From: Epibacterium ulvae
GTDB lineage: Bacteria > Pseudomonadota > Alphaproteobacteria > Rhodobacterales > Rhodobacteraceae
Reading direction: 5' to 3'
DNA: 64,000 bases
Assembly: GCF_900102795.1 (NCBI RefSeq)
Contig: NZ_FMWG01000002.1
Coordinates: 248,001 to 312,000, forward strand
Part shown: one piece after another, positions 1 to 64,000 of the stretch
How positions within the stretch are numbered: position 1 is the stretch's first letter
How the letters are laid out: each line of letters begins with the position of its first letter
Notes under the pieces: model-generated
The model's input: the letters and a program-made list of their open reading frames with translations, nothing else
Told to the model about the DNA's origin: nothing
Databases searched by the model: none
Translations under genes and position numbers: made by a program

Positions 1-567
1 AGCCGTATCGTGCGGCCTCTGAACTTTGCCAAAGGCGCGCCGGGACGGGGCTATCGTTTGTTTAACGCACCTGGTGGACGCAAGATCTTGGTGCTGCAGG
101 CACTGGGTCAGGTGTTCATGAAGCGCGCTTATGATGATCCGTTTGGATCAGTTGAGGCTGTGCTGAAAGCGCATCCACGCGGCGGGCTGGCACAGGCGGT
201 TATCGTTGATATGCATTGCGAAGCCACATCCGAGAAAATGGCCATGGGGCATTTTTGCAATGGGCGCGCGTCCCTTGTGGTGGGCACGCATACGCATGTT
301 CCTACCGGCGATGCGCAGATCCTGTCAGAAGGAACCGCCTATCTGACAGATGCTGGCATGTGCGGCGATTATAATTCTGTGATCGGCATGGAAAAATCAG
401 AACCCATGCGCCGCTTTTTGACAGGCATGCCCAAAGGGCGTTTTACCCCGGCCAACGGCGAAGCTACCTTATCAGGCGTTTATATCGAAACCGATGACCG
501 CACCGGAGCCGCAACAAAGGTTCAGATGGTGCGAAACGGCGGCCTGCTCCAAGAGAGCACCCCTTAA
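1..567 (+). CDS. ymdB: YmdB/TIGR00282-family metallophosphoesterase, 3' part
   Basis: The frame is open from the first base, so the gene begins upstream of the window; 188 residues are visible and about 80 N-terminal residues should be missing compared with the usual ~270. Visible motifs are DMHCEATSEK, the histidine-rich GTHTHVP and the C-terminal LTDAGMCGDYNSVIGM, which are typical of the YmdB family. Known members are dinuclear-metal phosphodiesterases acting on 2',3'-cyclic nucleotides in the cytoplasm. The first metal-binding motifs lie outside the window. A GTG at 10 is an internal codon, not a start. The neighbouring permease follows after a 149-bp gap. The family call is firm; the substrate is inferred from homologues. 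Confidence 0.85.
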   Translation, partial: SRIVRPLNFAKGAPGRGYRLFNAPGGRKILVLQALGQVFMKRAYDDPFGSVEAVLKAHPRGGLAQAVIVDMHCEATSEKMAMGHFCNGRASLVVGTHTHVPTGDAQILSEGTAYLTDAGMCGDYNSVIGMEKSEPMRRFLTGMPKGRFTPANGEATLSGVYIETDDRTGAATKVQMVRNGGLLQESTP

Positions 568-716
568 GTTGAATGCTTGCGCAATGGGCAGCTGTCCTCT
601 CTGGTCTGCCTTTTGCTTGCCCCCATGGTTTGAATTGGGCAAAATACCAGCCTAACGCGTGGCGCTTAAGGCTTTGGTAGAGCGCTCTTTTTTAAATTAA
701 TGGGGCGTTTCATCTC

Positions 717-2498
717 ATGATTCATCTTCTCAACCTTGGCCCAAACGCCGCACCGATTTTGGCGCTGGTGATCGTGATGGTGATGTTTCTTGCATTTCTG
801 CGGGAAGCTTACCCGACCGAGGTCGTAGCGGTGATGGGCGTGGCGCTCATGCTGGCCACAGGTGTTTTACCCTATGACGCCGCGCTGCCCGTGCTTTCAA
901 ACCCTGCGCCTTGGACCATTGGTGCGATGTTTCTGATCATGGGAGCTTTGGTGCGCACAGGCGCGCTTGAGGCCTTTACGATTTTTGCGCGGAAAAAAGC
1001 AGAAACCAGCCCGCAGGTCGCGATTGCGCTTTTGATGGGGTTTGTTGTGGCTTCTTCCGCTGTGGTCTCTAACACGCCTGTTGTTGTTGTGATGATCCCG
1101 GTGTTCGTACAAATCGCGCGCACGCTTGGAGTGGCAGCGTCAAAGTTGCTTATCCCGCTCAGCTATGCAGCCATTCTTGGAGGCACTCTAACGTTGATCG
1201 GGACCTCGACAAACCTCTTGGTGGACGGGGTTGCGCGCGCGCAGGGGCTGGAAGCGTTTTCTATCTTTGAAGTCACCCCGCTTGGTGTGATTTTGGTCAT
1301 TTGGGGTATGGTGTACCTGCGGTTCATCGCACCTCATCTGCTGCCAGACCGTGACAGTATGGCGACCCTCCTCAGTGATCGTTCCAAGATGAAATTCTTT
1401 ACCGAGGCGGTCATTCCACCAGACAGCAACTTGATCGGGCGAGACGTGCTTGGCGTGCGGTTGTTCAAACGCCCCGGTGTGCGCTTGATTGATGTGGTGC
1501 GCAGCGAAGTCTCGCTGCGTCGCAATTTGAAAGAGGTGTCTTTGCAGGTCGGGGACCGTGTGATTTTGCGCACCGAGATGACTGAATTGCTCAGCCTTCA
1601 AAACAACAAGGAACTGCGCCGCGTGGATCAGGTTTCGGCGGTGGAAACCACGACTGTTGAAGTCTTGATTACACCCGGATGCCGTATGGTCGGGCGCACC
1701 TTGGGGGCGCTGCGTTTGCGTCGGCGGTATGGTGTCTATGTCTTGGCTGTGCATCGGAAAAACCAGAACATTGGCACCCAGATTGATGATCTTGTGGTCC
1801 GTGTTGGCGATACGCTTTTGCTTGAAGGGTCTGCAGAAGACATTCAACGTCTGTCGGTTGATATGGATATGGCCGAGGTGTCGCAACCCTCTCAGCGGGC
1901 CTATCGCCGCAGCCATGCGCCTGTGGCCTTGTTGTCTTTGTTTGCGATCGTTGCATTGGCCGCGTTTGGCGTTGCGCCCATCTTTTTACTGTCGATCCTT
2001 GCGGTGGCGCTGGTCCTCGTGTCGCGCTGCATTGATGCAGACGAGGCCTTCTCATTTGTCGATGGGCGGTTGCTGGTGTTGATCTTTTCGATGCTCGCCA
2101 TTGGCGCAGCGCTGGAACACTCTGGTGCGGTGCAATTGATTGTGGATGCAATTGCACCGGGGCTGTCGATGTTACCGCCAGTGTTGCTTGTCTGGGCGAT
2201 CTATCTGCTGACCTCTGTTTTGACCGAACTCGTGTCAAACAATGCGGTGGCTGTGGTGGTGACGCCCATTGCGATCGGTCTTGCGCAGGCGATGGGCCTT
2301 GATCCACGCCCGCTGGTCGTTGCGGTGATGGTCGCAGCCTCTGCCTCTTTTGCAACACCTATTGGCTATCAGACCAATATGTTGGTCTACGGACCCGGTG
2401 GATATCGTTTTTCAGACTTCTTGCGTGTTGGGATCCCATTGAACCTGTCCGTGGGCCTTTTGGCCTCTGCCTTGATCCCTGTGTTCTGGCCGCTCTAG
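717..2498 (+). CDS. SLC13-family permease with two RCK_C (TrkA_C) domains
   Basis: A 593-residue inner-membrane anion symporter of the SLC13/DASS type. Hydrophobic segments fill residues about 10-210 and 400-593, and two soluble domains rich in charged residues lie between (about 215-385), as expected for paired TrkA_C/RCK_C regulatory domains. Each membrane half carries the family's SNT-P or SNNA-type motif (SNTP at 118-121; SNNAVAVVVTP near residue 505). Known relatives move sulfate, dicarboxylates or other anions with sodium; the substrate here cannot be told from sequence. The ATG is preceded by only a weak ribosome site. The ymdB-SLC13-yebC order is familiar in Rhodobacterales, as far as I recall. 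Confidence 0.88.
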   Translation: MIHLLNLGPNAAPILALVIVMVMFLAFLREAYPTEVVAVMGVALMLATGVLPYDAALPVLSNPAPWTIGAMFLIMGALVRTGALEAFTIFARKKAETSPQVAIALLMGFVVASSAVVSNTPVVVVMIPVFVQIARTLGVAASKLLIPLSYAAILGGTLTLIGTSTNLLVDGVARAQGLEAFSIFEVTPLGVILVIWGMVYLRFIAPHLLPDRDSMATLLSDRSKMKFFTEAVIPPDSNLIGRDVLGVRLFKRPGVRLIDVVRSEVSLRRNLKEVSLQVGDRVILRTEMTELLSLQNNKELRRVDQVSAVETTTVEVLITPGCRMVGRTLGALRLRRRYGVYVLAVHRKNQNIGTQIDDLVVRVGDTLLLEGSAEDIQRLSVDMDMAEVSQPSQRAYRRSHAPVALLSLFAIVALAAFGVAPIFLLSILAVALVLVSRCIDADEAFSFVDGRLLVLIFSMLAIGAALEHSGAVQLIVDAIAPGLSMLPPVLLVWAIYLLTSVLTELVSNNAVAVVVTPIAIGLAQAMGLDPRPLVVAVMVAASASFATPIGYQTNMLVYGPGGYRFSDFLRVGIPLNLSVGLLASALIPVFWPL

Positions 2499-2598
2499 GC
2501 AGGCTTTCGCACAAAGGCCCAAAGGTCAGGTCTTCCATACTGGAAATGCACCACGATTTTCCCATTTGTGACACATATCCAGTCAAGGAGCCTGTCCT

Positions 2599-2685
2599 AT
2601 GAGTAGTCGCGTTGTTTTTCTGTCCATCGTTGTTGGCGGCTCTTTTCTGATTGCTTTAACATCCCAGATTGCCCCCCTGTTCTAA
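2599..2685 (+). CDS. 28-residue single-pass small membrane protein (candidate)
   Basis: A short frame of 28 codons starts with ATG behind a strong ribosome site (AAGGAG at 2585-2590, 8-nt spacing). The product is nearly all hydrophobic (VVFLSIVVGGSFLIALT) after a short MSSR start and would form one membrane helix. It lies alone between the SLC13 permease and yebC on the same strand. No family is recognised. The ribosome site, start codon and hydrophobic composition together support a real gene, but a frame this short could still be chance. Confidence 0.45.
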   Translation: MSSRVVFLSIVVGGSFLIALTSQIAPLF

Positions 2686-2791
2686 AGCCCATGCATCCAT
2701 GCGCGCTGAGATGGCTTGAAAGCCCGGTCTCTCCCCGGCTATATGAGTGTCAATTCAAACAGACTTCACACGACTAAGGCAGGGATGCATC

Positions 2792-3532
2792 ATGGCAGGC
2801 CATTCAAAATGGGCAAATATCCAGCACCGCAAAGGCCGTCAGGACGCGGTACGTTCAAAGCTTTTTTCTAAACTCGCAAAAGAGATCACAGTGGCCGCAA
2901 AAATGGGCGACCCGGATCCTGAAAAGAATCCCCGCCTGCGTCTGGCGGTGAAAGAAGCAAAAAGCCAATCCGTCCCAAAGGATGTGATTGAACGCGCGAT
3001 CAAGAAATCACAGGGCGGCGACGCTGAAAACTACGATGAAATCCGCTACGAAGGCTACGGTCCAAGCGGGGTTGCGGTTATCGTTGAAACAATGACCGAT
3101 AACAAAAACCGCACGGCTTCAACAGTGCGCTCTACCTTTTCCAAAAACGGCGGCAACCTTGGCGAAACCGGTTCGGTTGGCTTTATGTTCGACCGTAAAG
3201 GTGAAGTGATCTACCCCGCATCAGCAGGTGACGCTGACACCGTGATGATGGCCGCCATCGAAGCAGGGGCAGAAGACGTTGAAAGCAGCGAAGAGGGACA
3301 CGTGATCTACTGTGAAGACGTAGATCTGAATGAGGTGTCCACCGCGCTGGAAGCAGAACTGGGCGAATCTGAATCAACCAAATTGGTATGGAAACCCACC
3401 ACCACCACCGAATTGGATCTAGAAGGCATGCAAAAGCTGATGAAGCTTGTGGAAGCTTTGGAAGATGATGATGACGTGCAGCGTGTGACCACCAACTTTG
3501 AAGCCTCTGATGAGGTTATGGCGCAGCTGTAA
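2792..3532 (+). CDS. yebC: YebC/PmpR-family protein
   Basis: A 246-residue cytosolic protein of the YebC/TACO1 family. The start chosen is the ATG giving [18 protein letters not shown], the near-invariant N-terminus of the family; an in-frame start 45 bases upstream lacks family support. The acidic C-terminal half ([16 protein letters not shown]) is also typical. Family members have been described as DNA-binding regulators and, more recently, as factors that relieve ribosome stalling at proline stretches. The gene ends just before a good intrinsic terminator. Identity is firm; which of the two roles applies here is open. Confidence 0.95.
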
Positions 3533-3551
3533 AACCGATCTTACGTGACAC

Positions 3552-3579
3552 AAAAGCTCGCCAATACTGGCGGGCTTTT
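3552..3579 (+). terminator. Intrinsic terminator after yebC
   Basis: An 11-bp stem (AAAAGCTCGCC / GGCGGGCTTTT, one G-U pair) with a 6-nt loop ends in a run of T. It lies 19 bases after the yebC stop and also faces the end of the convergent DUF1801 gene. Confidence 0.8.
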
Positions 3580-3622
3580 TGCGTTTCCGGCCTGTCTGCA
3601 TTGCGCTGTCTAACGGGCTGCC

Positions 3623-4033
3623 CTAGCCAAGATGGTAACGCAGCGCGCTGCGGATCAGAAATTCCAGCTGTTCGTTGGGCACCGCCTGTGTGGTTGCAAG
3701 GTGGACCGCACGTGTGCCATCGTATTGAAAATGATCTGGGAAAAGGTCACGAAACTGCGGGATCACAGTGGTTTGGCAATGGGTGTACACCGCCACGCCG
3801 CCGGATTTTGGACAGCCCAGCCGCAGGGGCGTGCCGGTGTTGCGTTTCTTTGGCACATAAGACGGCTGACCCCACTTTAGAGTTTCATCAATCGCGCCCA
3901 CCTCAGGCAATTGGGCTGCTGTGGCAAAAATCAAAGCGCGGATTTGCAAAAGAATCTGCTGCTGATCCGGCGCAAAGGCTTCAAAGGCGGCGGCGACAGG
4001 GGTGGTCTGAAACGGCGGATCGACGGTGGGCAT
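3623..4033 (-). CDS. DUF1801-domain protein
   Basis: A 136-residue protein whose core (DETLKWGQPSY, then a glycine-rich stretch, then VPNEQLEFLIRSALRYH) matches DUF1801, a small fold related to the YdhG family with no settled function. The ATG at 4033 is chosen because it has an upstream AAGG ribosome site and because the upstream extension is low-complexity and overlaps the divergent SDR gene. It converges on yebC. The role is unknown. Confidence 0.75.
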   Translation of the reverse strand: MPTVDPPFQTTPVAAAFEAFAPDQQQILLQIRALIFATAAQLPEVGAIDETLKWGQPSYVPKKRNTGTPLRLGCPKSGGVAVYTHCQTTVIPQFRDLFPDHFQYDGTRAVHLATTQAVPNEQLEFLIRSALRYHLG

Positions 4034-4100
4034 GTTTGTTTGACCTTGCGCAGTTTGCCGGGGGGGCGCTAGGTCATAGCAAACGAGAAAAGGCGATAAG

Positions 4101-4808
4101 ATGCAACTCAAAGGTAAAACGGTCATTGTCACTGGTGGAAGCGACGGAATTGGTCGCCATATCTGTCTGAAACTGGCAGCTGAAGGGTGCCGAATTGCCG
4201 TTCTGGGGCGCAATCAAACGCGTCTGGACACGGTCGTGGCTGAAACGCTGGCGCTGGGCGCAGCAGAGGCGCGGGCTTATGCGGTTGATCTGATGGATCC
4301 GGCTGCAATTGAAACGGGCGCGCAGCAGATCCTGGCGGATTTTGGCGGCGCGGACATTCTGATCAACAATGCGGGCATTTGGCACAAGGCAGGGCCTTTG
4401 GACAGCATTGATGCGGATATGCTGGTGACCACCGTTCAGACCAACCTTACAGCGTTGATGCAACTGACACGGCATGTGCTGCCAGCCCTGCGTACGCGTG
4501 ATGAGGCGGCGGTGCTGAATGTGGCCTCAAAATCTGGCGTTGTGGCGCAGGCAGGGCAGTCCGTTTACTCGGCCACCAAATACGGCGTGCGGGGCTTTAC
4601 CGATGTGCTGAAAGAAGACGAGGCCGAAACCGGCGTGCGGGTGGCAGGTCTGTATCAGAGCGGCACCAACACGGGCATGTTTGCCAAAGCCAGCGAAGAG
4701 GTGCCAAACCACATTTTCACCGAACCCGATGATTTGGCTGATGTGGTGGTCTTTATGTTGTCGCGCCCGGCAAAGCTCTGGATGCATGAGGTACGGGTCG
4801 AGCTGTAA
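4101..4808 (+). CDS. SDR-family oxidoreductase
   Basis: A 235-residue short-chain dehydrogenase/reductase with a classical Rossmann fold. The nucleotide loop TGGSDGIG is at residues 11-18, NNAG at 89-92, the catalytic serine near 143 and YSATK (Tyr156, Lys160) afterwards, so all key residues are present. An Arg in the GRN segment after strand 2 suggests NADP(H) preference. It is short for the class and lacks a substrate loop that would identify its target. It diverges from DUF1801 and converges on argP, sharing a terminator hairpin. The substrate is unknown. Confidence 0.85.
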   Translation: MQLKGKTVIVTGGSDGIGRHICLKLAAEGCRIAVLGRNQTRLDTVVAETLALGAAEARAYAVDLMDPAAIETGAQQILADFGGADILINNAGIWHKAGPLDSIDADMLVTTVQTNLTALMQLTRHVLPALRTRDEAAVLNVASKSGVVAQAGQSVYSATKYGVRGFTDVLKEDEAETGVRVAGLYQSGTNTGMFAKASEEVPNHIFTEPDDLADVVVFMLSRPAKLWMHEVRVEL

Positions 4809-4822
4809 ACAAGCCCCCCTAT

Positions 4823-5719
4823 CTAACCTGCTGCAGTGACTTGCAGCAGGTGTTTCTGGGCTGTTTTTCGAACCGCTTTGGTGACGGATGTGAGGGCAGG
4901 GGCCAGCATTCGGCTGACCTGCCAACACAGATGGGTTGCAACATCGCTATCTGGCAATAGCGTTTGCAATTCCCCACGTTCGATCAGCGGATCCACCAAT
5001 ACGGCGGGGTTTAACCCCCATCCCAACCCTAGACGCGCTGCATCCACAAAGGCATGGGTGGAGGGCAGAAAGTGATGTGGTGGTCTCAACCCCGGTCCCA
5101 CATAGTGCGAAAGCCAATTCTTTTGCAGCCCATCTTTGGTATTAAAAATCAGGCTGGGGGCTTTTGAAAACGCCTCAGGATCAGCGCTATTTGACAGCCA
5201 GCGATCTATAAATTCCGGGCTTGCCGTTGCGCGATATTGCAACGCACCAAGCGCATAGCTGTCACAGCCCTGCACAATGCTGTTGTCGGCTGTCACCGCT
5301 GCAGAAACTTCGCCCCGACGCAGCCAGTCTGCGCTGTAGTCCTGATCATCTATGACCAGATCAAATAGAAACCCGTCACAGGCGGCCATGGCCTCTACAA
5401 ACCAGGTGGCAAGACTGTCCGCATTTACTGCCACGCGCAACTGTGTGGGCGCCGTTTGTTTCGCCAAGCCCAGATCCGCAAGCAGTGTCGCATCCAAAAG
5501 GTTGATATCTTCGGCGTGTTTTGCCAATCGCAGACCTGCCTTGGTGCCTGTGCAAGGGGGGCCGCGATGGATCAAAACAGCACCGATCCGATCTTCTAGG
5601 GCTTTGATCCGCTGAGAAATCGCCGAAGGCGTCACTCCCAGATCATGCGCTGCACTGTCAAAGCTTCCCAACCGCAAAACAGATGACAGTGCTGCAAGGT
5701 GTCGCGGATCAATATGCAT
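4823..5719 (-). CDS. argP: LysR-family regulator ArgP (IciA)
   Basis: A 298-residue LysR-type regulator: a winged HTH in the first ~60 residues (LGSFDSAAHDLGVTPSAISQRIKALEDRIG) and a periplasmic-binding-like effector domain after it. Its divergent pairing with a lysE/argO exporter and its sequence fit ArgP, which senses lysine and arginine and controls the exporter. The intergenic region with the exporter is 89 bp, so both promoters and the operator must lie there. The 3' end overlaps a hairpin shared with the convergent SDR gene. The name rests on context and family resemblance. Confidence 0.88.
   Translation of the reverse strand: MHIDPRHLAALSSVLRLGSFDSAAHDLGVTPSAISQRIKALEDRIGAVLIHRGPPCTGTKAGLRLAKHAEDINLLDATLLADLGLAKQTAPTQLRVAVNADSLATWFVEAMAACDGFLFDLVIDDQDYSADWLRRGEVSAAVTADNSIVQGCDSYALGALQYRATASPEFIDRWLSNSADPEAFSKAPSLIFNTKDGLQKNWLSHYVGPGLRPPHHFLPSTHAFVDAARLGLGWGLNPAVLVDPLIERGELQTLLPDSDVATHLCWQVSRMLAPALTSVTKAVRKTAQKHLLQVTAAG
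4827..4850. terminator. Bidirectional hairpin between SDR gene and argP
   Basis: A perfect 9-bp stem CCTGCTGCA / TGCAGCAGG with a 6-nt loop; on the plus strand it is followed by a T-rich stretch. Its arms form the last codons of argP, so it would mainly end transcription of the SDR gene. Confidence 0.55.
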
Positions 5720-5808
5720 TAGAGACTCTTACTTAGCGTCATTCATATTAATTAGTCTAATGCTTGCGCGTGCTTTATGCAAAGACAAGACACAAAAGGA
5801 GGCACCCC
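5720..5808. promoter_or_regulatory. argP-lysE divergent control region
   Basis: This 89-bp AT-rich gap lies between divergent argP and lysE. It contains ATTCATATTAATTAGTCTAA, compatible with a LysR-type operator and a promoter, but no exact ArgP site can be fixed by eye. A strong AAGGAGG ribosome site for lysE ends it. Confidence 0.45.
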
Positions 5809-6408
5809 ATGTGGCCCAGTTTTATTGCCGGTTTCTTCCTCGCATTTAGCCTGATTATGGCGATTGGCGCGCAGAATGCCTTTGTGCTGAGGCAGGGATT
5901 GCGACGGCAACATGTCTTTGCTGTTGCGTTAACATGTGCGGCCTCAGATGCGGTCTTGGTCGCGGCGGGCGTGTTTGGCTTTGGTGCCCTCACATCCGCA
6001 GTGCCTTGGTTTGAAACTGCTATGCGTCTGGGAGGGGCTGCATTCTTGTTCTGGTATGGACTGCGCAGCTTGATTTCAGCCTGGCGCGGCGGTGCCGCAC
6101 TTTCAGCGGCAGAAGAGAAAAGCCAGCCTTTATGGCCTGTTCTGATGACCCTGCTTGCGCTTACCTGGCTGAATCCGCATGTCTATCTGGACACTGTTGT
6201 GCTGTTGGGGTCAATTTCGGCACAATACGATACGCCGCCGATTTTTGCTTTGGGGGCGATTGTGGCCAGTTTCTCGTTCTTTTTCATGCTGGCCTATGGG
6301 GCAAGTCTTCTTGCCCCGGTCTTTGCCCGGCCACGTGCGTGGCAGGTTCTGGATCTGGGGGTTGGCCTTGTGATGTGGGCGATTGCCATCAAACTGCTCT
6401 TGATGTGA
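5809..6408 (+). CDS. lysE: LysE/ArgO-family amino-acid exporter
   Basis: A 199-residue inner-membrane exporter with about five or six hydrophobic helices. The signature AIGAQNAFVLRQGL follows helix 1 and LTWLNPHVYLDTVVLLG lies in the second half, both hallmarks of LysE/ArgO exporters of lysine and arginine. The ATG at 5809 is chosen for its AAAGGAGG ribosome site; an earlier in-frame start adds a basic extension without one. It is divergent from argP, which should activate it when basic amino acids are in excess. It ends 9 bp from the convergent betI. Confidence 0.9.
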   Translation: MWPSFIAGFFLAFSLIMAIGAQNAFVLRQGLRRQHVFAVALTCAASDAVLVAAGVFGFGALTSAVPWFETAMRLGGAAFLFWYGLRSLISAWRGGAALSAAEEKSQPLWPVLMTLLALTWLNPHVYLDTVVLLGSISAQYDTPPIFALGAIVASFSFFFMLAYGASLLAPVFARPRAWQVLDLGVGLVMWAIAIKLLLM

Positions 6409-6417
6409 GTAGGGATC

Positions 6418-6999
6418 TCAGGCGCGGTTTAAAACCACATCCACAACCCGGTGCGCCGCGGCGCGCGCCTCTGCAGGAGACACATGAAGCGCACCAAGCG
6501 CGACCTGAAGCCAGACGCCATCCATATAGGCCTGCAGGGCCTCTTGCGCTGGTTTCACACGGTCCGCCGGTAAAAGACCACGCAATTCCGCCAGAAAATG
6601 GCTCTCCACACGGGATCGGTTGATCCTGTGAAGGCGCGCCAGCCGTTCTGAATAAGGGGCGTTTGACCAGAATTGCATCCAGACGCTGCATTGCGCCGGG
6701 GTGAACAGATCGTCTGAAAAATTGGCATCAATCACCGCATAAAGACGATCCAGCGACGAAGGGGCCTGTGCAAAGCCGGTAATCATTGCGCGTCTTAATT
6801 TGTTCAGCAAATGGCGCATGGTTGCTTCCATCAGGCCTTCTTTTGACCCGAAATAATAGTTGATCGATGCAGCCGAGGCGCCAGCTTCGCGCGCAATTTC
6901 TGCCATTGTGACAACACCATAGCCACGGTCGTGCACCGCTATGATGGTGGCTTCGATCAACTCTTCGTTGCGGATATCTCTGATACTCTTTCGTCCCAT
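6418..6999 (-). CDS. betI: TetR-family repressor BetI
   Basis: A 193-residue TetR-type repressor. The HTH is in the first ~55 residues (VTMAEIAREAGASAASINYYFGSKEGLMEATMRHLL) and the C-terminal domain contains BetI-type segments such as QFWSNAPYSERLARLHRINRSR. BetI represses choline-to-betaine genes and lets go when choline binds. It is divergent from betB-betA, with 217 bp between. In many bacteria betI lies in the same operon as betBA; here it is transcribed apart. No choline sulfatase gene is present. Confidence 0.92.
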   Translation of the reverse strand: MGRKSIRDIRNEELIEATIIAVHDRGYGVVTMAEIAREAGASAASINYYFGSKEGLMEATMRHLLNKLRRAMITGFAQAPSSLDRLYAVIDANFSDDLFTPAQCSVWMQFWSNAPYSERLARLHRINRSRVESHFLAELRGLLPADRVKPAQEALQAYMDGVWLQVALGALHVSPAEARAAAHRVVDVVLNRA

Positions 7000-7216
7000 G
7001 GCGCATTCTTGCGACAGCTAAAGAGCGGTGACAATCACTGATGTGAAAAAAGATGAAACTTAAATGGCGATACAAAAAAACATTCCGTGATTTAACTGAG
7101 GGTGATATAGGGGCTGCAACAGTTCGCTCAGGCAGGGCGGAGGCCGCGTAGGACGGCTTATGCCACCGGTGCCTGATCTCACATCCGCAAGAAACCTCTG
7201 TCTAGGATCCGCTCAG
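7000..7216. promoter_or_regulatory. betI-betB divergent control region
   Basis: A 217-bp gap between divergent betI and betB. It must hold both promoters and the BetI operator. There is an A-rich stretch (7046-7080), but no clear symmetrical operator could be picked out by eye. Confidence 0.4.
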
Positions 7217-8674
7217 ATGACCCATCTCGCTCAACCGACTGCAAGCCATTTCATCAATGGTGAATATGTTGAAGACACGACTGGTACACCGATCCCGGTG
7301 ATCTATGCAGCTACAGGCGAAACCATCGCGACGGTTTATGCCGCAACACCAGCGATTGTTGAAAAAGCGCTTGAAACCGCGAAAGCGGCGCAAACAGCCT
7401 GGGCAAAAATGACGGGAACAGAGCGGGGTCGTATTCTGCGCCGCGCTGCGGATATCCTGCGCGAGCGCAATCACGACCTGTCGGTCTTAGAGACCTACGA
7501 CACCGGTAAACCCTTGCAGGAGACCTTAGTGGCAGACGCAACATCCGGGGCGGACGCGCTGGAATATTTTGGTGGGCTTGCTGCCAGCCTGACCGGAGAG
7601 CACATCCCGCTGGGCGAAGATTGGGTCTATACCGTGCGCGAACCACTGGGCGTCTGCGTCGGTATCGGTGCGTGGAACTATCCAACGCAAATCGCCTGCT
7701 GGAAAGGCGCACCTGCCTTGGCCTGTGGCAATGCGATGGTCTTTAAACCTTCTGAGACCACCCCGCTTTGTGCCCTGAAAGTGGCTGAAATTCTGCACGA
7801 GGCGGGTCTGCCGGCCGGTCTTTACAATGTCATTCAGGGCATGGGTGAGGTTGGGGGCGCATTGGTCACAGACCCACGCGTTGACAAAGTGTCGCTGACA
7901 GGCTCCGTGCCAACAGGCAAAAAGGTCTATGCCGCTGCTGCAAGTGAGATGAAACATGTCACCATGGAGCTGGGCGGCAAGTCACCGATGATCGTCTTTG
8001 AAGACGCAGATATCGAAAATGCAATTGGTGGCGCCATCAACGGCAATTTCTATTCATCTGGGCAAGTGTGCTCAAACGGGACGCGTGTTTTTGTTCATAA
8101 AGACATCAAAGAGGAATTTCTGGCCCGTCTGGCAGAGCGCGTGTCTGGCGCGATCTTGGGTGATCCGCAGGATGAAGCCACCAATTTTGGGCCGATGGTC
8201 TCAGAACGTCAGATGGATATCGTGCTTGGCTACATAGAGCAGGGTAAAGAAGAAGGCGCGCGCCTGATCTGTGGTGGCAATCGCGTTGATATGCCCGGAT
8301 ATTTCGTGGCACCAACCGTTTTTGCAGATGTCACGGACGATATGGTCATCGCCCGTGAAGAGATTTTTGGCCCGGTTATGGCGGTGCTGGACTTTGAAGA
8401 TGAAGCAGAGGTGATTGCCCGCGCCAATGACACTGAATTTGGTCTTTCTGCGGGGGTTTTCACACGTGATCTCAGCCGTGGACATCGGGTGATTGGTGCC
8501 TTGGAAGCGGGAAGCTGCTTTATCAACTCTTACAATGATGCGCCGGTTGAAGCCCCGTTTGGAGGCGTGAAGGCGTCTGGTGTTGGACGTGAAAATTCCA
8601 AAGAGGCGATCAATCACTACAGTCAGGTAAAGTCTGTTTATGTGCGGATGGGAGATGTTGAAGCGGCGTTTTAA
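7217..8674 (+). CDS. betB: Betaine-aldehyde dehydrogenase
   Basis: A 485-residue NAD(P)-dependent aldehyde dehydrogenase. Asn154 (GAWNYP), Glu251 (TMELGGKSP) and the catalytic Cys285 (SSGQVCSNG) are all present, and the length is usual for BetB. It oxidises betaine aldehyde to the osmoprotectant glycine betaine in the cytoplasm. The start at 7217 gives the family's usual N-terminus; the in-frame ATG 57 bases upstream adds residues without resemblance. betA follows on the same strand after 128 bp that contain a long hairpin, and BetI is the expected repressor. Confidence 0.95.
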
Positions 8675-8726
8675 TCGCCCTTTTGAGCGACGCCCACCCT
8701 CCCACCCCGTCGCCCAAAAGGGCGAT
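8674..8726. repeat. 19-bp inverted repeat between betB and betA
   Basis: The arms at 8674-8692 and 8708-8726 pair over 19 bases with a single mismatch and a 15-nt loop. The left arm begins at the last base of the betB stop codon. No T-run follows, so it does not look like a plain intrinsic terminator; an mRNA-stability or partial attenuation role is possible. Confidence 0.65.
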
Positions 8727-8802
8727 GGGTCTTGGGCGCAGATGTAGCTCCCCAACAAATGGGGACAGACCAAGCAGCCATGGCTGCTATTGGAGATCCG
8801 AG

Positions 8803-10458
8803 ATGAACGCAGAATATGTGATCGTCGGCGCAGGTTCAGCTGGCTGCGCTTTGGCTTATCGTTTGTCCGAAGCAGGCAAGCGCGTATTGGTGATTGAACA
8901 TGGCGGCACGGATGCCGGCCCTTTTATTCAGATGCCGGGTGCTTTGTCTTATCCAATGAATATGTCGCGCTATGACTGGGGCTATCAGACGCAGCCTGAA
9001 CCACACCTGGGCGGACGTCGTCTTGTTACCCCGCGAGGGAAGGTCGTAGGCGGTTCGTCCTCGATCAATGGGATGGTCTATGTGCGTGGCCATGCAGGCG
9101 ATTACAATCACTGGGCTGAACAGGGCGCACATGGGTGGTCTTATGCAGACGTCTTGCCCTACTTTAAGCGCATGGAGAATTGGCATGATTGTGGCCACGG
9201 GGGGGATCCAGAGTGGCGTGGCAGCGATGGCCCGCTTCATGTCACCCGTGGTCCACGGGATAATCCGCTTCATACGGCCTTTGTTGAGGCGGGGCGCCAA
9301 GCAGGATATCCTGTCACAGATGATTACAATGGCGCACAGCAAGAGGGCTTTGGCCCGATGGAGCAGACCGTCTGGAAAGGCCAGCGCTGGTCGGCTGCCA
9401 ATGCTTATTTAAAGCCTGCCTTGAAACGTGAAAATTGCGATCTGATCCGGGCCTTTGTACGCAAGGTGGTCATCAAAGACGGGCGCGCTGTTGGGGTCGA
9501 GATTGAGCGCGGCGGCAAAATCGATGTGATCCATGCCAGCGCAGAAGTGATCCTGTCAGCCTCCTCTTTGAATTCCCCCAAGCTGTTGATGCTGTCCGGG
9601 GTTGGACCGGCGGCGCATCTTGCAGAGCATGGGATTGAGGTGATTGCAGATCGCCCCGGGGTGGGGCAGAACCTGCAAGACCATCTGGAACTCTATCTGC
9701 AGATGGCCTGCTCACAGCCCATCACGCTATATAAATATTGGAATCTCTTTGGCAAAGCTTGGGTTGGCGCGCAGTGGTTGTTTGCGCGCAAAGGGCTTGG
9801 TGCTTCAAATCAATTTGAAAGCGCGGCCTTTATTCGCTCTGATAAAGGCGTGGATTACCCGGATATTCAGTATCATTTTCTCCCCATTGCAGTGCGCTAT
9901 GATGGGCAGGCTGCGGCTGAAGGGCATGGGTTTCAGGCACATGTTGGCCCGATGCGATCGGAATCGCGTGGGGCTGTGACATTGGCGAGCAGTGATCCAA
10001 ACGCTGCGCCAAATATCCTGTTCAATTACATGTCGACGGAAAGCGATTGGTCTGATTTTCGCAAATGTATCCGTCTGACGCGGGAAATTTTTGCCCAAGA
10101 CGCGTTTAAACCCTATGTGAAACACGAAATCCAACCGGGTGATGCTTTGCAATCTAATGATGAACTGAACGGGTTTATCAAAGAACATGCCGAAAGCGCG
10201 TATCACCCCTGCGGAACCTGCCGGATGGGGGATGCCAACGATCCAACTGCGGTGGTGGATCCCGATTGTCGTGTGATTGGGATTGAGGGCCTGCGGGTGG
10301 TGGACAGTTCAGTCTTCCCCCGTGTGACCAATGGCAATCTGAATGGCCCTTCGATCATGACCGGAGAGAAGGCAGCAGACCACATTCTGGGACGCCGCCT
10401 GCCTGCGTCAAATGCGCAGCCTTGGATCAATCCAAACTGGCGTGATGCACAGCGCTGA
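8803..10458 (+). CDS. betA: Choline dehydrogenase (GMC oxidoreductase)
   Basis: A 551-residue flavoprotein of the GMC family. The FAD loop [11 protein letters not shown] is near residue 8, the GMC signature ([19 protein letters not shown]) near 80, and the C-terminal active-site histidine ([10 protein letters not shown]) and NGPSIM motifs are present. It oxidises choline to betaine aldehyde, feeding BetB, probably at the inner membrane. The start at 8803 has a GGAG ribosome site and gives the usual N-terminus; the upstream open frame runs through the intergenic hairpin. A terminator-like hairpin follows. Confidence 0.94.
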
Positions 10459-10480
10459 AAAACATTAGACCGCGCTCAGC

Positions 10481-10512
10481 GACCGCCTGCCATGTGCCGC
10501 AGGCGGTCTTTG
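10481..10512 (+). terminator. Probable terminator after betA
   Basis: A perfect 10-bp stem GACCGCCTGC / GCAGGCGGTC with an 8-nt loop, followed by only a short T-run (TTTG). It lies 22 bp after the betA stop. Confidence 0.6.
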
Positions 10513-10642
10513 CGCTAACACCGGAGCATACCCTTTTATTCGTTCACAGATGTTGAAGGATTGCTCAACCAAGTTTAAGTGACGCAGCCCCTTTTCAGTG
10601 CCATTTCCCCGTTAGAAACTGGAAACACGAGGGGAACTCGAA

Positions 10643-11311
10643 ATGTCTTTGAAAGTCCTTTTAGCGGGTGCAGCGATTGTAATGGCAGCACCTGTGGCAG
10701 CGCAGGAATACTATGGTCAGGTCTTTGGCGGCTTTAGCAATCTGACAGACAGTAATTTTTCCGGCACAATTGGTGGCTCTACCCAAAACGTCGATACTGA
10801 TTTTGATGATGGCTTTAACTTCGGGTTTGCCATCGGGCGCACATTTGAGGCCTGGTCCGGCAATGGATATGGCCTGCGTGGTGAAATTGAACTGTCTTAT
10901 AGCGACAATGATGTGGATGGCGTGGATTTCTCGGGCAACGGTGCGGGCGCAGAGGCCAATCCTGGCGGCGATGTGACTTCCACCCGCCTGTTTGCAAACC
11001 TCATCGCAGACTTTAACACCGGATCGCGGTTTTCGCCCTATATCGGTGCAGGTCTTGGCATCGACTTCGTTGATCATGATATTGTTTATGGCAACAATGT
11101 TACCATCACCGGCTCAGACGAGGCCTTGGCAGCGCAGCTGATCCTTGGCGCGTCATATCAGTTGAATGACCGCACCGCTCTGTTCACGGACGCGCGCTAT
11201 GTGCGCAGTTTTGATGTGGACAGCACCCGCACATCCCCTGCGGGGACTGCCTCTGTCAGTGATGATCTCAGCCGGGTGAATGTAAACTTTGGTGTCCGGT
11301 TCCAATTCTAA
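10643..11311 (+). CDS. Outer-membrane beta-barrel protein
   Basis: A 222-residue secreted protein: a signal peptide of about 20 residues (LLAGAAIVMAAPVAAQ) is followed by alternating polar/hydrophobic strands and a terminal aromatic-ending strand (VNFGVRFQF), as in small OmpA/OmpW/opacity-type eight-stranded barrels. Aspartate-rich loops such as DTDFDDGFNFGFAIG are present. It should sit in the outer membrane; any pore or adhesive role is not visible. A GAGGGGA ribosome site precedes the ATG. It converges on pccR across a shared hairpin. Confidence 0.8.
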   Translation: MSLKVLLAGAAIVMAAPVAAQEYYGQVFGGFSNLTDSNFSGTIGGSTQNVDTDFDDGFNFGFAIGRTFEAWSGNGYGLRGEIELSYSDNDVDGVDFSGNGAGAEANPGGDVTSTRLFANLIADFNTGSRFSPYIGAGLGIDFVDHDIVYGNNVTITGSDEALAAQLILGASYQLNDRTALFTDARYVRSFDVDSTRTSPAGTASVSDDLSRVNVNFGVRFQF

Positions 11312-11328
11312 GACCGGATCGAGCAGGG

Positions 11329-11380
11329 CCTGCGCAGTCGAACCCTTTACGTTATTTCATAAGGGAGGGTGCTGCGCAGG
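11329..11380. terminator. Bidirectional structured end between OMP gene and pccR
   Basis: Arms CCTGCGCAG (11329-11337) and CTGCGCAGG (11372-11380) pair perfectly, and CCCTT / AAGGG pairs inside the loop. The right arm lies in the last codons of pccR, so this probably stops transcription from both sides. Confidence 0.5.
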
Positions 11381-12735
11381 TCAGAATTGACGCGCAAACG
11401 ACGTTCAAGCGGTGGAACAGAGCGCTGATGGCAATTGGCGCGATCACAGATGCGGCAGGATATGCCGATCGGCTCATAGGCCTGTGCATTGTCCAGATCC
11501 AAACCATCGGCATAGATCACAAGCGGGGCATGCTGCACCTCACAGCCCAGGGCGATGGCAAACCGCCGTGTCGGGGCCCCAAAAGCTCCACCGGGTTTGG
11601 AGACATCTCGTGCCAACGACAGGTAGCGCACACCGTCGGGGGTCTCTGCAAGCTGTCGTAAGAACCGTCCGGGTGTTTCAAAGGCCTGATGCACATTCCA
11701 AAGCGGGCAGGCTCCGCCAAAGCGTGCAAACTGCAAACGGGTTGCAGAATGGCGTTTGGTGATGGTGCCCGCCTGATCAACCCGAACAAAAAAGAACGGC
11801 ACACCGTTTGCACGCGGGCGCTGCAGGGTCGACAGCCGGTGCGCGATTTGTTCAATGGAGGCGTTAAACCGATTGGCCAAACGCTCCAGATCGTGTCGCT
11901 CTTCATGGGCCGCGTTCAGGAACGCCTCATAGGGCATTTGCGCGGCACCTGCGAAATAATTCGCAAGTCCGATTTTGGCGATTGCACGGGCGGCTTCACT
12001 TTGAAATTTTGCAAAATCAAGGGTGGCCTCTAGCAGATCATCATATTGCAAGAGGGCCAATTGCAAAAGCAGTTGAAACAACTGGCTTTCAGGGGCTGCA
12101 CGCCGCGATAAGCGTAAAACGCGGGTTTCCGGGGTGTAGCGGCGCAGTGTCTCATCATCGGAAAACTGAACCGTTATGCCTGCAGCCTCCAATCGGGAAA
12201 GGGCTGTTGCACGTATATCCCCCCCGCGTGCAAACTGTTCTGCCGCGCGATCGACCGCATCGATATAGTTGTCGCAGTAATGAAAAAAGTCGCGCACCTC
12301 TTCCCAGGGACTGGCTTGCAGGCGGGCATCCTCGCGCCCCAACGCTTCATCTAATGAAGCCAGCCGTTCATGCGTTTCGCGATAGGCGCGGTGCAGTGAC
12401 AAAAACGCACGGGCTAGGGCAGGTGCATTGGATGCAGCAAGGCGCAGATCATTCAGCGGCGGAATGTCCTTTTCAAACAACGGGTCAGCAAGGGCTTCAC
12501 GCAGATCACTGGTGAGCCGCTCGCTGTCGCTTGTACTCAGCTCGGTAACATCGACCCCAAACTGCTGCGCAAGCGCCAGAACAACCGTGGTGGAAACGGG
12601 GCGATTGTTGTTCTCCATCTGGTTCAGATAGGGCAGGGAGATCCCCAGCTTTGCCGCAAAGGCTTTTTGCGTCAGATTCAGACGTCCGCGAATTTCACGA
12701 AGCTTGGCTCCGACGTATAGCTTTTGAACGGCCAT
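11347..12735 (-). CDS. pccR: Short-chain fatty acyl-CoA regulator PccR (ScfR family)
   Basis: A 462-residue regulator: an XRE HTH at about residues 8-65 (LTQKAFAAKLGISLPYLNQ), an IrrE-like middle region, and a C-terminal DUF2083-type domain with a cysteine cluster (CRICDRANCHQR). This is the ScfR architecture; Rhodobacter sphaeroides PccR activates pccB during growth on propionate or acetate, through TTTGCAAA motifs. Two such motifs lie just upstream of this gene. The ATG at 12735 is chosen for its AGAGAG site and family-like MAVQKLYVGAKLREIR start. pccB lies 1.5 kb away, beyond an MFS gene. The regulatory link is inferred from family and motif. Confidence 0.88.
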   Translation of the reverse strand: MAVQKLYVGAKLREIRGRLNLTQKAFAAKLGISLPYLNQMENNNRPVSTTVVLALAQQFGVDVTELSTSDSERLTSDLREALADPLFEKDIPPLNDLRLAASNAPALARAFLSLHRAYRETHERLASLDEALGREDARLQASPWEEVRDFFHYCDNYIDAVDRAAEQFARGGDIRATALSRLEAAGITVQFSDDETLRRYTPETRVLRLSRRAAPESQLFQLLLQLALLQYDDLLEATLDFAKFQSEAARAIAKIGLANYFAGAAQMPYEAFLNAAHEERHDLERLANRFNASIEQIAHRLSTLQRPRANGVPFFFVRVDQAGTITKRHSATRLQFARFGGACPLWNVHQAFETPGRFLRQLAETPDGVRYLSLARDVSKPGGAFGAPTRRFAIALGCEVQHAPLVIYADGLDLDNAQAYEPIGISCRICDRANCHQRSVPPLERRLRVNSDLRSTLPYEIT

Positions 12736-12743
12736 GGGCTCTC

Positions 12744-12781
12744 TTTGCAAATTTGGCGTTCAAAAACTGTATATTTGCAAA
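12744..12781. promoter_or_regulatory. Two TTTGCAAA boxes upstream of pccR
   Basis: Perfect TTTGCAAA palindromes at 12744-12751 and 12774-12781, 30 bp centre to centre, in the 63-bp gap between the MFS gene and pccR. The motif is the reported PccR half-site, although the published pair has a 4-bp spacer. Autoregulation of pccR is inferred. Confidence 0.6.
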
Positions 12782-12798
12782 CTTACCTGAGCAAGCCT

Positions 12799-14010
12799 TT
12801 ACAGGCCCATCTGTCGTTCACGCCGCAAAACCAGCATTATGGTGATCAATGCCGCAAGGCCAGACGCTCCCATCAAGATCAACAAAGGCAGCGCACCCCG
12901 CTCTGCGTTCAACATCGTGCCTGCAATTGCGCTTAGCGCGGCGCCACCTCCTAGCATGATTGCGCCACTCAGGCCGGATGCGGTGCCCGCCAAATGTGGC
13001 CGTACAGACAGGGCTCCGGCCGTTGCGTTGGGGATCGAAAGCCCATTGCCGATGCCAATAAAGATCATAAGCCCAAAAAAGCTTGTGGCGGTGTCCAGAT
13101 CCAAAAGCGTGATCACGATAGACAATGTGACGCCAATGCCGTTTGTCAGGCAGCCCCATAGGGTCATCCGGTTGATGCCAAACTTGGTTGAATACCGACC
13201 AGACGCAAAGTTCCCTGCGAAATAGCCGATTGCAGGCGCTGACATGAAAAAGCCAAGCTCTGTGGTCGACAACCCGTAAACCGCTTGCCCGACAAAAGGC
13301 GCTCCGCCGAGATAGGCAAAAAACGTTCCCGAAGTCAAAGCAGAGGCAAGTGAGTAGCCCCAAAATCGCGGCGAGGTGAACAGCAACGGATATTCGCGAA
13401 ACTGTGCGACGATAGATTTCCCGCTTTTGTAGGCGGTCTCACCAAAATCAAAGTAGACAAGGACAAAGGCCACCGCCCCTGCAAGAAACAGCAGCCAGAA
13501 ATTGGCCTGCCAGCCAAGTGTTTCATCCAGCACGCCGCCAATCGCAGGGGCGACCATTGGTACGACGGCCATACCCATGGTGACGTACCCGATCATGCTG
13601 GCGGCGCTATCCTGATCATATAGATCACGCACAGAAGCCCGGCTGATCACCATCGCCACCACAACAGAGGCTTGCGCCATGCGAAATCCAAGAAACACCT
13701 CAGCGCTGGGGGCATAGATACAGCCCAGCGTTGCCAAGAGGAACACACCGATGCCGGCCAATAAGACAGGTCGACGTCCCCATTTGTCTGATAAGGGGCC
13801 TACGAGGATCTGTATGACGGCATTGGTGGCAAGATAAAGCGAAATGGCGAGCTGAAGGGTCGCATATTCCGAATTAAAATACGTGGCCATGCCGGGCAGG
13901 GAGGGAACAAATACATTAATCCCAAGTGCCGATATGCCCGACAATATAATCAACGTCGAAATATGAGGCGGGGCGTGGCGGCGTAAAAACCGCTGTTGGG
14001 TCAGTTGCAT
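12799..14010 (-). CDS. Bcr/CflA-type MFS multidrug exporter
   Basis: A 403-residue inner-membrane transporter with about 12 hydrophobic helices. The MFS motif GPLSDKWGRRPVLLAG follows helix 2, and the first helix (ALGINVFVPSLPGM) resembles the Bcr/CflA drug:proton antiporter group. It lies between pccR (same strand, 63 bp downstream) and pccB (divergent), and its upstream region is shared with the pccB promoter. The substrate is unknown; a role in exporting a propionate-related metabolite is possible by position only. Confidence 0.85.
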   Translation of the reverse strand: MQLTQQRFLRRHAPPHISTLIILSGISALGINVFVPSLPGMATYFNSEYATLQLAISLYLATNAVIQILVGPLSDKWGRRPVLLAGIGVFLLATLGCIYAPSAEVFLGFRMAQASVVVAMVISRASVRDLYDQDSAASMIGYVTMGMAVVPMVAPAIGGVLDETLGWQANFWLLFLAGAVAFVLVYFDFGETAYKSGKSIVAQFREYPLLFTSPRFWGYSLASALTSGTFFAYLGGAPFVGQAVYGLSTTELGFFMSAPAIGYFAGNFASGRYSTKFGINRMTLWGCLTNGIGVTLSIVITLLDLDTATSFFGLMIFIGIGNGLSIPNATAGALSVRPHLAGTASGLSGAIMLGGGAALSAIAGTMLNAERGALPLLILMGASGLAALITIMLVLRRERQMGL

Positions 14011-14104
14011 GCATATGCCTTGGGTTGCTTTAATTTATTTGTCTATCGTATGCATTGAGCAGCGGTCTGTGATCTGGCCCACAGGAGAGGGGCTTTTGGT
14101 GTGA

Positions 14105-14160
14105 TTTGCAATTATTCAATATTCAGGTATTATATTTTACAAAATTTGCAAATTTACAAA
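14105..14160. promoter_or_regulatory. PccR-like boxes upstream of pccB
   Basis: The AT-rich 214-bp gap between the MFS gene and pccB contains TTTGCAAT (14105-14112), TTTGCAAA (14145-14152) and flanking TTTACAAA copies at 14136-14143 and 14153-14160. A cluster of near-identical palindromes next to the expected target of PccR supports an operator. The spacing differs from the published TTTGCAAA-N4-TTTGCAAA arrangement. Confidence 0.6.
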
Positions 14161-14224
14161 AATTACCATTTACTTTGTGATTGTGAAATATATTGTCGCG
14201 ATGAAAGTTCAAAGGGGAGCCGCC

Positions 14225-15757
14225 ATGAAGGATATTCTGTCCGAGTTGGAAGAACGCAGAAACGCAGCGCGTCTGGGGGGCGGTCAGCGTCGTATTGATG
14301 CACAGCACGCGCGCGGCAAACTTACAGCGCGTGAACGCATCGAATTGCTGTTGGATGAAGACAGCTTTGAAGAATTCGATATGTTTGTGGCACACCGCTG
14401 TACCGACTTTGGTATGGAACAGCAGCGCCCCGCTGGCGACGGTGTCGTGACAGGCTGGGGCACAATCAATGGCCGTATGGTCTATGTCTTCAGTCAGGAC
14501 TTTACGGTCTTTGGTGGCTCTCTGTCAGAAACCCATGCCCAAAAGATCTGTAAAATCATGGATATGGCCGTGCAAAATGGCGCGCCTGTCATTGGTATCA
14601 ACGACTCTGGTGGCGCACGTATTCAGGAAGGGGTTGCCTCGCTTGCGGGTTACGCCGAAGTCTTCCAGCGCAACATCATGGCTTCTGGGGTGGTGCCGCA
14701 GATCTCAGTTATCATGGGGCCTTGTGCCGGGGGGGCGGTTTATTCGCCTGCCATGACTGACTTTATCTTCATGGTCAAAGACACCTCTTATATGTTTGTG
14801 ACTGGCCCTGATGTGGTGAAGACAGTGACCAATGAAGTTGTCAGCGCAGAAGAGCTGGGGGGCGCATCAACCCATACAAAGAAATCGAGCGTTGCAGACG
14901 GTGCCTTTGAAAACGACGTCGAAGCACTGGCCGAAGTGCGCCGTTTGGTGGATTTCCTACCGCTGAACAATCGTGAAAAGCCACCTGTTCGCCCCTTCTT
15001 TGATGACCCTGCACGCATTGATGCAAGCCTTGATACTTTGGTTCCCGACAATGCGAACACGCCGTATGATATGAAAGAGCTGATCCTGAAGCTTTCAGAC
15101 GAAGGCGACTTTTTCGAAATTCAGGAAGACTTTGCGGCCAATATCATCACGGGTTTCATTCGTCTGGAAGGGCAGACCGTTGGTGTGGTGGCGAACCAGC
15201 CGACGGTGCTGGCGGGATGTCTTGATATTGATTCCTCACGCAAAGCCGCACGTTTTGTCCGCTTTTGCGATTGTTTTGAAATTCCGATCCTCACCCTTGT
15301 TGACGTGCCCGGCTTCCTGCCTGGCACCAGCCAGGAATATGGTGGTGTGATCAAACACGGCGCAAAGCTCTTGTTTGCTTACGGCGAAGCCACCGTGCCC
15401 AAGGTGACTGTGATCACCCGCAAGGCCTATGGGGGTGCGTATGATGTGATGGCGTCCAAGCACCTGCGGGGGGATTTCAACTATGCTTGGCCAACAGCTG
15501 AAATTGCTGTGATGGGGGCAAAAGGCGCGACTGAAATCATTCATCGCGCAGATCTAGGAGATCCTGAAAAGATCGCGGCCCATACGCAAGACTATGAAGA
15601 TCGGTTTGCCAACCCGTTTGTGGCCGCTGAAAAAGGCTTTATCGATGAGGTGATCCAACCCAAATCGACGCGCCGCCGCGTGGCCCGTGCCTTTGCGTCT
15701 CTGCGCAATAAGTCGCTGCAGAACCCGTGGAAAAAGCACGATAATATTCCACTTTGA
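14225..15757 (+). CDS. pccB: Propionyl-CoA carboxylase beta subunit
   Basis: A 510-residue carboxyltransferase subunit. It has the two crotonase-like halves (about 25-260 and 290-500) with oxyanion-forming glycine pairs in GGARIQEGV and [11 protein letters not shown]. It transfers CO2 from biotin to propionyl-CoA, giving (S)-methylmalonyl-CoA, with PccA as partner. The start at 14225 follows a GGGGAG ribosome site; longer in-frame starts run into the AT-rich promoter. PccR-type boxes lie upstream. The partner gene is 2.4 kb downstream beyond four or five small genes. Confidence 0.95.
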
Positions 15758-15801
15758 TGTGAAGAAAGAACAGATCAAAACGTTTAGGTGAGGCTCAGGA
15801 A

Positions 15802-16158
15802 ATGGCTCGATCACATTGGCATGTTCTGCGTGACGAACAGGGGTTAACGCTGTGCCGTGAAAAGCCTGCGCGTTTTGACGTTTCTGTGCAGACGGTGCTG
15901 CCAGATGGCAACCCGCTCAGGTATGCGCATCAAATCCGGCAGGACCTCTGGCGCAAGCTGCAGCGGGTGCGTGGTTTTTCTCCTGTTGTGCAACTGACGC
16001 GCGGTGCAGATGGCAGCTGGCAGGCCCGTGTTGGAGGGCGCGCCTCAGGGCCCGTTCCTGCTTCGATCGTGGACAGTATCGAGGATCTCTTGTCAGATCA
16101 AACGCGGCGTGCGCGCTGGGCCCGCCATGCGGCGACCGCGACGACCCGCCAGATGTGA
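15802..16158 (+). CDS. Conserved hypothetical protein between pccB and pccA
   Basis: A 118-residue, basic, soluble protein starting MARSHWHVLRDEQGL. No signal peptide or membrane helix is seen; the second half is arginine- and alanine-rich (DQTRRARWARHAATATTRQM). It starts 44 bp after pccB on the same strand, so co-transcription is likely. I do not recognise a family. Its position in the propionyl-CoA cluster is the only hint of a role. Confidence 0.6.
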   Translation: MARSHWHVLRDEQGLTLCREKPARFDVSVQTVLPDGNPLRYAHQIRQDLWRKLQRVRGFSPVVQLTRGADGSWQARVGGRASGPVPASIVDSIEDLLSDQTRRARWARHAATATTRQM

Positions 16159-16328
16159 GTGCGCCATATGTCTGTTGTTGCTCTGCAAAATAAGCTTGGT
16201 TTCTGCAAAGGTGAGATCGCTCTCAACTTATGGGGGAATTTACCGCCGCGGGAAAATAATTTCCCTCCAAATGCTTTACTGCGACATTTTGACAGGAACG
16301 CGTTTGACAAATCAGGCGAATCAAAGCC

Positions 16329-16835
16329 ATGATCCCTTCACCGCTTATAAAGTTAGCGCGCACCGCAGGTGCAGCGCCTGCGGCCCCGGCAGGAGGAGGC
16401 CCTTTTTTAGGGTGTCGGGGCTGCGGAATTCTTTTTGTAGCGACATTTTGCATTGCACTTTTGGGTTGTGTGCTGAATGTTTCAGCAGATGAACTGCAGC
16501 CCGCCAAAACGCTGAAAGTCCCGTCTCGTCAACCAGTTACACTGATGGATGCGTTCGTGGATGATGCGCCCGGCGCACCTTGGCTCCGTCTTCGCTTTGT
16601 TGCGCCCAAGATTGCTGATCCATCATTGCCTCATGCTGAGGTGGCAGGTGACATGGATCATTTGTGCAACCATGTCGCCCTGCCGTACATGGACGAAAAC
16701 AACCTCACCCCTGAGCGTATCGTTATCTCATTGTCTGATCGCGAACTGGCCTTTGGCGCGCGGGATGTGACAGCTGTTCAATATTTTGAAGTCTATCGTC
16801 CCGAAGCGGGCGCCTGTATCTGGGAGGGCTTGTGA
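16329..16835 (+). CDS. DUF6497-like exported protein
   Basis: A frame of 168 residues. After a hydrophobic stretch (GILFVATFCIALLG) the mature part reads LKVPSRQPVTLMDAFVDDAPG ... DHLCNHVALPYM ... EVYRPEAGACIWEGL, with two conserved-looking cysteines. It resembles the DUF6497 proteins found in Roseobacter genomes, sometimes labelled as acetolactate synthase without basis. The N-terminal ~25 residues are unusual: they are read from a GC-rich hairpin-forming stretch (16368-16432), so the true start may be a later GTG or TTG. Likely a periplasmic protein of unknown function. Confidence 0.6.
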   Translation: MIPSPLIKLARTAGAAPAAPAGGGPFLGCRGCGILFVATFCIALLGCVLNVSADELQPAKTLKVPSRQPVTLMDAFVDDAPGAPWLRLRFVAPKIADPSLPHAEVAGDMDHLCNHVALPYMDENNLTPERIVISLSDRELAFGARDVTAVQYFEVYRPEAGACIWEGL

Positions 16836-17040
16836 TGCGGTGCGCATTCTGGGCCAAGAACAGGCAATACTTTGCGACTTTGCCGCCACAAATGTCCAAT
16901 GTGGACAAAGCCCTATGTTCTTCACAGTTCTGCTGCGATAGAATTGCCGCGGGCAGGCGGTTGTCTGGCCATGATTTGACACTGGACCCAGCGAAACCCG
17001 CATGTTTTTCTGGGATCATATATCTAACCAGGAGACTGAA

Positions 17041-17184
17041 ATGTCCAAAAGCATTAAGCTGTTTGCAGTTGTTGGCCTTATGGCTGCAGTTGCGGCCTGC
17101 GCTGGCAGCCGTGAAGAAGAATTTGTTGTGGTTGAGCCCGAGCCCATCTCGGTTGAACCAACCTACACCGGCAAGTTCAAGTAA
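17041..17184 (+). CDS. 47-residue lipoprotein
   Basis: A very small protein with a lipoprotein signal peptide (LFAVVGLMAAVAAC, lipobox cysteine at residue 20) and a short acidic tail ending YTGKFK. The ATG has an AGGAGA ribosome site. A hairpin follows the stop. Similar tiny lipoproteins occur in this locus in related bacteria, as far as I recall. It would sit on the inner or outer membrane; no function is known. Confidence 0.75.
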   Translation: MSKSIKLFAVVGLMAAVAACAGSREEEFVVVEPEPISVEPTYTGKFK

Positions 17185-17253
17185 TTCTAACAGGGGTCCG
17201 GCTCTGTGGCCGGGCCCTTGTACCGCGCGCGGTGCCGGACCAGAGGCACTCAC

Positions 17254-17613
17254 ATGTTGAAACATCGCGGATTCCCCGGACGACTGCCGGGCACAGATTT
17301 CCAATTCACAATTCGCCGTCCAAACCCAAAAGGGGTCACGCCAATCGTTGCGCGTGAACGCTTTCGCGACCGCAAACCAGCGGATCGTCGCGCGGATGCA
17401 GGCTTTATGAAAGCTCTTTGGCTGCAATTCGGCAATGATACCTTTGAACGCGGCAATCTGGATGCAGGCCGTCTCAGCTGGCTGTTTGGTCGTGAGGTCA
17501 TTGCCGCCGAAGACCCCTTTGATCCAGAAAGCTATGATGCGCTTTTGAAAATTGATGTGGATGTGGCGATTGCATCCTTTCCTGACGCCTTTGATGGAAG
17601 CACTTGGGAATGA
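17254..17613 (+). CDS. Conserved hypothetical protein
   Basis: A 119-residue soluble protein starting MLKHRGFPGRLPGTDF. The ATG at 17254 is chosen for its AGAGG ribosome site. No signal peptide or membrane helix is visible; the C-terminal half is acidic (LLKIDVDVAIASFPDAFDG). I do not recognise a family. It lies between two small lipoprotein genes in the pccB-pccA interval. Confidence 0.6.
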   Translation: MLKHRGFPGRLPGTDFQFTIRRPNPKGVTPIVARERFRDRKPADRRADAGFMKALWLQFGNDTFERGNLDAGRLSWLFGREVIAAEDPFDPESYDALLKIDVDVAIASFPDAFDGSTWE

Positions 17614-17836
17614 GACCTGGGCAACCATATGGTTTGCCCCAAGTGTTTCGCACAGGCGGGGAGGCAAGGGACGGGCAGGCCAAAGCGGCCTGTTCGGCAA
17701 AAGCTTGCCCGCCTCTCTTCATAAATGCGCATCTTTTTGCGATTGCTGTCCGTGATCACACCGCCCTCTTGCTGGCGGGATGTGGCACGCTATCCCGGTC
17801 CGACAGAAAACCACTGTCAGTGAAAGGACCGTTTTC

Positions 17837-18040
17837 ATGCAACGCTCTTCCCTTTTTGCCCTCTGCGCGCTGTGTGCCGGGCTGGCTGCCTGCGGGGATA
17901 CCACCGCAGAACAAGCCGCCATTGGCGCAGCTGCAGGGACTGTCGGCTCAGCACTTATTGATGGCAATCTTGTCACCGGTGCTGCTGTCGGCGTCGCGGC
18001 CAATGTTATCTTTTGCAAGGAAAACCCGCACCGCTGCTAA
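17837..18040 (+). CDS. 67-residue glycine-zipper-like lipoprotein
   Basis: A small lipoprotein: signal peptide ending LCAGLAAC (lipobox), then alanine/glycine-rich helices (AAIGAAAGTVGSALIDG, GAAVGVAANVIF) and a terminal CKENPHRC with two cysteines. This looks like a short glycine-zipper protein that inserts in or associates with membranes. The ribosome site GAAAGGA precedes the ATG at 17837. A hairpin carrying a TTTGCAAA box separates it from pccA. Confidence 0.72.
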   Translation: MQRSSLFALCALCAGLAACGDTTAEQAAIGAAAGTVGSALIDGNLVTGAAVGVAANVIFCKENPHRC

Positions 18041-18072
18041 CGCGGCACGCGCCCTGCATTTGTTGAAATCTC

Positions 18073-18119
18073 TTTGCAAACCGCTGCATCCAACAGGCTT
18101 GGGCGCAGCGGTTTTGCAT
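18073..18119. promoter_or_regulatory. Hairpin with TTTGCAAA box upstream of pccA
   Basis: TTTGCAAA lies at 18073-18080, and AAACCGCTGC (18078-18087) pairs perfectly with GCAGCGGTTT (18105-18114), followed by a T-rich stretch. It may be the terminator of the upstream lipoprotein gene, a PccR-type site for pccA, or both. Confidence 0.5.
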
Positions 18120-18147
18120 TTCCAGTTAAGACCCCGAGGGAGAGCCG

Positions 18148-20178
18148 ATGTTTGAGAAGATCCTGATTGCCAACCGTGGAGAAATCGCCTGTAGGGTTAT
18201 CAAGACCGCACGTAAGATGGGTATCAAAACGGTTGCGATCTATTCCGATGCCGACCGTCAGGCGCTGCATGTGAAAATGGCAGATGAGGCCGTCCACATT
18301 GGCCCACCACCTGCGAACCAGTCTTATATTGTGATAGATAAAGTGATGGAGGCCATCCGCACCTCTGGCGCGCAAGCTGTGCACCCCGGCTATGGGTTCC
18401 TGTCAGAAAACGCTAAATTCGCCGAAGCACTGGAAGCCGAAGGCGTCGCTTTTGTTGGTCCTCCAACAGGCGCGATCGAGGCGATGGGCGATAAAATCAC
18501 CTCCAAGAAAATCGCGCAGGAAGCCGGCGTTTCAACCGTTCCCGGCTACATGGGGCTGATCGAAGACGCAGAAGACGCCGTCAAAATCTCAAACGAGGTT
18601 GGCTACCCCGTGATGATCAAAGCCTCCGCTGGCGGTGGCGGCAAGGGCATGCGCATAGCCTGGAATGACGAGGAAGCCCGCGAAGGCTTTCAGTCATCCA
18701 AGAACGAGGCGGCGAACTCTTTTGGGGACGATCGGATCTTTATCGAAAAATTTGTGACCCAGCCGCGCCACATCGAAATTCAGGTGCTGTGTGATGCCCA
18801 TGGCAACGGCATCTATCTGGGGGAGCGGGAATGCTCGATCCAACGCCGCAACCAAAAGGTTGTAGAAGAAGCGCCAAGCCCCTTCCTGGATGAAGAAACC
18901 CGCCGCGCGATGGGCGAACAATCCGTCGCTTTGGCCAAGGCCGTTGGCTATGCCTCTGCGGGCACCGTTGAATTCATCGTCGACGGCAATAAAAATTTCT
19001 ACTTCCTTGAAATGAACACCCGCCTGCAGGTGGAGCATCCCGTCACCGAACTGATCACTGGCGTTGATCTTGTCGAACAGATGATCCGCGTCGCCAATGG
19101 CGAGCCACTGACCATCACGCAAGACGATGTCACGCTCACAGGCTGGGCCATTGAAAACCGCTTGTATGCGGAAGATCCTTACCGGAACTTCCTGCCTTCT
19201 ATCGGGCGTTTGACCCGCTACCGTCCACCGGCGGAAACCGCGGCTTACACGCCCGGCACCGCTGCTGGTGCTGCCGGGGATGTGGTCGTGCGCAACGATA
19301 CAGGTGTCTTTGAAGGCGGTGAAATTTCCATGTTCTATGATCCGATGATCGCCAAACTCTGCACATGGGCACCCACGCGTGAGGCGGCGATTGCTGCGAT
19401 GCGCACCGCGCTTGACAGTTTTGAAGTCGAAGGCATTGGCCACAATCTGCCGTTCCTGTCTGCCGTGATGGACCATGAAAAATTCACCAGTGGTGATATG
19501 ACCACGGCCTTTATCGCCGAAGAATACCCAGATGGATTTGAAGGCGTCACCTTGGCAGATGCAGATCTGCGTCGCGTTGCGGCATCGGCTGCGGCGATGC
19601 ACCGTGTTGCAGAAATCCGTCGCACCAAAGTGTCTGGTCGGATGGACAATCATGAACGCAAGGTTGGCGATGATTGGGTTGTTTCCTTGCAGGGGCAAAA
19701 CCACGCCGTGGCCATTGCCGCTGACAGTGATGGTTCTACCGTCACCTTTGAGGATGGCACTGCGATCCGCGTGGCCTCAGATTGGACACCGGGGGATCAA
19801 CTGGCGGAACTGACCACAGATGGCGATCCACTTGTGATGAAGGTTGGCAAAATCACGCAAGGGTTCCGCCTGCGTTTGCGCGGTGCGGATCTGAATGTCC
19901 ATGTGCGCACACCACGTCAGGCCGAACTTGCAGCGCTGATGCCGGAAAAGGTGGCGCCAGATACCTCCAAAATGCTGCTCTGCCCAATGCCCGGTCTGAT
20001 CGTAAAGGTTGACGTAGAGGTTGGTCAGGAAGTGCAGGAAGGGCAGGCGCTGTGCACGGTTGAAGCGATGAAAATGGAGAACATCCTGCGCGCCGAAAAG
20101 AAAGGCATTGTTTCCAAAATCAATGCCGCTGCGGGGGAAAGCCTTGCGGTTGATGATGTGATCATGGAGTTCGAATAA
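18148..20178 (+). CDS. pccA: Propionyl-CoA carboxylase alpha subunit (biotin-containing)
   Basis: A 676-residue protein: a biotin carboxylase domain (about 1-450, with glycine-rich ATP loop ASAGGGGKGMR and EMNTRLQVEHPVTE), a linker/BT domain, and a C-terminal biotin carrier domain. The biotinylation motif EAMKMEN places the modified lysine at residue 642. It carboxylates its own biotin with ATP and bicarbonate, and PccB passes CO2 to propionyl-CoA. The GAGGGAG ribosome site supports the start. It is followed by a 61-bp hairpin structure. Confidence 0.95.
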   Translation: MFEKILIANRGEIACRVIKTARKMGIKTVAIYSDADRQALHVKMADEAVHIGPPPANQSYIVIDKVMEAIRTSGAQAVHPGYGFLSENAKFAEALEAEGVAFVGPPTGAIEAMGDKITSKKIAQEAGVSTVPGYMGLIEDAEDAVKISNEVGYPVMIKASAGGGGKGMRIAWNDEEAREGFQSSKNEAANSFGDDRIFIEKFVTQPRHIEIQVLCDAHGNGIYLGERECSIQRRNQKVVEEAPSPFLDEETRRAMGEQSVALAKAVGYASAGTVEFIVDGNKNFYFLEMNTRLQVEHPVTELITGVDLVEQMIRVANGEPLTITQDDVTLTGWAIENRLYAEDPYRNFLPSIGRLTRYRPPAETAAYTPGTAAGAAGDVVVRNDTGVFEGGEISMFYDPMIAKLCTWAPTREAAIAAMRTALDSFEVEGIGHNLPFLSAVMDHEKFTSGDMTTAFIAEEYPDGFEGVTLADADLRRVAASAAAMHRVAEIRRTKVSGRMDNHERKVGDDWVVSLQGQNHAVAIAADSDGSTVTFEDGTAIRVASDWTPGDQLAELTTDGDPLVMKVGKITQGFRLRLRGADLNVHVRTPRQAELAALMPEKVAPDTSKMLLCPMPGLIVKVDVEVGQEVQEGQALCTVEAMKMENILRAEKKGIVSKINAAAGESLAVDDVIMEFE

Positions 20179-20188
20179 TCCGATGACT

Positions 20189-20249
20189 TGCGCCCAGCCA
20201 CATATGTTTGATCCGCAGGCGTTTGCGCCGCAGATCATGGCTGGGCGCA
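20189..20249. repeat. Long nested hairpin after pccA
   Basis: Perfect 12-bp arms (20189-20200 and 20238-20249, TGCGCCCAGCCA and its complement). Inside them TGATC / GATCA and GGCG / CGCC can pair as well, so most of the 61 bases could fold into one stem. No T-run follows. Could act as a terminator, an mRNA 3'-end stabiliser or a binding site. Confidence 0.6.
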
Positions 20250-20401
20250 TTAACCATAAGCCCCGAAACCTCTCTGGGCGCCGCTCTGCGTTAAACGTTT
20301 CTGCAATATATCGACCTACCTTGCGGAGGCACCTTTCTGTCGTGGGGGCAGAGCTTGCGCATCCTGCGCCAGTCTTTGGTGCATCAAAGGAGGGTGGTGA
20401 G

Positions 20402-20920
20402 GTGCTTAGACGTCTTTCGACATCAGGTCTGCGTCTTGCGGCACTTGGTGCAATATTCGTGCTGGTTGGCTGCACAAAACAGGACGAAGAAAGCCTGCGC
20501 GTGGCGCTGGCGGATTGGTTCAAGCTGGGTGAAACACAATATTTCTATGCCACAAGAAAATGTTCCGCCGGTTTGTTTGAACTCAAAAGCACGCGCGTGT
20601 CCTCGCTGGTCAAACGCGCACGCTCTCTGCCAACAGGAATACGGCAGATCGAACGGGGTGAGCCGGTTGTTTTCAAACTCGAAGGGCAAACCCCAACGCA
20701 GGTCACTGAACTGATCATGTCCAGCAGTCTGCACCGGGGAATTGGGGTCATTTCCTCAGGCCTTGGGGCGCGTGCCTGTATGACGGACCCCTTGCAAATC
20801 GCGTATTATCAGGCCCTTCTGGATGTTGAAGCCCAGTTGGTGCTTGATACAGAAGACCGCGCAATCCTTGTGGTGGATCAGACCCACAAGCGCTTGTTCT
20901 ACCTGCGGGGGAAAAGCTGA
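20402..20920 (+). CDS. Lipoprotein with GTG start, in the pccA-mcm interval
   Basis: A 172-residue lipoprotein. The frame is open further upstream, but the strong AAGGAGG ribosome site 8 bases before GTG 20402, and the signal peptide that begins exactly there (LRLAALGAIFVLVGC, lipobox cysteine), fix the start. The mature part is mixed alpha/beta with four further-spaced cysteines (RKCSAG, ARACMTD) and no recognised domain. It ends 4 bp from the convergent DUF4174 gene. The function is unknown. Confidence 0.72.
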   Translation: MLRRLSTSGLRLAALGAIFVLVGCTKQDEESLRVALADWFKLGETQYFYATRKCSAGLFELKSTRVSSLVKRARSLPTGIRQIERGEPVVFKLEGQTPTQVTELIMSSSLHRGIGVISSGLGARACMTDPLQIAYYQALLDVEAQLVLDTEDRAILVVDQTHKRLFYLRGKS

Positions 20921-20924
20921 TGGC

Positions 20925-21368
20925 TCAGCTGTCTCTGCGATCTTCCACCTCACGCAATCGCGTCGGGATCTTGTCGATGGTGCGGCTCAGCTCGCGCACT
21001 GTCCACGGGAAGGGTTTGCGCAGTTTGACGCCACCATCCTTGCCAATCAGCACCAATTGGAACCCACGTGGCCGCAGCTTTGTGCGCCATGGAGATTTTG
21101 CGTCTGGGGTGCTGTCAAACAGAACAACAACATCACGCGCTCGCAAAGCTTCCTCGTTTTCCCGTAATAACGCCAGCTGTTCTTGGTACCGTGGGTCCGC
21201 CTCGGTGTCTGCGAACACCAATATCGGGCGTTTCTTCCATAAGAAATCATTCAAATTTGACTCAACTCCCGCCATAAATAGCGGCTCGTTTGCGCCTGCG
21301 GTCACCTCTTCTGCCCCAATTGGGGAGGTAAGAAAGAGTGTCAAAACAATGGCTAAGAAAGGTCTCAT
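20925..21368 (-). CDS. DUF4174 exported protein
   Basis: A 147-residue protein with a signal peptide (AIVLTLFLTSPIGA). The body (LNDFLWKKRPILVFADTEADPRYQEQ ... GFQLVLIGKDGGVKLR) has the thioredoxin-like pattern of DUF4174 but no CxxC, so it should not act as a simple redox protein. The ATG at 21368 is chosen for its AAGGAGG site. An in-frame ATG at 21449 also exists inside the large inverted repeat upstream. Likely periplasmic; the role is unknown. Confidence 0.78.
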   Translation of the reverse strand: MRPFLAIVLTLFLTSPIGAEEVTAGANEPLFMAGVESNLNDFLWKKRPILVFADTEADPRYQEQLALLRENEEALRARDVVVLFDSTPDAKSPWRTKLRPRGFQLVLIGKDGGVKLRKPFPWTVRELSRTIDKIPTRLREVEDRRDS

Positions 21369-21423
21369 TGCGCCTCCTTTTCTAGCCAATATAGGCCAGA
21401 AAATGGCAAATGCGATGGGGCAT

Positions 21424-21570
21424 CCCAATATGTCTCGAAAAAACCTCATAATCTTAACCGTCCCGGTAAGCTTTGGTCGCCAAACTGGAAACAGTTTAGG
21501 GTTATTGCTGCTCCGACAGCCTCCGGTAGAAGGACCGGTCAAGATTATGAGAGTTTTTCTGCACATTGGT
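21424..21570. repeat. Large imperfect inverted repeat around the sulfotransferase-like start
   Basis: Arms at 21424-21464 and 21532-21570 match by eye over about 38 bases at roughly 80% identity, with an identical core CTCATAATCTT. Each arm carries an ATG reading outward (21547 on plus, 21449 on minus). Near the middle CAAACTG-GAAA-CAGTTT (21481-21497) forms a tetraloop hairpin. Confidence 0.7.
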
Positions 21571-22479
21571 GCGCACCGCTGCGCAACCACATCATTCCAA
21601 GAATACATGCGCCAGAACGTGGCTTCCATTGCCACACAGGGCGTGGGGTATTGGGGGCCCAATCAGACCCGCCGCGGCCTGTTTCAGGGTGTTCTGCCCG
21701 GACCACAAACAAGCCCTGATGACGATCAGGCCGAACGCGCGCGCGGCCGTGTCCAGCTGAAACTGGCGGCCGAACGCGCAACTGGTTTTCAACAGCTGGT
21801 GATTTCAGATGAAAACCTGATGGGGTCGATGCGCCAGAACCTCCATATTGGCGGACTTTACAGCGACGTGGGCGAACGTATGGCGCGATTTGCCGCGACG
21901 TTTGATGATCAGCTCACAGATGTGGTTCTGAACATTCGCAGTCTGGATCACTATTGGGCTTCTGCGCTGACCTACGGTGTTGCGCGCGGCTTCCCCTTCC
22001 CAAATAAAAACACCTTGGATCGCTATGCCCGCGCCACCCGCAGCTGGCGTGATGTGATCACAGATGTGGCGCTGGCTCTGCCAGACGTAAATCTGTGGGT
22101 GCAGCCTTTTGATGCGTTTGGCGGCCGCCCTGATGCGCAGCTGAACTCCATGACAGGTATTGATGCGCCGCGCACACATGCACGCATCCGACTGAACAGA
22201 TCGCCGCGCGTCGAAGAACTGCGGACCTATCTGGTGGAGGAAGATGCGCAGAAACTAGATGGCCAATTTGGCCGCTGGCGCCCCTTTGACGAAGAACAAG
22301 TTGCGCTGATGCGCGAAGCCTATGCTGACGATGTCATGTGGCTGGTCAGCGGTGCCGATGGTTTGGCGCAACTTTCAGAAGACAATCAAGACCAAGCGGA
22401 AGGACCACAACCATTCCGCAGAACACTGACACGAGGAAGACCCCATGACCAAAACCAACAAGTGGCGGGATCTGGCTGA
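21547..22479 (+). CDS. Sulfotransferase-like protein
   Basis: A 310-residue protein whose N-terminus ([20 protein letters not shown]) resembles the PAPS-binding loop of bacterial sulfotransferases, usually HIGxxKTGTTSLQ; here Arg replaces the usual lysine. A later serine-containing [13 protein letters not shown] fits the 3'-phosphate-binding segment. The acceptor is unknown. The start lies within the right arm of a large inverted repeat. The 3' end overlaps mcm by 35 bp, so the two are probably translated from one message. The low-complexity tail after residue ~275 arises in the overlap region. Confidence 0.7.
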
Positions 22480-24571
22480 AAAAGAACTGCGCGGACGCCC
22501 GCTTGAGGAACTGACCTGGGACACGTTGGAAGGTATCCCGGTCAAACCTCTTTATACCGAAGATGACACCAAGGAGCTGCCGCATATGGGCTCCTTGCCC
22601 GGATTTGGCCCCTTCACCCGCGGGGTCAAAGCCACCATGTACGCCGGACGTCCCTGGACCATCCGGCAATATGCGGGGTTCTCAACAGCTGAAGAAAGCA
22701 ACGCCTTTTACCGCCGCAACCTTGCGGCCGGTCAGCAGGGTGTCTCTGTTGCCTTTGATCTGGCAACCCACCGTGGCTATGACAGCGATCACCCCCGTGT
22801 TGAAGGGGATGTTGGCAAGGCAGGTGTTGCCATTGACAGCGTCGAGGACATGAAAGTCCTGTTTGATGGCATCCCGCTCGATAAGGTCTCGGTCTCGATG
22901 ACAATGAATGGCGCGGTGATCCCGGTGCTGGCGTCTTTTATTGTGGCGGGCGAAGAGCAGGGGCATGACAAATCCGTGCTAGCAGGCACCATTCAGAATG
23001 ACATTCTGAAAGAATTCATGGTCCGCAACACTTATATCTACCCGCCCGAACCTTCGATGCGGATCATTTCCGATATCATCGAATATACCTCAAACGAGAT
23101 GCCAAAATTCAACTCGATCTCGATTTCGGGCTACCACATGCAAGAGGCCGGCGCGAACCTTGTGCAGGAACTGGCCTATACCATCGCCGACGGGCGTGAA
23201 TATGTGCGCGCTGCGATCAATGCCGGAATGGATGTTGATAAATTCGCAGGCCGTCTGTCGTTCTTCTTTGCCATTGGTATGAATTTCTTTATGGAAATCG
23301 CCAAATTGCGCGCGGCCCGTACGCTTTGGCATCGGGTGATGACCGAATTTGGCGCGAAATCCGAACGCTCTAAAATGCTGCGCACTCACTGTCAGACCTC
23401 TGGCGTATCTCTGCAGGAACAAGACCCCTATAACAACGTGATCCGCACCGCCTATGAGGCGATGAGCGCGGTTTTGGGCGGCACACAATCCTTGCACACC
23501 AACGCGCTGGATGAAGCCATTGCGCTGCCCACAGATTTTTCCGCCCGCATTGCCCGCAACACACAGCTTGTCTTGCAGGAAGAAACAGGCGTGACCAATG
23601 TGGTCGATCCTCTGGCGGGGTCATACTATGTTGAAAGTCTCACCAATGATCTGATCGAAAAGGCCTGGGCTCTGATCGAAGAGGTTGAAGAAATGGGCGG
23701 CATGACCAAAGCGGTCGAAAGCGGCATGCCCAAACTGCGCATCGAAGAATCTGCAGCGCGCCGTCAGGCCATGATTGATCGCGGCGAAGAGGTGGTGGTG
23801 GGCGTCAACAAATACCGCAAAGAGCAGGAAGACCCGATCGATATTCTGGATGTCGATAACGTCGCAGTCCGGGAAAGCCAGATTGCACGTCTGAACCAGA
23901 TGCGCGCAGATCGCGATGAAACCGCCTGCCAAACCGCGCTGGATGAATTGACCCGCCGCGCAAAAGAGGGCGGCAACCTGTTGGAAGCGGCAGTGGAAGC
24001 TGCCCGTATGCGCGCCTCAGTCGGAGAGATCAGCATGGCCATGGAAAAAGAGTTTGGACGCCACCGTGCAGAAGTCAAAACACTCGCCGGTGTTTATGGC
24101 GCGGCCTATGAAGGCGACGAAGGCTTTGCCGCCATTCAGAAATCCATCGAAGACTTCGCAACAGAGGAAGGCCGCCGCCCCCGTCTGTTGGTGGTGAAAA
24201 TGGGGCAAGACGGCCATGACCGTGGCGCCAAGGTGATTGCCACTGCCTTTGCAGACATTGGCTTTGATGTGGATGTCGGGCCTTTGTTCCAAACCCCCGC
24301 CGAGGCCGCGCAGGATGCGGTGGACAATGATGTGCATGTGATCGGCATTTCCAGCCAGGCCGCAGGGCATAAAACCCTTGCACCACAATTGATTGAGGCA
24401 CTGAAAGAACAAGACGCCGAAGATATTATTGTGATTTGTGGCGGTGTGATTCCGCAACAGGACTATCAGTTCCTCTATGATCATGGAGTAAAAGCCATCT
24501 TTGGTCCTGGAACCAATATTCCAGAAGCTGCCAAAAATATTCTGGATCTGATCCGCGTGGCACGTCGCTAA
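22445..24571 (+). CDS. mcm: Methylmalonyl-CoA mutase
   Basis: A 708-residue single-chain adenosylcobalamin enzyme. The N-terminal TIM-barrel domain (about 30-540) contains [20 protein letters not shown] and [12 protein letters not shown] segments, and the C-terminal cobalamin domain carries the DGHDRG motif with the cobalt-ligating His591 and [11 protein letters not shown]. It converts (R)-methylmalonyl-CoA to succinyl-CoA, completing propionyl-CoA assimilation started by PccAB. An epimerase gene is not in the window. GAGGAAG precedes the ATG. It overlaps the sulfotransferase-like gene. Confidence 0.96.
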
Positions 24572-24672
24572 GGGCAGGGGCAAAGTGCCCCAACTTGCAA
24601 ATCAAACAGATCAAGCACAGGAGAGCGCTTTGCTGTGCTTGAGCGATACTGCAGTTTATTTAAGTACATAAA

Positions 24673-24724
24673 AAGTTCGGATGGAGCCCTTTTAGGGCAT
24701 CGGAATTGTGTTGATACCGAACTT
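24673..24724. repeat. Nested inverted repeats between mcm and a GNAT gene
   Basis: Outer arms AAGTTCGG (24673-24680) and CCGAACTT (24717-24724) enclose an inner GCCC-TTTTA-GGGC hairpin. It lies in an AT-rich 228-bp gap. Role unknown; possibly a terminator remnant or the edge of an acquired segment. Confidence 0.45.
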
Positions 24725-24799
24725 ATGTGGGCTGTTTGTCGTTTGTGAAAGCGAGCGGCCCCGATACATAAGACACAAACAGTTTAGGTCGAAATTAAA

Positions 24800-25273
24800 T
24801 TGAAACATGAAATTACATTCACCCGCTTATCCAAAATTGATCCGGCTGAGATCATAGCTCATATGTCTGATCCTCGTGTTGCAGAACATATGCCGCTTCT
24901 GACCTTCGAATGGGATGAAGCAGCCGTAGCCAAATTTATAGCCACTAAAGAAGCATGCTGGAGCCGCGACGGGCTAGGCCATTGGGCCATATTGCAAGAC
25001 AATCAGTATGTCGGCTGGGGAGGTTTTCAGAAGGAAGGAGATGAGTGGGATTATGGTCTAGTTCTCAAGCCAAACTCTTTTGGGCACGGTGTACGCATTT
25101 CGAAAAAGGCGTTTGAGTTTGCCGTCGCTGATGAACGCATCCCATATGTAACTTTTCTGCTGCCGCCATCGCGCAAAAATCTGGGCGCGCTCAAAAGGCT
25201 TGGGGCAGAATTTGTGGGTGAGATAAGTTATGACGGTTCAACCTTTCTCAAATACCAGCTCAAAACCAAATGA
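24800..25273 (+). CDS. GNAT-family N-acetyltransferase
   Basis: A 157-residue acetyltransferase of the RimJ/RimL-like GNAT type: FTRLSKIDPAEIIAHMSDPRVAEHMP, GHWAILQDNQYVGWGGF and a C-terminal PSRKNLGALKRLGAEFVGE fit strands 4-5 and the acetyl-CoA loop. The start is TTG at 24800 with a weak AGGT site; the first in-frame ATG is 21 codons in and would cut the fold. Base composition is AT-richer than neighbours, which hints at acquisition. The acceptor is unknown. Confidence 0.75.
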   Translation: MKHEITFTRLSKIDPAEIIAHMSDPRVAEHMPLLTFEWDEAAVAKFIATKEACWSRDGLGHWAILQDNQYVGWGGFQKEGDEWDYGLVLKPNSFGHGVRISKKAFEFAVADERIPYVTFLLPPSRKNLGALKRLGAEFVGEISYDGSTFLKYQLKTK

Positions 25274-25428
25274 TTGCAAGGCCTGTGTCTGACTTATTCA
25301 GACATGCTGCAATCTGTGAAAACGTGACGATGTAGCGGATGCATACATAGTGAATTGACGCTCCTTTCGCTCTCTTCAGAAAACGCTAGTGTCAGCCCCA
25401 TTGCGGGCAAACTTATGCGGGGTATCTC

Positions 25429-26031
25429 ATGCTGAAACTTGACCATATCGCAGTGGCTGGCGAAACGCTCGAGGCCGCGCGGGCACATGTGGAAGGCGCG
25501 CTGGGCGTGCCTTTGCAGGAGGGTGGGCAGCATGCGCGATTTGGCACCCATAATGCGCTTTTGGGGCTTGCAGATGGCCTATATCTGGAGGCAATTGCCG
25601 TCGATCCTGCGCAAACGCCGGAACATACGCCGCGCTGGTTTGACCTGGATCGTTTTACAGGTCAGCCACGGTTAACCAATTGGATTTGCAGCGCAGAGGA
25701 TCTGGCGCGCACTTTGGAAAACCTGCCGCAAGCCGGGCACATCCATGCTCTCAGCCGTGGGGCGCTCCAATGGCAGATGGCGGTGCCGGAAACCGGCGTT
25801 TTGCCCTTTGATAACCTGTGCCCGGCGCTGCTGCAGTGGGACTGCCCACATCCTGCGGCATCGCTCACGCAACAAGGATGCAGCCTTCAGCGTCTCGTCG
25901 TTTGCCATCCAGAGACCAAGGCCTTGGCGCAGCTTTGCGGGCCGGTGAAGGGTCCTGTTGTTTTTGAAACGGGTGCTCCGCAGGTGATTGCTGAAATTCA
26001 AACCCCGCATGGTCTGCGTCTCTTGCAATAA
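25429..26031 (+). CDS. VOC-family (Glyoxalase_3-like) protein
   Basis: A 200-residue protein starting MLKLDHIAVAGETLEAARAH, the typical first strand and helix of vicinal-oxygen-chelate proteins; HARFGTHNALLGLADGLYLEAI follows as the second strand pair, with His and Glu as possible metal ligands. It resembles the Glyoxalase_3-like family (PF13468). The substrate is unknown. It stands alone with a 155-bp leader; an 8-bp inverted repeat (26045-26052 / 26093-26100) with a 40-nt loop follows the stop. Confidence 0.75.
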   Translation: MLKLDHIAVAGETLEAARAHVEGALGVPLQEGGQHARFGTHNALLGLADGLYLEAIAVDPAQTPEHTPRWFDLDRFTGQPRLTNWICSAEDLARTLENLPQAGHIHALSRGALQWQMAVPETGVLPFDNLCPALLQWDCPHPAASLTQQGCSLQRLVVCHPETKALAQLCGPVKGPVVFETGAPQVIAEIQTPHGLRLLQ

Positions 26032-26121
26032 AGCAGCATCAAAGAGGCGGGCGATCAAAAAATTTGTATCAATATGTCTTTGTTCACTGACAGCCCGCCT
26101 AAAGCGGAGTAAACATAGGCT

Positions 26122-26820
26122 ATGTCACTCTGGTCTCGAATTTCTGAAGCTCTGTCTGCGCTTGCCAATGGTGAGACGCTCAGCGAGGTTTTCGATCGCC
26201 TGCGCACCCCACCGGAACGCACCGTGGCTTTTGCCATTGCCGTTGTTGCGCTTGGGGCAAAGATGGCCAAGGCAGACGGGCAGGTGACGCGGGATGAGGT
26301 CACAGCCTTTCGGGAAGTGTTTCGCATTCCACAGAAAGACGAAGCAGGCGCTGCAAGGGTGTTTAATCTGGCGCGTCAGGATGTCGGCGGCTTTGAAGAC
26401 TACGCGCGCCGTATTCAGAAAATGTTTGCAGATGATCCCACAACCTTGTGTGATTTGATGGAAGGCCTGTTCCATATCGCAATGGCAGATGGGTTTTATC
26501 ATCCTGGCGAAAATGAATTTCTGCACGAGGTCAGCCGGATTTTCGGCCAGACCGAAGCGCAATTCTTAGCCCTGCGCGCCCGGTTTGTACCAGATGCCCC
26601 ACGGGATCCCTATACCGTTTTGGGCGTGTCACCGACGGCCAGCTTGGATGAGATCCGCAAACATTGGCGGCAATTGGTGCGCGATACGCACCCCGATTCA
26701 ATGATGGCACGCGGCGTCCCCGAAGAGGCAATCCGCCTTGCGGAAAAGAAGATGATTGATATCAACCGTGCTTGGGATGAAATCAATGGCTGTGCTTCAA
26801 AACGCGTTGGCGCTGCATAA
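26122..26820 (+). CDS. TerB plus DnaJ-domain protein (DjlA-like)
   Basis: A 232-residue protein with a TerB-like helical domain (about 35-150, with KADGQVTRDEV and MADGFYHPGENEF acidic motifs) and a C-terminal J domain (about 161-224) whose HPD triad is intact at 190-192. DjlA proteins stimulate DnaK ATPase; unlike E. coli DjlA there is no clear N-terminal membrane anchor here, so it is probably cytoplasmic. It stands ahead of a small exported-protein gene on the same strand. Confidence 0.88.
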   Translation: MSLWSRISEALSALANGETLSEVFDRLRTPPERTVAFAIAVVALGAKMAKADGQVTRDEVTAFREVFRIPQKDEAGAARVFNLARQDVGGFEDYARRIQKMFADDPTTLCDLMEGLFHIAMADGFYHPGENEFLHEVSRIFGQTEAQFLALRARFVPDAPRDPYTVLGVSPTASLDEIRKHWRQLVRDTHPDSMMARGVPEEAIRLAEKKMIDINRAWDEINGCASKRVGAA

Positions 26821-26941
26821 GGGGGTGCACAAGAGGTGCATGGGCGGTGTACGGACCGTGCCCGGCGTTTTTGCGCTGATTGGCATGCCTTCTGCAGGCC
26901 GGTGTCTTACATTTGTGATGTCCCCTTTCCATATTGAAGCC

Positions 26942-27292
26942 ATGAAACAGATTTTTTTCACCTGTCTGCTGATGTGTTCAACTGCATCGATGGTTCGCGC
27001 CGAAGAACCGCCTTCGTTGATTGAACAAGGATTGGAACTGTTTATGCAAGGCTTGCAGGATGAGATGAGCCCGGCGCTTGAGACCATGCAAGACTTGCTG
27101 GAACAGGTCGGACCCTCGCTTGGCGCATTCCTTACCGAAATGGGACCTGCGCTTGCGGAGATCGCCAGCGAGATCGAAGACTGGAGCGCTTATGAGCTTC
27201 CCGAAATTCTGCCCAACGGCGATATCATTATCCGCAAGAAACCCACTGAAGACGCGGATGAACCACGCCCGGAAGGCGAGGTCGAACTCTGA
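26942..27292 (+). CDS. Small periplasmic protein of a Rhodobacterales family
   Basis: A 116-residue protein. The ATG at 26942 is chosen because the signal peptide begins there (MKQIFFTCLLMCSTASMVRA). The mature part is an amphipathic, acidic helix-rich stretch (LIEQGLELFMQGLQDEMSPALETM) ending in a beta-like NGDIIIRKKP. Related Rhodobacterales proteins are sometimes labelled AAA+ ATPase, but no Walker motif exists. It converges on ppx with an 18-bp gap. The function is unknown. Confidence 0.7.
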   Translation: MKQIFFTCLLMCSTASMVRAEEPPSLIEQGLELFMQGLQDEMSPALETMQDLLEQVGPSLGAFLTEMGPALAEIASEIEDWSAYELPEILPNGDIIIRKKPTEDADEPRPEGEVEL

Positions 27293-27310
27293 TCTACATG
27301 GGCCCAGGGG

Positions 27311-28852
27311 CTAATCTTGAATTTTCACATCAAGCGTTGCATCCAGCGATGAACACAGCGAATTCAGTCGCGCTTGCGCCACTTCGCTGAACAGATCTGC
27401 ATGCGCTTGTGGCAGGGTAAGGTGTAATTCGCGTTTGCGTGGTTGCCACTGGATCTGGCCCAGCGGGGCTTTGTTGGTCACCATCAACATGGCGCCAAAT
27501 CGCATGGCTTTGCCCAGAATTTCCGCCTCAGCCTGTTGTTTTTCATCGATAAGCGCAAACAGGGCTTTAAAACGGCCACCTTGGCGTTTGTTGCTGTAGC
27601 GATGCATCAGCGCAAGGCCCAGATACACCCGTTCCGTGTGACGCAGGCCGCCCAGATGGGCGCGCGTTGCGTTTTCAAAACAGGTCTCAGCACGGTAATC
27701 AGGATGGGCGCGCCAGCTGACATCATGCAAAAGGCAGGCGGCTTTGATCAGGCGGCGCTTTTGATGATCGGCGCGCGGAAACAAAGGCAAAACAAAATCA
27801 TATAGTGTTTTGCCAAATCCCGGCAGGCGGGCATCTTTTGCTTCTGCAAAACGGCAGGCTTCGATCAACGGATCGCGATCCCGCAGACGTTGTGGCATTT
27901 GTTCATACAGCATGCCCTCACGGATACCGTAGCTTGAAATCGCGATATCTTTGGGTTTGAAGGTCTTGACCAATCGGGCCAGAACATCCGCTGCATAAGG
28001 CACCAATGCCATCCGGGATGAGGAGACCCCGCAATTTGTACGCAAACTCTCAAGGTCTGACAGTTCGATGTATTTCGCCGTGTCCTGAACCGCTTTGATG
28101 GACATCCGATATTCATGCTGAACCTTCAGCGGATAGCCGCGCCGCATCATATCGATACGGGCAATCGCGCGCCAACTGCCGCCCACCAGAAACAGTCGAT
28201 CGCGCTGCGGTCCCATTTCTTCAACAAGGCGTTCAACCACCTCTTTGATATGGGCTTTGCGTCCACGCCGACCACCGGGAATGTCTTTGAGCTTGAGCGG
28301 GCCAAGATCAGACGTCACCCGTTTGCCCACCGCGCCGTCTTCGATCTCGGCCAACTCCATGGATGAGCCACCAATGTCACAGATCAACCCATATGCGCCG
28401 GGCCAGCCCAAAAGCACGCCTTGGGCTGACAGGCGCGCTTCTTCGCGGCCATCGACGACATGGATGGTCAGCCCCGTTTCGCGCAGCACTTCGGCGCAGA
28501 AATCCGGACCATCCTTGGCATCGCGCACCGCAGCCGTGGCAACAACAGTGAGATGGGGCAGCTCCATCCCGTCGGCAAGCTGTTTGAAGCGGCGCATTGC
28601 AGCCACCGCCCGTGTGCGCCCGGTTGGATTCAGCTGGCCCGTTTCAGACAGGCCAGCGCCCAAAGCGCACATGATCTTTTCGTTAAAGAAATAAGCAGGG
28701 CTGCGTGCCGCGCCATCAAAGACCACCATTCGAACAGAATTTGATCCGACATCAACAACGCCAACACGTGATAAGGCACGTGCATCTGCATCATCAAACA
28801 ATGGACGCCCGAAGGGTCCCCAGTCGGCCACGATTTCAGAACTCTCATTCAT
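27311..28852 (-). CDS. ppx: Exopolyphosphatase / Ppx-GppA family phosphatase
   Basis: A 513-residue ASKHA-fold phosphatase. The phosphate-1 loop VVDVGSNSVRMVVFDG is near residue 32, the second loop CDIGGSSMELAEI near 160, and a C-terminal HD-like helical domain contains LLHDVSWRAHPDYR. It degrades polyphosphate or pppGpp in the cytoplasm. It lies 73 bp behind hdaA on the same strand. In relatives, as I recall, a polyphosphate kinase gene sits between these two; here it is absent. An N-terminal extension of about 30 residues precedes the core. Confidence 0.92.
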   Translation of the reverse strand: MNESSEIVADWGPFGRPLFDDADARALSRVGVVDVGSNSVRMVVFDGAARSPAYFFNEKIMCALGAGLSETGQLNPTGRTRAVAAMRRFKQLADGMELPHLTVVATAAVRDAKDGPDFCAEVLRETGLTIHVVDGREEARLSAQGVLLGWPGAYGLICDIGGSSMELAEIEDGAVGKRVTSDLGPLKLKDIPGGRRGRKAHIKEVVERLVEEMGPQRDRLFLVGGSWRAIARIDMMRRGYPLKVQHEYRMSIKAVQDTAKYIELSDLESLRTNCGVSSSRMALVPYAADVLARLVKTFKPKDIAISSYGIREGMLYEQMPQRLRDRDPLIEACRFAEAKDARLPGFGKTLYDFVLPLFPRADHQKRRLIKAACLLHDVSWRAHPDYRAETCFENATRAHLGGLRHTERVYLGLALMHRYSNKRQGGRFKALFALIDEKQQAEAEILGKAMRFGAMLMVTNKAPLGQIQWQPRKRELHLTLPQAHADLFSEVAQARLNSLCSSLDATLDVKIQD

Positions 28853-28925
28853 GACAGATGCCTATGTCTCTATTGGCTGGGTCTTTCGGGATAAACTATC
28901 GTGAAGGCACGACAAATACCATCGT

Positions 28926-29615
28926 TTATGCATGTCTTTGTATCTCTGCCAGCGCACGAATGGCGAGAGGACGAGACAGGCTGCGTTTCTCGGCGAGGCT
29001 GAGGTGATCAAGCTGCCGCACCACCTGATCCGCCGCAACAAATGATCGGTTCATATGGCCGACCAGATAGGGGATGACATCGGGTTTTGGAGCGATCTGG
29101 CGATCATTGAACAGTTTGGCGAGAACAATGCTCAGCAGCATATCATCGGGCGCTTCAAGACTGGCGTGTGTTGCGCCTTGCACACGGCTTTGCAAATCGG
29201 GCAGGGACAGCGCCCAAAGATTTGGCGCGTTGCGGCCAGTCATCACCAGTTTGTGGCCCGCGGCCAGCACCATATTGTGTAAATGAAACAGTGCGTCTTG
29301 TGCCGCTTCATCCGCTGCAATCTCATCAACATCTTCAACTGCAACAGGCCCCATGGCCAGATCACACAGATCTGCATCAGGAAGTCTTTCGGCCCGCACA
29401 ATACGTGCCCCAGCCTGCGTTGCCCACACATGGGTGAGGTGGGTTTTCCCTGATCCAGCCGGACCGGTGAGCACCAGTTTTCCCTGTGGCCAGTTGACAT
29501 GTGATGTCAGCAGTGTAACTGCCATCGCATTTGAGGGCGCGACATAGAAATCTTCCCGCCCCAAGGCGGGTTTGGCAGGGAGGTCAAAGCTGAGTTGCTG
29601 GGCATACATGGTCAT
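28926..29615 (-). CDS. hdaA: DnaA-related regulator HdaA
   Basis: A 229-residue single-domain DnaA homologue. The N-terminus carries a beta-clamp binding motif (QQLSFDLP, residues 6-13); the Walker A loop GPAGSGKTHL is at 51-60 and an acidic Walker B-like VAVEDVDE follows. There is no DnaA domain IV, so it does not bind origins. Hda with the clamp promotes ATP hydrolysis by DnaA after initiation. ATG 29615 overlaps the perM stop by 4 bp, showing translational coupling. Confidence 0.9.
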   Translation of the reverse strand: MTMYAQQLSFDLPAKPALGREDFYVAPSNAMAVTLLTSHVNWPQGKLVLTGPAGSGKTHLTHVWATQAGARIVRAERLPDADLCDLAMGPVAVEDVDEIAADEAAQDALFHLHNMVLAAGHKLVMTGRNAPNLWALSLPDLQSRVQGATHASLEAPDDMLLSIVLAKLFNDRQIAPKPDVIPYLVGHMNRSFVAADQVVRQLDHLSLAEKRSLSRPLAIRALAEIQRHA

Positions 29616-30721
29616 TCCGCGTCCTTATGCGTCTGCCCCTGATAAAGACGGCTTTCCATATACTGACTGGTGAAAAAGCGCGCGATCACACCCAGAGCCG
29701 CGGCGACAGGAACCGCAACCAACATGCCCACAAAACCAAACAATGCCCCAAAGACTGAGAGAGCGAGCAGCAGCCATACGGGATGCAGGCCAACTGAATT
29801 GCCAACCAGTTTTGGTGTCAGATAGTTGCCTTCAACGATTTGGCCCAGCACAAAAATGACAACCACAATACCAATCCGCAGCCAATCTGTTGCGTAGGTT
29901 ACTGTGTCGCCTGTTGCGATCTCAACCGCGCCCCAGAACTGAAACAGCGCAAGACCAATGGCAAGCGCGCCACCAATCAGCGAGCCCAGATAGGGAATAA
30001 ACGTAACCATGCCTGCCACAAAGCCAACAGCAAGGCCAAAGTTAAGACCGACCAGCATCAGGGCGACAGCATAATAGCTGCCAAGGATTAGACAGACAGT
30101 GCCCATGCCACGTACAAAAGAGGCAAGGACCGCGTCGATCTCTTTGGCAAGTTGACGCAGGATCGGAGCATGATCGCGGGGCAACAGCATATCAACCCGT
30201 GCGATCATCCGATCCCAATCTAAAAGAAGATAGACCGAGACGACAGGCACAATCACCACCAGCACCACCAGATTGAGAATGGACGCAGCCGACCCCAGGG
30301 CGGTTTCCAAAATGACAGCCGCTTTTGTCTGCAGGGTCTCTCCCAGAGCTGAAAGCGTTTGATGTATGCGAGATTGATCATCAAAGATCGCAGGAAAATT
30401 TGTTTGCGCATAAGAGCGCGCGTTGCCAATTGCCTCGGGCAGGACGGTGATCAGGTCTGACAGTTGGTAAATCAACGTTGGCACGATGATCAGCAACATG
30501 ACCAGAAACAAAAGCGCGGCGGCAACCGTGATAGATGCAGTCGCTTGGGGGCGTGAAAGGCCCCAACGTTCAAGCCGGTCGGCAAGGGGATCAATTAGGT
30601 ATGCAATGCCTGCGCCCAGAACAAAAGGCAGAAGAACATTGCCGAGCGCCCAGAGAACAACAGCAAAAACGACCGTTGCGATGCTCCAATATTGAACTTG
30701 TTTCCGTGCTGGCAGGGCCAT
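29612..30721 (-). CDS. AI-2E (PerM)-family transporter
   Basis: A 369-residue inner-membrane protein with about eight hydrophobic helices. Typical segments are LIYQLSDLITVLPEAIGN in the first soluble part and VGFVAGMVTFIPYLGSLIGG / VGNSVGLHPVWLLLALSVFGALFGFVGML towards the end, as in the PerM/TqsA/YdiK family. Some members export AI-2 or act as antiporters; the substrate here is unknown. The ATG at 30721 is preferred to an adjacent GTG because of an AGGTGAG site. It heads the hdaA-ppx transcription unit. Confidence 0.88.
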   Translation of the reverse strand: MALPARKQVQYWSIATVVFAVVLWALGNVLLPFVLGAGIAYLIDPLADRLERWGLSRPQATASITVAAALLFLVMLLIIVPTLIYQLSDLITVLPEAIGNARSYAQTNFPAIFDDQSRIHQTLSALGETLQTKAAVILETALGSAASILNLVVLVVIVPVVSVYLLLDWDRMIARVDMLLPRDHAPILRQLAKEIDAVLASFVRGMGTVCLILGSYYAVALMLVGLNFGLAVGFVAGMVTFIPYLGSLIGGALAIGLALFQFWGAVEIATGDTVTYATDWLRIGIVVVIFVLGQIVEGNYLTPKLVGNSVGLHPVWLLLALSVFGALFGFVGMLVAVPVAAALGVIARFFTSQYMESRLYQGQTHKDAE

Positions 30722-31015
30722 CACTCACCTATATCTTGTGTTGTGCAAAAATGCGTATTCTATTTGTTGCCGAAGGCGTCTCGTGGTGCAAGCTCTCGCT
30801 GCGGTGTCGCAGTGGATAAATAAAGGATAGGTTCTGATAAGATGTGGAGCTGCAGGGGATCATTTGGGACAACTTTTATGAGAACCTTAACCCAGCGCAA
30901 AACCTGATGTGATTCTTGCGAGGCCTCAGGACGAGGGGAAAGCCGCCATTCGCATTGCTTGCAGGGCTTGGATCGCCTAAACCCGTAGCAAATCGTTTAT
31001 AAGAATGAGACCGAT

Positions 31016-32371
31016 ATGCGCTTGTCCCGCTATTTTCTGCCTGTCCTGAAAGAAAACCCTTCAGAGGCACAGATTGTCAGCCATCGCCTGATGTTGCGTG
31101 CTGGCATGATCAAACAGTCCTCTGCCGGGATCTATTCCTGGTTGCCTCTGGGCTTTAAGGTGCTGAAAAAGATTGAAAGCATCGTGCACGATGAACAAAT
31201 TCGTGCCGGTCACATCCCGATGTTGATGTCGACCATGCAATCCGCTGATTTGTGGCGCGAGTCCGGGCGCTATGATGATTACGGTCAGGAAATGTTGCGC
31301 ATCAAAGACCGTCATGATCGCGATATGCTGTTTGGTCCCACCAACGAAGAGATGATCACTGATATTTTCCGCAGTCATGTGTCCTCTTACAAAGATCTGC
31401 CGTTGACGATGTATCAGGTGCAGTGGAAATTCCGCGATGAGGTGCGCCCACGCTTTGGCGTGATGCGGGGCCGTGAATTCTATATGAAGGATGGCTATAA
31501 CTTTGACCTCACCAAAGAGGATGCGCTGCATGCGTATAACCGCCATCTGGTCAGCTACCTGCGCACTTATGAACGTATGGGCTTGCAAGCGATCCCGATG
31601 CGCGCCGATGGTGGACCAATTGGGGGCGATTACACCCATGAATTCCTTGTTCTGGCAGAAACAGGTGAATCTGAGGTCTTTTATGACAGCGCCGTCACTG
31701 ACCTGACTTTCGGCGACCGTGAGATCGATTACGACAGTGTTGAACAGTGTCAGGGTGTTCTGGAAGAGTTTACCTCTAAATACGCACGCACAGATGAGAC
31801 CCATGAAGAGGCGCTGTTTAACGAAGTCCCGGAAGAGCGTCGCCGTTCAGCGCGTGGGATCGAGGTGGGGCAAATTTTCTACTTTGGCACCAAATATTCA
31901 GAGTCCATGGGGGCTACGGTGCAGGGGCCGGATGGCAAACCAACGCCTGTGCATATGGGCTCGCACGGGATCGGCGTATCCCGTTTGCTGGGCGCGATCA
32001 TTGAAGCCAACCATGATGACAACGGCATTATCTGGCCCGAAGGTGTGACGCCGTTCCATTGTGGTATCGTGAACCTCAAGCAGGGTGATGAGGCTGCAGA
32101 TGCGGCGTGTAATGATCTGTACAAAGCCATGACTGCAGCAGGGCTTGATCCGCTGTATGATGACCGCAAAGAGCGGGCAGGGGGCAAATTTGCGACGATG
32201 GACCTGATTGGCCTGCCCTGGCGGATTACAGTTGGCCCGCGCGGATTGAAAAACGGAGTGGTTGAACTGACCTCGCGGCGCAGTGGTGAAAGTGAAGAGC
32301 TTGCACCAGAGGCGGCAGTTGCAAAACTGGTTGAAATCTACGCAGCCCATCAGACCAGTCGCGGATTCTAA
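31016..32371 (+). CDS. proS: Prolyl-tRNA synthetase (short bacterial form)
   Basis: A 451-residue class II synthetase without the YbaK-like editing insertion, the form usual in alphaproteobacteria. Motif 1 to 3 regions are visible ([59 protein letters not shown]) together with the TNEE loop, and an anticodon domain starts near residue 360. It charges tRNA-Pro. A strong terminator follows. Upstream lies a 294-bp gap shared with perM. Confidence 0.95.
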
Positions 32372-32395
32372 TTTTACGTATTTGCGTAAAAAACA

Positions 32396-32427
32396 GCCCC
32401 GCCGGATTGTATCGGCGGGGCCTTTTT
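32396..32427. terminator. Strong intrinsic terminator after proS
   Basis: A perfect 9-bp GC-rich stem GCCCCGCCG / CGGCGGGGC with an 8-nt loop and CTTTTT after it. It also lies just past the end of the convergent RTX gene. Confidence 0.85.
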
Positions 32428-32444
32428 ATTTTAACAGTAGAGCC

Positions 32445-33764
32445 TTACCCGAAGTCGTAAGAAATATCGCTTAGATCGCTAAGGCTGATGCGGCCCAGTT
32501 CAAGGCTGTCACCGTCGCCAAAATCAAGCACGACGCCAAAGCGATTTGTAGAGGCTGAATCAACAACATCTGCAACGCTTTCGATGCCTTCTACGTTCAG
32601 GACAAGCGTGTCTTCTTCAACATCAAAGCGGCGGATCTGATCATTGTCATCCCCTGTTGCAAAGATGAATTGATCTGCGCCGCTGCCGCCAACCAGAACA
32701 TCGTTGCCTGTGCCTCCGGCCAGAGCGTCGTCACCGCGCCCGCCTTTCAAGACATCTCGACCGGCTCCGCCTGCAAGCGCATCGTTGCCATTGCCGCCGA
32801 ACAGAAGATCGTTTCCGTCGCCGCCATCCAGAGCGTCATTGCCTTGACCGCCAAAGAGGAAGTCGCGTTGCGTGCCACCTGCCAGACTGTCATTGCCAGA
32901 ACCGCCAAAGAGGATGTCGTTGCCGCTGTCACCTTCAAGAAGATCGTTGCCACGCCCACCGCTGATCCGGTCGCTTCCACCGCCACCAGAGATTTCGTCC
33001 CAGCCGTCGCGTCCTTGCAAGAAGTTAGAGCGACTGTTGCCGGTCACAATGTCATCAACATCTGACCCGATGAAGAAGCGATCCCGCGACGCGAGCTCTG
33101 TTTCGGCGACTTCATTGATGTGAATTTCTGCAATTTGTGCGCCGGGTTGTGTGAAATCCGCGGCAACCGGATCAATGAATTCCCCAAATGCGTTGGTGCC
33201 GCCAAGAATGGAGCCTTCGCCTTCGGGGAGGAAACCGGGGTGATCGGTGACAACGCCATTTTCATCCACACCGGTATTGGGGCCCGTCTGATTGATGAAG
33301 GCTGCATCTTCTTCGGTGTTGACTTCGGTGCCTGCATCCAGAACGTCGCTGCCTTCAAATGTCAGCGATTGCGCGCCAATAAAGTTTCCTTCGTCGTCAA
33401 ACAGGCGCACGGCGGTGCCTGTACCCACAAAGGCATCGTTGGAGGGAAGGATCATAGCTGCCAGTGACAGATACGGATTGGTTGTCCCATCCACTGAAAC
33501 GCGGGCAGATGTGGTTTCTTGCGCGACGATGGGGCCACGGGCACCAAGAACAGCGCCCGTTACAGCATCTGCGTCAAAGGCGGTCACTTCGGCGTTGATT
33601 GGGGCAAAATTACCGTCTTCAGCAAGCGCTTCAAGACCTTCAGAGGCTGCGGTGTCGCGTGTGTAAACGCGAAAGCCTTCGTCATGGGCTGCAAACCAGA
33701 AGGGGGTCAAAGCGGTGCCACCTTCGGCGCTTGTGTTTTGAACGGAAATTCGAATTTCAGTCAT
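32445..33764 (-). CDS. Spondin-domain RTX protein
   Basis: A 439-residue acidic secreted protein. The first ~200 residues fit a spondin_N domain (ISVQNTSAEGG, LTPFWFAAHDEGF, ASEGLEALAEDGNFAP). Residues about 234-365 carry a dozen or more GGxGxDxLx nonapeptide repeats that form a calcium-binding beta roll, closing with a SGADQFIFATGDDND-type segment. Proteins of this kind leave the cell by a type I secretion system using a C-terminal signal; no such exporter is in the window. The ATG at 33764 has a GGAG site. A surface, adhesive or matrix role is plausible. The codon and base use is close to that of its neighbours. Confidence 0.85.
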   Translation of the reverse strand: MTEIRISVQNTSAEGGTALTPFWFAAHDEGFRVYTRDTAASEGLEALAEDGNFAPINAEVTAFDADAVTGAVLGARGPIVAQETTSARVSVDGTTNPYLSLAAMILPSNDAFVGTGTAVRLFDDEGNFIGAQSLTFEGSDVLDAGTEVNTEEDAAFINQTGPNTGVDENGVVTDHPGFLPEGEGSILGGTNAFGEFIDPVAADFTQPGAQIAEIHINEVAETELASRDRFFIGSDVDDIVTGNSRSNFLQGRDGWDEISGGGGSDRISGGRGNDLLEGDSGNDILFGGSGNDSLAGGTQRDFLFGGQGNDALDGGDGNDLLFGGNGNDALAGGAGRDVLKGGRGDDALAGGTGNDVLVGGSGADQFIFATGDDNDQIRRFDVEEDTLVLNVEGIESVADVVDSASTNRFGVVLDFGDGDSLELGRISLSDLSDISYDFG

Positions 33765-34190
33765 GGGGTACTCCACATGTTGGATAATGTGAGGGAACCC
33801 TGCAGCAGCTCAAAGATCTATGGCTAGAGCGTGTTCGATCACGCTAGATAACGTCGCCGCGAATTAACTGTTACCTCCTGAAGTTGTGATCAAATTCGAA
33901 AAATCTTGACTAACTTTGGAATTATTTTTTACGTTTCGTTAAGATTTTTTGAATTCATGCATCTGTAATAGTTTGAAATTTTACGAAAAATTAACAAATG
34001 AATTGATGACCATCGCACGTGACCGGGGTGCCTGATGGCAAGAGGGACTTTTTATCTGCTGAGTCGATGTGAACAACGGGGCCGGGTATTAAGCCAACAT
34101 CAGCATCAGAGTTGACGTCTTTTTGAGGCAGGTAAAGTGAGTGATATCTTAGATGAAGCCGGTTTCTGCCGGGGCAAGGTATCGGGTCAT
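33765..34190. other. AT-rich gap upstream of the RTX gene
   Basis: A 426-bp stretch without a credible gene. A hairpin CTAGAGCGTG / CACGCTAG (33823-33847, one bulge) would lie in the RTX leader. The segment 33890-34010 is strikingly AT-rich and could hold the promoter and nucleoid-protein sites. Nothing else was recognised. Confidence 0.5.
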
Positions 34191-34757
34191 TTAAAGAGAC
34201 CTTGGCGAGGCACAAAGCGATTTTGCGGCCAAAAGCGCAGCCATGAAATGAAAGCCGTCGTGGGTTGCTCTGGTCAAGACAATGCCCCCCTGAATAAGAG
34301 CGACTGTTTGCGCCGCGGCCTGTTTTGCGGCGGTTTGCTCCCATTGGTCCTTTACAAGGCAATGTGTCAGGGCCTCAGTCCAGCGGGCAAAATAATCGTT
34401 GATCTCATCACAGAAGCGGTCGCGCGATTGCTCCAGCGCAAATGCGCCAACAAGACAGACCCGCCCCCCACTTTGAAAATAACGATCTGTCGCGTCAAAC
34501 ATATGTGTGAGCGCATCGCTGGGCGGCTGCGTTTCGAGCGGTTGGAAAATATGTTCTTCGAACCAGGCGTCGATATGTGCAATCACCGCCCGCGCCATCT
34601 CTTCTTTGCCGCCGGGAAAGAAATGATAAAGACTACCGCGCCCATAGCCTGTTTCTTCGCGGATGATACCAAGGCTCGCGCCATCATAGCCATATTTGCG
34701 AAACACTTCGGCGATGCTGGCAATCACTTCGGATCTGTCGATTGGAGGGCGCGGCAT
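34191..34757 (-). CDS. TetR/AcrR-family regulator
   Basis: A 188-residue TetR-type repressor with the HTH in the first ~50 residues (YDGASLGIIREETGYGRGSLYHFFPGGKEEMARAVI) and a ligand domain of the type seen with YcdC/AcrR-like LmrA/YxaF regulators. It lies 21 bp downstream of the HPP gene on the same strand, so the pair is probably one operon. A TGTACC-N4-GGTACA palindrome upstream of HPP is a candidate operator, suggesting self-repression. The ligand is unknown. Confidence 0.85.
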   Translation of the reverse strand: MPRPPIDRSEVIASIAEVFRKYGYDGASLGIIREETGYGRGSLYHFFPGGKEEMARAVIAHIDAWFEEHIFQPLETQPPSDALTHMFDATDRYFQSGGRVCLVGAFALEQSRDRFCDEINDYFARWTEALTHCLVKDQWEQTAAKQAAAQTVALIQGGIVLTRATHDGFHFMAALLAAKSLCASPRSL

Positions 34758-34778
34758 TTGTCTACCTTCTAAGAGTGG

Positions 34779-35267
34779 TTACTCGGGGATCACGGGATAA
34801 GTAGTCCCGGTTGCACGGTGATAGGCCACTGCGACGCCGACTAAGATGATCGCGCCAGAGGCAACGGGGAAAAGCAGGAACCAAAAGCTTGGATCTGCAG
34901 CGAAGACCACAAGCGGATTAGCGCCTGCGGGCGGATGGGTCACACGCAGAACAGCCATGGCTGAAATCGCCAGTCCCACCGCAAGACCTAAGGCCCAGAA
35001 TGTATCTGGAAACAAGGCGTTGCAAATCAAACCAACGAGAGTTGCGACAATATGACCGCCGATCACATTGGCAGGTTGGGAGAGCGGGCTAACCGCGACC
35101 GAGAACATCAGCACACAGGTTGCGCCAAAAGGGGCCATGATAAAAAGAACTGAGCTTTGTGATGTGAGAAGGGCGACGACGGCGATTGCGATTGCGCCGC
35201 CAAGGCCTGCCAGTAAGACCTTGGGCAATGGTGCTTGCGGCTGCACACGCGTAAAGAAATGTTTCAT
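34779..35267 (-). CDS. HPP-family membrane protein
   Basis: A 162-residue protein with four to five membrane helices and the diagnostic THPPAGANPL motif near residue 110. HPP proteins are integral inner-membrane proteins; some plant and cyanobacterial members transport nitrite into organelles or cells, but the bacterial role is not settled. It is the first gene of the HPP-TetR pair. A palindromic operator candidate lies 27 bp before its start. Confidence 0.85.
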   Translation of the reverse strand: MKHFFTRVQPQAPLPKVLLAGLGGAIAIAVVALLTSQSSVLFIMAPFGATCVLMFSVAVSPLSQPANVIGGHIVATLVGLICNALFPDTFWALGLAVGLAISAMAVLRVTHPPAGANPLVVFAADPSFWFLLFPVASGAIILVGVAVAYHRATGTTYPVIPE

Positions 35268-35293
35268 TGGAACCTCATGTGTTTCCTCTTATT

Positions 35294-35309
35294 TGTACCT
35301 AATGGTACA
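35294..35309. promoter_or_regulatory. Palindromic operator candidate upstream of HPP
   Basis: TGTACC-TAAT-GGTACA, a perfect 6+6 inverted repeat with a 4-bp spacer, 27 bp before the HPP start. The position and symmetry suit a TetR-type repressor, most simply the one encoded in the same operon. Confidence 0.55.
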
Positions 35310-35455
35310 GTAATTCAAGTCACGACTGCGTGTGATGGTATTGGGCAGGAACTCTCTGGCGAAGGGGTGCCGCACTCGCCTTCGCCTTGACCCCAATTCA
35401 TACGGCCCCTAGGGTCGCGCTCGATTGCAGAGGCGCAAAAAGTACCGGAGCAGAC

Positions 35456-36742
35456 ATGGCAGCGACCCCCCCTCCTTTTGCTCGTTTTGAATGGATGATC
35501 GCATGGCGCTATCTTAGGGCCCGTCGCAGTGAAGGCGGCGTCTCTGTGATGACCTGGATCAGCCTTATCGGGATCACGCTTGCGGTTTTTGCGCTGATTG
35601 CAACGCTGGCCGTGCGGTCAGGTTTCCGATCTGAATTTGTCGGCACGATTTTGGGCGCCAACGCGCATGTGACAGTTTATTCCTACGGAGATGTGACGCC
35701 TGCAGGTCGTGTGGATCGCACGTTGAAAAACTATGAAGCTTTGGCTGAAAGGATGGCCACCATTCCAGGGGTGGTGCGGGCTGCGCCTTTGGTCAAAGGG
35801 CAGGTGATGGCGGCCCGTGAACAGCGCAATGCAGGCGTTGAGGTTTTTGGTATTTCTGCGGCTGATATTCAGGGTATTCCCGGCGTATCCCAAAGTGCAG
35901 AGGCTGTCGGAGATTTAAACCGGTTCGAAGAGGGGCTGGCGATTGGGTCCGGGGTTGCGCGTGAACTTGGCGTTCGTGTTGGGGATCGGATCAAGCTGAT
36001 CTCTCCCAATGGGGTTAAAACACCTTTTGGCACCAGCCCGCGTGTCAATGCCTATGAGGTGGTCTATATTTTCACGGCAGGCCGCTATGATATCGACCGC
36101 ACCCGTATCTATATGCCCTTTGTCGAGGCGCAGAGCTATTTCAATCGAGAAGGCGTGGCAGACCAGATTGAAATCATGGTGGAAGACCCGGAAAATGTAG
36201 ACACAGTCGCGCTTGATCTGTTGCGCGCAGGCACTGGCAATACAGGTGTTTGGACATGGCGGGATGCCTCGGGGGGATTTCTGCGTGCGCTTGAGGTGGA
36301 AGACAATGTGATGTTCATCATCCTGTCTATCCTTGTTTTGATTGCTGCTATGAACATTGTTTCGGGCTTGATCATGCTGGTCAAAAACAAGGGGCGCGAT
36401 ATTGGGATCTTGCGTACAATCGGGCTGAGTGAAGGCTCTGTGATGCGGGTGTTTTTTATCTGCGGTGCCTTTACCGGTATTATCGGCACGGGCATGGGCG
36501 TGATTTTGGGATGCCTGTTTGCGCTTTATATTGATCCGATCTTTTCCTTTGTGAATTTTGCCATGGGGGGTGGTGTCTGGGATCCGTCTATTCGCGGGAT
36601 CTACGCGTTGCCTGCTGAATTGCACTTGGCGGATGTCTTGAAAGCTGTAGGGCTGTCGCTTGGTCTTTCTTTTGTTGTGACCTTATTTCCGGCACGACGT
36701 GCCGCGCGTATGAACCCTGTGGAGGCGCTGCGCTATGAATGA
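35456..36742 (+). CDS. lolC: Lipoprotein-releasing ABC transporter permease LolC/E
   Basis: A 428-residue permease: one N-terminal helix after FEWMIAWRYLRARR, a large periplasmic domain (about 60-270), then three helices with ISILVLIAAMNIVSGLIMLVKNK and the terminal [16 protein letters not shown]. It forms with LolD the complex that pulls outer-membrane lipoproteins from the inner membrane. The ATG at 35456 has a CGGAG site; the upstream in-frame start lacks one. Its stop overlaps the lolD start by 8 bp. Alphaproteobacteria usually have a single permease gene. Confidence 0.92.
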   Translation: MAATPPPFARFEWMIAWRYLRARRSEGGVSVMTWISLIGITLAVFALIATLAVRSGFRSEFVGTILGANAHVTVYSYGDVTPAGRVDRTLKNYEALAERMATIPGVVRAAPLVKGQVMAAREQRNAGVEVFGISAADIQGIPGVSQSAEAVGDLNRFEEGLAIGSGVARELGVRVGDRIKLISPNGVKTPFGTSPRVNAYEVVYIFTAGRYDIDRTRIYMPFVEAQSYFNREGVADQIEIMVEDPENVDTVALDLLRAGTGNTGVWTWRDASGGFLRALEVEDNVMFIILSILVLIAAMNIVSGLIMLVKNKGRDIGILRTIGLSEGSVMRVFFICGAFTGIIGTGMGVILGCLFALYIDPIFSFVNFAMGGGVWDPSIRGIYALPAELHLADVLKAVGLSLGLSFVVTLFPARRAARMNPVEALRYE

Positions 36743-37427
36743 TATCGTGTTGTCTCTTGGGGATATTTGCAAATCCTACAACCGGGGAAAGCCCAACGCG
36801 GTTGAGGTTCTGCGCGGCGTTGATTTATCCGTGCAGGCGGGGGAGCTGGTGGCGCTGGTTGCGCCATCGGGGGCGGGAAAATCGACGCTGCTGCATATTG
36901 CGGGACTGTTGGATACGGCCGACACGGGAACTGTGACCCTTGCGGGCGAGGATATTGCCAAACAGAGTGAGCGCAGGCGGACAGCGCTGCGGCGGCGGGA
37001 CGTTGGGTTTATTTATCAGTTCCACCATCTGCTGCCAGAGTTTTCGGCAGCGGAAAATATTGTCTTGCCACAACTTGCAAATGGAGTGCCTGATCAGGGC
37101 GCAGGCACGCGCGCTGCTCATCTGTTGGATCTTGTGGGCCTGTCACATCGCAGCGCGCATCGTCCGGCAGAGCTTTCTGGCGGGGAGCAGCAGCGTGTTG
37201 CGTTTTGTCGGGCCTTGGCCAATGATCCTAAGATCTTATTGGCGGATGAACCAACGGGCAATCTGGATCCCAGCACCTCGGATCAGGTGTTTGATGCATT
37301 GATGACTTTGGTCCGCGATGGCAGGCTCGCCGGGGTGATCGCCACCCATAACCTTGAACTGGCGGCGCGTATGGATCGGATTGTGCGGCTGGAAGAGGGG
37401 CGATTGATTGAGGTCACTGCGCCATAG
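36735..37427 (+). CDS. lolD: Lipoprotein-releasing ABC transporter ATPase LolD
   Basis: A 230-residue ABC ATPase with Walker A (APSGAGKST), Q-loop ([15 protein letters not shown]), signature LSGGEQQRV and Walker [12 protein letters not shown]. It powers the LolC complex on the inner side of the membrane. Its start overlaps the end of lolC by 8 bp, so translation is coupled. The following gene is convergent, 22 bp away. Confidence 0.94.
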
Positions 37428-37449
37428 GTCTTAGCTCGCACATGCAGCC

Positions 37450-37890
37450 TCAAGACGAAAATTGCGTGAGACCAACCCCAGCTGTCATCAAGGCGATACC
37501 TGCGCCGCGTGTCATTGTGAGAGGCGAGACGGGCGCGCCAAACAGGCCAAAATGATCAATAGCGGTTGCCGAAATCAACTGCCCCAGCAAGACGAAGAAC
37601 ACCGCATTTCCGATGCCAAATCGTGGCCCCACGTAGGTGATCGATAAAACATAGAATGCGATTAGCACACCTGCGAGCATGAGATAGCGCGGGGCGGTGG
37701 AAACGGTCTGCAGGGAGAGGGCCTCTCTTTGGGTGAGGAGTACGATCAAGCTTGTGAGAAATGCGACCGTAAATAAGATAACGGATGCCAGCACCGGCGA
37801 GGCGATAACCCGCCCAAGTGCGCCATTGAGTGCAGCAAGCACGGGAATGCCGATCCCGGCGGCCAACATAAGCATTGCGTAGTGTATCAT
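37450..37890 (-). CDS. DMT-family (YdcZ/DUF606) membrane protein
   Basis: A 146-residue protein with about five hydrophobic helices, typical of the short YdcZ group of the drug/metabolite transporter superfamily (AALNGALGRVIASPVLASVI and VFFVLLGQLISATAIDHFGLFG). Such short members often act as dimers. The ATG at 37890 is chosen because of its AGAGG site and because residues upstream are not membrane-like. The substrate is unknown. Confidence 0.82.
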   Translation of the reverse strand: MIHYAMLMLAAGIGIPVLAALNGALGRVIASPVLASVILFTVAFLTSLIVLLTQREALSLQTVSTAPRYLMLAGVLIAFYVLSITYVGPRFGIGNAVFFVLLGQLISATAIDHFGLFGAPVSPLTMTRGAGIALMTAGVGLTQFSS

Positions 37891-37973
37891 AGCGCCTCTG
37901 CATGGAATTTGCCTTTTCAAGGCCTCTATCGCGTGATCCTGACGGGCGAGGCCTGCATTGGCAAGATTGCCCG

Positions 37974-38660
37974 TCAGGCGCAAACACTGCTGAGTTCCGC
38001 ACCGCGCCATGGCAGCAACACGTCATATTCGCGTGCCTTTGGCAGGGCAGACACGGGCATCACCGCAGACAGAAGATCCTGCAATCGTTTTGTGCGCGCG
38101 GCCTGCGGAGCCAGAGCACGACAGCAGACATATTCTTCGACAATGGTACCTTGTTGTTCAAACCCATAGTCGAGAAACTGAGCGGTGTTCTTGAGATCAA
38201 AGAGATAAGGATCGTCAGATCGCGTGTGTTCGGCTGCGGCGCGCAGAGGGTGATAGCCTGTGATGTCACGGTTTTGCCATTGCCATACATGCGTGGCCTC
38301 ATGGGCCAGTAGCATTGCGTTTACCAGATCAATTTGTCCAGGAAAGAGCGGGGTATAATCTTCACTGTACCAGTCTTTGGCAAAGAAGATGTGATTGAAC
38401 AGGGCAACAGCGGCAGGTGAGGCGGTGACGATTTTCTCTGTGATCGGGGGCAGGATGCGTTCGCGGCAGGTGACACGTGGGCGCGCTTTGCGTTTGAAGG
38501 TAACAGCTGCAACGGGTGCGCCATTGATCAGCCTGACGCGATTGGTGTTGAGCGCGTCACCGTGGATCTGATGGAGAAAGGCGCGTTCGGATTCTGTCAG
38601 GCTCCGCCCACAGCCTGCGCATAAAATCAGAGTGAGACATAAGAGGGCACAACGCATCAT
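37974..38660 (-). CDS. HEATH-motif lipoprotein (Vgr-related)
   Basis: A 228-residue lipoprotein (CLTLILCAGC lipobox). A zinc-metallopeptidase-like HExxH is seen in LLAHEATHVWQWQ near residue 120, preceded by a stretch predicting an exposed fold. Alphaproteobacterial relatives are labelled 'vgr related protein'. Whether it cleaves anything is unknown; the third metal ligand is not obvious. The ATG at 38660 shares one base with the stop of the glycosylase gene, so the two are coupled; the codon before it is TTG. Confidence 0.72.
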   Translation of the reverse strand: MMRCALLCLTLILCAGCGRSLTESERAFLHQIHGDALNTNRVRLINGAPVAAVTFKRKARPRVTCRERILPPITEKIVTASPAAVALFNHIFFAKDWYSEDYTPLFPGQIDLVNAMLLAHEATHVWQWQNRDITGYHPLRAAAEHTRSDDPYLFDLKNTAQFLDYGFEQQGTIVEEYVCCRALAPQAARTKRLQDLLSAVMPVSALPKAREYDVLLPWRGAELSSVCA

Positions 38661-39316
38661 CAAACGCTCAGCGCCAGAACGCGGCTGATCTCAGAAAGTG
38701 AACGCCCGGATTGCGTGCTCCAAGTATTGAAGGCCTCTTGAACATTGCGCAATGCAGATTTGGAGGTCGCGGGTTTGTCGATAACCCCTTCAGCAATCAG
38801 GCGTGCGGTGACGTCTTGGGTGAGGATAAATGCATCGCGTCCAGCAAAGCGCATTGCATATTGTGCGCTTGCGCCACCCAACCTGCTGCCCCGTTTCTTT
38901 AACATCTCAAGCAGTCCGATATAATCAGATGCTGGCCAACCTCCGAGGATTTCGCCAACGCCGCCTTCGGCGCGAAGTTCCAGAAGGAAGGCAGCATTGT
39001 CCCGCACTGTCAGGATTTTGGCAGCGTTGCGAACGATACGCGTGTCGCGTAGGAGCGCGTCAAAGGTTTCATCATCCATGAACGCATTGCGGCCCAGATC
39101 AAACCCGTGAAAAGCGTCTTCGAAACCATCCCATTTCTGTTCAATCACACGCCAGCTGAACCCCGCCTGAAAGATACATTTCGTGAGAGTTGCGAGCCAA
39201 AAGGAATCTGGTTGAGATGAGACATTTGGATCTGGTTTTGTCAGCTGGTGTTCGACCGCCGATATGCCTCCGTGACGCTCTGCTGCGATTGCAAAAATCT
39301 CATCAAAATGTCTCAT
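38660..39316 (-). CDS. tag: DNA-3-methyladenine glycosylase I family protein
   Basis: A 218-residue protein of the Tag fold: KCIFQAGFSWRVIEQKWDGFEDAFHGFD and the helix-rich RIVRNAAKILTVRDNAAFLLEL match the HhH glycosylase core. Compared with E. coli Tag it lacks the N- and C-terminal zinc-binding cysteines, so it belongs to a divergent branch. Expected to remove 3-methyladenine from DNA. It overlaps its neighbours by ATGA (upstream) and one base (downstream), so all three genes are translated together. Confidence 0.8.
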   Translation of the reverse strand: MRHFDEIFAIAAERHGGISAVEHQLTKPDPNVSSQPDSFWLATLTKCIFQAGFSWRVIEQKWDGFEDAFHGFDLGRNAFMDDETFDALLRDTRIVRNAAKILTVRDNAAFLLELRAEGGVGEILGGWPASDYIGLLEMLKKRGSRLGGASAQYAMRFAGRDAFILTQDVTARLIAEGVIDKPATSKSALRNVQEAFNTWSTQSGRSLSEISRVLALSV

Positions 39317-40101
39317 TTGGCGCTAAACTTTCCGGGGCGCAATTCAACGATGGATTTGCCAAGCCTGAAAGGGGCTGCGAAGCTGACAAGGCATATTGCG
39401 ATAATTTGAAACAGGAGGATGTGCGCATTGTCCTGTAAGACATCCCATTCACGTTTGAGTTGCTGCACTTGCGCGATCAGATCATCATAGGCGCGTGCAA
39501 TGATCAGGTAGTCAGCGGCAATTGTGGGGACTTTGCGCTGCATATTCTGGACAGCCGCGCGTGTGCTGTCATCTAATGTGGTGAAAATCAAAAATGGCGC
39601 AGGGTCAAATTCGTCTGCTTTGGAGCGCTTGTCGTGCATGGCTTGCATGTCATCGGGCATGTCCTCGGCCTTTGCGCGCCCCCAGAAACTGAGACTTTGT
39701 AACGGGGCAACATCACGTGTGACTGCAAGAAACAGGGGCAGATCTGCGTTCCCCGCAGTGGAGGCTGACAGGAATTCGACCTTTTCGCATAAGGTCGCAA
39801 TGTCGCGATCATAGGCAGGATCACAGAACCGAAGACGGAATCGTGCGGCATCGCGATCAAACGCGGTGGTGGCTGCAAAGGCGATATCAATCTGGCGATC
39901 AATGCGGGAACTGTCTGCGCTATAGATCCCTGCAATCATGGCTGTGATGGCGCCAAATCCCCCCAATAAGACCCAAGTCAAATCGGCAACTTTCCAGGCT
40001 GTATGCCCTGCGGGTTTGCGAAACAGAAATGCGGTTGCACCGCAGCCTGTCAGAAAAAATGCGATGAGCAGCAGGAGCTGATTGTCAGCTATGAAGATCA
40101 T
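39313..40101 (-). CDS. Unknown three-helix membrane protein
   Basis: A 262-residue protein with two N-terminal membrane helices (LLLLIAFFLTGCGATAFLF; WVLLGGFGAITAMIAGIYSA), a soluble domain of about 150 residues with paired cysteines (RFCDPAYDRDIATLCEKVEF), and a C-terminal helix (ILLFQIIAICLVSFAA). It heads the operon that includes the glycosylase and HEATH lipoprotein genes. A 30-bp palindrome lies 35 bp before its start. I do not recognise a family. Confidence 0.65.
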   Translation of the reverse strand: MIFIADNQLLLLIAFFLTGCGATAFLFRKPAGHTAWKVADLTWVLLGGFGAITAMIAGIYSADSSRIDRQIDIAFAATTAFDRDAARFRLRFCDPAYDRDIATLCEKVEFLSASTAGNADLPLFLAVTRDVAPLQSLSFWGRAKAEDMPDDMQAMHDKRSKADEFDPAPFLIFTTLDDSTRAAVQNMQRKVPTIAADYLIIARAYDDLIAQVQQLKREWDVLQDNAHILLFQIIAICLVSFAAPFRLGKSIVELRPGKFSAK

Positions 40102-40135
40102 GAGAGCAGAGATCCTTGTCTGAACCTATGAGCGT

Positions 40136-40165
40136 AAGCCTTTTATCAGGACTGATCAAAGGCTT
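40136..40165. promoter_or_regulatory. 30-bp near-perfect palindrome
   Basis: Two 14-base arms with a 2-base centre pair at all but one position (outer arms AAGCCTTT / AAAGGCTT, inner ATCAG / CTGAT). It lies 35 bp upstream of the membrane protein-tag-HEATH operon and downstream of NicO. It may be an operator or the terminator of the NicO unit, though no T-run follows. Confidence 0.6.
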
Positions 40166-40295
40166 GCTACACCAAGGCATATGGTGTCGAAGTTGCTTAA
40201 CACTAGGGGCAGCATTGGGGGCGGATCAACCGTCGTTTGCAGCGCTCACATCGCTTTGAGGTTTATTTGTCTTGATGTGTGTATGATGCGCAAGA

Positions 40296-41264
40296 TCACA
40301 GCGCGCGAAACAGGATTTGTAATGCGATTGTGGCCACAAGCAGTCCGGCAAACACCTCTAGGCTGGCCGCAAGGCGTTGAGCCAGAGTGCTTTCCAGATG
40401 TTGCAATGTGGTCTTGCGCAATGTTGTCGCTGCCAGAGCAACGGCCAGCGTTACGGTTGCGGTTCCAAGGCCCATAGCAATGACACCCGCGATACCTGCA
40501 GCCACAAGATCCATCCGCCATGTCAACAAAAGCAGGAAAATCGCGCCGGTACAGGGGCGGATTGCAACGGATGCCACAATTGCAAGCCCATCCCGCAGCG
40601 AGGTCGCATTTGCAGCTTCCTCCAAGGTTGGCCCGTGTTTGTGGCCACAGCTTGGGCAGGCGCCATGTGCATGGTCATGTCCGTGATGATGATAATGGTC
40701 GTGGGAGTGCGCGGTCTGGCTGCTGGAGCGGTGGAGAAACTTGCGCCCGCCTCTGATTATAAGCCAGACCCCAAGCGCGGCGATCAACCCATAAGACAGA
40801 GGCGCAAGCACATCTTCTGCCAGATCCGTCAGCTGGGTGCGTCCCCAATTGAGCACTGAAAGCCCGCCTAAGACCAAGACAATGGCCGTGCCGGATTGTG
40901 CCAGTGATGATGACACCGCTAAAAGAGACAACCGCCGCAAAGGCACCCGCTGTGACAATCCATATCCGCCAAGGATAACCTTACCATGACCAGGGCCTGC
41001 GGCGTGGAAAAACCCGTAGGCAAAACACAGAGACAAGAGTGCCATAAAGGCACCTGCATCGCCCTGTTTCAGAGCGCGCAACCCTTGGGCAAGTGCGTTT
41101 TGCACATATTGTTGCTCTTGTGCAGCCCAACGCGCCAGTTGCGTGTCGCCTCCCAAGCCCCACAGCCAAATTGCTGTGCCGCCAAGGGTTAGAAATACAA
41201 TTGCCGTGAGCGCCAAAGCGACATGTCGGCTCTCAAAATGGGTTCGGATCATGTTGCGGGGCAT
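40296..41264 (-). CDS. Nickel/cobalt efflux or uptake protein (NicO/RcnA type)
   Basis: A 322-residue inner-membrane protein with six or seven helices. GFFHAAGPGHGKVILGGYGLS contains the family's HAxxPGHG motif; a histidine-rich loop (HSHDHYHHHGHDHAHG, then CPSCGHKHG) lies mid-protein, and ASVAIRPCTGAIFLLLL follows. The NicO family includes RcnA exporters and predicted cobalt/nickel importers. Its gene overlaps that of a DUF1007 protein by 16 bp. The direction of transport and the ion cannot be told here. Confidence 0.88.
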   Translation of the reverse strand: MPRNMIRTHFESRHVALALTAIVFLTLGGTAIWLWGLGGDTQLARWAAQEQQYVQNALAQGLRALKQGDAGAFMALLSLCFAYGFFHAAGPGHGKVILGGYGLSQRVPLRRLSLLAVSSSLAQSGTAIVLVLGGLSVLNWGRTQLTDLAEDVLAPLSYGLIAALGVWLIIRGGRKFLHRSSSQTAHSHDHYHHHGHDHAHGACPSCGHKHGPTLEEAANATSLRDGLAIVASVAIRPCTGAIFLLLLTWRMDLVAAGIAGVIAMGLGTATVTLAVALAATTLRKTTLQHLESTLAQRLAASLEVFAGLLVATIALQILFRAL

Positions 41265-41899
41265 GTGATTTTAATCGTGTCTGCAAAGGATTGACCAACC
41301 TCGGGGTAGGCCTCTTCCGCTTGATCTGTTGGAAGGGAATACAAAAGCTCTTCGACGAGGGTGTAGGCCTGATCCAGATTGGGCGGCGTTACAGAGGCCG
41401 CACAACTGCCGCCTACGAATTTCACGCCAAGGCTGGTGGTGTAAGCTGTATAGTACGTCGGATCATAAGCCTGAAGTTTAGCGTTAGCAGCAGGCATTGG
41501 CGCAGACAGAGCCCGGTAGTGGCGCGTTGCGATCCGGCCATCCTTGACCACCGTTGCGCGATGTTCTGGCCTGCCCAGAGCGATAGGTGTTTCCTGATCT
41601 GACAGGTAGACGTCTCCAAGGAAATCCTCATCCCAATTCAGATCAAACCCTTGCAGCTGGTTCAACTCTGCATCTGTGAGCGCGCCATCAAAATCACTAT
41701 CCAGCAGCATGTCTTCAAAGATGAGCAGGGAATAGAAATCATCATAGGCCCAAGTCACCTCGATCCCGGTGATCTGGTTTGCCTCATCCAGATGAAGAAT
41801 GAACCCGGTGTCTACAAAGACATGCGGATGAGCCTGCGCCAGCCCCGTGATACAGGCAAAGGGCAGGGCGGTGAATAAGGCTGAAAAAGCGCGTTTCAT
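41249..41899 (-). CDS. DUF1007 periplasmic protein
   Basis: A 216-residue exported protein: signal peptide ending GLAQA, then HPHVFVDTGFILHLDE, the typical DUF1007 start, with an aspartate-rich segment (DMLLDSDFDGALTDAEL) that resembles an EF-hand-like loop. DUF1007 proteins are nearly always encoded beside NicO-type transporters and are thought to bind metal in the periplasm. It is the first gene of the pair. No cobalamin riboswitch was seen in its 89-bp leader. Confidence 0.85.
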   Translation of the reverse strand: MKRAFSALFTALPFACITGLAQAHPHVFVDTGFILHLDEANQITGIEVTWAYDDFYSLLIFEDMLLDSDFDGALTDAELNQLQGFDLNWDEDFLGDVYLSDQETPIALGRPEHRATVVKDGRIATRHYRALSAPMPAANAKLQAYDPTYYTAYTTSLGVKFVGGSCAASVTPPNLDQAYTLVEELLYSLPTDQAEEAYPEVGQSFADTIKITCPAT

Positions 41900-41988
41900 A
41901 ATCTGAGTCTAGTGCCGCCTTGTCCCTTGCTCAAGAGGGGTGTGTCTCGCTGCAGATTGCATTTATGTGATCAGCAGACTTTTGCCCA

Positions 41989-43401
41989 TCAGGGGCACAG
42001 GTCTGCAACCGCATCAAGTGCGGCACGGATATCGCTGGCTTGGGTGCGGTGATTGACGATGGCTGCGCGCAGCATGACGATCCCATCCACGCGTGTGGTT
42101 GAAAAAACGGCGGTGCCGTTTTGCTGCAAGGTCAGCGCAATCTCGGCGTTCAGCTCGGATTGTTGCGCAGGAGGCAGTGTGTCATTTGCGGTAAAGGTAC
42201 AGACGTTTGACACAACAGCATGTCCCAATCGCATCCGGGGGCGTTTTTCGACGTCCTCAGCCATCAGGGCTGCCATGCGGCAATTGTCCGTGATGGCGTC
42301 TGCAAAAGCCTGTTCGCCAAACATTTCCAGTGCGCACCAGACTTTGATGGCGCGGTTGCCGCGACTAAGATCTATGCCATAATCGCAAAACCAGGGTTCG
42401 TTGCCGGCAATACCCTGCGCGGTGCCTTCAAGGTAAGCCGGACGGGCGGCAAAGGCTGCGCGATGTTCGTCTTCATCCCGAATAAGGACCATGCCGCAAT
42501 CATAGCCCACATACATCCATTTGTGGAAATCTAGCGCGATACTATCGGCGCGTTCTATCCCGTCCGTAAGGCCGTGCCACGGCGCATCCGCAAGCCGTGT
42601 CCATGCTCCAAAAGCGCCATCCACATGAAGCCAGAGCTCGTGTTCATCCGCCAGATCAGCCAGTTGGTTCAGATCATCAAAAAGGCCAAGGTCCACAGAA
42701 CCAGCATTGCCCACCAACAGGAAGGGCAGAGCACCGTCAGCGCGATCAGCCGCTAAAGTTTCCCGCAGAATCTCTGCGTTCAGTTTCCCATCCTGAAGCG
42801 GGATCTGGCGGAGATTGTCACTGCCAATTCCCAAAAGTTGCAGTGCTTTGACGGTGGCATTGTGAACACCAACAGGCGCATAAGCTGTCAGGCGTATGTC
42901 GCCTTGTCCTGTTGCGCGCAGATTTTTCAGCACACGCAGGCGGGCGGCCTGAAAGGCGATGACTGTTGCTTGTGATGTGCCAGTGACGCAGATGCCGCTG
43001 GCACTTTCTGGAAACCCCATCTTTTTTCGGGTCCAGTCGATGACGGCGCGTTCCATGTAAATGCCGCCATGATCACGTCCGCCCATGTTTTCATTTGTCG
43101 CGGCCGCAGCCATCGCTGCGATGAGGTCCGAGGCAAGGCCAGTGCCCTGCACCCAACCCCAAAATCGTGGATGGATATTGCCACCGTGGTAAGGCAGAAC
43201 ATCTGTTTGAATGCGATCCAGTAGATCTGTGCTGGCAGGTCGTGCACCAATTTTATAGCGATCTTGCAGGTCAGTTGGTGCGGGTTGCCAAGGGCGATCC
43301 GCTGCGTTTTCCATCTGATCGATGGCGGCATCCAGCATCTTGTGAGCTTGGCCGCGAAAGGTGTTCCAATCAAGAGGGTCGAGCCCGGTTTTATGGTTCA
43401 T
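41989..43401 (-). CDS. PLP-dependent amino-acid decarboxylase (group II)
   Basis: A 470-residue fold-type I enzyme of the aromatic-L-amino-acid/glutamate decarboxylase group. The PLP-lysine is in DFHKWMYVGYDCG; the cofactor-holding HVDGAFGAW aspartate precedes it, and SASGICVTGTSQATVIAFQAAR lies near 135. The substrate could be an aromatic amino acid, glutamate or another; sequence alone does not tell. It stands alone on the minus strand, divergent from parE. Confidence 0.86.
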   Translation of the reverse strand: MNHKTGLDPLDWNTFRGQAHKMLDAAIDQMENAADRPWQPAPTDLQDRYKIGARPASTDLLDRIQTDVLPYHGGNIHPRFWGWVQGTGLASDLIAAMAAAATNENMGGRDHGGIYMERAVIDWTRKKMGFPESASGICVTGTSQATVIAFQAARLRVLKNLRATGQGDIRLTAYAPVGVHNATVKALQLLGIGSDNLRQIPLQDGKLNAEILRETLAADRADGALPFLLVGNAGSVDLGLFDDLNQLADLADEHELWLHVDGAFGAWTRLADAPWHGLTDGIERADSIALDFHKWMYVGYDCGMVLIRDEDEHRAAFAARPAYLEGTAQGIAGNEPWFCDYGIDLSRGNRAIKVWCALEMFGEQAFADAITDNCRMAALMAEDVEKRPRMRLGHAVVSNVCTFTANDTLPPAQQSELNAEIALTLQQNGTAVFSTTRVDGIVMLRAAIVNHRTQASDIRAALDAVADLCP

Positions 43402-43565
43402 GGCTGGTCACTCCCTTTCCTGCACGGATTTGGCCTCTTGTGCCAGAGAATGCGCCAAAGGGGAATGCATTATCCACACTCCCTTGGGGCCCCCCTTTTC
43501 GTCGGCCACAACACCTGCCATAATGGTGCGAACCTAACACAACCTATCATGAGCAGATCATATCC

Positions 43566-45524
43566 ATGGCAGACGACCTTCTCTCTACGTCCCAGGACGA
43601 GACCTATGACGCATCCTCAATCGAGGTTCTGGAAGGTCTGGAACCGGTGCGCCAGCGCCCGGGCATGTATATCGGGGGCACAGATGAGCGTGCGCTGCAT
43701 CATATGGTGGCAGAGATCCTTGATAACTCGATGGATGAGGCGGTCGCCGGCCATGCCAACCGGATCGAGGTTGAACTGCATGCGGATTACACCGTTACCA
43801 TTCGTGACAATGGGCGCGGCATTCCAATTGATCCCCATCCCAAGTTTCCCGAAAAGTCCGCGCTTGAAGTGATCCTGTGTACGCTGCACGCGGGGGGGAA
43901 ATTCTCGGGCAAGGCCTATCAGACCTCGGGTGGTTTGCACGGTGTGGGCTCATCCGTGGTGAACGCGCTGTCAGATCTGATGGTGGTACAAGTTGCCAAA
44001 AACAAAGAGCTGTTTGAACAGCGCTTTTCGCGTGGTCTGCCACAAGGCCCGGTGGAAAAAATCGGCGCGGCCCCAAATCGGCGCGGCACGATGGTCACCT
44101 TTCATGCGGATGAACAAATCTTTGGCTCGCACCGGTTCAAGCCGAAACGCCTGTTCACGCTTGTGCGCTCCAAGGCCTATCTGTTTTCAGGTGTGGAAAT
44201 CCGCTGGAAATCTGAAATTGATGATGGGGAAACCCCGACCGAGGCGACGTTCCATTTCCCCGGCGGCTTGCGCGATTATCTGAGCGAAGTTCTCGGCAAA
44301 TCAACCACCTATGCGGATGCGCCTTTTGGCGGCAAGGTGGAGTTTCGCGAGAAATTTGATGCCCCCGGCTATGTGGAATGGGCGATCAATTGGACACCGT
44401 CGCGCGATGGCTTCACGCAGTCCTACTGTAACACGGTTCCCACGCCTGAAGGCGGCACCCATGTCACCGGGTTCTGGGCTGCGATTCTAAAAGGGATCAA
44501 GGCTTATGGCGAGCTGGTTGGCAACAAAAAGGCGGGGCAAATCACTCGGGATGATCTGATGGCGGGGGGCTGCGCGCTGGTCAGCTGTTTCATCGCCGAC
44601 CCTGCCTTTGTGGGCCAGACCAAGGACCGTTTGTCGACCGAGGCCGCCAGTAAAATGGTGGAAAACTCGGTGCGCGACCATTTTGACAACTGGTTGGCCG
44701 CGGATACCAAATCCGCCGGTGCCATCCTTGATTTCCTGATCCTGCGCGCCGAAGAACGGCTGCGGCGCAAACAGGAAAAGGAAACCGCACGCAAATCAGC
44801 AACCAAGAAATTGCGCCTGCCGGGCAAACTGACGGATTGTACTGCGAAAAACCGCTCTGGCACCGAATTGTTTATCGTTGAGGGGGATTCAGCTGGCGGA
44901 TCAGGCAAAGGGGCGCGCAACCGTGAAAATCAGGCGCTGTTGCCCTTGAAGGGTAAAATCCTGAACGTTCTGGGCGCGGCCTCCAACAAGCTGGGATCAA
45001 ACGCCGAAATCCGCGACCTGTGCGAGGCGCTGGGCGTGGGTCTTGGCACCAAATTCAATCTGGATGATCTGCGCTATGACAAGATCATCATCATGACCGA
45101 TGCGGATGTGGACGGCGCGCATATTGCGTCTTTGTTGATGACCTTCTTCTTTACCCAGATGCGCCCGCTGATTGATGGCGGCCACCTCTATCTGGCCTGC
45201 CCGCCGCTGTTCCGCCTGACCCAAGGGGCCAAGCGCGTTTACTGTCTGGACGAGGCCGAGCGGGATACGTGGATGGAGAAAGGACTGGGCGGCAAAGGAA
45301 AAATCGACGTCAGCCGCTTTAAGGGTCTGGGTGAAATGGACGCCAAAGACCTGAAAGAGACCACAATGGACCCAAAGACCCGGAAATTGATCCGGGTGAC
45401 AATTGACGAGGACGAACCGGGCGAAACCGGCGATCTTGTCGAACGTCTGATGGGCAAAAAGCCCGAGCTGCGGTTCCAGTATATTCAGGAGAACGCGAAG
45501 TTCGTGGAGGAGCTGGATGTTTGA
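43566..45524 (+). CDS. parE: DNA topoisomerase IV subunit B
   Basis: A 652-residue type II topoisomerase subunit. The GHKL ATPase motifs EILDNSMDEA, DNGRGIPIDPHPK and GGLHGVGSSVVNAL are in the first ~150 residues; the TOPRIM motifs EGDSAGGS and DADVDGAHI follow near residues 440 and 515. The length and PHPK-type loop indicate ParE, not GyrB. It decatenates daughter chromosomes with ParC, which is not in the window. The gene ends 9 bp from a convergent AT-rich gene. Confidence 0.94.
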   Translation: MADDLLSTSQDETYDASSIEVLEGLEPVRQRPGMYIGGTDERALHHMVAEILDNSMDEAVAGHANRIEVELHADYTVTIRDNGRGIPIDPHPKFPEKSALEVILCTLHAGGKFSGKAYQTSGGLHGVGSSVVNALSDLMVVQVAKNKELFEQRFSRGLPQGPVEKIGAAPNRRGTMVTFHADEQIFGSHRFKPKRLFTLVRSKAYLFSGVEIRWKSEIDDGETPTEATFHFPGGLRDYLSEVLGKSTTYADAPFGGKVEFREKFDAPGYVEWAINWTPSRDGFTQSYCNTVPTPEGGTHVTGFWAAILKGIKAYGELVGNKKAGQITRDDLMAGGCALVSCFIADPAFVGQTKDRLSTEAASKMVENSVRDHFDNWLAADTKSAGAILDFLILRAEERLRRKQEKETARKSATKKLRLPGKLTDCTAKNRSGTELFIVEGDSAGGSGKGARNRENQALLPLKGKILNVLGAASNKLGSNAEIRDLCEALGVGLGTKFNLDDLRYDKIIIMTDADVDGAHIASLLMTFFFTQMRPLIDGGHLYLACPPLFRLTQGAKRVYCLDEAERDTWMEKGLGGKGKIDVSRFKGLGEMDAKDLKETTMDPKTRKLIRVTIDEDEPGETGDLVERLMGKKPELRFQYIQENAKFVEELDV

Positions 45525-45533
45525 GGGCTATGA

Positions 45534-46589
45534 CTAGTGTAGAAGGTGCCCAAAACCATCGTTCTTACCGTATGGTTTTAATTCACCTAATATTGCTCTC
45601 AGTCCATTCTCATCGATGGGCTGAGCAATCTCCATTCCTTCAAACTTCAGAACTCTAAGTACTTTGGTTTCCTTAACTCGGCCATCGAGAAATCGACTCG
45701 CCACTTGCACCACAAGTTCAGTGTTTTCTGAGAAGCTGATTTCCTTGCGATGGAGCATGTTCCAAAACTCTTTGTCCTCAACCGTAAAGAGTCTGATCTT
45801 GTCAGCGGAGTTTTTTCCTTTCCACTTCCGAATATGCTGATCGAGTTCTTCCAAGTTAGGTGAGGTAACGAGAAAGGTGTCGAGGGAAACTACCCATTCA
45901 TCTTCATCCTCTTTTTCTTCGGTTGGCCGCCTTGGGCGTAAAGCTCTTTGTGGGAATTCATTTCGTGGAATTGGTGGAAGATCCTTTTCTTCGAAATCTA
46001 TTGATGCGATTGAAGTGTCGTCGATGCACTTTTCGAACAGCTCCGCTTGAGCGTCTGTGAATGCAAACTTGGCACTTTCTGAAATCTCGAGTTGCTCTAG
46101 TTTTTCGCGTGGAGCTGCAAGAATAGATGAAGAGGCTTCAGACAGTACTGTAGCAACATGTTGGCAGGCGATTTCAACAGCTTTTTTTTCCAGTTCCTGC
46201 TGTTCCGCAGCTCCATTTGCGTGCTCTGATCTTTCTTTATATTCTCTAGCAAATTCGACAGCAATTTGAGCTGGGGCTTTGCCCGTGAGTTCCTTTATAA
46301 CATCCTTTGCGATATCCGTTTCGAGTAGTTCAACAGCGGACCAAAAGGTGCCGTAAATACCAATTGCACTTACGCCAATAAATTTCGCACCTTTCACCAC
46401 GACTCGTAGGACTTGACGTACACTGCCACTTTCTGGTGCGCAGACCACCAGTTCCAGATCTAGCTGCCCGTCAAAGAGCTCAGCGTTGAGTGCATCAAGA
46501 GTCCTTTGAGTTGACTGTGCTGATGCAATAAAAGCGTTTACGTTCATGTAGTGGTTCGGGACATCGAACCGAATGCGGATATGACTCAA
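45534..46589 (-). CDS. AT-rich orphan gene of unknown function
   Basis: A 351-residue soluble protein. The start is TTG at 46589, backed by an AGAGGA site; a stop codon (TAG) lies five codons upstream in frame, and the first ATG is at codon 15. The N-terminus (IRIRFDVPNHYMNVNAF ... LELVVCAPESGSVRQ) recalls the opening of a group of bacterial proteins of unknown function with a beta-rich first domain (possibly the DUF7946 type; a weak resemblance). A helical middle with RKEISFSENTELVVQ towards the end completes it. Base composition is clearly lower in GC than parE, suggesting recent acquisition. Confidence 0.7.
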   Translation of the reverse strand: MSHIRIRFDVPNHYMNVNAFIASAQSTQRTLDALNAELFDGQLDLELVVCAPESGSVRQVLRVVVKGAKFIGVSAIGIYGTFWSAVELLETDIAKDVIKELTGKAPAQIAVEFAREYKERSEHANGAAEQQELEKKAVEIACQHVATVLSEASSSILAAPREKLEQLEISESAKFAFTDAQAELFEKCIDDTSIASIDFEEKDLPPIPRNEFPQRALRPRRPTEEKEDEDEWVVSLDTFLVTSPNLEELDQHIRKWKGKNSADKIRLFTVEDKEFWNMLHRKEISFSENTELVVQVASRFLDGRVKETKVLRVLKFEGMEIAQPIDENGLRAILGELKPYGKNDGFGHLLH

Positions 46590-47228
46590 AAAACTCTTCC
46601 TCTAGCTTAACTGCAACCTTTCCAAGAAAGTTCACGCAGTCAATCCTCAAAGAGGGTATTGTTCCGCTTCTTTGTGCGATTGCTAACGCCAAGGTCAGGC
46701 GCGGGCCGTGCCACTGCGTGCCACGGCCCAATTTGGCATACCCGCAAACATCGCATATTAGGCAAGCAGATCAGTGCGGGACGACGCTCGTCCACGCCAC
46801 AAGCCTCCTCCATTGGCCATCGTGGCTTTCGTTGCATCCCCAGCGCACGCCCCTCTTGCCTTGCCTTAACGCTCATCCCTTATACTCTCACCGTCGCGAC
46901 AAGATGATCAGGAGAGACCGGACACCCCAAACCACCCCCAGCGCTGAGGCGCAGAGGCAGGGTGCAGGATGGGTCCGTCAGGAGACGTTTCACCGGACGC
47001 GGGTGTTTTTCCCCGCCCAACCCTCCGCCCTTTATCGGCGGCCGCTGATTTTTACCGGACCAACACAGCCGCGCGTGCCGACGCGCTGATATGGATGACA
47101 CCGGGAGCTCTCCCGAAACGCGACCCTGACCGAACCGGGGCTCGCGCCCGTTTGCACGTCTGACGGGAAATATCTCTCACCCAAAACACGCTCTTGTTTG
47201 CCCGCGTCTAAGGGCCTAAGCAATTGTC
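46590..47228. other. 639-bp gap without a credible gene
   Basis: Open frames here are short, arginine- and proline-rich or lack start signals. A perfect 8-bp hairpin GGGCCGTG / CACGGCCC with an 11-nt loop lies at 46703-46729. No tRNA, RNase P, SRP or tmRNA signature was seen. Composition shifts from AT-rich next to the orphan gene to GC-rich near the MATE gene. Confidence 0.5.
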
Positions 47229-48596
47229 ATGACACAGACGCTCTTCCAGCCTCCACAGATGACAGCCGCCGGACATGTCCGGGCCATTGCTATTTTGGGC
47301 CTGCCGCTGATCGGTGGGCATTTGGCGCAATTTGCGATTGGTCTGACGGATACCATCATGCTGGGCTGGTACGGAGTTGAAGCACTGGCGGCGGTGACGC
47401 TGGCCTCCAGCTATTTTATGGCGGTGTTTCTGTTTGGCAGCGGGTTTGCCAATGCGGTGATGCCGATTGTAGCGGCGGCAGTCGGGTCTGGAGACACGCG
47501 GCAGGTGCGGCGCGCCACCCGGATGGGGCTTTGGCTGTCGCTGGTGTTTTGCGCGCTGGCGATGCCGTTGTTTATCTGGGCCGAGCCGATTTTCCTGCTG
47601 ATCGGTCAAAAGCCTGAGGTTGCAGCCCTTGCGGATGATTACCTTGCGATTGCGGGCTGGGGGTTGTTCCCCGCGTTGATGGTGGTGGTGTTAAAAGCGT
47701 ATCTGGCGGCGCTTGAACGCACACAGGTGGTCTTGTGGATCACACTGCTGGCGGCTGCGGTGAATGCGCTGGCCAATTACATGTTGATCTTTGGTCATTG
47801 GGGCGCGCCGGAGTTGGGGCTGGCGGGGGCTGCACTTGCCTCTGTTGCGACCCAGATGGCAAGCCTTGTTGCGGTTTTTCTGTATTGTCGGCGCGCGTTG
47901 GTAGAGCATGCGTTGTTTGATAACTTGCACAGGGGCGACCCTGAAATGTTGCTGCAGGTGCTGCGTATTGGCCTGCCGATTGGATTGACAACCCTGTTTG
48001 AAGCCAGCCTGTTTACAGCATCTGCCGTGATGATGGGCTGGCTGGGCGCTGTGCCTCTGGCGGCCCATGGCATCGCGGTGAGCCTTGCCGGTGTGACCTT
48101 CATGGTTCACGTGGGATTGAGCAATGCAGCAACAATTCGCGCTGGAAATGCATTTGGACGCCGGGATCGCCCGCATCTGGAGCGGGGGGCTTTTGTTGTA
48201 ACGTGCCTGTCGTTGATGGTTTCAGCGGTGGCCGTGAGTTTGTTTGTTTTTATTCCAGAGACGCTGATCTCGATCTTTCTCGATCAGAATGAACCCAGCC
48301 GGGTTGAAATTTTACAGGTTGGGATAGGTCTGCTGCTGGTGGCGGCGTTTTTCCAGCTGACGGATGGCTTTCAGGTCATTGCGCTCGGCCTGTTGCGTGG
48401 ATTGCAAGACACAGGCTCCCCAATGATGATTGCCGTGTTTAGCTATTGGGGGGTTGGTTTGCCCGCCTCATATATCATGGGGTTTGTGTTTGACTGGGGC
48501 GGTATCGGGATTTGGATCGGGTTGGTTGCAGGGCTGACAACCGCAGGCATTTTGCTGACATGGCGCTTTTGGCGCTACAGCATCCGTCAGGTCTAG
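47229..48596 (+). CDS. MATE-family efflux transporter
   Basis: A 455-residue inner-membrane transporter with 12 helices in two similar halves; LPLIGGHLAQFAIGLTDTIMLGWYGVEALAA and the second-half GLPIGLTTLFEASLFTASAVMMGWLGAVPLAAHGIA are typical of NorM-like MATE exporters, which expel cationic drugs with Na+ or H+. Its substrate is unknown. The stop overlaps the end of the next, convergent gene by 4 bp. Confidence 0.92.
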   Translation: MTQTLFQPPQMTAAGHVRAIAILGLPLIGGHLAQFAIGLTDTIMLGWYGVEALAAVTLASSYFMAVFLFGSGFANAVMPIVAAAVGSGDTRQVRRATRMGLWLSLVFCALAMPLFIWAEPIFLLIGQKPEVAALADDYLAIAGWGLFPALMVVVLKAYLAALERTQVVLWITLLAAAVNALANYMLIFGHWGAPELGLAGAALASVATQMASLVAVFLYCRRALVEHALFDNLHRGDPEMLLQVLRIGLPIGLTTLFEASLFTASAVMMGWLGAVPLAAHGIAVSLAGVTFMVHVGLSNAATIRAGNAFGRRDRPHLERGAFVVTCLSLMVSAVAVSLFVFIPETLISIFLDQNEPSRVEILQVGIGLLLVAAFFQLTDGFQVIALGLLRGLQDTGSPMMIAVFSYWGVGLPASYIMGFVFDWGGIGIWIGLVAGLTTAGILLTWRFWRYSIRQV

Positions 48597-49003
48597 TCGT
48601 GCTCCGGGTTGGCTAGACGTTCCGATTTTTTACGGACCAGAACGGTTCGCAAATCATGCATGGCCATTAAAAGATCATCGGTCACAGCCTCTAGCTGCGT
48701 GTCAGACGCCCGCGATTGCGCCCAATGGGCGGCAAGGTTTAGGTGCTCTATCGTGCGATAGATATCATCCATGTCGCGTTTCTGGAGGAGCGTATTGCGC
48801 TCCTCCATCCAGGTGTTGATGGCCTGCAGATCATCTGGCGTCAGATCACGATCGCCGTGGGGTTTTATGTCGCCATTGCGAATATTGACCACGGCGATCT
48901 GGTCCATTTCGATCCGGCGATGACGGTTGGCGGCATCAATGCGAAACACAAAGGCTCCGTTTTCGCGGGTTCGGAAAAAATACTCTGATTTATCAACCGC
49001 CAT
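48593..49003 (-). CDS. Conserved hypothetical protein
   Basis: A 136-residue soluble protein. The ATG at 49003 is chosen for its AAGGTGA site. The first half (SEYFFRTRENGAFVFRIDAANRHRRIEMDQIAVVNIRNGDI) predicts a small beta domain, the second a helix hairpin. Similar proteins occur in other Rhodobacterales, as I recall; no function is known. It lies 16 bp behind aspC on the same strand, so may be co-transcribed. Confidence 0.68.
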   Translation of the reverse strand: MAVDKSEYFFRTRENGAFVFRIDAANRHRRIEMDQIAVVNIRNGDIKPHGDRDLTPDDLQAINTWMEERNTLLQKRDMDDIYRTIEHLNLAAHWAQSRASDTQLEAVTDDLLMAMHDLRTVLVRKKSERLANPEHD

Positions 49004-49019
49004 AGTCACCTTACCTGTG

Positions 49020-50294
<1,275 letters not shown>

Positions 50295-50363
50295 TCAAGG
50301 CGGCAGTCTGGATACGTACAATGCGCCCAAAAGCAAGTACAATGCGGCCGAAGGAGCAGCAGA

Positions 50364-50759
50364 ATGAGCGAGACTGAGATTGATTGGTATGGGCCTGACA
50401 CTGCTACGTTAGGGGATCGTATTTTAGCAGCGCGTGAAGCGGCTGGTATGACGCAAGCACAGCTGGCGCGTCGGATTGGGATAAAGAAAACCACGCTTGT
50501 GGGCTGGGAGGCAGATCTGTCTGAACCTCGGGCCAATCGTATGTCGATGATGGCGGGCGTTTTGAATGTTTCGATTATGTGGTTGATGACCGGCGAAGGA
50601 GACGGCATGGATGCGCCTCAGGCGAATACAGCGCCTGAGAACCTGAGTGAAGTCCTGCGGGAATTGCGTTTGTTGCGTGGTGAAATCCGTGCAAGTTCTG
50701 ATCGTGCGGCCCGTCTGGAAAAACGTTTGGTAGCCCTAATGAACGAGCCCGTTACATGA
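50364..50759 (+). CDS. XRE-family transcriptional regulator coupled to sdhE
   Basis: A 131-residue protein with a Cro/C1-type HTH at about residues 18-75 (LGDRILAAREAAGMTQAQLARRIGIKKTTLVGWE) and a C-terminal helix that looks coiled-coil (LSEVLRELRLLRGEIRASSDRAARLEKRL), which may drive oligomerisation. The ATG has an AAGGAG site. Its stop overlaps the sdhE start by ATGA. This pairing suggests it controls its own operon or succinate dehydrogenase-related genes; that is inference from position. Confidence 0.82.
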   Translation: MSETEIDWYGPDTATLGDRILAAREAAGMTQAQLARRIGIKKTTLVGWEADLSEPRANRMSMMAGVLNVSIMWLMTGEGDGMDAPQANTAPENLSEVLRELRLLRGEIRASSDRAARLEKRLVALMNEPVT

Positions 50760-51025
50760 CGACCGAAGTACAAGAGCCCCATGAGATCCGTTTGAAGCGC
50801 CTTTATATGCGGTCAATCCGGCGTGGGATCAAAGAAATGGATATCCTTCTGCAAGGCTATGCTGATGCCAACCTTTCGCGTCTGAGTGCTGCGGATCTGG
50901 ACCTTTATGAAGCTTTGCTGAATGAAAATGATCAAGACCTTTATCAATGGGTTACGGGCCAGGCAGAAGGGCCAGAACACCTGCAGACCCTGCTCAAAGA
51001 GATCTCGCAAACTTATGGAAAATAA
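50756..51025 (+). CDS. sdhE: Succinate dehydrogenase assembly factor SdhE (CptB)
   Basis: An 89-residue protein with the RRGIKEMDILL segment, the RGxxExD signature of SdhE/SDH5, which promotes covalent FAD attachment to the SdhA flavoprotein. The length is as expected. It is translationally coupled to the upstream XRE regulator through an ATGA overlap and followed after 75 bp by ldtR. No sdh genes lie in the window. Confidence 0.93.
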   Translation: MTTEVQEPHEIRLKRLYMRSIRRGIKEMDILLQGYADANLSRLSAADLDLYEALLNENDQDLYQWVTGQAEGPEHLQTLLKEISQTYGK

Positions 51026-51100
51026 AAGCAAACGGTCTTAACGTATTTTTCGGGAATTTTCTGCATTCTCAGTCTCAGCAAATTCGAGTCGGAGATGCGA

Positions 51101-51598
51101 ATGAGTATGGAAATGCCAATTGGCCAGAAGGACACTAAGGGGTTCATGACTGGCTACCTTGAAGCACTAGCATTGGTGGAGCGTCTGCACCGCCTCTTGT
51201 TGGATGTGATCAAGGATGAATTTGAACGCGTCGGCGTTCTTGAAATCAACGCAGTTCAGGCTCTCTTGTTGTTCAACATTGGAGACAATGAGGTGACAGC
51301 GGGTGAATTGAAGACCCGTGGCTACTATCAAGGTAGCAATGTCAGCTATAACCTGAAGAAGCTTGTGGAAATGGGCTATATGCACCATCAGCGATGCGAA
51401 ATTGATCGTCGCTCTGTGCGTGTGCGCCTGACAGCTAAAGGCCGTGAAATCCGTGATGTCGTGAACGAGTTGTTCTTGCGTCACGCCGAAGGTCTGGAAG
51501 CACGTGATGTCATCGGAAGCGAAGGCATTGCAGATATTACAGCGTCGCTAAAGCGCGTTGAGCGGTACTGGACAGATCAGATCCGCTATATCTACTAA
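51101..51598 (+). CDS. ldtR: MarR-family regulator LdtR
   Basis: A 165-residue winged-HTH regulator (NYNLKKLVEMGYMHHQRCEIDRRSVRVRLT-like wing, with GSNVSYNLKKLVEMGY as recognition helix). It closely resembles LdtR of alphaproteobacteria, which controls L,D-transpeptidase and stress genes in Liberibacter and Sinorhizobium. The ATG at 51101 is preferred over one at 51095 because the GGAG at 51091-51094 would abut the latter. A strong terminator lies 110 bp beyond. Confidence 0.88.
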   Translation: MSMEMPIGQKDTKGFMTGYLEALALVERLHRLLLDVIKDEFERVGVLEINAVQALLLFNIGDNEVTAGELKTRGYYQGSNVSYNLKKLVEMGYMHHQRCEIDRRSVRVRLTAKGREIRDVVNELFLRHAEGLEARDVIGSEGIADITASLKRVERYWTDQIRYIY

Positions 51599-51708
51599 AT
51601 GTAGACGAATTGGGGAATTCCCTCTTCACTTGGGAGCGGCCAGAAAGGCCCGGACGACCCATTTGAAGAATGTTGCAGAAAGCAGCTGAGCGTAAAGATT
51701 ACCGAAGG

Positions 51709-51740
51709 GCGATCTCCCGAAGTGGAGATCGCTCTTTTGT
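51709..51740 (+). terminator. Intrinsic terminator after ldtR
   Basis: A perfect 9-bp stem GCGATCTCC / GGAGATCGC with a 6-nt loop, followed by TCTTTTGT. It would also bound the convergent glyoxalase gene. Confidence 0.82.
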
Positions 51741-51815
51741 TTTATCGCGTATTGCACGCAATGCTGCGCGATATTGGCCGCGGAACACATGTATCTAGTC
51801 CCGGCTGTGACCGCC

Positions 51816-52244
51816 TTACCAATGACCGGTGTTTTCCATACTGGCCCAGGGTTCGGCGGCAGCAAGTGATTCCCCGTTTTGTAGCAATTCAATCGAAACG
51901 TTATCCGGTGAACGTACAAAGGCCATATGCCCGTCGCGGGGGGGGCGATTGATCGTGTACCCATTATCCTGAAGACGTTGGCAGGTTTCATAAATATTAT
52001 CGACGCCGTAAGCGAGATGGCCGAAATGGCGGCTATCAGAGGGAAGACCTTCATCGCCGTCCCAGTTGTAGGTCAGCTCGACAGGGGCCTCCTCTTGGCC
52101 GGGGGGCGCAAGAAAGACAAGGGTGAAGCGCCCTGTTTCGCTCTCTTTACGTTTTGTCTCTTTCAATCCTAGCAATTCATAAAATGCGATAGATTTCTGC
52201 AAGTCTTTCACACGTACCATTGTGTGGAGATAGGTTAGGGGCAT
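51816..52244 (-). CDS. gloA: Lactoylglutathione lyase (glyoxalase I)
   Basis: A 142-residue VOC enzyme. Metal ligands fit the glyoxalase I pattern: His7 (YLHTMVRV), Glu in APVELTYNW, His in HFGHLAYGV and Glu in VSIELLQ. It converts the methylglyoxal-glutathione hemithioacetal to S-lactoylglutathione. A C-terminal tail of about 15 residues follows the fold. It lies 35 bp downstream of thyA on the same strand. Confidence 0.92.
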   Translation of the reverse strand: MPLTYLHTMVRVKDLQKSIAFYELLGLKETKRKESETGRFTLVFLAPPGQEEAPVELTYNWDGDEGLPSDSRHFGHLAYGVDNIYETCQRLQDNGYTINRPPRDGHMAFVRSPDNVSIELLQNGESLAAAEPWASMENTGHW

Positions 52245-52279
52245 CTTATTCTCCTTTAGGTCTTGGGGTCATGATACGA

Positions 52280-53176
52280 TCAGACCGCGACATCTGCTTT
52301 GATCGCGGGGTGTGGGTCGTATCCTTCGATCGCAAAATCTTCGATCTTGTAATCGTCAATGCTTGTGGCACGCTGTGCCAGAGCCATTTTCGGCAATGGG
52401 CGGGGCGTACGTGCCAGTTGCGCGCGTGCTTGATCAATGTGGTTGAGGTAAAGATGTGTATCTCCACCAAACCAGACGAATTCACCGGGGGTGAGGCCAG
52501 CCTGCTGCGCCAACATCAATTGCAGCGCTGTCGCACCAACAAAGTTAAAGGGCGCGCCCAGCAACAGATCAACAGAACGCTGGTACATGAGCGAATTTAG
52601 TCGGCCATCTGATGTCACATGATATTGATACACCATATGGCAGGGTGGCAGCGCCATCTGTCCCAACTCGGGCACATTCCAGCCGTGAAATAGCATACGG
52701 CGACTGCTTGGGTTTTCGCGCAAGGTTTTCACCAGAGTGCTGATCTGGTCATGCTCTTGCCCGTCTGCGCCCATCCATCGCCGCCACTGTTTCCCATAGA
52801 CCGGGCCAAGCTCACCCCATTTGGCAGCAAAAGAATCGTCTTCAAGAATGCGCTGTTCAAAAGCCTCTTGCGAGATATCCTCGCCCGTTTTTCTGCGGTA
52901 ACTGTCCAGCGGCCAGTCGCTCCAGATGCGGACATTTTCCTGTAACAGTGGCTGGATATTGGTGCCACCGGTCAAAAACCACAGCATCTCTTTTACCGCA
53001 GTTTTCCAATAGACCTTTTTGGTGGTCAAGATGGGAACGGTGCCATCTGACAGGTCGAAGCGCAGCATGGATCCAAAAATAGACCGGGTGCCCACGCCCG
53101 TACGATCAACGCGCTCGTCCCCGTGTGTTAAAACCCGCTCCATCAGGTCAAGGTATTGCGTTTCCGGATGTTGCAT
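52280..53176 (-). CDS. thyA: Thymidylate synthase
   Basis: A 298-residue enzyme making dTMP from dUMP with methylene-tetrahydrofolate. The phosphate-binding DRTGVGTRSIFG is near residue 25 and the catalytic cysteine is in LPPCHMVYQYHV; RSVDLLLGAPFNFVGATAL follows. The ATG at 53176 gives the standard N-terminus and has a GGGAG site; upstream codons have no family match. folA lies 1 kb away on the same strand and recycles the dihydrofolate made here. Confidence 0.95.
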   Translation of the reverse strand: MQHPETQYLDLMERVLTHGDERVDRTGVGTRSIFGSMLRFDLSDGTVPILTTKKVYWKTAVKEMLWFLTGGTNIQPLLQENVRIWSDWPLDSYRRKTGEDISQEAFEQRILEDDSFAAKWGELGPVYGKQWRRWMGADGQEHDQISTLVKTLRENPSSRRMLFHGWNVPELGQMALPPCHMVYQYHVTSDGRLNSLMYQRSVDLLLGAPFNFVGATALQLMLAQQAGLTPGEFVWFGGDTHLYLNHIDQARAQLARTPRPLPKMALAQRATSIDDYKIEDFAIEGYDPHPAIKADVAV

Positions 53177-53329
53177 GCGCCTGTCTCCCGCTGCACGGAT
53201 GAAATTCTTGCTCGGCGCCACCCTATGAGATGCAATCTCAGCCATCCAGTGGGATTGAGGGGAAAACGCGTAAACTGTTGAGATAAGGGCTGCGTTACAT
53301 ATAAAGTATCGCCCTCTTTGAATGTAAAA

Positions 53330-53647
53330 TTAGGCGGTGGTAAGGGCTGCTTGGTTTGCTTTGTCCCAGCCAAGATACAATGTGTCGTCTATGACGATAA
53401 GGGGGCGTTTCATAAGTGTTGGATGTTCCATCAGTAGGTCCAGCCCAGGGCGTGCCCGCTGTTCTTCGCTCAGCTCGCGCCATGTGGTTGACCTGTTATT
53501 GACCAGTTTGCTGCCGAATTGATCATAGGCTTTTTCCAAAAGGTCGCGCGGCACGCCATCCACTCTTACGTCCAGAAACTCTGCCTCAGTTAGCGTTTTC
53601 AAGGCTTTACGGCAGGTGTCGCAGTTTTTTAAGCCAAATAGTTTCAT
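53330..53647 (-). CDS. ArsC/Spx-family protein
   Basis: A 105-residue thioredoxin-fold protein. The N-terminal CDTC (NCDTCRKALKTL) is the CxxC form seen in Spx/MgsR and YffB proteins, and RPLIVIDDTLYLGW is the conserved later strand. It is more likely a YffB-like glutathione-linked protein than an arsenate reductase; no ars genes are near. It diverges from cspA. Confidence 0.8.
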   Translation of the reverse strand: MKLFGLKNCDTCRKALKTLTEAEFLDVRVDGVPRDLLEKAYDQFGSKLVNNRSTTWRELSEEQRARPGLDLLMEHPTLMKRPLIVIDDTLYLGWDKANQAALTTA

Positions 53648-53863
53648 TTTCGTTTCCTCTAAATTGCCGCGCCTGAGTACAATTTATGGTAGTGGCGCAC
53701 TGTTTTTCTTGATTTTTACATTGACCGTGCAAAACTCGATTGTGGCGCACGATATAAGTCGGTGAAGGTGCTGTAATTTCTGCGGTCGCCTCGTTTCGCC
53801 GGTGTGTGTCGAACCTGTCGTGTTTTACGGCAGCAAGGAGCAAGGTAGAAGGAGACACGGGAA

Positions 53864-54070
53864 ATGCCAACTGGCACCGTGAAATGGTTTAACACCACCA
53901 AAGGCTATGGCTTTATTGAACCTGAGGGCGGCGGCAAGGATGTGTTTGTGCACATTTCAGCGGTTGAGCGCTCGGGCCTGACTGGGCTATCCGATAATAT
54001 GAAGATTGATTATGAGCTGACCGAAGGTCGCGATGGCCGCCAGATGGCGGGTGATCTAAAGCCGCTGTGA
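53864..54070 (+). CDS. cspA: Cold-shock protein
   Basis: A 68-residue single cold-shock domain. Both RNA-binding motifs are intact (KGYGFI and VFVHIS). It acts as an RNA chaperone in the cytoplasm. A strong AAGGAG site precedes the ATG, and a perfect hairpin terminator follows. The 216-bp leader region, shared with the ArsC-like gene, may carry cold-responsive structure, but none was pinned down. Confidence 0.94.
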   Translation: MPTGTVKWFNTTKGYGFIEPEGGGKDVFVHISAVERSGLTGLSDNMKIDYELTEGRDGRQMAGDLKPL

Positions 54071-54094
54071 TAGCATAGTCGATTGTTGCGATAG

Positions 54095-54122
54095 TCGCTG
54101 CGCCTTTGTGGGGGCGCAGCGA
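54095..54122. terminator. Bidirectional terminator between cspA and folA
   Basis: A perfect 10-bp stem TCGCTGCGCC / GGCGCAGCGA with an 8-nt loop, followed by ATTTATGTTTT on the plus strand. It ends cspA and lies just beyond folA. Confidence 0.78.
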
Positions 54123-54144
54123 ATTTATGTTTTCTGATCGAAGT

Positions 54145-54627
54145 CTACTGGACGATGCGTTTGTATTCGATCAGTTCGCATTGCGGTGCATCTTTCCGCA
54201 GTGTCAGGGTGTTTGTAATGCTCCAGTTGTCTGCTGAGAAGTCGGGGAAAAAGGTATCGGGGTGTTCGACTTCGATTTTGACTTCTGTGACCATGAGGCG
54301 GTCTGCGATGGGGAGACATGCGCGATAGATACCTGCGCCGCCGATTGCGTAGATACGAAAATATCCCTGACTGCGCGCTGCTTCTAATGCGTCTTCCAGA
54401 GTTGCACACACGAGATCTGCGCAAGTCGGGTCAGATGATACCACGATATTTAAACGGTTTTTCAGCGGTTTGATCGGCAGACTTTCCCAGGTGTTGCGGC
54501 CCATAATAATAGCGCCGCCCAAGGTTTCGCGTTGAAAGGCCTTTAGGTCTTCTGGCGCGTGCCACGGGATCGTGTTGTCTTTGCCAATTGCGCCATTCTT
54601 GTCTCGTGCAGCAATCAATGTCAGCAT
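54145..54627 (-). CDS. folA: Dihydrofolate reductase
   Basis: A 160-residue enzyme. The start MLTLIAARDKNGAIGKDNTIPWHAPEDLKAF is typical, with the active-site Asp/Glu in PEDLKAF, the NADPH-binding GRNTWESLP and the AIGGAGIYRACL segment. It regenerates tetrahydrofolate, which ThyA consumes. It is separated from thyA by the ArsC-like and cspA genes. Single gene; 198 bp from the DoxX gene. Confidence 0.94.
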   Translation of the reverse strand: MLTLIAARDKNGAIGKDNTIPWHAPEDLKAFQRETLGGAIIMGRNTWESLPIKPLKNRLNIVVSSDPTCADLVCATLEDALEAARSQGYFRIYAIGGAGIYRACLPIADRLMVTEVKIEVEHPDTFFPDFSADNWSITNTLTLRKDAPQCELIEYKRIVQ

Positions 54628-54764
54628 ATATGCGCTTTCCCAATTTATTCTGTTGGTGATCTCTTTTTATCCCAACATCTGCTGTATGAATTTTACTGGG
54701 TGAAGTCAAAGTCAGGGATGGCATGTTGGTTGAGTTCGGATCTGAACTTTTCTTTACTTTGTGC

Positions 54765-54802
54765 ATAAAAAACGCCTGCCTGAGAATCCCCAAGCAGGCG
54801 TT
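54765..54802 (-). terminator. Intrinsic terminator after the bufferin-type operon
   Basis: Read on the minus strand, a perfect 9-bp stem AACGCCTGC / GCAGGCGTT with a 14-nt loop is followed by TTTTTA. It lies 24 bp beyond the doxX stop and marks the operon's end. Confidence 0.85.
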
Positions 54803-54825
54803 GATAGATCAATAAGGCTGATTTG

Positions 54826-55392
54826 TTAGGCGGTTACATCGCCTGCAACGCGTTTGCGCAACACTGTGTCAAGTGACACTGCACCACCGCCTTTGATTAC
54901 AAGATACACAAGCACAAAGACCCAGAAGAGACGTTGGTCAAGAATAACTGCATCGGGCAAACGGTCAAACATAACGCCAAGAGTTTTGGCATCCGTTGCA
55001 TGGTGGCCGTAGACATCCGTTAGAGATTGTACAACCACGAAACCGATCATACCTAGGGCGGAAATCCGTGTGGCCAGGCCTAGAACAAGCAGCAGAGGCA
55101 GAATAAATTCTGCATAGGTGCCAGCCATTACGACGGCCCAGTGGAACATGCCAAACTGGGACACGTCATAGCCTACGGCTTCCAGTTGCTTTGGGAAGAT
55201 CTGGCTGTATGCGCCGATCGAGGGAGAGAAGAGCCCAAGAATACCATCTCCAAGTTTGGTGAGGCCTGAGTTCCAGTAATACAGCAGTAGCGTTGAGGCA
55301 AAAACAAAGCGTGCCAAAAGAGGCATAACCCAATCGCCAGCTTTTTCAATCAGCCGAAATACTGCATCGTGAAGGGAGACAAGTGCGTTCAT
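54826..55392 (-). CDS. doxX: DoxX-family membrane protein of the bufferin operon
   Basis: A 188-residue inner-membrane protein with four helices (LLARFVFASTLLLYYW; FGMFHWAVVMAGTYAEFILPLLLVLGL; ISALGMIGFVVVQSLTD; LFWVFVLVYLVIKGG). DoxX proteins commonly accompany DUF692/DUF2063 genes, possibly passing electrons or handling redox steps. The ATG at 55392 has an AAGGATG site and lies 4 bp after the bufC stop. It is the last gene of the operon, followed by a strong terminator. The exact role is unknown. Confidence 0.88.
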   Translation of the reverse strand: MNALVSLHDAVFRLIEKAGDWVMPLLARFVFASTLLLYYWNSGLTKLGDGILGLFSPSIGAYSQIFPKQLEAVGYDVSQFGMFHWAVVMAGTYAEFILPLLLVLGLATRISALGMIGFVVVQSLTDVYGHHATDAKTLGVMFDRLPDAVILDQRLFWVFVLVYLVIKGGGAVSLDTVLRKRVAGDVTA

Positions 55393-55396
55393 GGTC

Positions 55397-56152
55397 TCAT
55401 CCTTTCCTGTCAAATTCAATAAATGCACCGCCTTGGAGGAGCATCGTGAGTGGAGTTGTGAGGTCGAAAGAAGGGGTGCTTTGTAGGGCTACCTCGAAGG
55501 CCGTGCCAAAGCTAGCGCCATTTTGCAGCGCGATAATCCAATCAGCAGCGCCTTGAGGGAGCAATTGCACAACAGGATCAAATTCCGGGCGCGTGATGAG
55601 CACATCTTGCGCGCCTGACGCAGGCTTGGGTGCGTCGTCTTCAGTGTTAAACCGCCAGATATCATAAATGGGCCAAGAGGATTTTATGACTGTGACGGCA
55701 GGAGCAATGCGTGCATGCAGCGCCATCAGATCTTCTGGTGCCAAGTCTGACAAAAATGCAGCATCAGCCATAGCTGTGTCCGCAGCGTGGTAGGCGCGGC
55801 GCATCTGCAATTCGAGCCGCGCAATATCGGGAAGGTATCCAAGATGTGCAAGCTGCGGCATTTGTGCAAGGAACGCTGGAAACTCTGCTCCATAGAACAT
55901 CATCAACGGTGATGTGGGTGGATGTGCACGCAGGAAAAGCCCTGCAAGACCATCCATATTCTGCGTGCCAAGCAATTTGGTAATGACTGGAAATGCTTGG
56001 TGCATTGCCTCTGTCAGGGATACGGCGACGTTATTGCGATAGACATTAAACCGACGACCGGCAGGGCGTTTGTTCCCATCAATCAGCCCCTCTGGAACGG
56101 GCTGTGCCGCATCCATCATTGCCCCGGTGAATAGGTTTTGCGGGACAGTCAT
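55397..56152 (-). CDS. bufC: DUF2063 protein, MNIO partner (BufC/HvfC)
   Basis: A 251-residue cytosolic protein. Its N-terminal half (RFNVYRNNVAVSLTEAMHQAFPVITKLLG; MMFYGAEFPAFLAQ; YLPDIARLELQMRRAYHAADT) matches the HvfC/BufC DUF2063 domain. This type of partner protein brings the precursor peptide to the DUF692 enzyme. It overlaps bufB by 4 bp (ATGA) and is 4 bp from doxX, so all three are tightly coupled. A RiPP-recognition role is inferred from studied family members. Confidence 0.9.
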   Translation of the reverse strand: MTVPQNLFTGAMMDAAQPVPEGLIDGNKRPAGRRFNVYRNNVAVSLTEAMHQAFPVITKLLGTQNMDGLAGLFLRAHPPTSPLMMFYGAEFPAFLAQMPQLAHLGYLPDIARLELQMRRAYHAADTAMADAAFLSDLAPEDLMALHARIAPAVTVIKSSWPIYDIWRFNTEDDAPKPASGAQDVLITRPEFDPVVQLLPQGAADWIIALQNGASFGTAFEVALQSTPSFDLTTPLTMLLQGGAFIEFDRKG

Positions 56153-57003
56153 GCGATCACCCGTTGCAAAGCATCATGAGCCCGTGCGGCTTCTGCTTCC
56201 AGAATGCTCCATTCTGGCACGTCTGTATCCCATTCAACCAGTGTAGGTTTGGGGCCTGAACGTTCCAGTGTGTGATCAAGTAAAGACCAAACCGGGTCTA
56301 CGACCTCACGGCCGTGGCTGTCGATGAGAAGAGGCGCACCATGATCATCAGTATCTTCATCGTGCCCGCCAAGATGAATTTCGCCGACTTTTTCAAGAGC
56401 AAAGGCATCGATATATTGTTGAGGTGAAAAACCAAGATTCGTTGCCGACACAAATACATTGTTCACATCAAGCAAAAGGCCGCAGCCTGTGCGCTTGCTG
56501 ACTTCTGCTAGAAACGCGGGTTCTTCCCAAGTGCTTTCTTCAAAAGCAAGATAGCTGGATGGGTTTTCGAGCAACATCGCGCGGCCAAGCGTATCTTGCA
56601 CCTGATTGATATGATCGCAAATCCGAGCAAGCGTTGCATCGGTATAGGGCAAAGGCAGAAGGTCGTTGTAGAAATGGCTTTCGTGGGTCGACCATGCCAG
56701 ATGTTCAGAAAAGCTTGCAGGATTGAGCCAGCTTACCAGATGTTTCAGTCGGGCCAGATGGTCTGCATCCAGCGGCGTTTCACCTCCAATGGAGAGGCCA
56801 ACACCATGCACAGAAATAGGAAAACGTTCTGCTAGATGGCGGAGCTGTGCCAGCGGACGGCCACCATCCCCCATATAGTTTTCAGCATGGATTTCGAGCC
56901 AGCGTACAGACCCTGAATTTTCGATAATATCCTGAAAATGTTGCGGCTTATAGCCGACGCCAGGAGAAGGTGGAAGGTGGTTGAAGTTTGTTTGGTCCAA
57001 CAT
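56149..57003 (-). CDS. bufB: DUF692 multinuclear iron oxidase (MNIO, BufB)
   Basis: A 284-residue TIM-barrel enzyme with all MNIO hallmarks: GVGYKPQHF, WLEIHAENYMG, SVHGVGLSIGG, SEHLAW, LENPSSYL, LLLDVNNVFVSATN, EIHLGGHDED and LVEWDTDVPEW, which supply the His, Asp, Glu and Asn ligands of the iron cluster. Such enzymes modify cysteines in precursor peptides; in bufferins they form thiooxazoles. The ATG at 57003 is chosen for its GGAGG site; an in-frame TTG 33 bases upstream is weaker. A hairpin separates it from the precursor gene. Confidence 0.93.
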   Translation of the reverse strand: MLDQTNFNHLPPSPGVGYKPQHFQDIIENSGSVRWLEIHAENYMGDGGRPLAQLRHLAERFPISVHGVGLSIGGETPLDADHLARLKHLVSWLNPASFSEHLAWSTHESHFYNDLLPLPYTDATLARICDHINQVQDTLGRAMLLENPSSYLAFEESTWEEPAFLAEVSKRTGCGLLLDVNNVFVSATNLGFSPQQYIDAFALEKVGEIHLGGHDEDTDDHGAPLLIDSHGREVVDPVWSLLDHTLERSGPKPTLVEWDTDVPEWSILEAEAARAHDALQRVIA

Positions 57004-57036
57004 CGGTGCCTCCGATCCAGTCTCTGTGGCAAGCAA

Positions 57037-57063
57037 TGGGGCGGACTGTTTAGATCCGCCCCA
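57037..57063 (-). terminator. Attenuator-like hairpin between bufA and bufB
   Basis: A perfect 9-bp stem TGGGGCGGA / TCCGCCCCA with a 9-nt loop in the 83-bp gap, followed on the minus strand by TTGCTTG, a poor T-run. It may let only part of the transcription pass into bufB, keeping precursor in excess over enzyme. Confidence 0.6.
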
Positions 57064-57086
57064 GCGCGAAAGTCTTTGATGCAGGC

Positions 57087-57392
57087 TTATGCAGGCAGGT
57101 CGCGTGTCTGCTCTTCCAGAGAGCCTTCACGTGGTGTGCCGTCTGCCATTGCAGGCAGTTCGATTGATGTGCAGGTGCCCGCGTCAACCAGTGTCCAGGC
57201 GTTGCCTTGGTAATCAACGGTTGAGGTGCCCGCGCAGGTGGTGCCGGGGCCGGCTGCGCAATCGTTCTGACCTGCCAGAGAAATGCCGTAGCATTTTTCT
57301 TTGGACTGTGCAGAAGCTGCACCGGTCAAAGTTGCGGTCATTGCGGCTGCGACTGCGCCAGCAACGGCGATAGATTTTGCTGTGTTCGACAT
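57087..57392 (-). CDS. bufA: DUF2282 bufferin-type RiPP precursor
   Basis: A 101-residue precursor: signal peptide to about residue 28 ([16 protein letters not shown]), then the DUF2282 core with four cysteines at 34, 45, 53 and 74. The segments [17 protein letters not shown] and [12 protein letters not shown] fit the bufferin class. Bufferins are modified by the MNIO in the cytoplasm, exported and bind copper in the periplasm. An acidic tail ([11 protein letters not shown]) follows. The ATG at 57392 has an AAAGGA site. It is the first gene of the operon. The copper role is inferred from Caulobacter work. Confidence 0.9.
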
Positions 57393-57483
57393 CTCAATGG
57401 TCCTTTCGGTAATACATGCGGTGTCGTGATGACATGGAAACACTAACCCGAAGTTTCACAGCATTGAAATCACGAGCTTGTGT

Positions 57484-57537
57484 GTCACGTCCGCGTCAAC
57501 ACCTGTGACGCATAATAGCTGCAAAGCCTGCGTGACG
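57484..57537. promoter_or_regulatory. GTGAC repeats upstream of bufA
   Basis: Three copies of GTGAC or its complement lie at 57484-57488, 57505-57509 and 57532-57536; the first two form an inverted pair 16 bp apart. They sit 90-145 bp before the bufA start and could be an operator. No known copper-sensor motif was recognised. Confidence 0.35.
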
Positions 57538-57561
57538 TTAGGAAAATTTCATGTCTCTACC

Positions 57562-57589
57562 AAAAAAACGGCCCCCGAAGGAGCCGTTT
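57562..57589 (-). terminator. Intrinsic terminator after thrS
   Basis: Minus-strand stem AAACGGCTCC / GGGGCCGTTT around a TTCG tetraloop (one mismatched or wobble pair), followed by TTTTTTT-like sequence. It lies 21 bp after the thrS stop. Confidence 0.85.
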
Positions 57590-57610
57590 GAAACAGTTGA
57601 TTACGAATTG

Positions 57611-59557
57611 TTACAAAAGATCTGGAGGTGTTGCCTCTACGGCAAGGGCTTTTGTTACATCTTCCAACGCCTGTACGCTGGTTTTCTTCTCGCCCAAGCG
57701 CCGCACTGATACGGTACGCTCTTCGACTTCCCGATGTCCGACAGCCAGAATGACCGGAACTTTGCCCAAGGAATGCTCTCGCACCTTGTAGTTGATCTTT
57801 TCGTTGCGGGTGTCGGCTTCGACACGAATGCCTGTAGCGCGTAGGGTGTTGACCACCTCATTCACATATTCATCTGCATCCGACGTGATCGAAGCCACAA
57901 CCACCTGACGCGGTGCCAGCCAGAACGGGAGCTTACCTGCATGTTCTTCGATCAAAATGCCGATGAAACGCTCAAACGAGCCTAGAACCGCGCGGTGCAA
58001 CATCACGGGGCGGTGTTTGTTGCCGTCTTGTCCGATATAGCTGGCATCCAAGCGTTCGGGCAGGTTTGCGTCCACCTGAATGGTACCACACTGCCAGGTT
58101 CGGCCGATCGCGTCGGTTAGGGTGAATTCAAGTTTGGGGCCATAAAAAGCGCCTTCGCCCTCGAGGATCTCATACTCATGACCGGCAGCCTTACAGGCTT
58201 CACCCAGTGCTTTTTCCATGTGATCCCAGGTTTCATCCGTGCCGATGCGCTTTTCAGGGCGGGTCGAGAGTTTGATCGTCCAGTCGTTAAAGCCCAGATC
58301 ACCGTAGATCTTTGACAGGAAGTCAATGAACTGGGCGGTCTCGGCTTCGATCTGCTCATCGGCGCAAAAGATGTGACCATCGTCCTGCGTAAAGCCGCGC
58401 ACGCGCATAATACCGTGCAGAGCGCCAGAGGGTTCATAGCGGGCGCAGGACCCAAATTCTGCCATGCGCAGCGGCAGATCGCGGTAGGATTTCAGGCCTT
58501 GATTGAACACTTGCACGTGGCAGGGGCAGTTCATGGGTTTCAGCGCGTTTACGGCTTTTTCTCGGGCATGGTCTTCGTCCACTTCGACGATGAACATGTT
58601 TTCCTGATACTTGTCCCAGTGGCCGGATTTTTCCCAAAGTTTGCGATCCACCACCTGCGGTGTATTTACCTCAACATAGCCGCCTTTGTCTTGTTGACGG
58701 CGGATGTAGTCTTGTAGGGTGGTGTAAATGCGCCAGCCGTTTGGGTGCCAGAATATCTGACCTGGGGCTTCTTCCTGCATGTGGAAAAGACCCATTTCCT
58801 TGCCGAGTTTGCGGTGATCCCGCTTTGCGGCTTCTTCCAGCATGTTGAGGTGCTGTTTCAGCTTTTCTTTGCCGCTGAAGGCCACGCCATAGATCCGTTG
58901 AAGCATGGCACGATCACTGTCACCGCGCCAATAGGCACCGGCGATGGACATCAGTTTAAAGGCATCGCCCGGAACCTGGCCAGTGTGCTGCAAATGCGGA
59001 CCGCGGCACAGGTCCTGCCAATCGCCGTGCCAATACATGCGCAAAGGTTCATCGCCGGGAATGCTCTCGATCAGCTCAACCTTATAAGGTTCGTTGTTAT
59101 CCGTGTAATACTGAACAGCGCGATCCCGATCCCAGATTTCGGTGGTGACCGCGTCACGCTTGTTGATGATCTCGCGCATCTTTTTTTCGATGGTGGCTAG
59201 ATCTTCAGGAGTAAAAGGTTCGGCGCGGTCAAAATCATAATACCATCCGTCTTTGATGACAGGACCGATGGTGACTTTGGTATCGGGCCAGATCTCTTGC
59301 ACGGCGCGGGCCATGATATGCGCAAGGTCGTGGCGGATCAGCTCATTTGCTTGATCTTCGTCCTTGAGCGTGTGAATGGCAACTGTGCTGTCCGCCTCAA
59401 TTGGCCATTGCAGGTCCCAGTGCGCACCATTTACGGTGGCTGAGATCGCTTTCTTTGCAAGAGATGTGGAAATATCTGCGGCCACTTGCGCGGCTGTTAC
59501 ACCTGCGTCAAAGCTGCGCGCGTTGCCATCGGGAAATGTGAGGGAAATCTGGGCCAT
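57611..59557 (-). CDS. thrS: Threonyl-tRNA synthetase
   Basis: A 648-residue class II synthetase with an N-terminal TGS domain (about 1-62), an editing/second additional domain ([26 protein letters not shown]), the catalytic core ([28 protein letters not shown], with the zinc-binding cysteine; [14 protein letters not shown]) and an anticodon-binding C-terminus. It charges tRNA-Thr and edits Ser-tRNA. It stands alone with a strong terminator, upstream of the bufferin-type operon on the same strand. Confidence 0.96.
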
Positions 59558-59875
59558 GTGCCTGGCTGCTCCTCGTCGTTTTGGCGCCTACAAAGCGCCC
59601 GGTTGCGGGTATGGTTCGCGGCCTTGATGACCAAATGCGCTGACAAGGTCAAGACGATAGAGCGCGTATGGTCTTTTTGGTGACGGTTTGATGTGCCCAC
59701 AAATGGAAAACAGGAGCGCGCGCTGGTTTTTCTGATCACTGCGATTTGAGGCAAAGGTGATTGGATTACCGCAACGTAAAACGTGATGCTGAGACATCGC
59801 TTGCTGTTGCAATGTGGCAGATCGCCTCTGTCTGTAGCGGTAAGTCAACATATGGTTTGGCGAAAGGACCCTTTG
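59558..59875. other. Divergent gap between thrS and the DUF3179 gene
   Basis: A 318-bp gap that must hold both promoters. A CCTTG ... CAAGG inverted pair is at about 59622-59648. No leader peptide, T-box or other recognisable RNA element was found. Confidence 0.4.
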
Positions 59876-61258
59876 ATGTTGCACCGTTTGAAATTGACCC
59901 GTTCTCTTTTGCTGGCCACGGTTGCTGCCATGCCATTGCTGATTGGCACACCAACATTTGCCCAAGAGGCGGGGGCTTTGCCGGATTACATTGTGAAAGA
60001 ATTTGGTAAACCGCCTGCAATTCCGACGGGCGGGTATTCACCAGAGCTAGAAGAAGCCTTTCAGGTGGCATTTGTCGACAGTGTTGCGCAGTCTTCTTGG
60101 GGACGTGATCAGACGGTTGCTTTAGAGCAGGTTGCGGCCTCGGGTGATCCCCGTCTGGCCTGGGTGATTGCGGACCTGATGCGGTTCGTTTCTGGTCCTG
60201 ATCTGTCGCGGCAATTGTCGGATGCGGCGGCAACCTTGCTGGACGTGAGATCCCCGCGCCGCAATCAGTGGGGCGTGATCACGGACCATCTCATTGCTTG
60301 GGATATTCCAGAGCCTCCCGGATATCTTGCCCTGAAGCGGGCTATTTTCACTCAAACTGTGCCGGGGTGGGATAAAATTTTTGTCGAAGGTGAAATCGAC
60401 TGGCGATTGGTCTCATGGGGGGGCGTTTTGATTGATGATCGTGCCTATGACACTACGGATGAGCGTTGCAATTGTATTCCAGCGGCTGACAACCCCGAAG
60501 TCACCAGCGCAGAAGAGGCAACCTGGCTTGATGATGACGATGTGGTGTTCGGGGTCGAGGTCAACGGAGAGTACCGTGCCTATCCCCGCCAGATCATGGA
60601 AGTCCGCGAGATGGTGAATGACACGCTGGGCGGACGTGATCTGGGTATTCCTTACTGTACGCTGTGCGGTGCGGCACAAGCCTATTTTACCGATGATGTC
60701 CCACGGGGGGTGAAACGGCCTGTTTTGCGCACATCGGGGCTGCTGATCCGGTCCAATAAGGTGATGTATGATATCACCAGTCATTCTGTTTTTGATACGT
60801 TTTTGGGTAAGGCTGTGACTGGGCCTCTGGCGAAGAAAGGGGTGACGCTGAAACAGGCAAGTGTTGTCACCACGACCTGGGCCGATTGGAAAGAGGCGCA
60901 CCCTGAGACGACGGTGCTTGCGGAAGAGCTGGCCTTGGGGCGGGATTTTGATTTCCGCAATGGTCGCGACGCCAATGGACCGATTTTCCCGGTGGGAGAT
61001 GTCGACCCGCGATTGTCTGTACATGAAGACGTGATTGGGGTGGTCACGGCATCTGGGCGTCCGGTTGCATTTCAGCGCAGCAAAGCGGTCGCGGCGCTGT
61101 CACGCGGGAAAGACATCACATTTGAAAATGTGCGCCTTGTTCTGGATGGCGGTGGCGTAAAAGCTGTGAGCACGGATGGTGCAAGTGTCGGAAGCCATCA
61201 GGCCTTTTGGTTCGCCTGGTCACAGTTCCATCCCAACACAGAACTGTGGTCCGGATGA
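59876..61258 (+). CDS. DUF3179-domain exported protein
   Basis: A 460-residue secreted protein: a signal peptide (LLLATVAAMPLLIGTPTFA), an N-terminal helical part, and DUF3179 from about residue 190 with EVNGEYRAYPRQIMEVREMVND, the CxxC-bearing IPYCTLCGAAQAY, and RPVLRTSGLLIRSNKVMYD. DUF3179 proteins lack a settled function; the cysteine pair suggests a redox or metal site. The ATG at 59876 has an AAAGGA site and begins the signal peptide. A terminator hairpin follows. Confidence 0.85.
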   Translation: MLHRLKLTRSLLLATVAAMPLLIGTPTFAQEAGALPDYIVKEFGKPPAIPTGGYSPELEEAFQVAFVDSVAQSSWGRDQTVALEQVAASGDPRLAWVIADLMRFVSGPDLSRQLSDAAATLLDVRSPRRNQWGVITDHLIAWDIPEPPGYLALKRAIFTQTVPGWDKIFVEGEIDWRLVSWGGVLIDDRAYDTTDERCNCIPAADNPEVTSAEEATWLDDDDVVFGVEVNGEYRAYPRQIMEVREMVNDTLGGRDLGIPYCTLCGAAQAYFTDDVPRGVKRPVLRTSGLLIRSNKVMYDITSHSVFDTFLGKAVTGPLAKKGVTLKQASVVTTTWADWKEAHPETTVLAEELALGRDFDFRNGRDANGPIFPVGDVDPRLSVHEDVIGVVTASGRPVAFQRSKAVAALSRGKDITFENVRLVLDGGGVKAVSTDGASVGSHQAFWFAWSQFHPNTELWSG

Positions 61259-61285
61259 TCGCGGCATCATTTGAATGACATTTGG

Positions 61286-61311
61286 CGCAGGTCTTTGGAC
61301 CTGCGTTTTCT
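61286..61311 (+). terminator. Intrinsic terminator after the DUF3179 gene
   Basis: A perfect 8-bp stem CGCAGGTC / GACCTGCG with a TTTG loop, followed by TTTTCT. Confidence 0.82.
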
Positions 61312-61375
61312 ATTGGGAAAGGGCTTTGGCGAATCTTTGCCCCCGTGTCATATCCAGTAAAAAGGGAGCGCTGAT

Positions 61376-62113
61376 ATGGGCATTCAATTTCTGGAAACCA
61401 ATGAAGGGCGGCGCATCGCCTTTCACAAACATGCAGGGCAGGGCCCTTGTATTTTGTTTTTGGGCGGCCTGAAATCAGATATGGAGGGCACCAAAGCGGT
61501 GCATCTTGAGGCCTGGGCCAAAGCGCAGGGACGTGCCTTTGTGAGGTTTGATTACTCCGGTCATGGGCAAAGCTCTAACACTTTTGAAGAAGGCGCGATT
61601 GGTGATTGGCATGAGGACACGCTGGCGGTTGTCGACCAATTGATTGAGGGGCCGATTGTTGCGGTTGGCTCATCCATGGGCGGTTGGCAGGCGCTGTTGC
61701 TGTCAAAAGCGCGGCCTCAGCGCTTGAAGGCGCTGGTGACAATTGCCGCTGCGCCTGATTTCACCGAGGATGGCTGGTGGCAGAACTTTGACGATGATCA
61801 AAAAACGGCCTTGGATCAGCAAGGTTATGTTGATTTGCCCAGCGATTATATGGAACCGTTTCGTGTGTCCAAACGGATGATTGAAGATGGGCGCGCGCAT
61901 CTGGTGCTGCGTTCTCCTTTAAATCTGCCATTTCCCGTGCGGTGTTTGCAGGGCACGGCAGACACTGCCGTGTCTACGGAAACGGCCTTGACCCTTTTGG
62001 AACACGCCAATTGCGAAGACATGCGCTTGCACTTGGTGAAGGATGCGGATCATCGGTTTTCGGATGAAACATGCCTTGATCTGATCGAATCCGCTGTCAA
62101 AGAGGTGCTTTGA
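61376..62113 (+). CDS. Alpha/beta hydrolase (ABHD10-like)
   Basis: A 245-residue serine hydrolase. The nucleophile elbow is GSSMGG, the acid is in QGTADTAVS and the histidine in DADHRFSD, so the triad is complete. FLGGLKSDMEGTKA after strand 3 and FDYSGHGQSS are typical of the ABHD10-like group, whose mammalian member removes fatty acyl groups. The substrate is unknown. Its stop shares one base with the start of the phosphatase gene, so they are co-translated. Confidence 0.85.
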   Translation: MGIQFLETNEGRRIAFHKHAGQGPCILFLGGLKSDMEGTKAVHLEAWAKAQGRAFVRFDYSGHGQSSNTFEEGAIGDWHEDTLAVVDQLIEGPIVAVGSSMGGWQALLLSKARPQRLKALVTIAAAPDFTEDGWWQNFDDDQKTALDQQGYVDLPSDYMEPFRVSKRMIEDGRAHLVLRSPLNLPFPVRCLQGTADTAVSTETALTLLEHANCEDMRLHLVKDADHRFSDETCLDLIESAVKEVL

Positions 62114-62706
62114 TGCGGCGTTTGCTGTTCATCACACATGCAGATGTGTTGATCGACCCAAACGTTCCGGTTGAACGATGGCCACTGAATGACAAAGGGC
62201 GTGCGCGTCATGAAGCGTTTTCAAATGCGCCCTGTCTTGATGGTGTCTTGACTGTTTATTCCAGTGCGGAGCAAAAAGCGCTGGATGGTGCTGAGATTTT
62301 GTCAAAAGCACGCGGCATTCCACATCGTATTGAAACCTTGCTTCACGAAAATGATCGCACCGCGACTGGTTTTTTGCCGCCTGAAGACTTTGAACAGGCT
62401 GCAGATGCTTTTTTTGCGCACCCAACTGAAAGCATGCGGGGGTGGGAGCGTGCTTGCGATGCACAGGCGCGTGTTGTCTCTGTCTGTCAGCAGATCGCGC
62501 GCACCGAGACTGAAGGTGATATTGCGATTGTTGGCCATGGCGGCGTCGGGGCGTTGTTGCTGTGTTATGCGGCAGGTGTCGAGATATCGCGCAGCTATGA
62601 CCAGCCGGGACGTGGTGGCGGGAATGTTATTATTTTAAGCCTGCCGACGCTCTCGGTGATAGAAAGCTGGCAGTCGCTTGAGACGTTAAGCGAGAAAACT
62701 TCGTAA
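62113..62706 (+). CDS. Histidine phosphatase-superfamily protein
   Basis: A 197-residue phosphoglycerate mutase-like protein. The usual RHG motif is replaced by THA (LLFITHADVLID), keeping the catalytic histidine but not the arginine; the second histidine is in VGHGGVGALLL and an acidic LLHENDRTATG lies between. I recall this variant as common in Rhodobacterales. The ATG at 62113 overlaps the hydrolase stop by one base. Substrate unknown; activity may be altered. Confidence 0.8.
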   Translation: MRRLLFITHADVLIDPNVPVERWPLNDKGRARHEAFSNAPCLDGVLTVYSSAEQKALDGAEILSKARGIPHRIETLLHENDRTATGFLPPEDFEQAADAFFAHPTESMRGWERACDAQARVVSVCQQIARTETEGDIAIVGHGGVGALLLCYAAGVEISRSYDQPGRGGGNVIILSLPTLSVIESWQSLETLSEKTS

Positions 62707-62842
62707 AATACGCTGCATTTGCTTGTGGTTGTGTATTTAAATTCTCTTCTTTTAGGGCACAGTTTGAGAGACAGTTAAACCTAACGCGATCGCTCGGCTC
62801 TTTGTTGGGGCTGAGCAAACACAAATATCAAGAGAGATGAAT

Positions 62843-63589
62843 ATGCAGCCAGTGCCAGATGCGATTGATCCTCTTGTCTTTATACCGGGCATGATGATGG
62901 ATGGGCGATTGTTTCGTCATCAAAATCTGGCGCTTAACCCTGAGCGTGCGACGATCAGCTTTCTACCGATAGGAGAAGATCGCATCGAAGCTTTGGCTGA
63001 GCGTGCTCTGGCGCAACTGCCAGAACGGTTTGCGCTTGTTGGCCATGGGCTGGGGGGGATTGTTGCAATGGAAGTGGTGCGCCGCGCACCTGCGCGTGTG
63101 TTGCGGTTGTGTTTGATGTCGACCTCACCGTTGCCGGAAAGCCCGACGCAAGCCTCTGAACGAGAGCCATTGATTATCGGAGCGCGCACGGGGCGTCTGC
63201 TTGAAGCTGTGAAAGCCAACCTGTGTGCTGATTGGATGGCACCGGGTGCGGGGCGACTGACATTATCTGAAGAGATTTTACAGATAGGCCTAGAGCTTGG
63301 TGCAGATGTATTTGTTCAACAATCTCGCGCGTTACAGCGACGCGCGGATCTGCAAAGTGCTTTGCGACGTTTTAAGGGGCCATCACTGGTGCTGTGCGGA
63401 GAGCATGATCAATTGTTCCCGCTAAAGCGCCAAAAGCTTTTGGCTGATCTATTGCCGCATTCGCAACTACAGATTATTCCGCACGCCGCGCATATGGCGC
63501 CTCTTGAAAATCCTGTTTTGGTGACACAGGCGCTGGCAAACTGGTTGTCCTGGCCCGCTGAAGAAACCGGTCTTGCGCGGGATGCTTAG
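62843..63589 (+). CDS. Alpha/beta hydrolase with altered nucleophile
   Basis: A 248-residue alpha/beta-fold protein starting at ATG 62843 (an AGAGAG site lies 6 bases before; the ATG at 62837 abuts it). VFIPGMMMDGRLF and VVRRAPARVLRLCLMSTSPLPE match a Rhodobacterales hydrolase group. The nucleophile elbow, usually GxSxGG, reads GHGLGG, so glycine replaces serine, while the acid (CGEHDQLF) and histidine (PHAAHMAPLE) remain. It may be inactive as a hydrolase or have another role. It overlaps the end of the convergent last gene by 4 bp. Confidence 0.78.
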   Translation: MQPVPDAIDPLVFIPGMMMDGRLFRHQNLALNPERATISFLPIGEDRIEALAERALAQLPERFALVGHGLGGIVAMEVVRRAPARVLRLCLMSTSPLPESPTQASEREPLIIGARTGRLLEAVKANLCADWMAPGAGRLTLSEEILQIGLELGADVFVQQSRALQRRADLQSALRRFKGPSLVLCGEHDQLFPLKRQKLLADLLPHSQLQIIPHAAHMAPLENPVLVTQALANWLSWPAEETGLARDA

Positions 63590-64000
63590 CGATCCAATGC
63601 GGCGCGCTCTTTCTGGCTGAGTACGAAAGGTTCACTGACCGGTGTTTTGGTTTCCATGTTGAAAAACGGGTTTTCTTTCCAGCGGCCAGACAGGCGCGCG
63701 CTCACAATTCGGTTTACCAGCGCCATGCCAAATTGCATCACGCCCTCGGTTCGTGGTGGGCCATTTTTTTGAGGCACAAAGGCTTTTACGCGGGCAGGGC
63801 CCAATGTCTCGGGGTGTTTGCAGAACCGCAATTGGAGCGCACAAAGCGGGATATCCGGTTTGGGCAGTGTTGTGGCTATGGGGGTGTTGCAGCACGTCGT
63901 ATGCCAACGCAGTGGTCCCCGCTTTGACAGCCGAAAGACACGTATATGTTCTATGCCGTTGGTAAACAAAAGACCGTCTGGCGACATGTGTAACAGTTCA
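63586..64000 (-). CDS. DUF6151-family protein, 3' part
   Basis: The frame stays open to the window edge (in-frame codons continue before the ATG at 63987), so the N-terminus lies outside. The visible 137 or so residues (LFTNGIEHIRVFRLSKRGPLRWHTTCCNTPIATTLPKP) match the C-terminal part of DUF6151, a family related to GFA-type zinc proteins; the CC pair may be part of the metal site. The first cysteine cluster should be upstream. The function is unknown. Confidence 0.72.
   Translation of the reverse strand, partial: ELLHMSPDGLLFTNGIEHIRVFRLSKRGPLRWHTTCCNTPIATTLPKPDIPLCALQLRFCKHPETLGPARVKAFVPQKNGPPRTEGVMQFGMALVNRIVSARLSGRWKENPFFNMETKTPVSEPFVLSQKERAALDR

Follow-up and report, generated by a model that had tools for sequence, protein, structure and literature searches.

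Introduction

Among the closest known counterparts of the locus presented here is the Buf1 operon of Caulobacter vibrioides (CC3254-CC3257, CCNA_03363-03366), which has the same order of genes for a DUF2282, a DUF692, a DUF2063 and a DoxX protein and which, according to the available excerpts of the source, adjoins sigF-nrsF and is preceded by a SigF promoter of the form GTAACC-N16-CGAA (PMC3511200). As stated in the available part of a further paper, copper induces the Caulobacter genes for the DUF2282, DUF692 and DoxX proteins, and mutation of sigF makes the cells sensitive to copper (PMC8224329). The modified cysteines of Buf1 are the central ones, while the first and the last cysteine form a disulfide (PMC12452194, excerpts). 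The characterised thiooxazole peptides bind copper, and proteins of the PME1 type have a shown role as partners of MNIO enzymes (PMC13097082). As far as the excerpts of these sources extend, the control of bufferin genes rests on the SigF/NrsF pair (PMC3511200, PMC8224329, PMC12452194). DUF692 clusters in Phaeobacter and Paracoccus are mentioned in the available portions of two papers, and a search of the open-access literature, with subscription journals mostly outside its scope, showed no study of bufferin control in roseobacters among the matches listed.

Organisation and distribution of the operon

The stretch of DNA analysed as a whole, hereafter referred to as the window, comprises 64,000 nucleotides of the Epibacterium ulvae contig NZ_FMWG01000002.1. 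Four open reading frames, bufA, bufB, bufC and doxX, follow one another on its minus strand between positions 54826 and 57392. bufA (57087..57392) encodes a DUF2282 bufferin precursor of 101 amino acids (PF10048, 88 bits, Pfam cut-off 22.4) and is separated by 83 bp from bufB (56149..57003), the product of which is an MNIO bufferin maturase of 284 amino acids (PF05114, MbnB_TglH_ChrH, 351 bits, cut-off 25). The stop codon of bufB and the start codon of bufC share an ATGA overlap (56149-56152). bufC (55397..56152) codes for a partner protein of PME type 1 with a DUF2063 and an RRE-like part (251 amino acids; PF09836, 80.1 bits, cut-off 27.2), and only 4 bp (55393-55396) lie between it and doxX (54826..55392), which encodes a DoxX-family membrane protein of 188 amino acids with hydrophobic stretches (PF07681, 32.6 bits, cut-off 23.6). 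Position, strand and order of the four frames, the overlap and the 4-bp spacing are thus, to the base, those given in a preceding sequence-only reading, and translation confirms the cysteines which it had located at positions 34, 45, 53 and 74 of BufA. In addition to what that reading contained, terminator-like hairpins of the same strand are present at 57566..57589, after the upstream gene thrS, and at 54771..54802, where 14 pairs close the operon behind doxX; with three such hairpins in the whole window compared to 3.4 in shuffled sequences there is no excess of them.

All four proteins were matched in each of the 80 named loci, which had been fetched by means of BufB, and in 78 of 80 larger family loci the four genes keep their order on one strand, so that the layout is not due to chance. 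DUF2282 is found in 17 of 18 genomes of the genus and in 140 of the 198 family genomes searched. The bufferin operon class is common in this lineage and the present operon is a member of a large known class; the assignment of the DNA to a Roseobacter-type genome was right. The operon shows bufferins to be frequent among roseobacters, a point of relevance to the handling of copper in coastal seas.

Protein families and predicted maturation

That the operon is of the bufferin type of RiPP operons is borne out by BufB, which reaches 380.8 bits against NF050167, the NCBI equivalog model of the MNIO bufferin maturase (cut-off 310), as well as by BufA, a DUF2282 protein with the four-cysteine pattern of Buf1. 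BufB does not reach the cut-offs set for the HvfB, ApyH, MbnB and ChrH models. A captophorin of the oxazolin (HvfA) type was considered and rejected since BufB remains under the HvfB cut-off (236 compared to 360 bits) and the sequence of BufA lacks EGKCG; likewise, a methanobactin-type enzyme was rejected as the MbnB model gives 60.6 bits at a cut-off of 325. None of the NCBIfam models matches BufA, none of the four proteins is matched in PHROG, and no viral copies were found using BufB patterns. BufC and DoxX score below the cut-offs of the HvfC (45.5 versus 142 bits) and HvfX (24 versus 80 bits) models, respectively. Among PDB sequences BufB is best matched by 3bww (E 2e-48), in an alignment where the motif ERDF is aligned with EWDT of BufB, placing Asp260 opposite an Asp. 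We tentatively equate the counterpart of Asp260 with the catalytic base Asp249 of FonB, an equation of our own which is read from the alignment with 3bww and not with FonB. In BufC the Pfam match to DUF2063 spans residues 5-95. No PDB sequence matches BufC at E 0.1, its similarity to known structures being visible at the structural level only: the structure model (pLDDT 91.7) matches 8hci_A/8hi7_A of the TglHI complex (E 2e-07 for the TglHI chain) and 3dee (E 8.4e-05 over 224 columns) at a probability of 1.00, and the comparison with the single RRE TbiB1 yields no significant match (E 3.4). The model is consistent with a protein made up of DUF2063 and an RRE-like domain.

The four-cysteine core of BufA is present in all 109 family loci read, and the four cysteine columns are invariant across 27 aligned BufA sequences. 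Judged by eye, residues 1-28 (57309..57392, minus strand) constitute a putative signal peptide which has a basic start, a hydrophobic Ala/Val run and ASA before Gln29, with cleavage predicted after ASA; a structure model of poor quality (pLDDT 58) contains a helix at residues 4-22. The codons from Cys45 to Cys53 occupy 57234..57260 (minus strand), and by analogy to published relatives these two central cysteines are expected to become thiooxazoles. Beyond the Pfam match (residues 31-79), BufA carries a C-terminal tail of the form RxGSLxxxxRDLP (residues 88-100, 57093..57131, minus strand), in which R88, G90, S91, L92, R97, D98 and P100 are invariant in 27 of 27 aligned sequences.

Modification, disulfide, export and copper role are all proposed here after published relatives. 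The BufA precursor, not yet relieved of its signal peptide, would be presented by BufC to BufB, an iron enzyme which would remove four hydrogens from each of the central cysteines 45 and 53 to yield 5-thiooxazoles. The peptide would be exported by Sec and its signal cut off after residue 28, leaving a product of 73 residues which would be held by a disulfide between Cys34 and Cys74 and, by binding periplasmic copper, would protect the cell at high copper. DoxX may act as an accessory membrane protein. Going by these relatives, periplasmic copper buffering by means of the two thiooxazoles is the likely function. A product which mainly buffers another metal or stress in the marine setting, be it gold, silver, chromate, mercury or oxidants, is in our estimation unlikely. 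In its favour, the SigF-dependent genes of Caulobacter respond to chromate and cadmium too (PMC3511200, excerpts), and the name of the gig operons refers to gold and fusions to MerC exist (PMC12452194, excerpts); against this, copper is what the characterised thiooxazole peptides bind (PMC13097082), and nothing in the buf locus points to a non-copper metal. Less probable still appears a copper-acquisition chalkophore which, like methanobactin, would be secreted to fetch scarce copper. Methanobactins are made by MNIO enzymes and BufB does weakly match the MbnB model, but the above-mentioned 60.6 bits are far from its cut-off, the partner protein is DUF2063 rather than MbnC, the precursor looks Sec-exported, and it is an excess of copper that induces the published Buf1 genes (PMC8224329, excerpts).

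A conserved site upstream of bufA

Upstream of bufA, at 57470..57508 of the minus strand, an operator-like motif of 39 nt with the pattern TNACR-N5-TGACG-N4-YGTGA-N2-CACR-N4-YGTGA is present without mismatch, a feature which the sequence-only reading had not recorded. It matches once in the window and not at all in 100 shuffled versions. With up to three mismatches allowed, it occurs once per genome and always at bufA in 17 of 17 near-complete genomes of the genus (reversed-pattern control: 0), yet the motif was derived partly from these same genomes, and its presence at bufA is therefore given by construction, while its absence elsewhere provides the only test. A 20-nt form (at most two mismatches) is found in 63 of the 109 family loci read, compared to 0.2 expected from shuffling, which ignores kinship, and is missing in 46. 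Neither this form nor a SigF promoter is present in 31 of the 109 loci, 18 of which are thrS-linked. At most one mismatch being tolerated, the 20-nt form occurs at 49 places in the 18 genus genomes, 13 of them at bufA and 36 elsewhere (reversed control: 16); without mismatch it occurs at ten places, all at bufA. One of the 36 places apart from bufA (L157) lies, by eye, inside the coding sequence of rpsD, and the same string is present in four more genomes. At the level of the class, the 20-nt form (at most two mismatches) is found in none of 28 readable loci. A related palindrome precedes the -35 element of SigF-type promoters by 19-20 or 29-30 nt in 14 of 16 cases (control: 0.04). The conserved stretch, which has the look of a control site, is the less expected part of the locus; the four genes resemble an ordinary member of their class.

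Next to the motif, a -35-like hexamer TTCAAT (57463..57468, minus strand), placed by its position only, and a -10-like hexamer TAGTGT (57440..57445, minus strand) are tentatively assigned, their location suggesting a promoter of the housekeeping type. A -10-like box [CT]TAnnnT follows the motif at a distance of 24-25 nt in 32 of the 62 family motif loci tested (2.2 expected) and is absent at this fixed distance in 30. A sigma-70 consensus scan yields no promoter at the proposed place and two elsewhere in the window, where 2.4 are expected.

The sequence-only reading had drawn a parallel to Caulobacter, which stands as regards the type of operon and fails as regards its control, because the anti-sigma factor NrsF was found in none of the 18 genomes of the genus (the Caulobacter control being positive). 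Within the family, NrsF is present in 29 of 198 genomes compared to 140 for DUF2282. The 250 nt upstream of the window's own locus (L002) contain no SigF promoter of the form GTAAC-N16-18-CGWA. A bufferin under SigF/NrsF control is not indicated, and the pair known from Caulobacter probably does not serve buf transcription here. The genome holds nine matches to sigma-factor region 2, and it is possible that another ECF factor acts at the buf locus.

Control of the operon

We consider it highly probable that the four genes form a bufferin operon of the Buf1 type which is transcribed from a promoter of its own, this being our estimate for the explanation as a whole, copper role and candidate regulator included. 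As to the latter, the position of the motif leads us to infer an unlinked DNA-binding regulator: a protein encoded elsewhere in the genome would bind 57470-57508 and turn the operon on, its role as an activator, like the nature of the motif as a protein site, being suggested by position only. More generally, and tentatively, as we put its chances somewhat below even, we propose that roseobacter bufferin operons are governed by an undescribed regulator which is encoded off the operon, has one main genomic target and whose palindromic site remains in phase with the promoter across the switch from ECF SigF to a housekeeping promoter. If the site keeps phase while the promoter type changes, the regulator would be the older, shared layer of control in the Rhodobacteraceae, SigF being exchangeable. 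The conserved, promoter-spaced site offers a direct handle for fishing out the missing sensor.

To survey the neighbourhood, proteins of at least 90 amino acids from the surroundings of the 80 named loci were grouped by clustering, and a reading by eye of the 45 largest groups showed no regulator-like protein among those next to the operon. Farther away, the groups comprise, as possible candidates, an ArsR-like gene (11 loci, 3.5 kb upstream), a LysR-like gene (five loci, 3.9 kb downstream) and an Xre-like gene (five loci, 6.6 kb downstream), all recognised by eye, as well as an LdtR-like MarR gene (19 loci, 6.6 kb downstream), named by model match. Among the 17 family loci with neither thrS nor a SigF promoter, a TetR-like gene ends 0.6 kb upstream at L247 and an ECF sigma gene ends 0.9 kb upstream at L291, neither of which recurs.

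Three other schemes of control deserve to be weighed. A global regulator such as RegA/PrrA, instead of a dedicated one, might bind the motif, which we regard as unlikely. RegA of Rhodobacter capsulatus is a copper-binding protein whose footprint at ccoN runs from -74 to -52, a similar position (PMC9147068, excerpts), and the 36 places at which the 20-nt form (one mismatch) occurs elsewhere exceed the 16 of the reversed control; the full motif, however, is present once per genome at up to three mismatches, in a scan which would miss short degenerate sites. Somewhat less probable is readthrough from thrS without any dedicated regulator, the motif then being either a conserved RNA element or a relic. 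In 79 of 109 family loci thrS precedes the operon on the same strand, in part of them with another gene's space in between, which would agree with this scheme, as would the failure of the consensus scan to report the proposed promoter. Yet behind thrS there is a terminator-like hairpin, 32 of 62 loci have a -10-like box at the set distance from the motif, and the related palindrome accompanies SigF promoters, 13 of 16 of which are not thrS-linked. An RNA element is supported neither by consensus folding of 25 hand-picked upstream regions (seven pairs, -1.85 kcal/mol, one pair changed on both sides) nor by an Rfam scan of 54000-60000, the one match of which lies over the thrS terminator and under the gathering score. 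Finally, we give very little credence to BufC itself binding the motif and autoregulating the operon. Pfam labels DUF2063 as a putative DNA-binding domain, the PDB entry 3DEE carries the description of a putative regulatory protein of transcription, and a single place of the 39-nt motif per genome is what would be expected of a regulator residing in the operon. But the C-terminal, RRE-like half of the protein has an acidic character (pI 4.3, charge -8), which makes this only a weak rival, PME1 proteins act as MNIO partners (PMC13097082), and the 20-nt form of the motif (at most two mismatches) is missing from all 28 readable class-level loci.

Comparison with known systems

The captophorins fontiphorin, oxazolin (HvfA) and gonophorin share with the present locus the pair of MNIO and PME1 proteins and, as far as the chemistry in the window may be judged by analogy, thiooxazoles and copper binding (PMC13097082). 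They differ in having precursors with EGKCG repeats in place of DUF2282, and BufB of the window lies under the HvfB cut-off. Compared to the Caulobacter operon, the window belongs to a genus in which no NrsF was detected, and its upstream site is different. Buf loci with SigF promoters in other Rhodobacteraceae (such as L019-L022, L027 and L033) have bufB and bufC after bufA, as is the case here, and, ahead of the promoter, a palindrome TCACG-N4-CGTGA which is akin to the motif of the window; they differ in the promoter itself (GTAAC-N16-18-CGWA), in that 13 of 16 are without linkage to thrS, and in that the BufA tail pattern fails in six of 16. The thrS-linked loci of Ruegeria, Leisingera, Phaeobacter and other roseobacters contain the same four genes, with BufB 75-83% identical, and mostly the same upstream motif. 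From these the locus shows no difference of kind, and it is to this group that the window belongs.

Operon structure and distribution

The four genes predicted from the sequence alone are all confirmed on the minus strand. They comprise bufA (57087-57392), which encodes the DUF2282 bufferin precursor, bufB (56149-57003) for the MNIO bufferin maturase, bufC (55397-56152) for the DUF2063 partner and doxX (54826-55392); bufA and bufB are separated by 83 bp, while the ATGA overlap of bufB and bufC as well as the 4-bp gap between bufC and doxX are present as described. All four products score above the respective Pfam cut-offs (BufA against DUF2282, 88 bits; BufB against the MNIO family, 351 bits; BufC against DUF2063, 80.1 bits; the DoxX protein against DoxX, 32.6 bits). 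The proposed assignment to the bufferin type holds as well since BufA belongs to DUF2282 and BufB reaches 380.8 bits with the NCBI bufferin maturase model (cut-off 310); with the NCBI models for HvfB, ApyH, MbnB and ChrH it remains below each cut-off. In NCBIfam no match is found for BufA, and those of BufC and DoxX lie below the HvfC and HvfX cut-offs, respectively. Terminator-like hairpins are present behind thrS, the upstream gene (57589-57566, minus strand), and behind doxX (54802-54771, minus strand), and the operon therefore appears to form a separate unit, a reading based on the placing of the hairpins, as their number in the scan does not exceed that in shuffled sequences.

DUF2282 is found in 17 of 18 genomes of the genus, the sole miss being a genome of 67% completeness, in 140 of 198 family genomes (one per genus) and in 100 of 289 class-level genomes. 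The genome harbouring the window contains one MNIO match. Among the 109 of the 140 DUF2282-bearing family genomes which were read (29 best-scoring loci and 80 down the ranked list), bufB is invariably present and bufC is missing only in L035, where the contig ends; doxX follows in order in 78 of the 80 loci with enough flank. At two loci, L045 (genome G024) and G117:C45, paired DUF2282 matches lie a few hundred bases apart and probably represent tandem precursors. BufB relatives also occur on 354 records of a plasmid collection, 73 of them from Escherichia and 341 with less than 60% identity, while none was found in the viral contigs searched with BufB patterns.

A conserved motif upstream of bufA

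The first set of upstream regions comprised 124 loci (79 named and 45 others) after exclusion of L047 and of L102, in which bufA extends past the contig end. Within 180 nt upstream, CGTGAnnCACGnnnnCGTGA is present with at most two mismatches in 100 of them and in none of 20 single-base-shuffle sets. Column counts on 85 non-redundant regions, drawn from 114 loci with at most three mismatches, extended the motif to 39 nt. In the window this operator-like stretch occupies 57470-57508 (minus strand) without any mismatch, and no second match with up to three mismatches is observed. At this threshold it occurs once in each of the 17 near-complete genus genomes, always at bufA, and neither in the 67%-complete one nor in the reversed-pattern control; as the motif was partly derived from these very genomes, the real test lies in the lack of further places. 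The 20-nt form is less specific for bufA than the 39-nt form: with at most one mismatch it is found in the genus at 13 places at bufA and at 36 elsewhere, compared to 16 in the reversed control. In one branch of the genus (L005-L007, L015) the two inner half-sites have changed jointly (GTGA..CAC to GTTA..AAC), with the last half-site unaltered. An RNA structure as basis of the motif was not supported.

Across the family, the 20-nt form (at most two mismatches) is present in 63 of 109 loci, with 0.2 expected from dinucleotide shuffles. A SigF-type promoter (GTAAC-N16-18-CGWA) is present in 16, one of which also carries the 20-nt motif, and 31 show neither signal. Among the 76 thrS-linked loci without SigF promoter, 58 possess the motif and 18 do not. 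A [CT]TAnnnT box follows 24 or 25 nt past the motif in 32 of 62 motif loci without SigF promoter and is absent there from the other 30 (2.2 expected at 22-27 nt from single-base shuffles of the 62 loci); a sigma-70 consensus scan of the window reported no promoter at this place. From the position upstream of the -35 region alone we infer that the motif activates rather than represses.

Candidate regulators and promoter types

In the protein clusters read for 80 named loci no regulator-like gene adjoins the operon; such genes lie at a distance of 3.5-6.6 kb in 5 to 19 of the 80. RegA, a copper-binding regulator in Rhodobacter according to an excerpt of PMC9147068, possibly binds the motif, but the single full site per genome favours a narrow regulator. 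A MarR-family regulator is encoded about 6 kb from bufA (51095-51598, plus strand; 233.8 bits with the LdtR model, cut-off 250), and in 19 of 80 named loci a relative of it is located 6.6 kb downstream of bufA. By eye, an ArsR-like gene was recognised about 3.5 kb upstream of bufA in 11 of 80 (e.g. L061), an ECF sigma-factor gene 0.9-1.5 kb upstream in L291 and a TetR-like gene 0.6-1.3 kb upstream in L247, the latter two loci having neither 20-nt motif nor SigF promoter. Beyond thrS, a DUF3179 protein (208 bits) is encoded at 59783-61258 (plus strand).

The anti-sigma factor NrsF was not found in any of the 18 genus genomes in a search in which Caulobacter is positive; in the family it is found in 29 of 198 genomes at E 0.001, 28 of them above cut-off. 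The genome of the window has nine matches to sigma-factor region 2. At 14 of the 16 SigF promoters a palindrome, TCACG-N4-CGTGA (at most two mismatches), starts 19-20 or 29-30 nt upstream of GTAAC, compared to a mean of 0.036 and a maximum of 2 in single-base shuffles; this control flatters the result as the distances were picked post hoc and the loci are related. No further distance was seen across 14-59 nt. The ten-base step equals about one helical turn, as would be required of a protein in contact with RNA polymerase. In a quick BufB tree, where 58 of the 107 inner branches are drawn open, the SigF label requires six changes, two of them forced by well-supported branches, and the promoter type therefore seems to have switched more than once.

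BufB, BufC and the tail of BufA

Among PDB sequences, 3bww comes closest to BufB (E 2e-48). Since its ERDF motif falls on EWDT of BufB, Asp260 is a candidate base and would correspond to Asp249 of FonB (PMC13097082), as read via the alignment with 3bww rather than with FonB. BufC has no sequence match in the PDB. For its predicted structure (pLDDT 91.7), matches with probability 1.00, TM-scores of 0.49-0.64 and rmsd of 6.6-7.4 are obtained to one chain of TglHI (8hci_A, 8hi7_A), judged by its length to be TglI, and to the gonococcal PME1 protein 3DEE. The RRE half of BufC is acidic, which makes BufC a less likely binder of the motif.

In an alignment of 27 BufA sequences (that of the window and 26 chosen for diversity from 79 readable named loci) R88, G90, S91, L92, R97, D98 and P100 are invariant, while the Pfam match stops before this tail at residue 79. 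The strict tail pattern is found in 91 of 109 family loci and in 6 of 29 class-level loci. Of the 18 family exceptions, six carry a SigF-type promoter, and several others keep RDLP behind a longer spacer. The tail may play a role in recognition by BufC. Preliminary results back the signal peptide as part of BufBC recognition (excerpt of PMC12452194).

Comparison with known bufferins

The operon represents the Buf1 type of bufferin operons; it is common in the family, and the class has already been described. In Caulobacter, excerpts of PMC8224329 and PMC3511200 place the counterpart genes in the SigF regulon, responding to copper, chromate and cadmium, and describe the sigF mutant as copper-sensitive. 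For the putative control site reported here no description was found in the open-access papers searched; it makes bufferin control in roseobacters testable. In Buf1 the central cysteines are modified and the outer two are joined in a disulfide (excerpt of PMC12452194), and MNIO-PME1 pairs install 5-thiooxazoles, each with a loss of 4 Da, to give products which bind copper (excerpt of PMC13097082). By homology to these relatives, 5-thiooxazole chemistry would be expected at Cys45 and Cys53 of BufA together with a Cys34-Cys74 disulfide.
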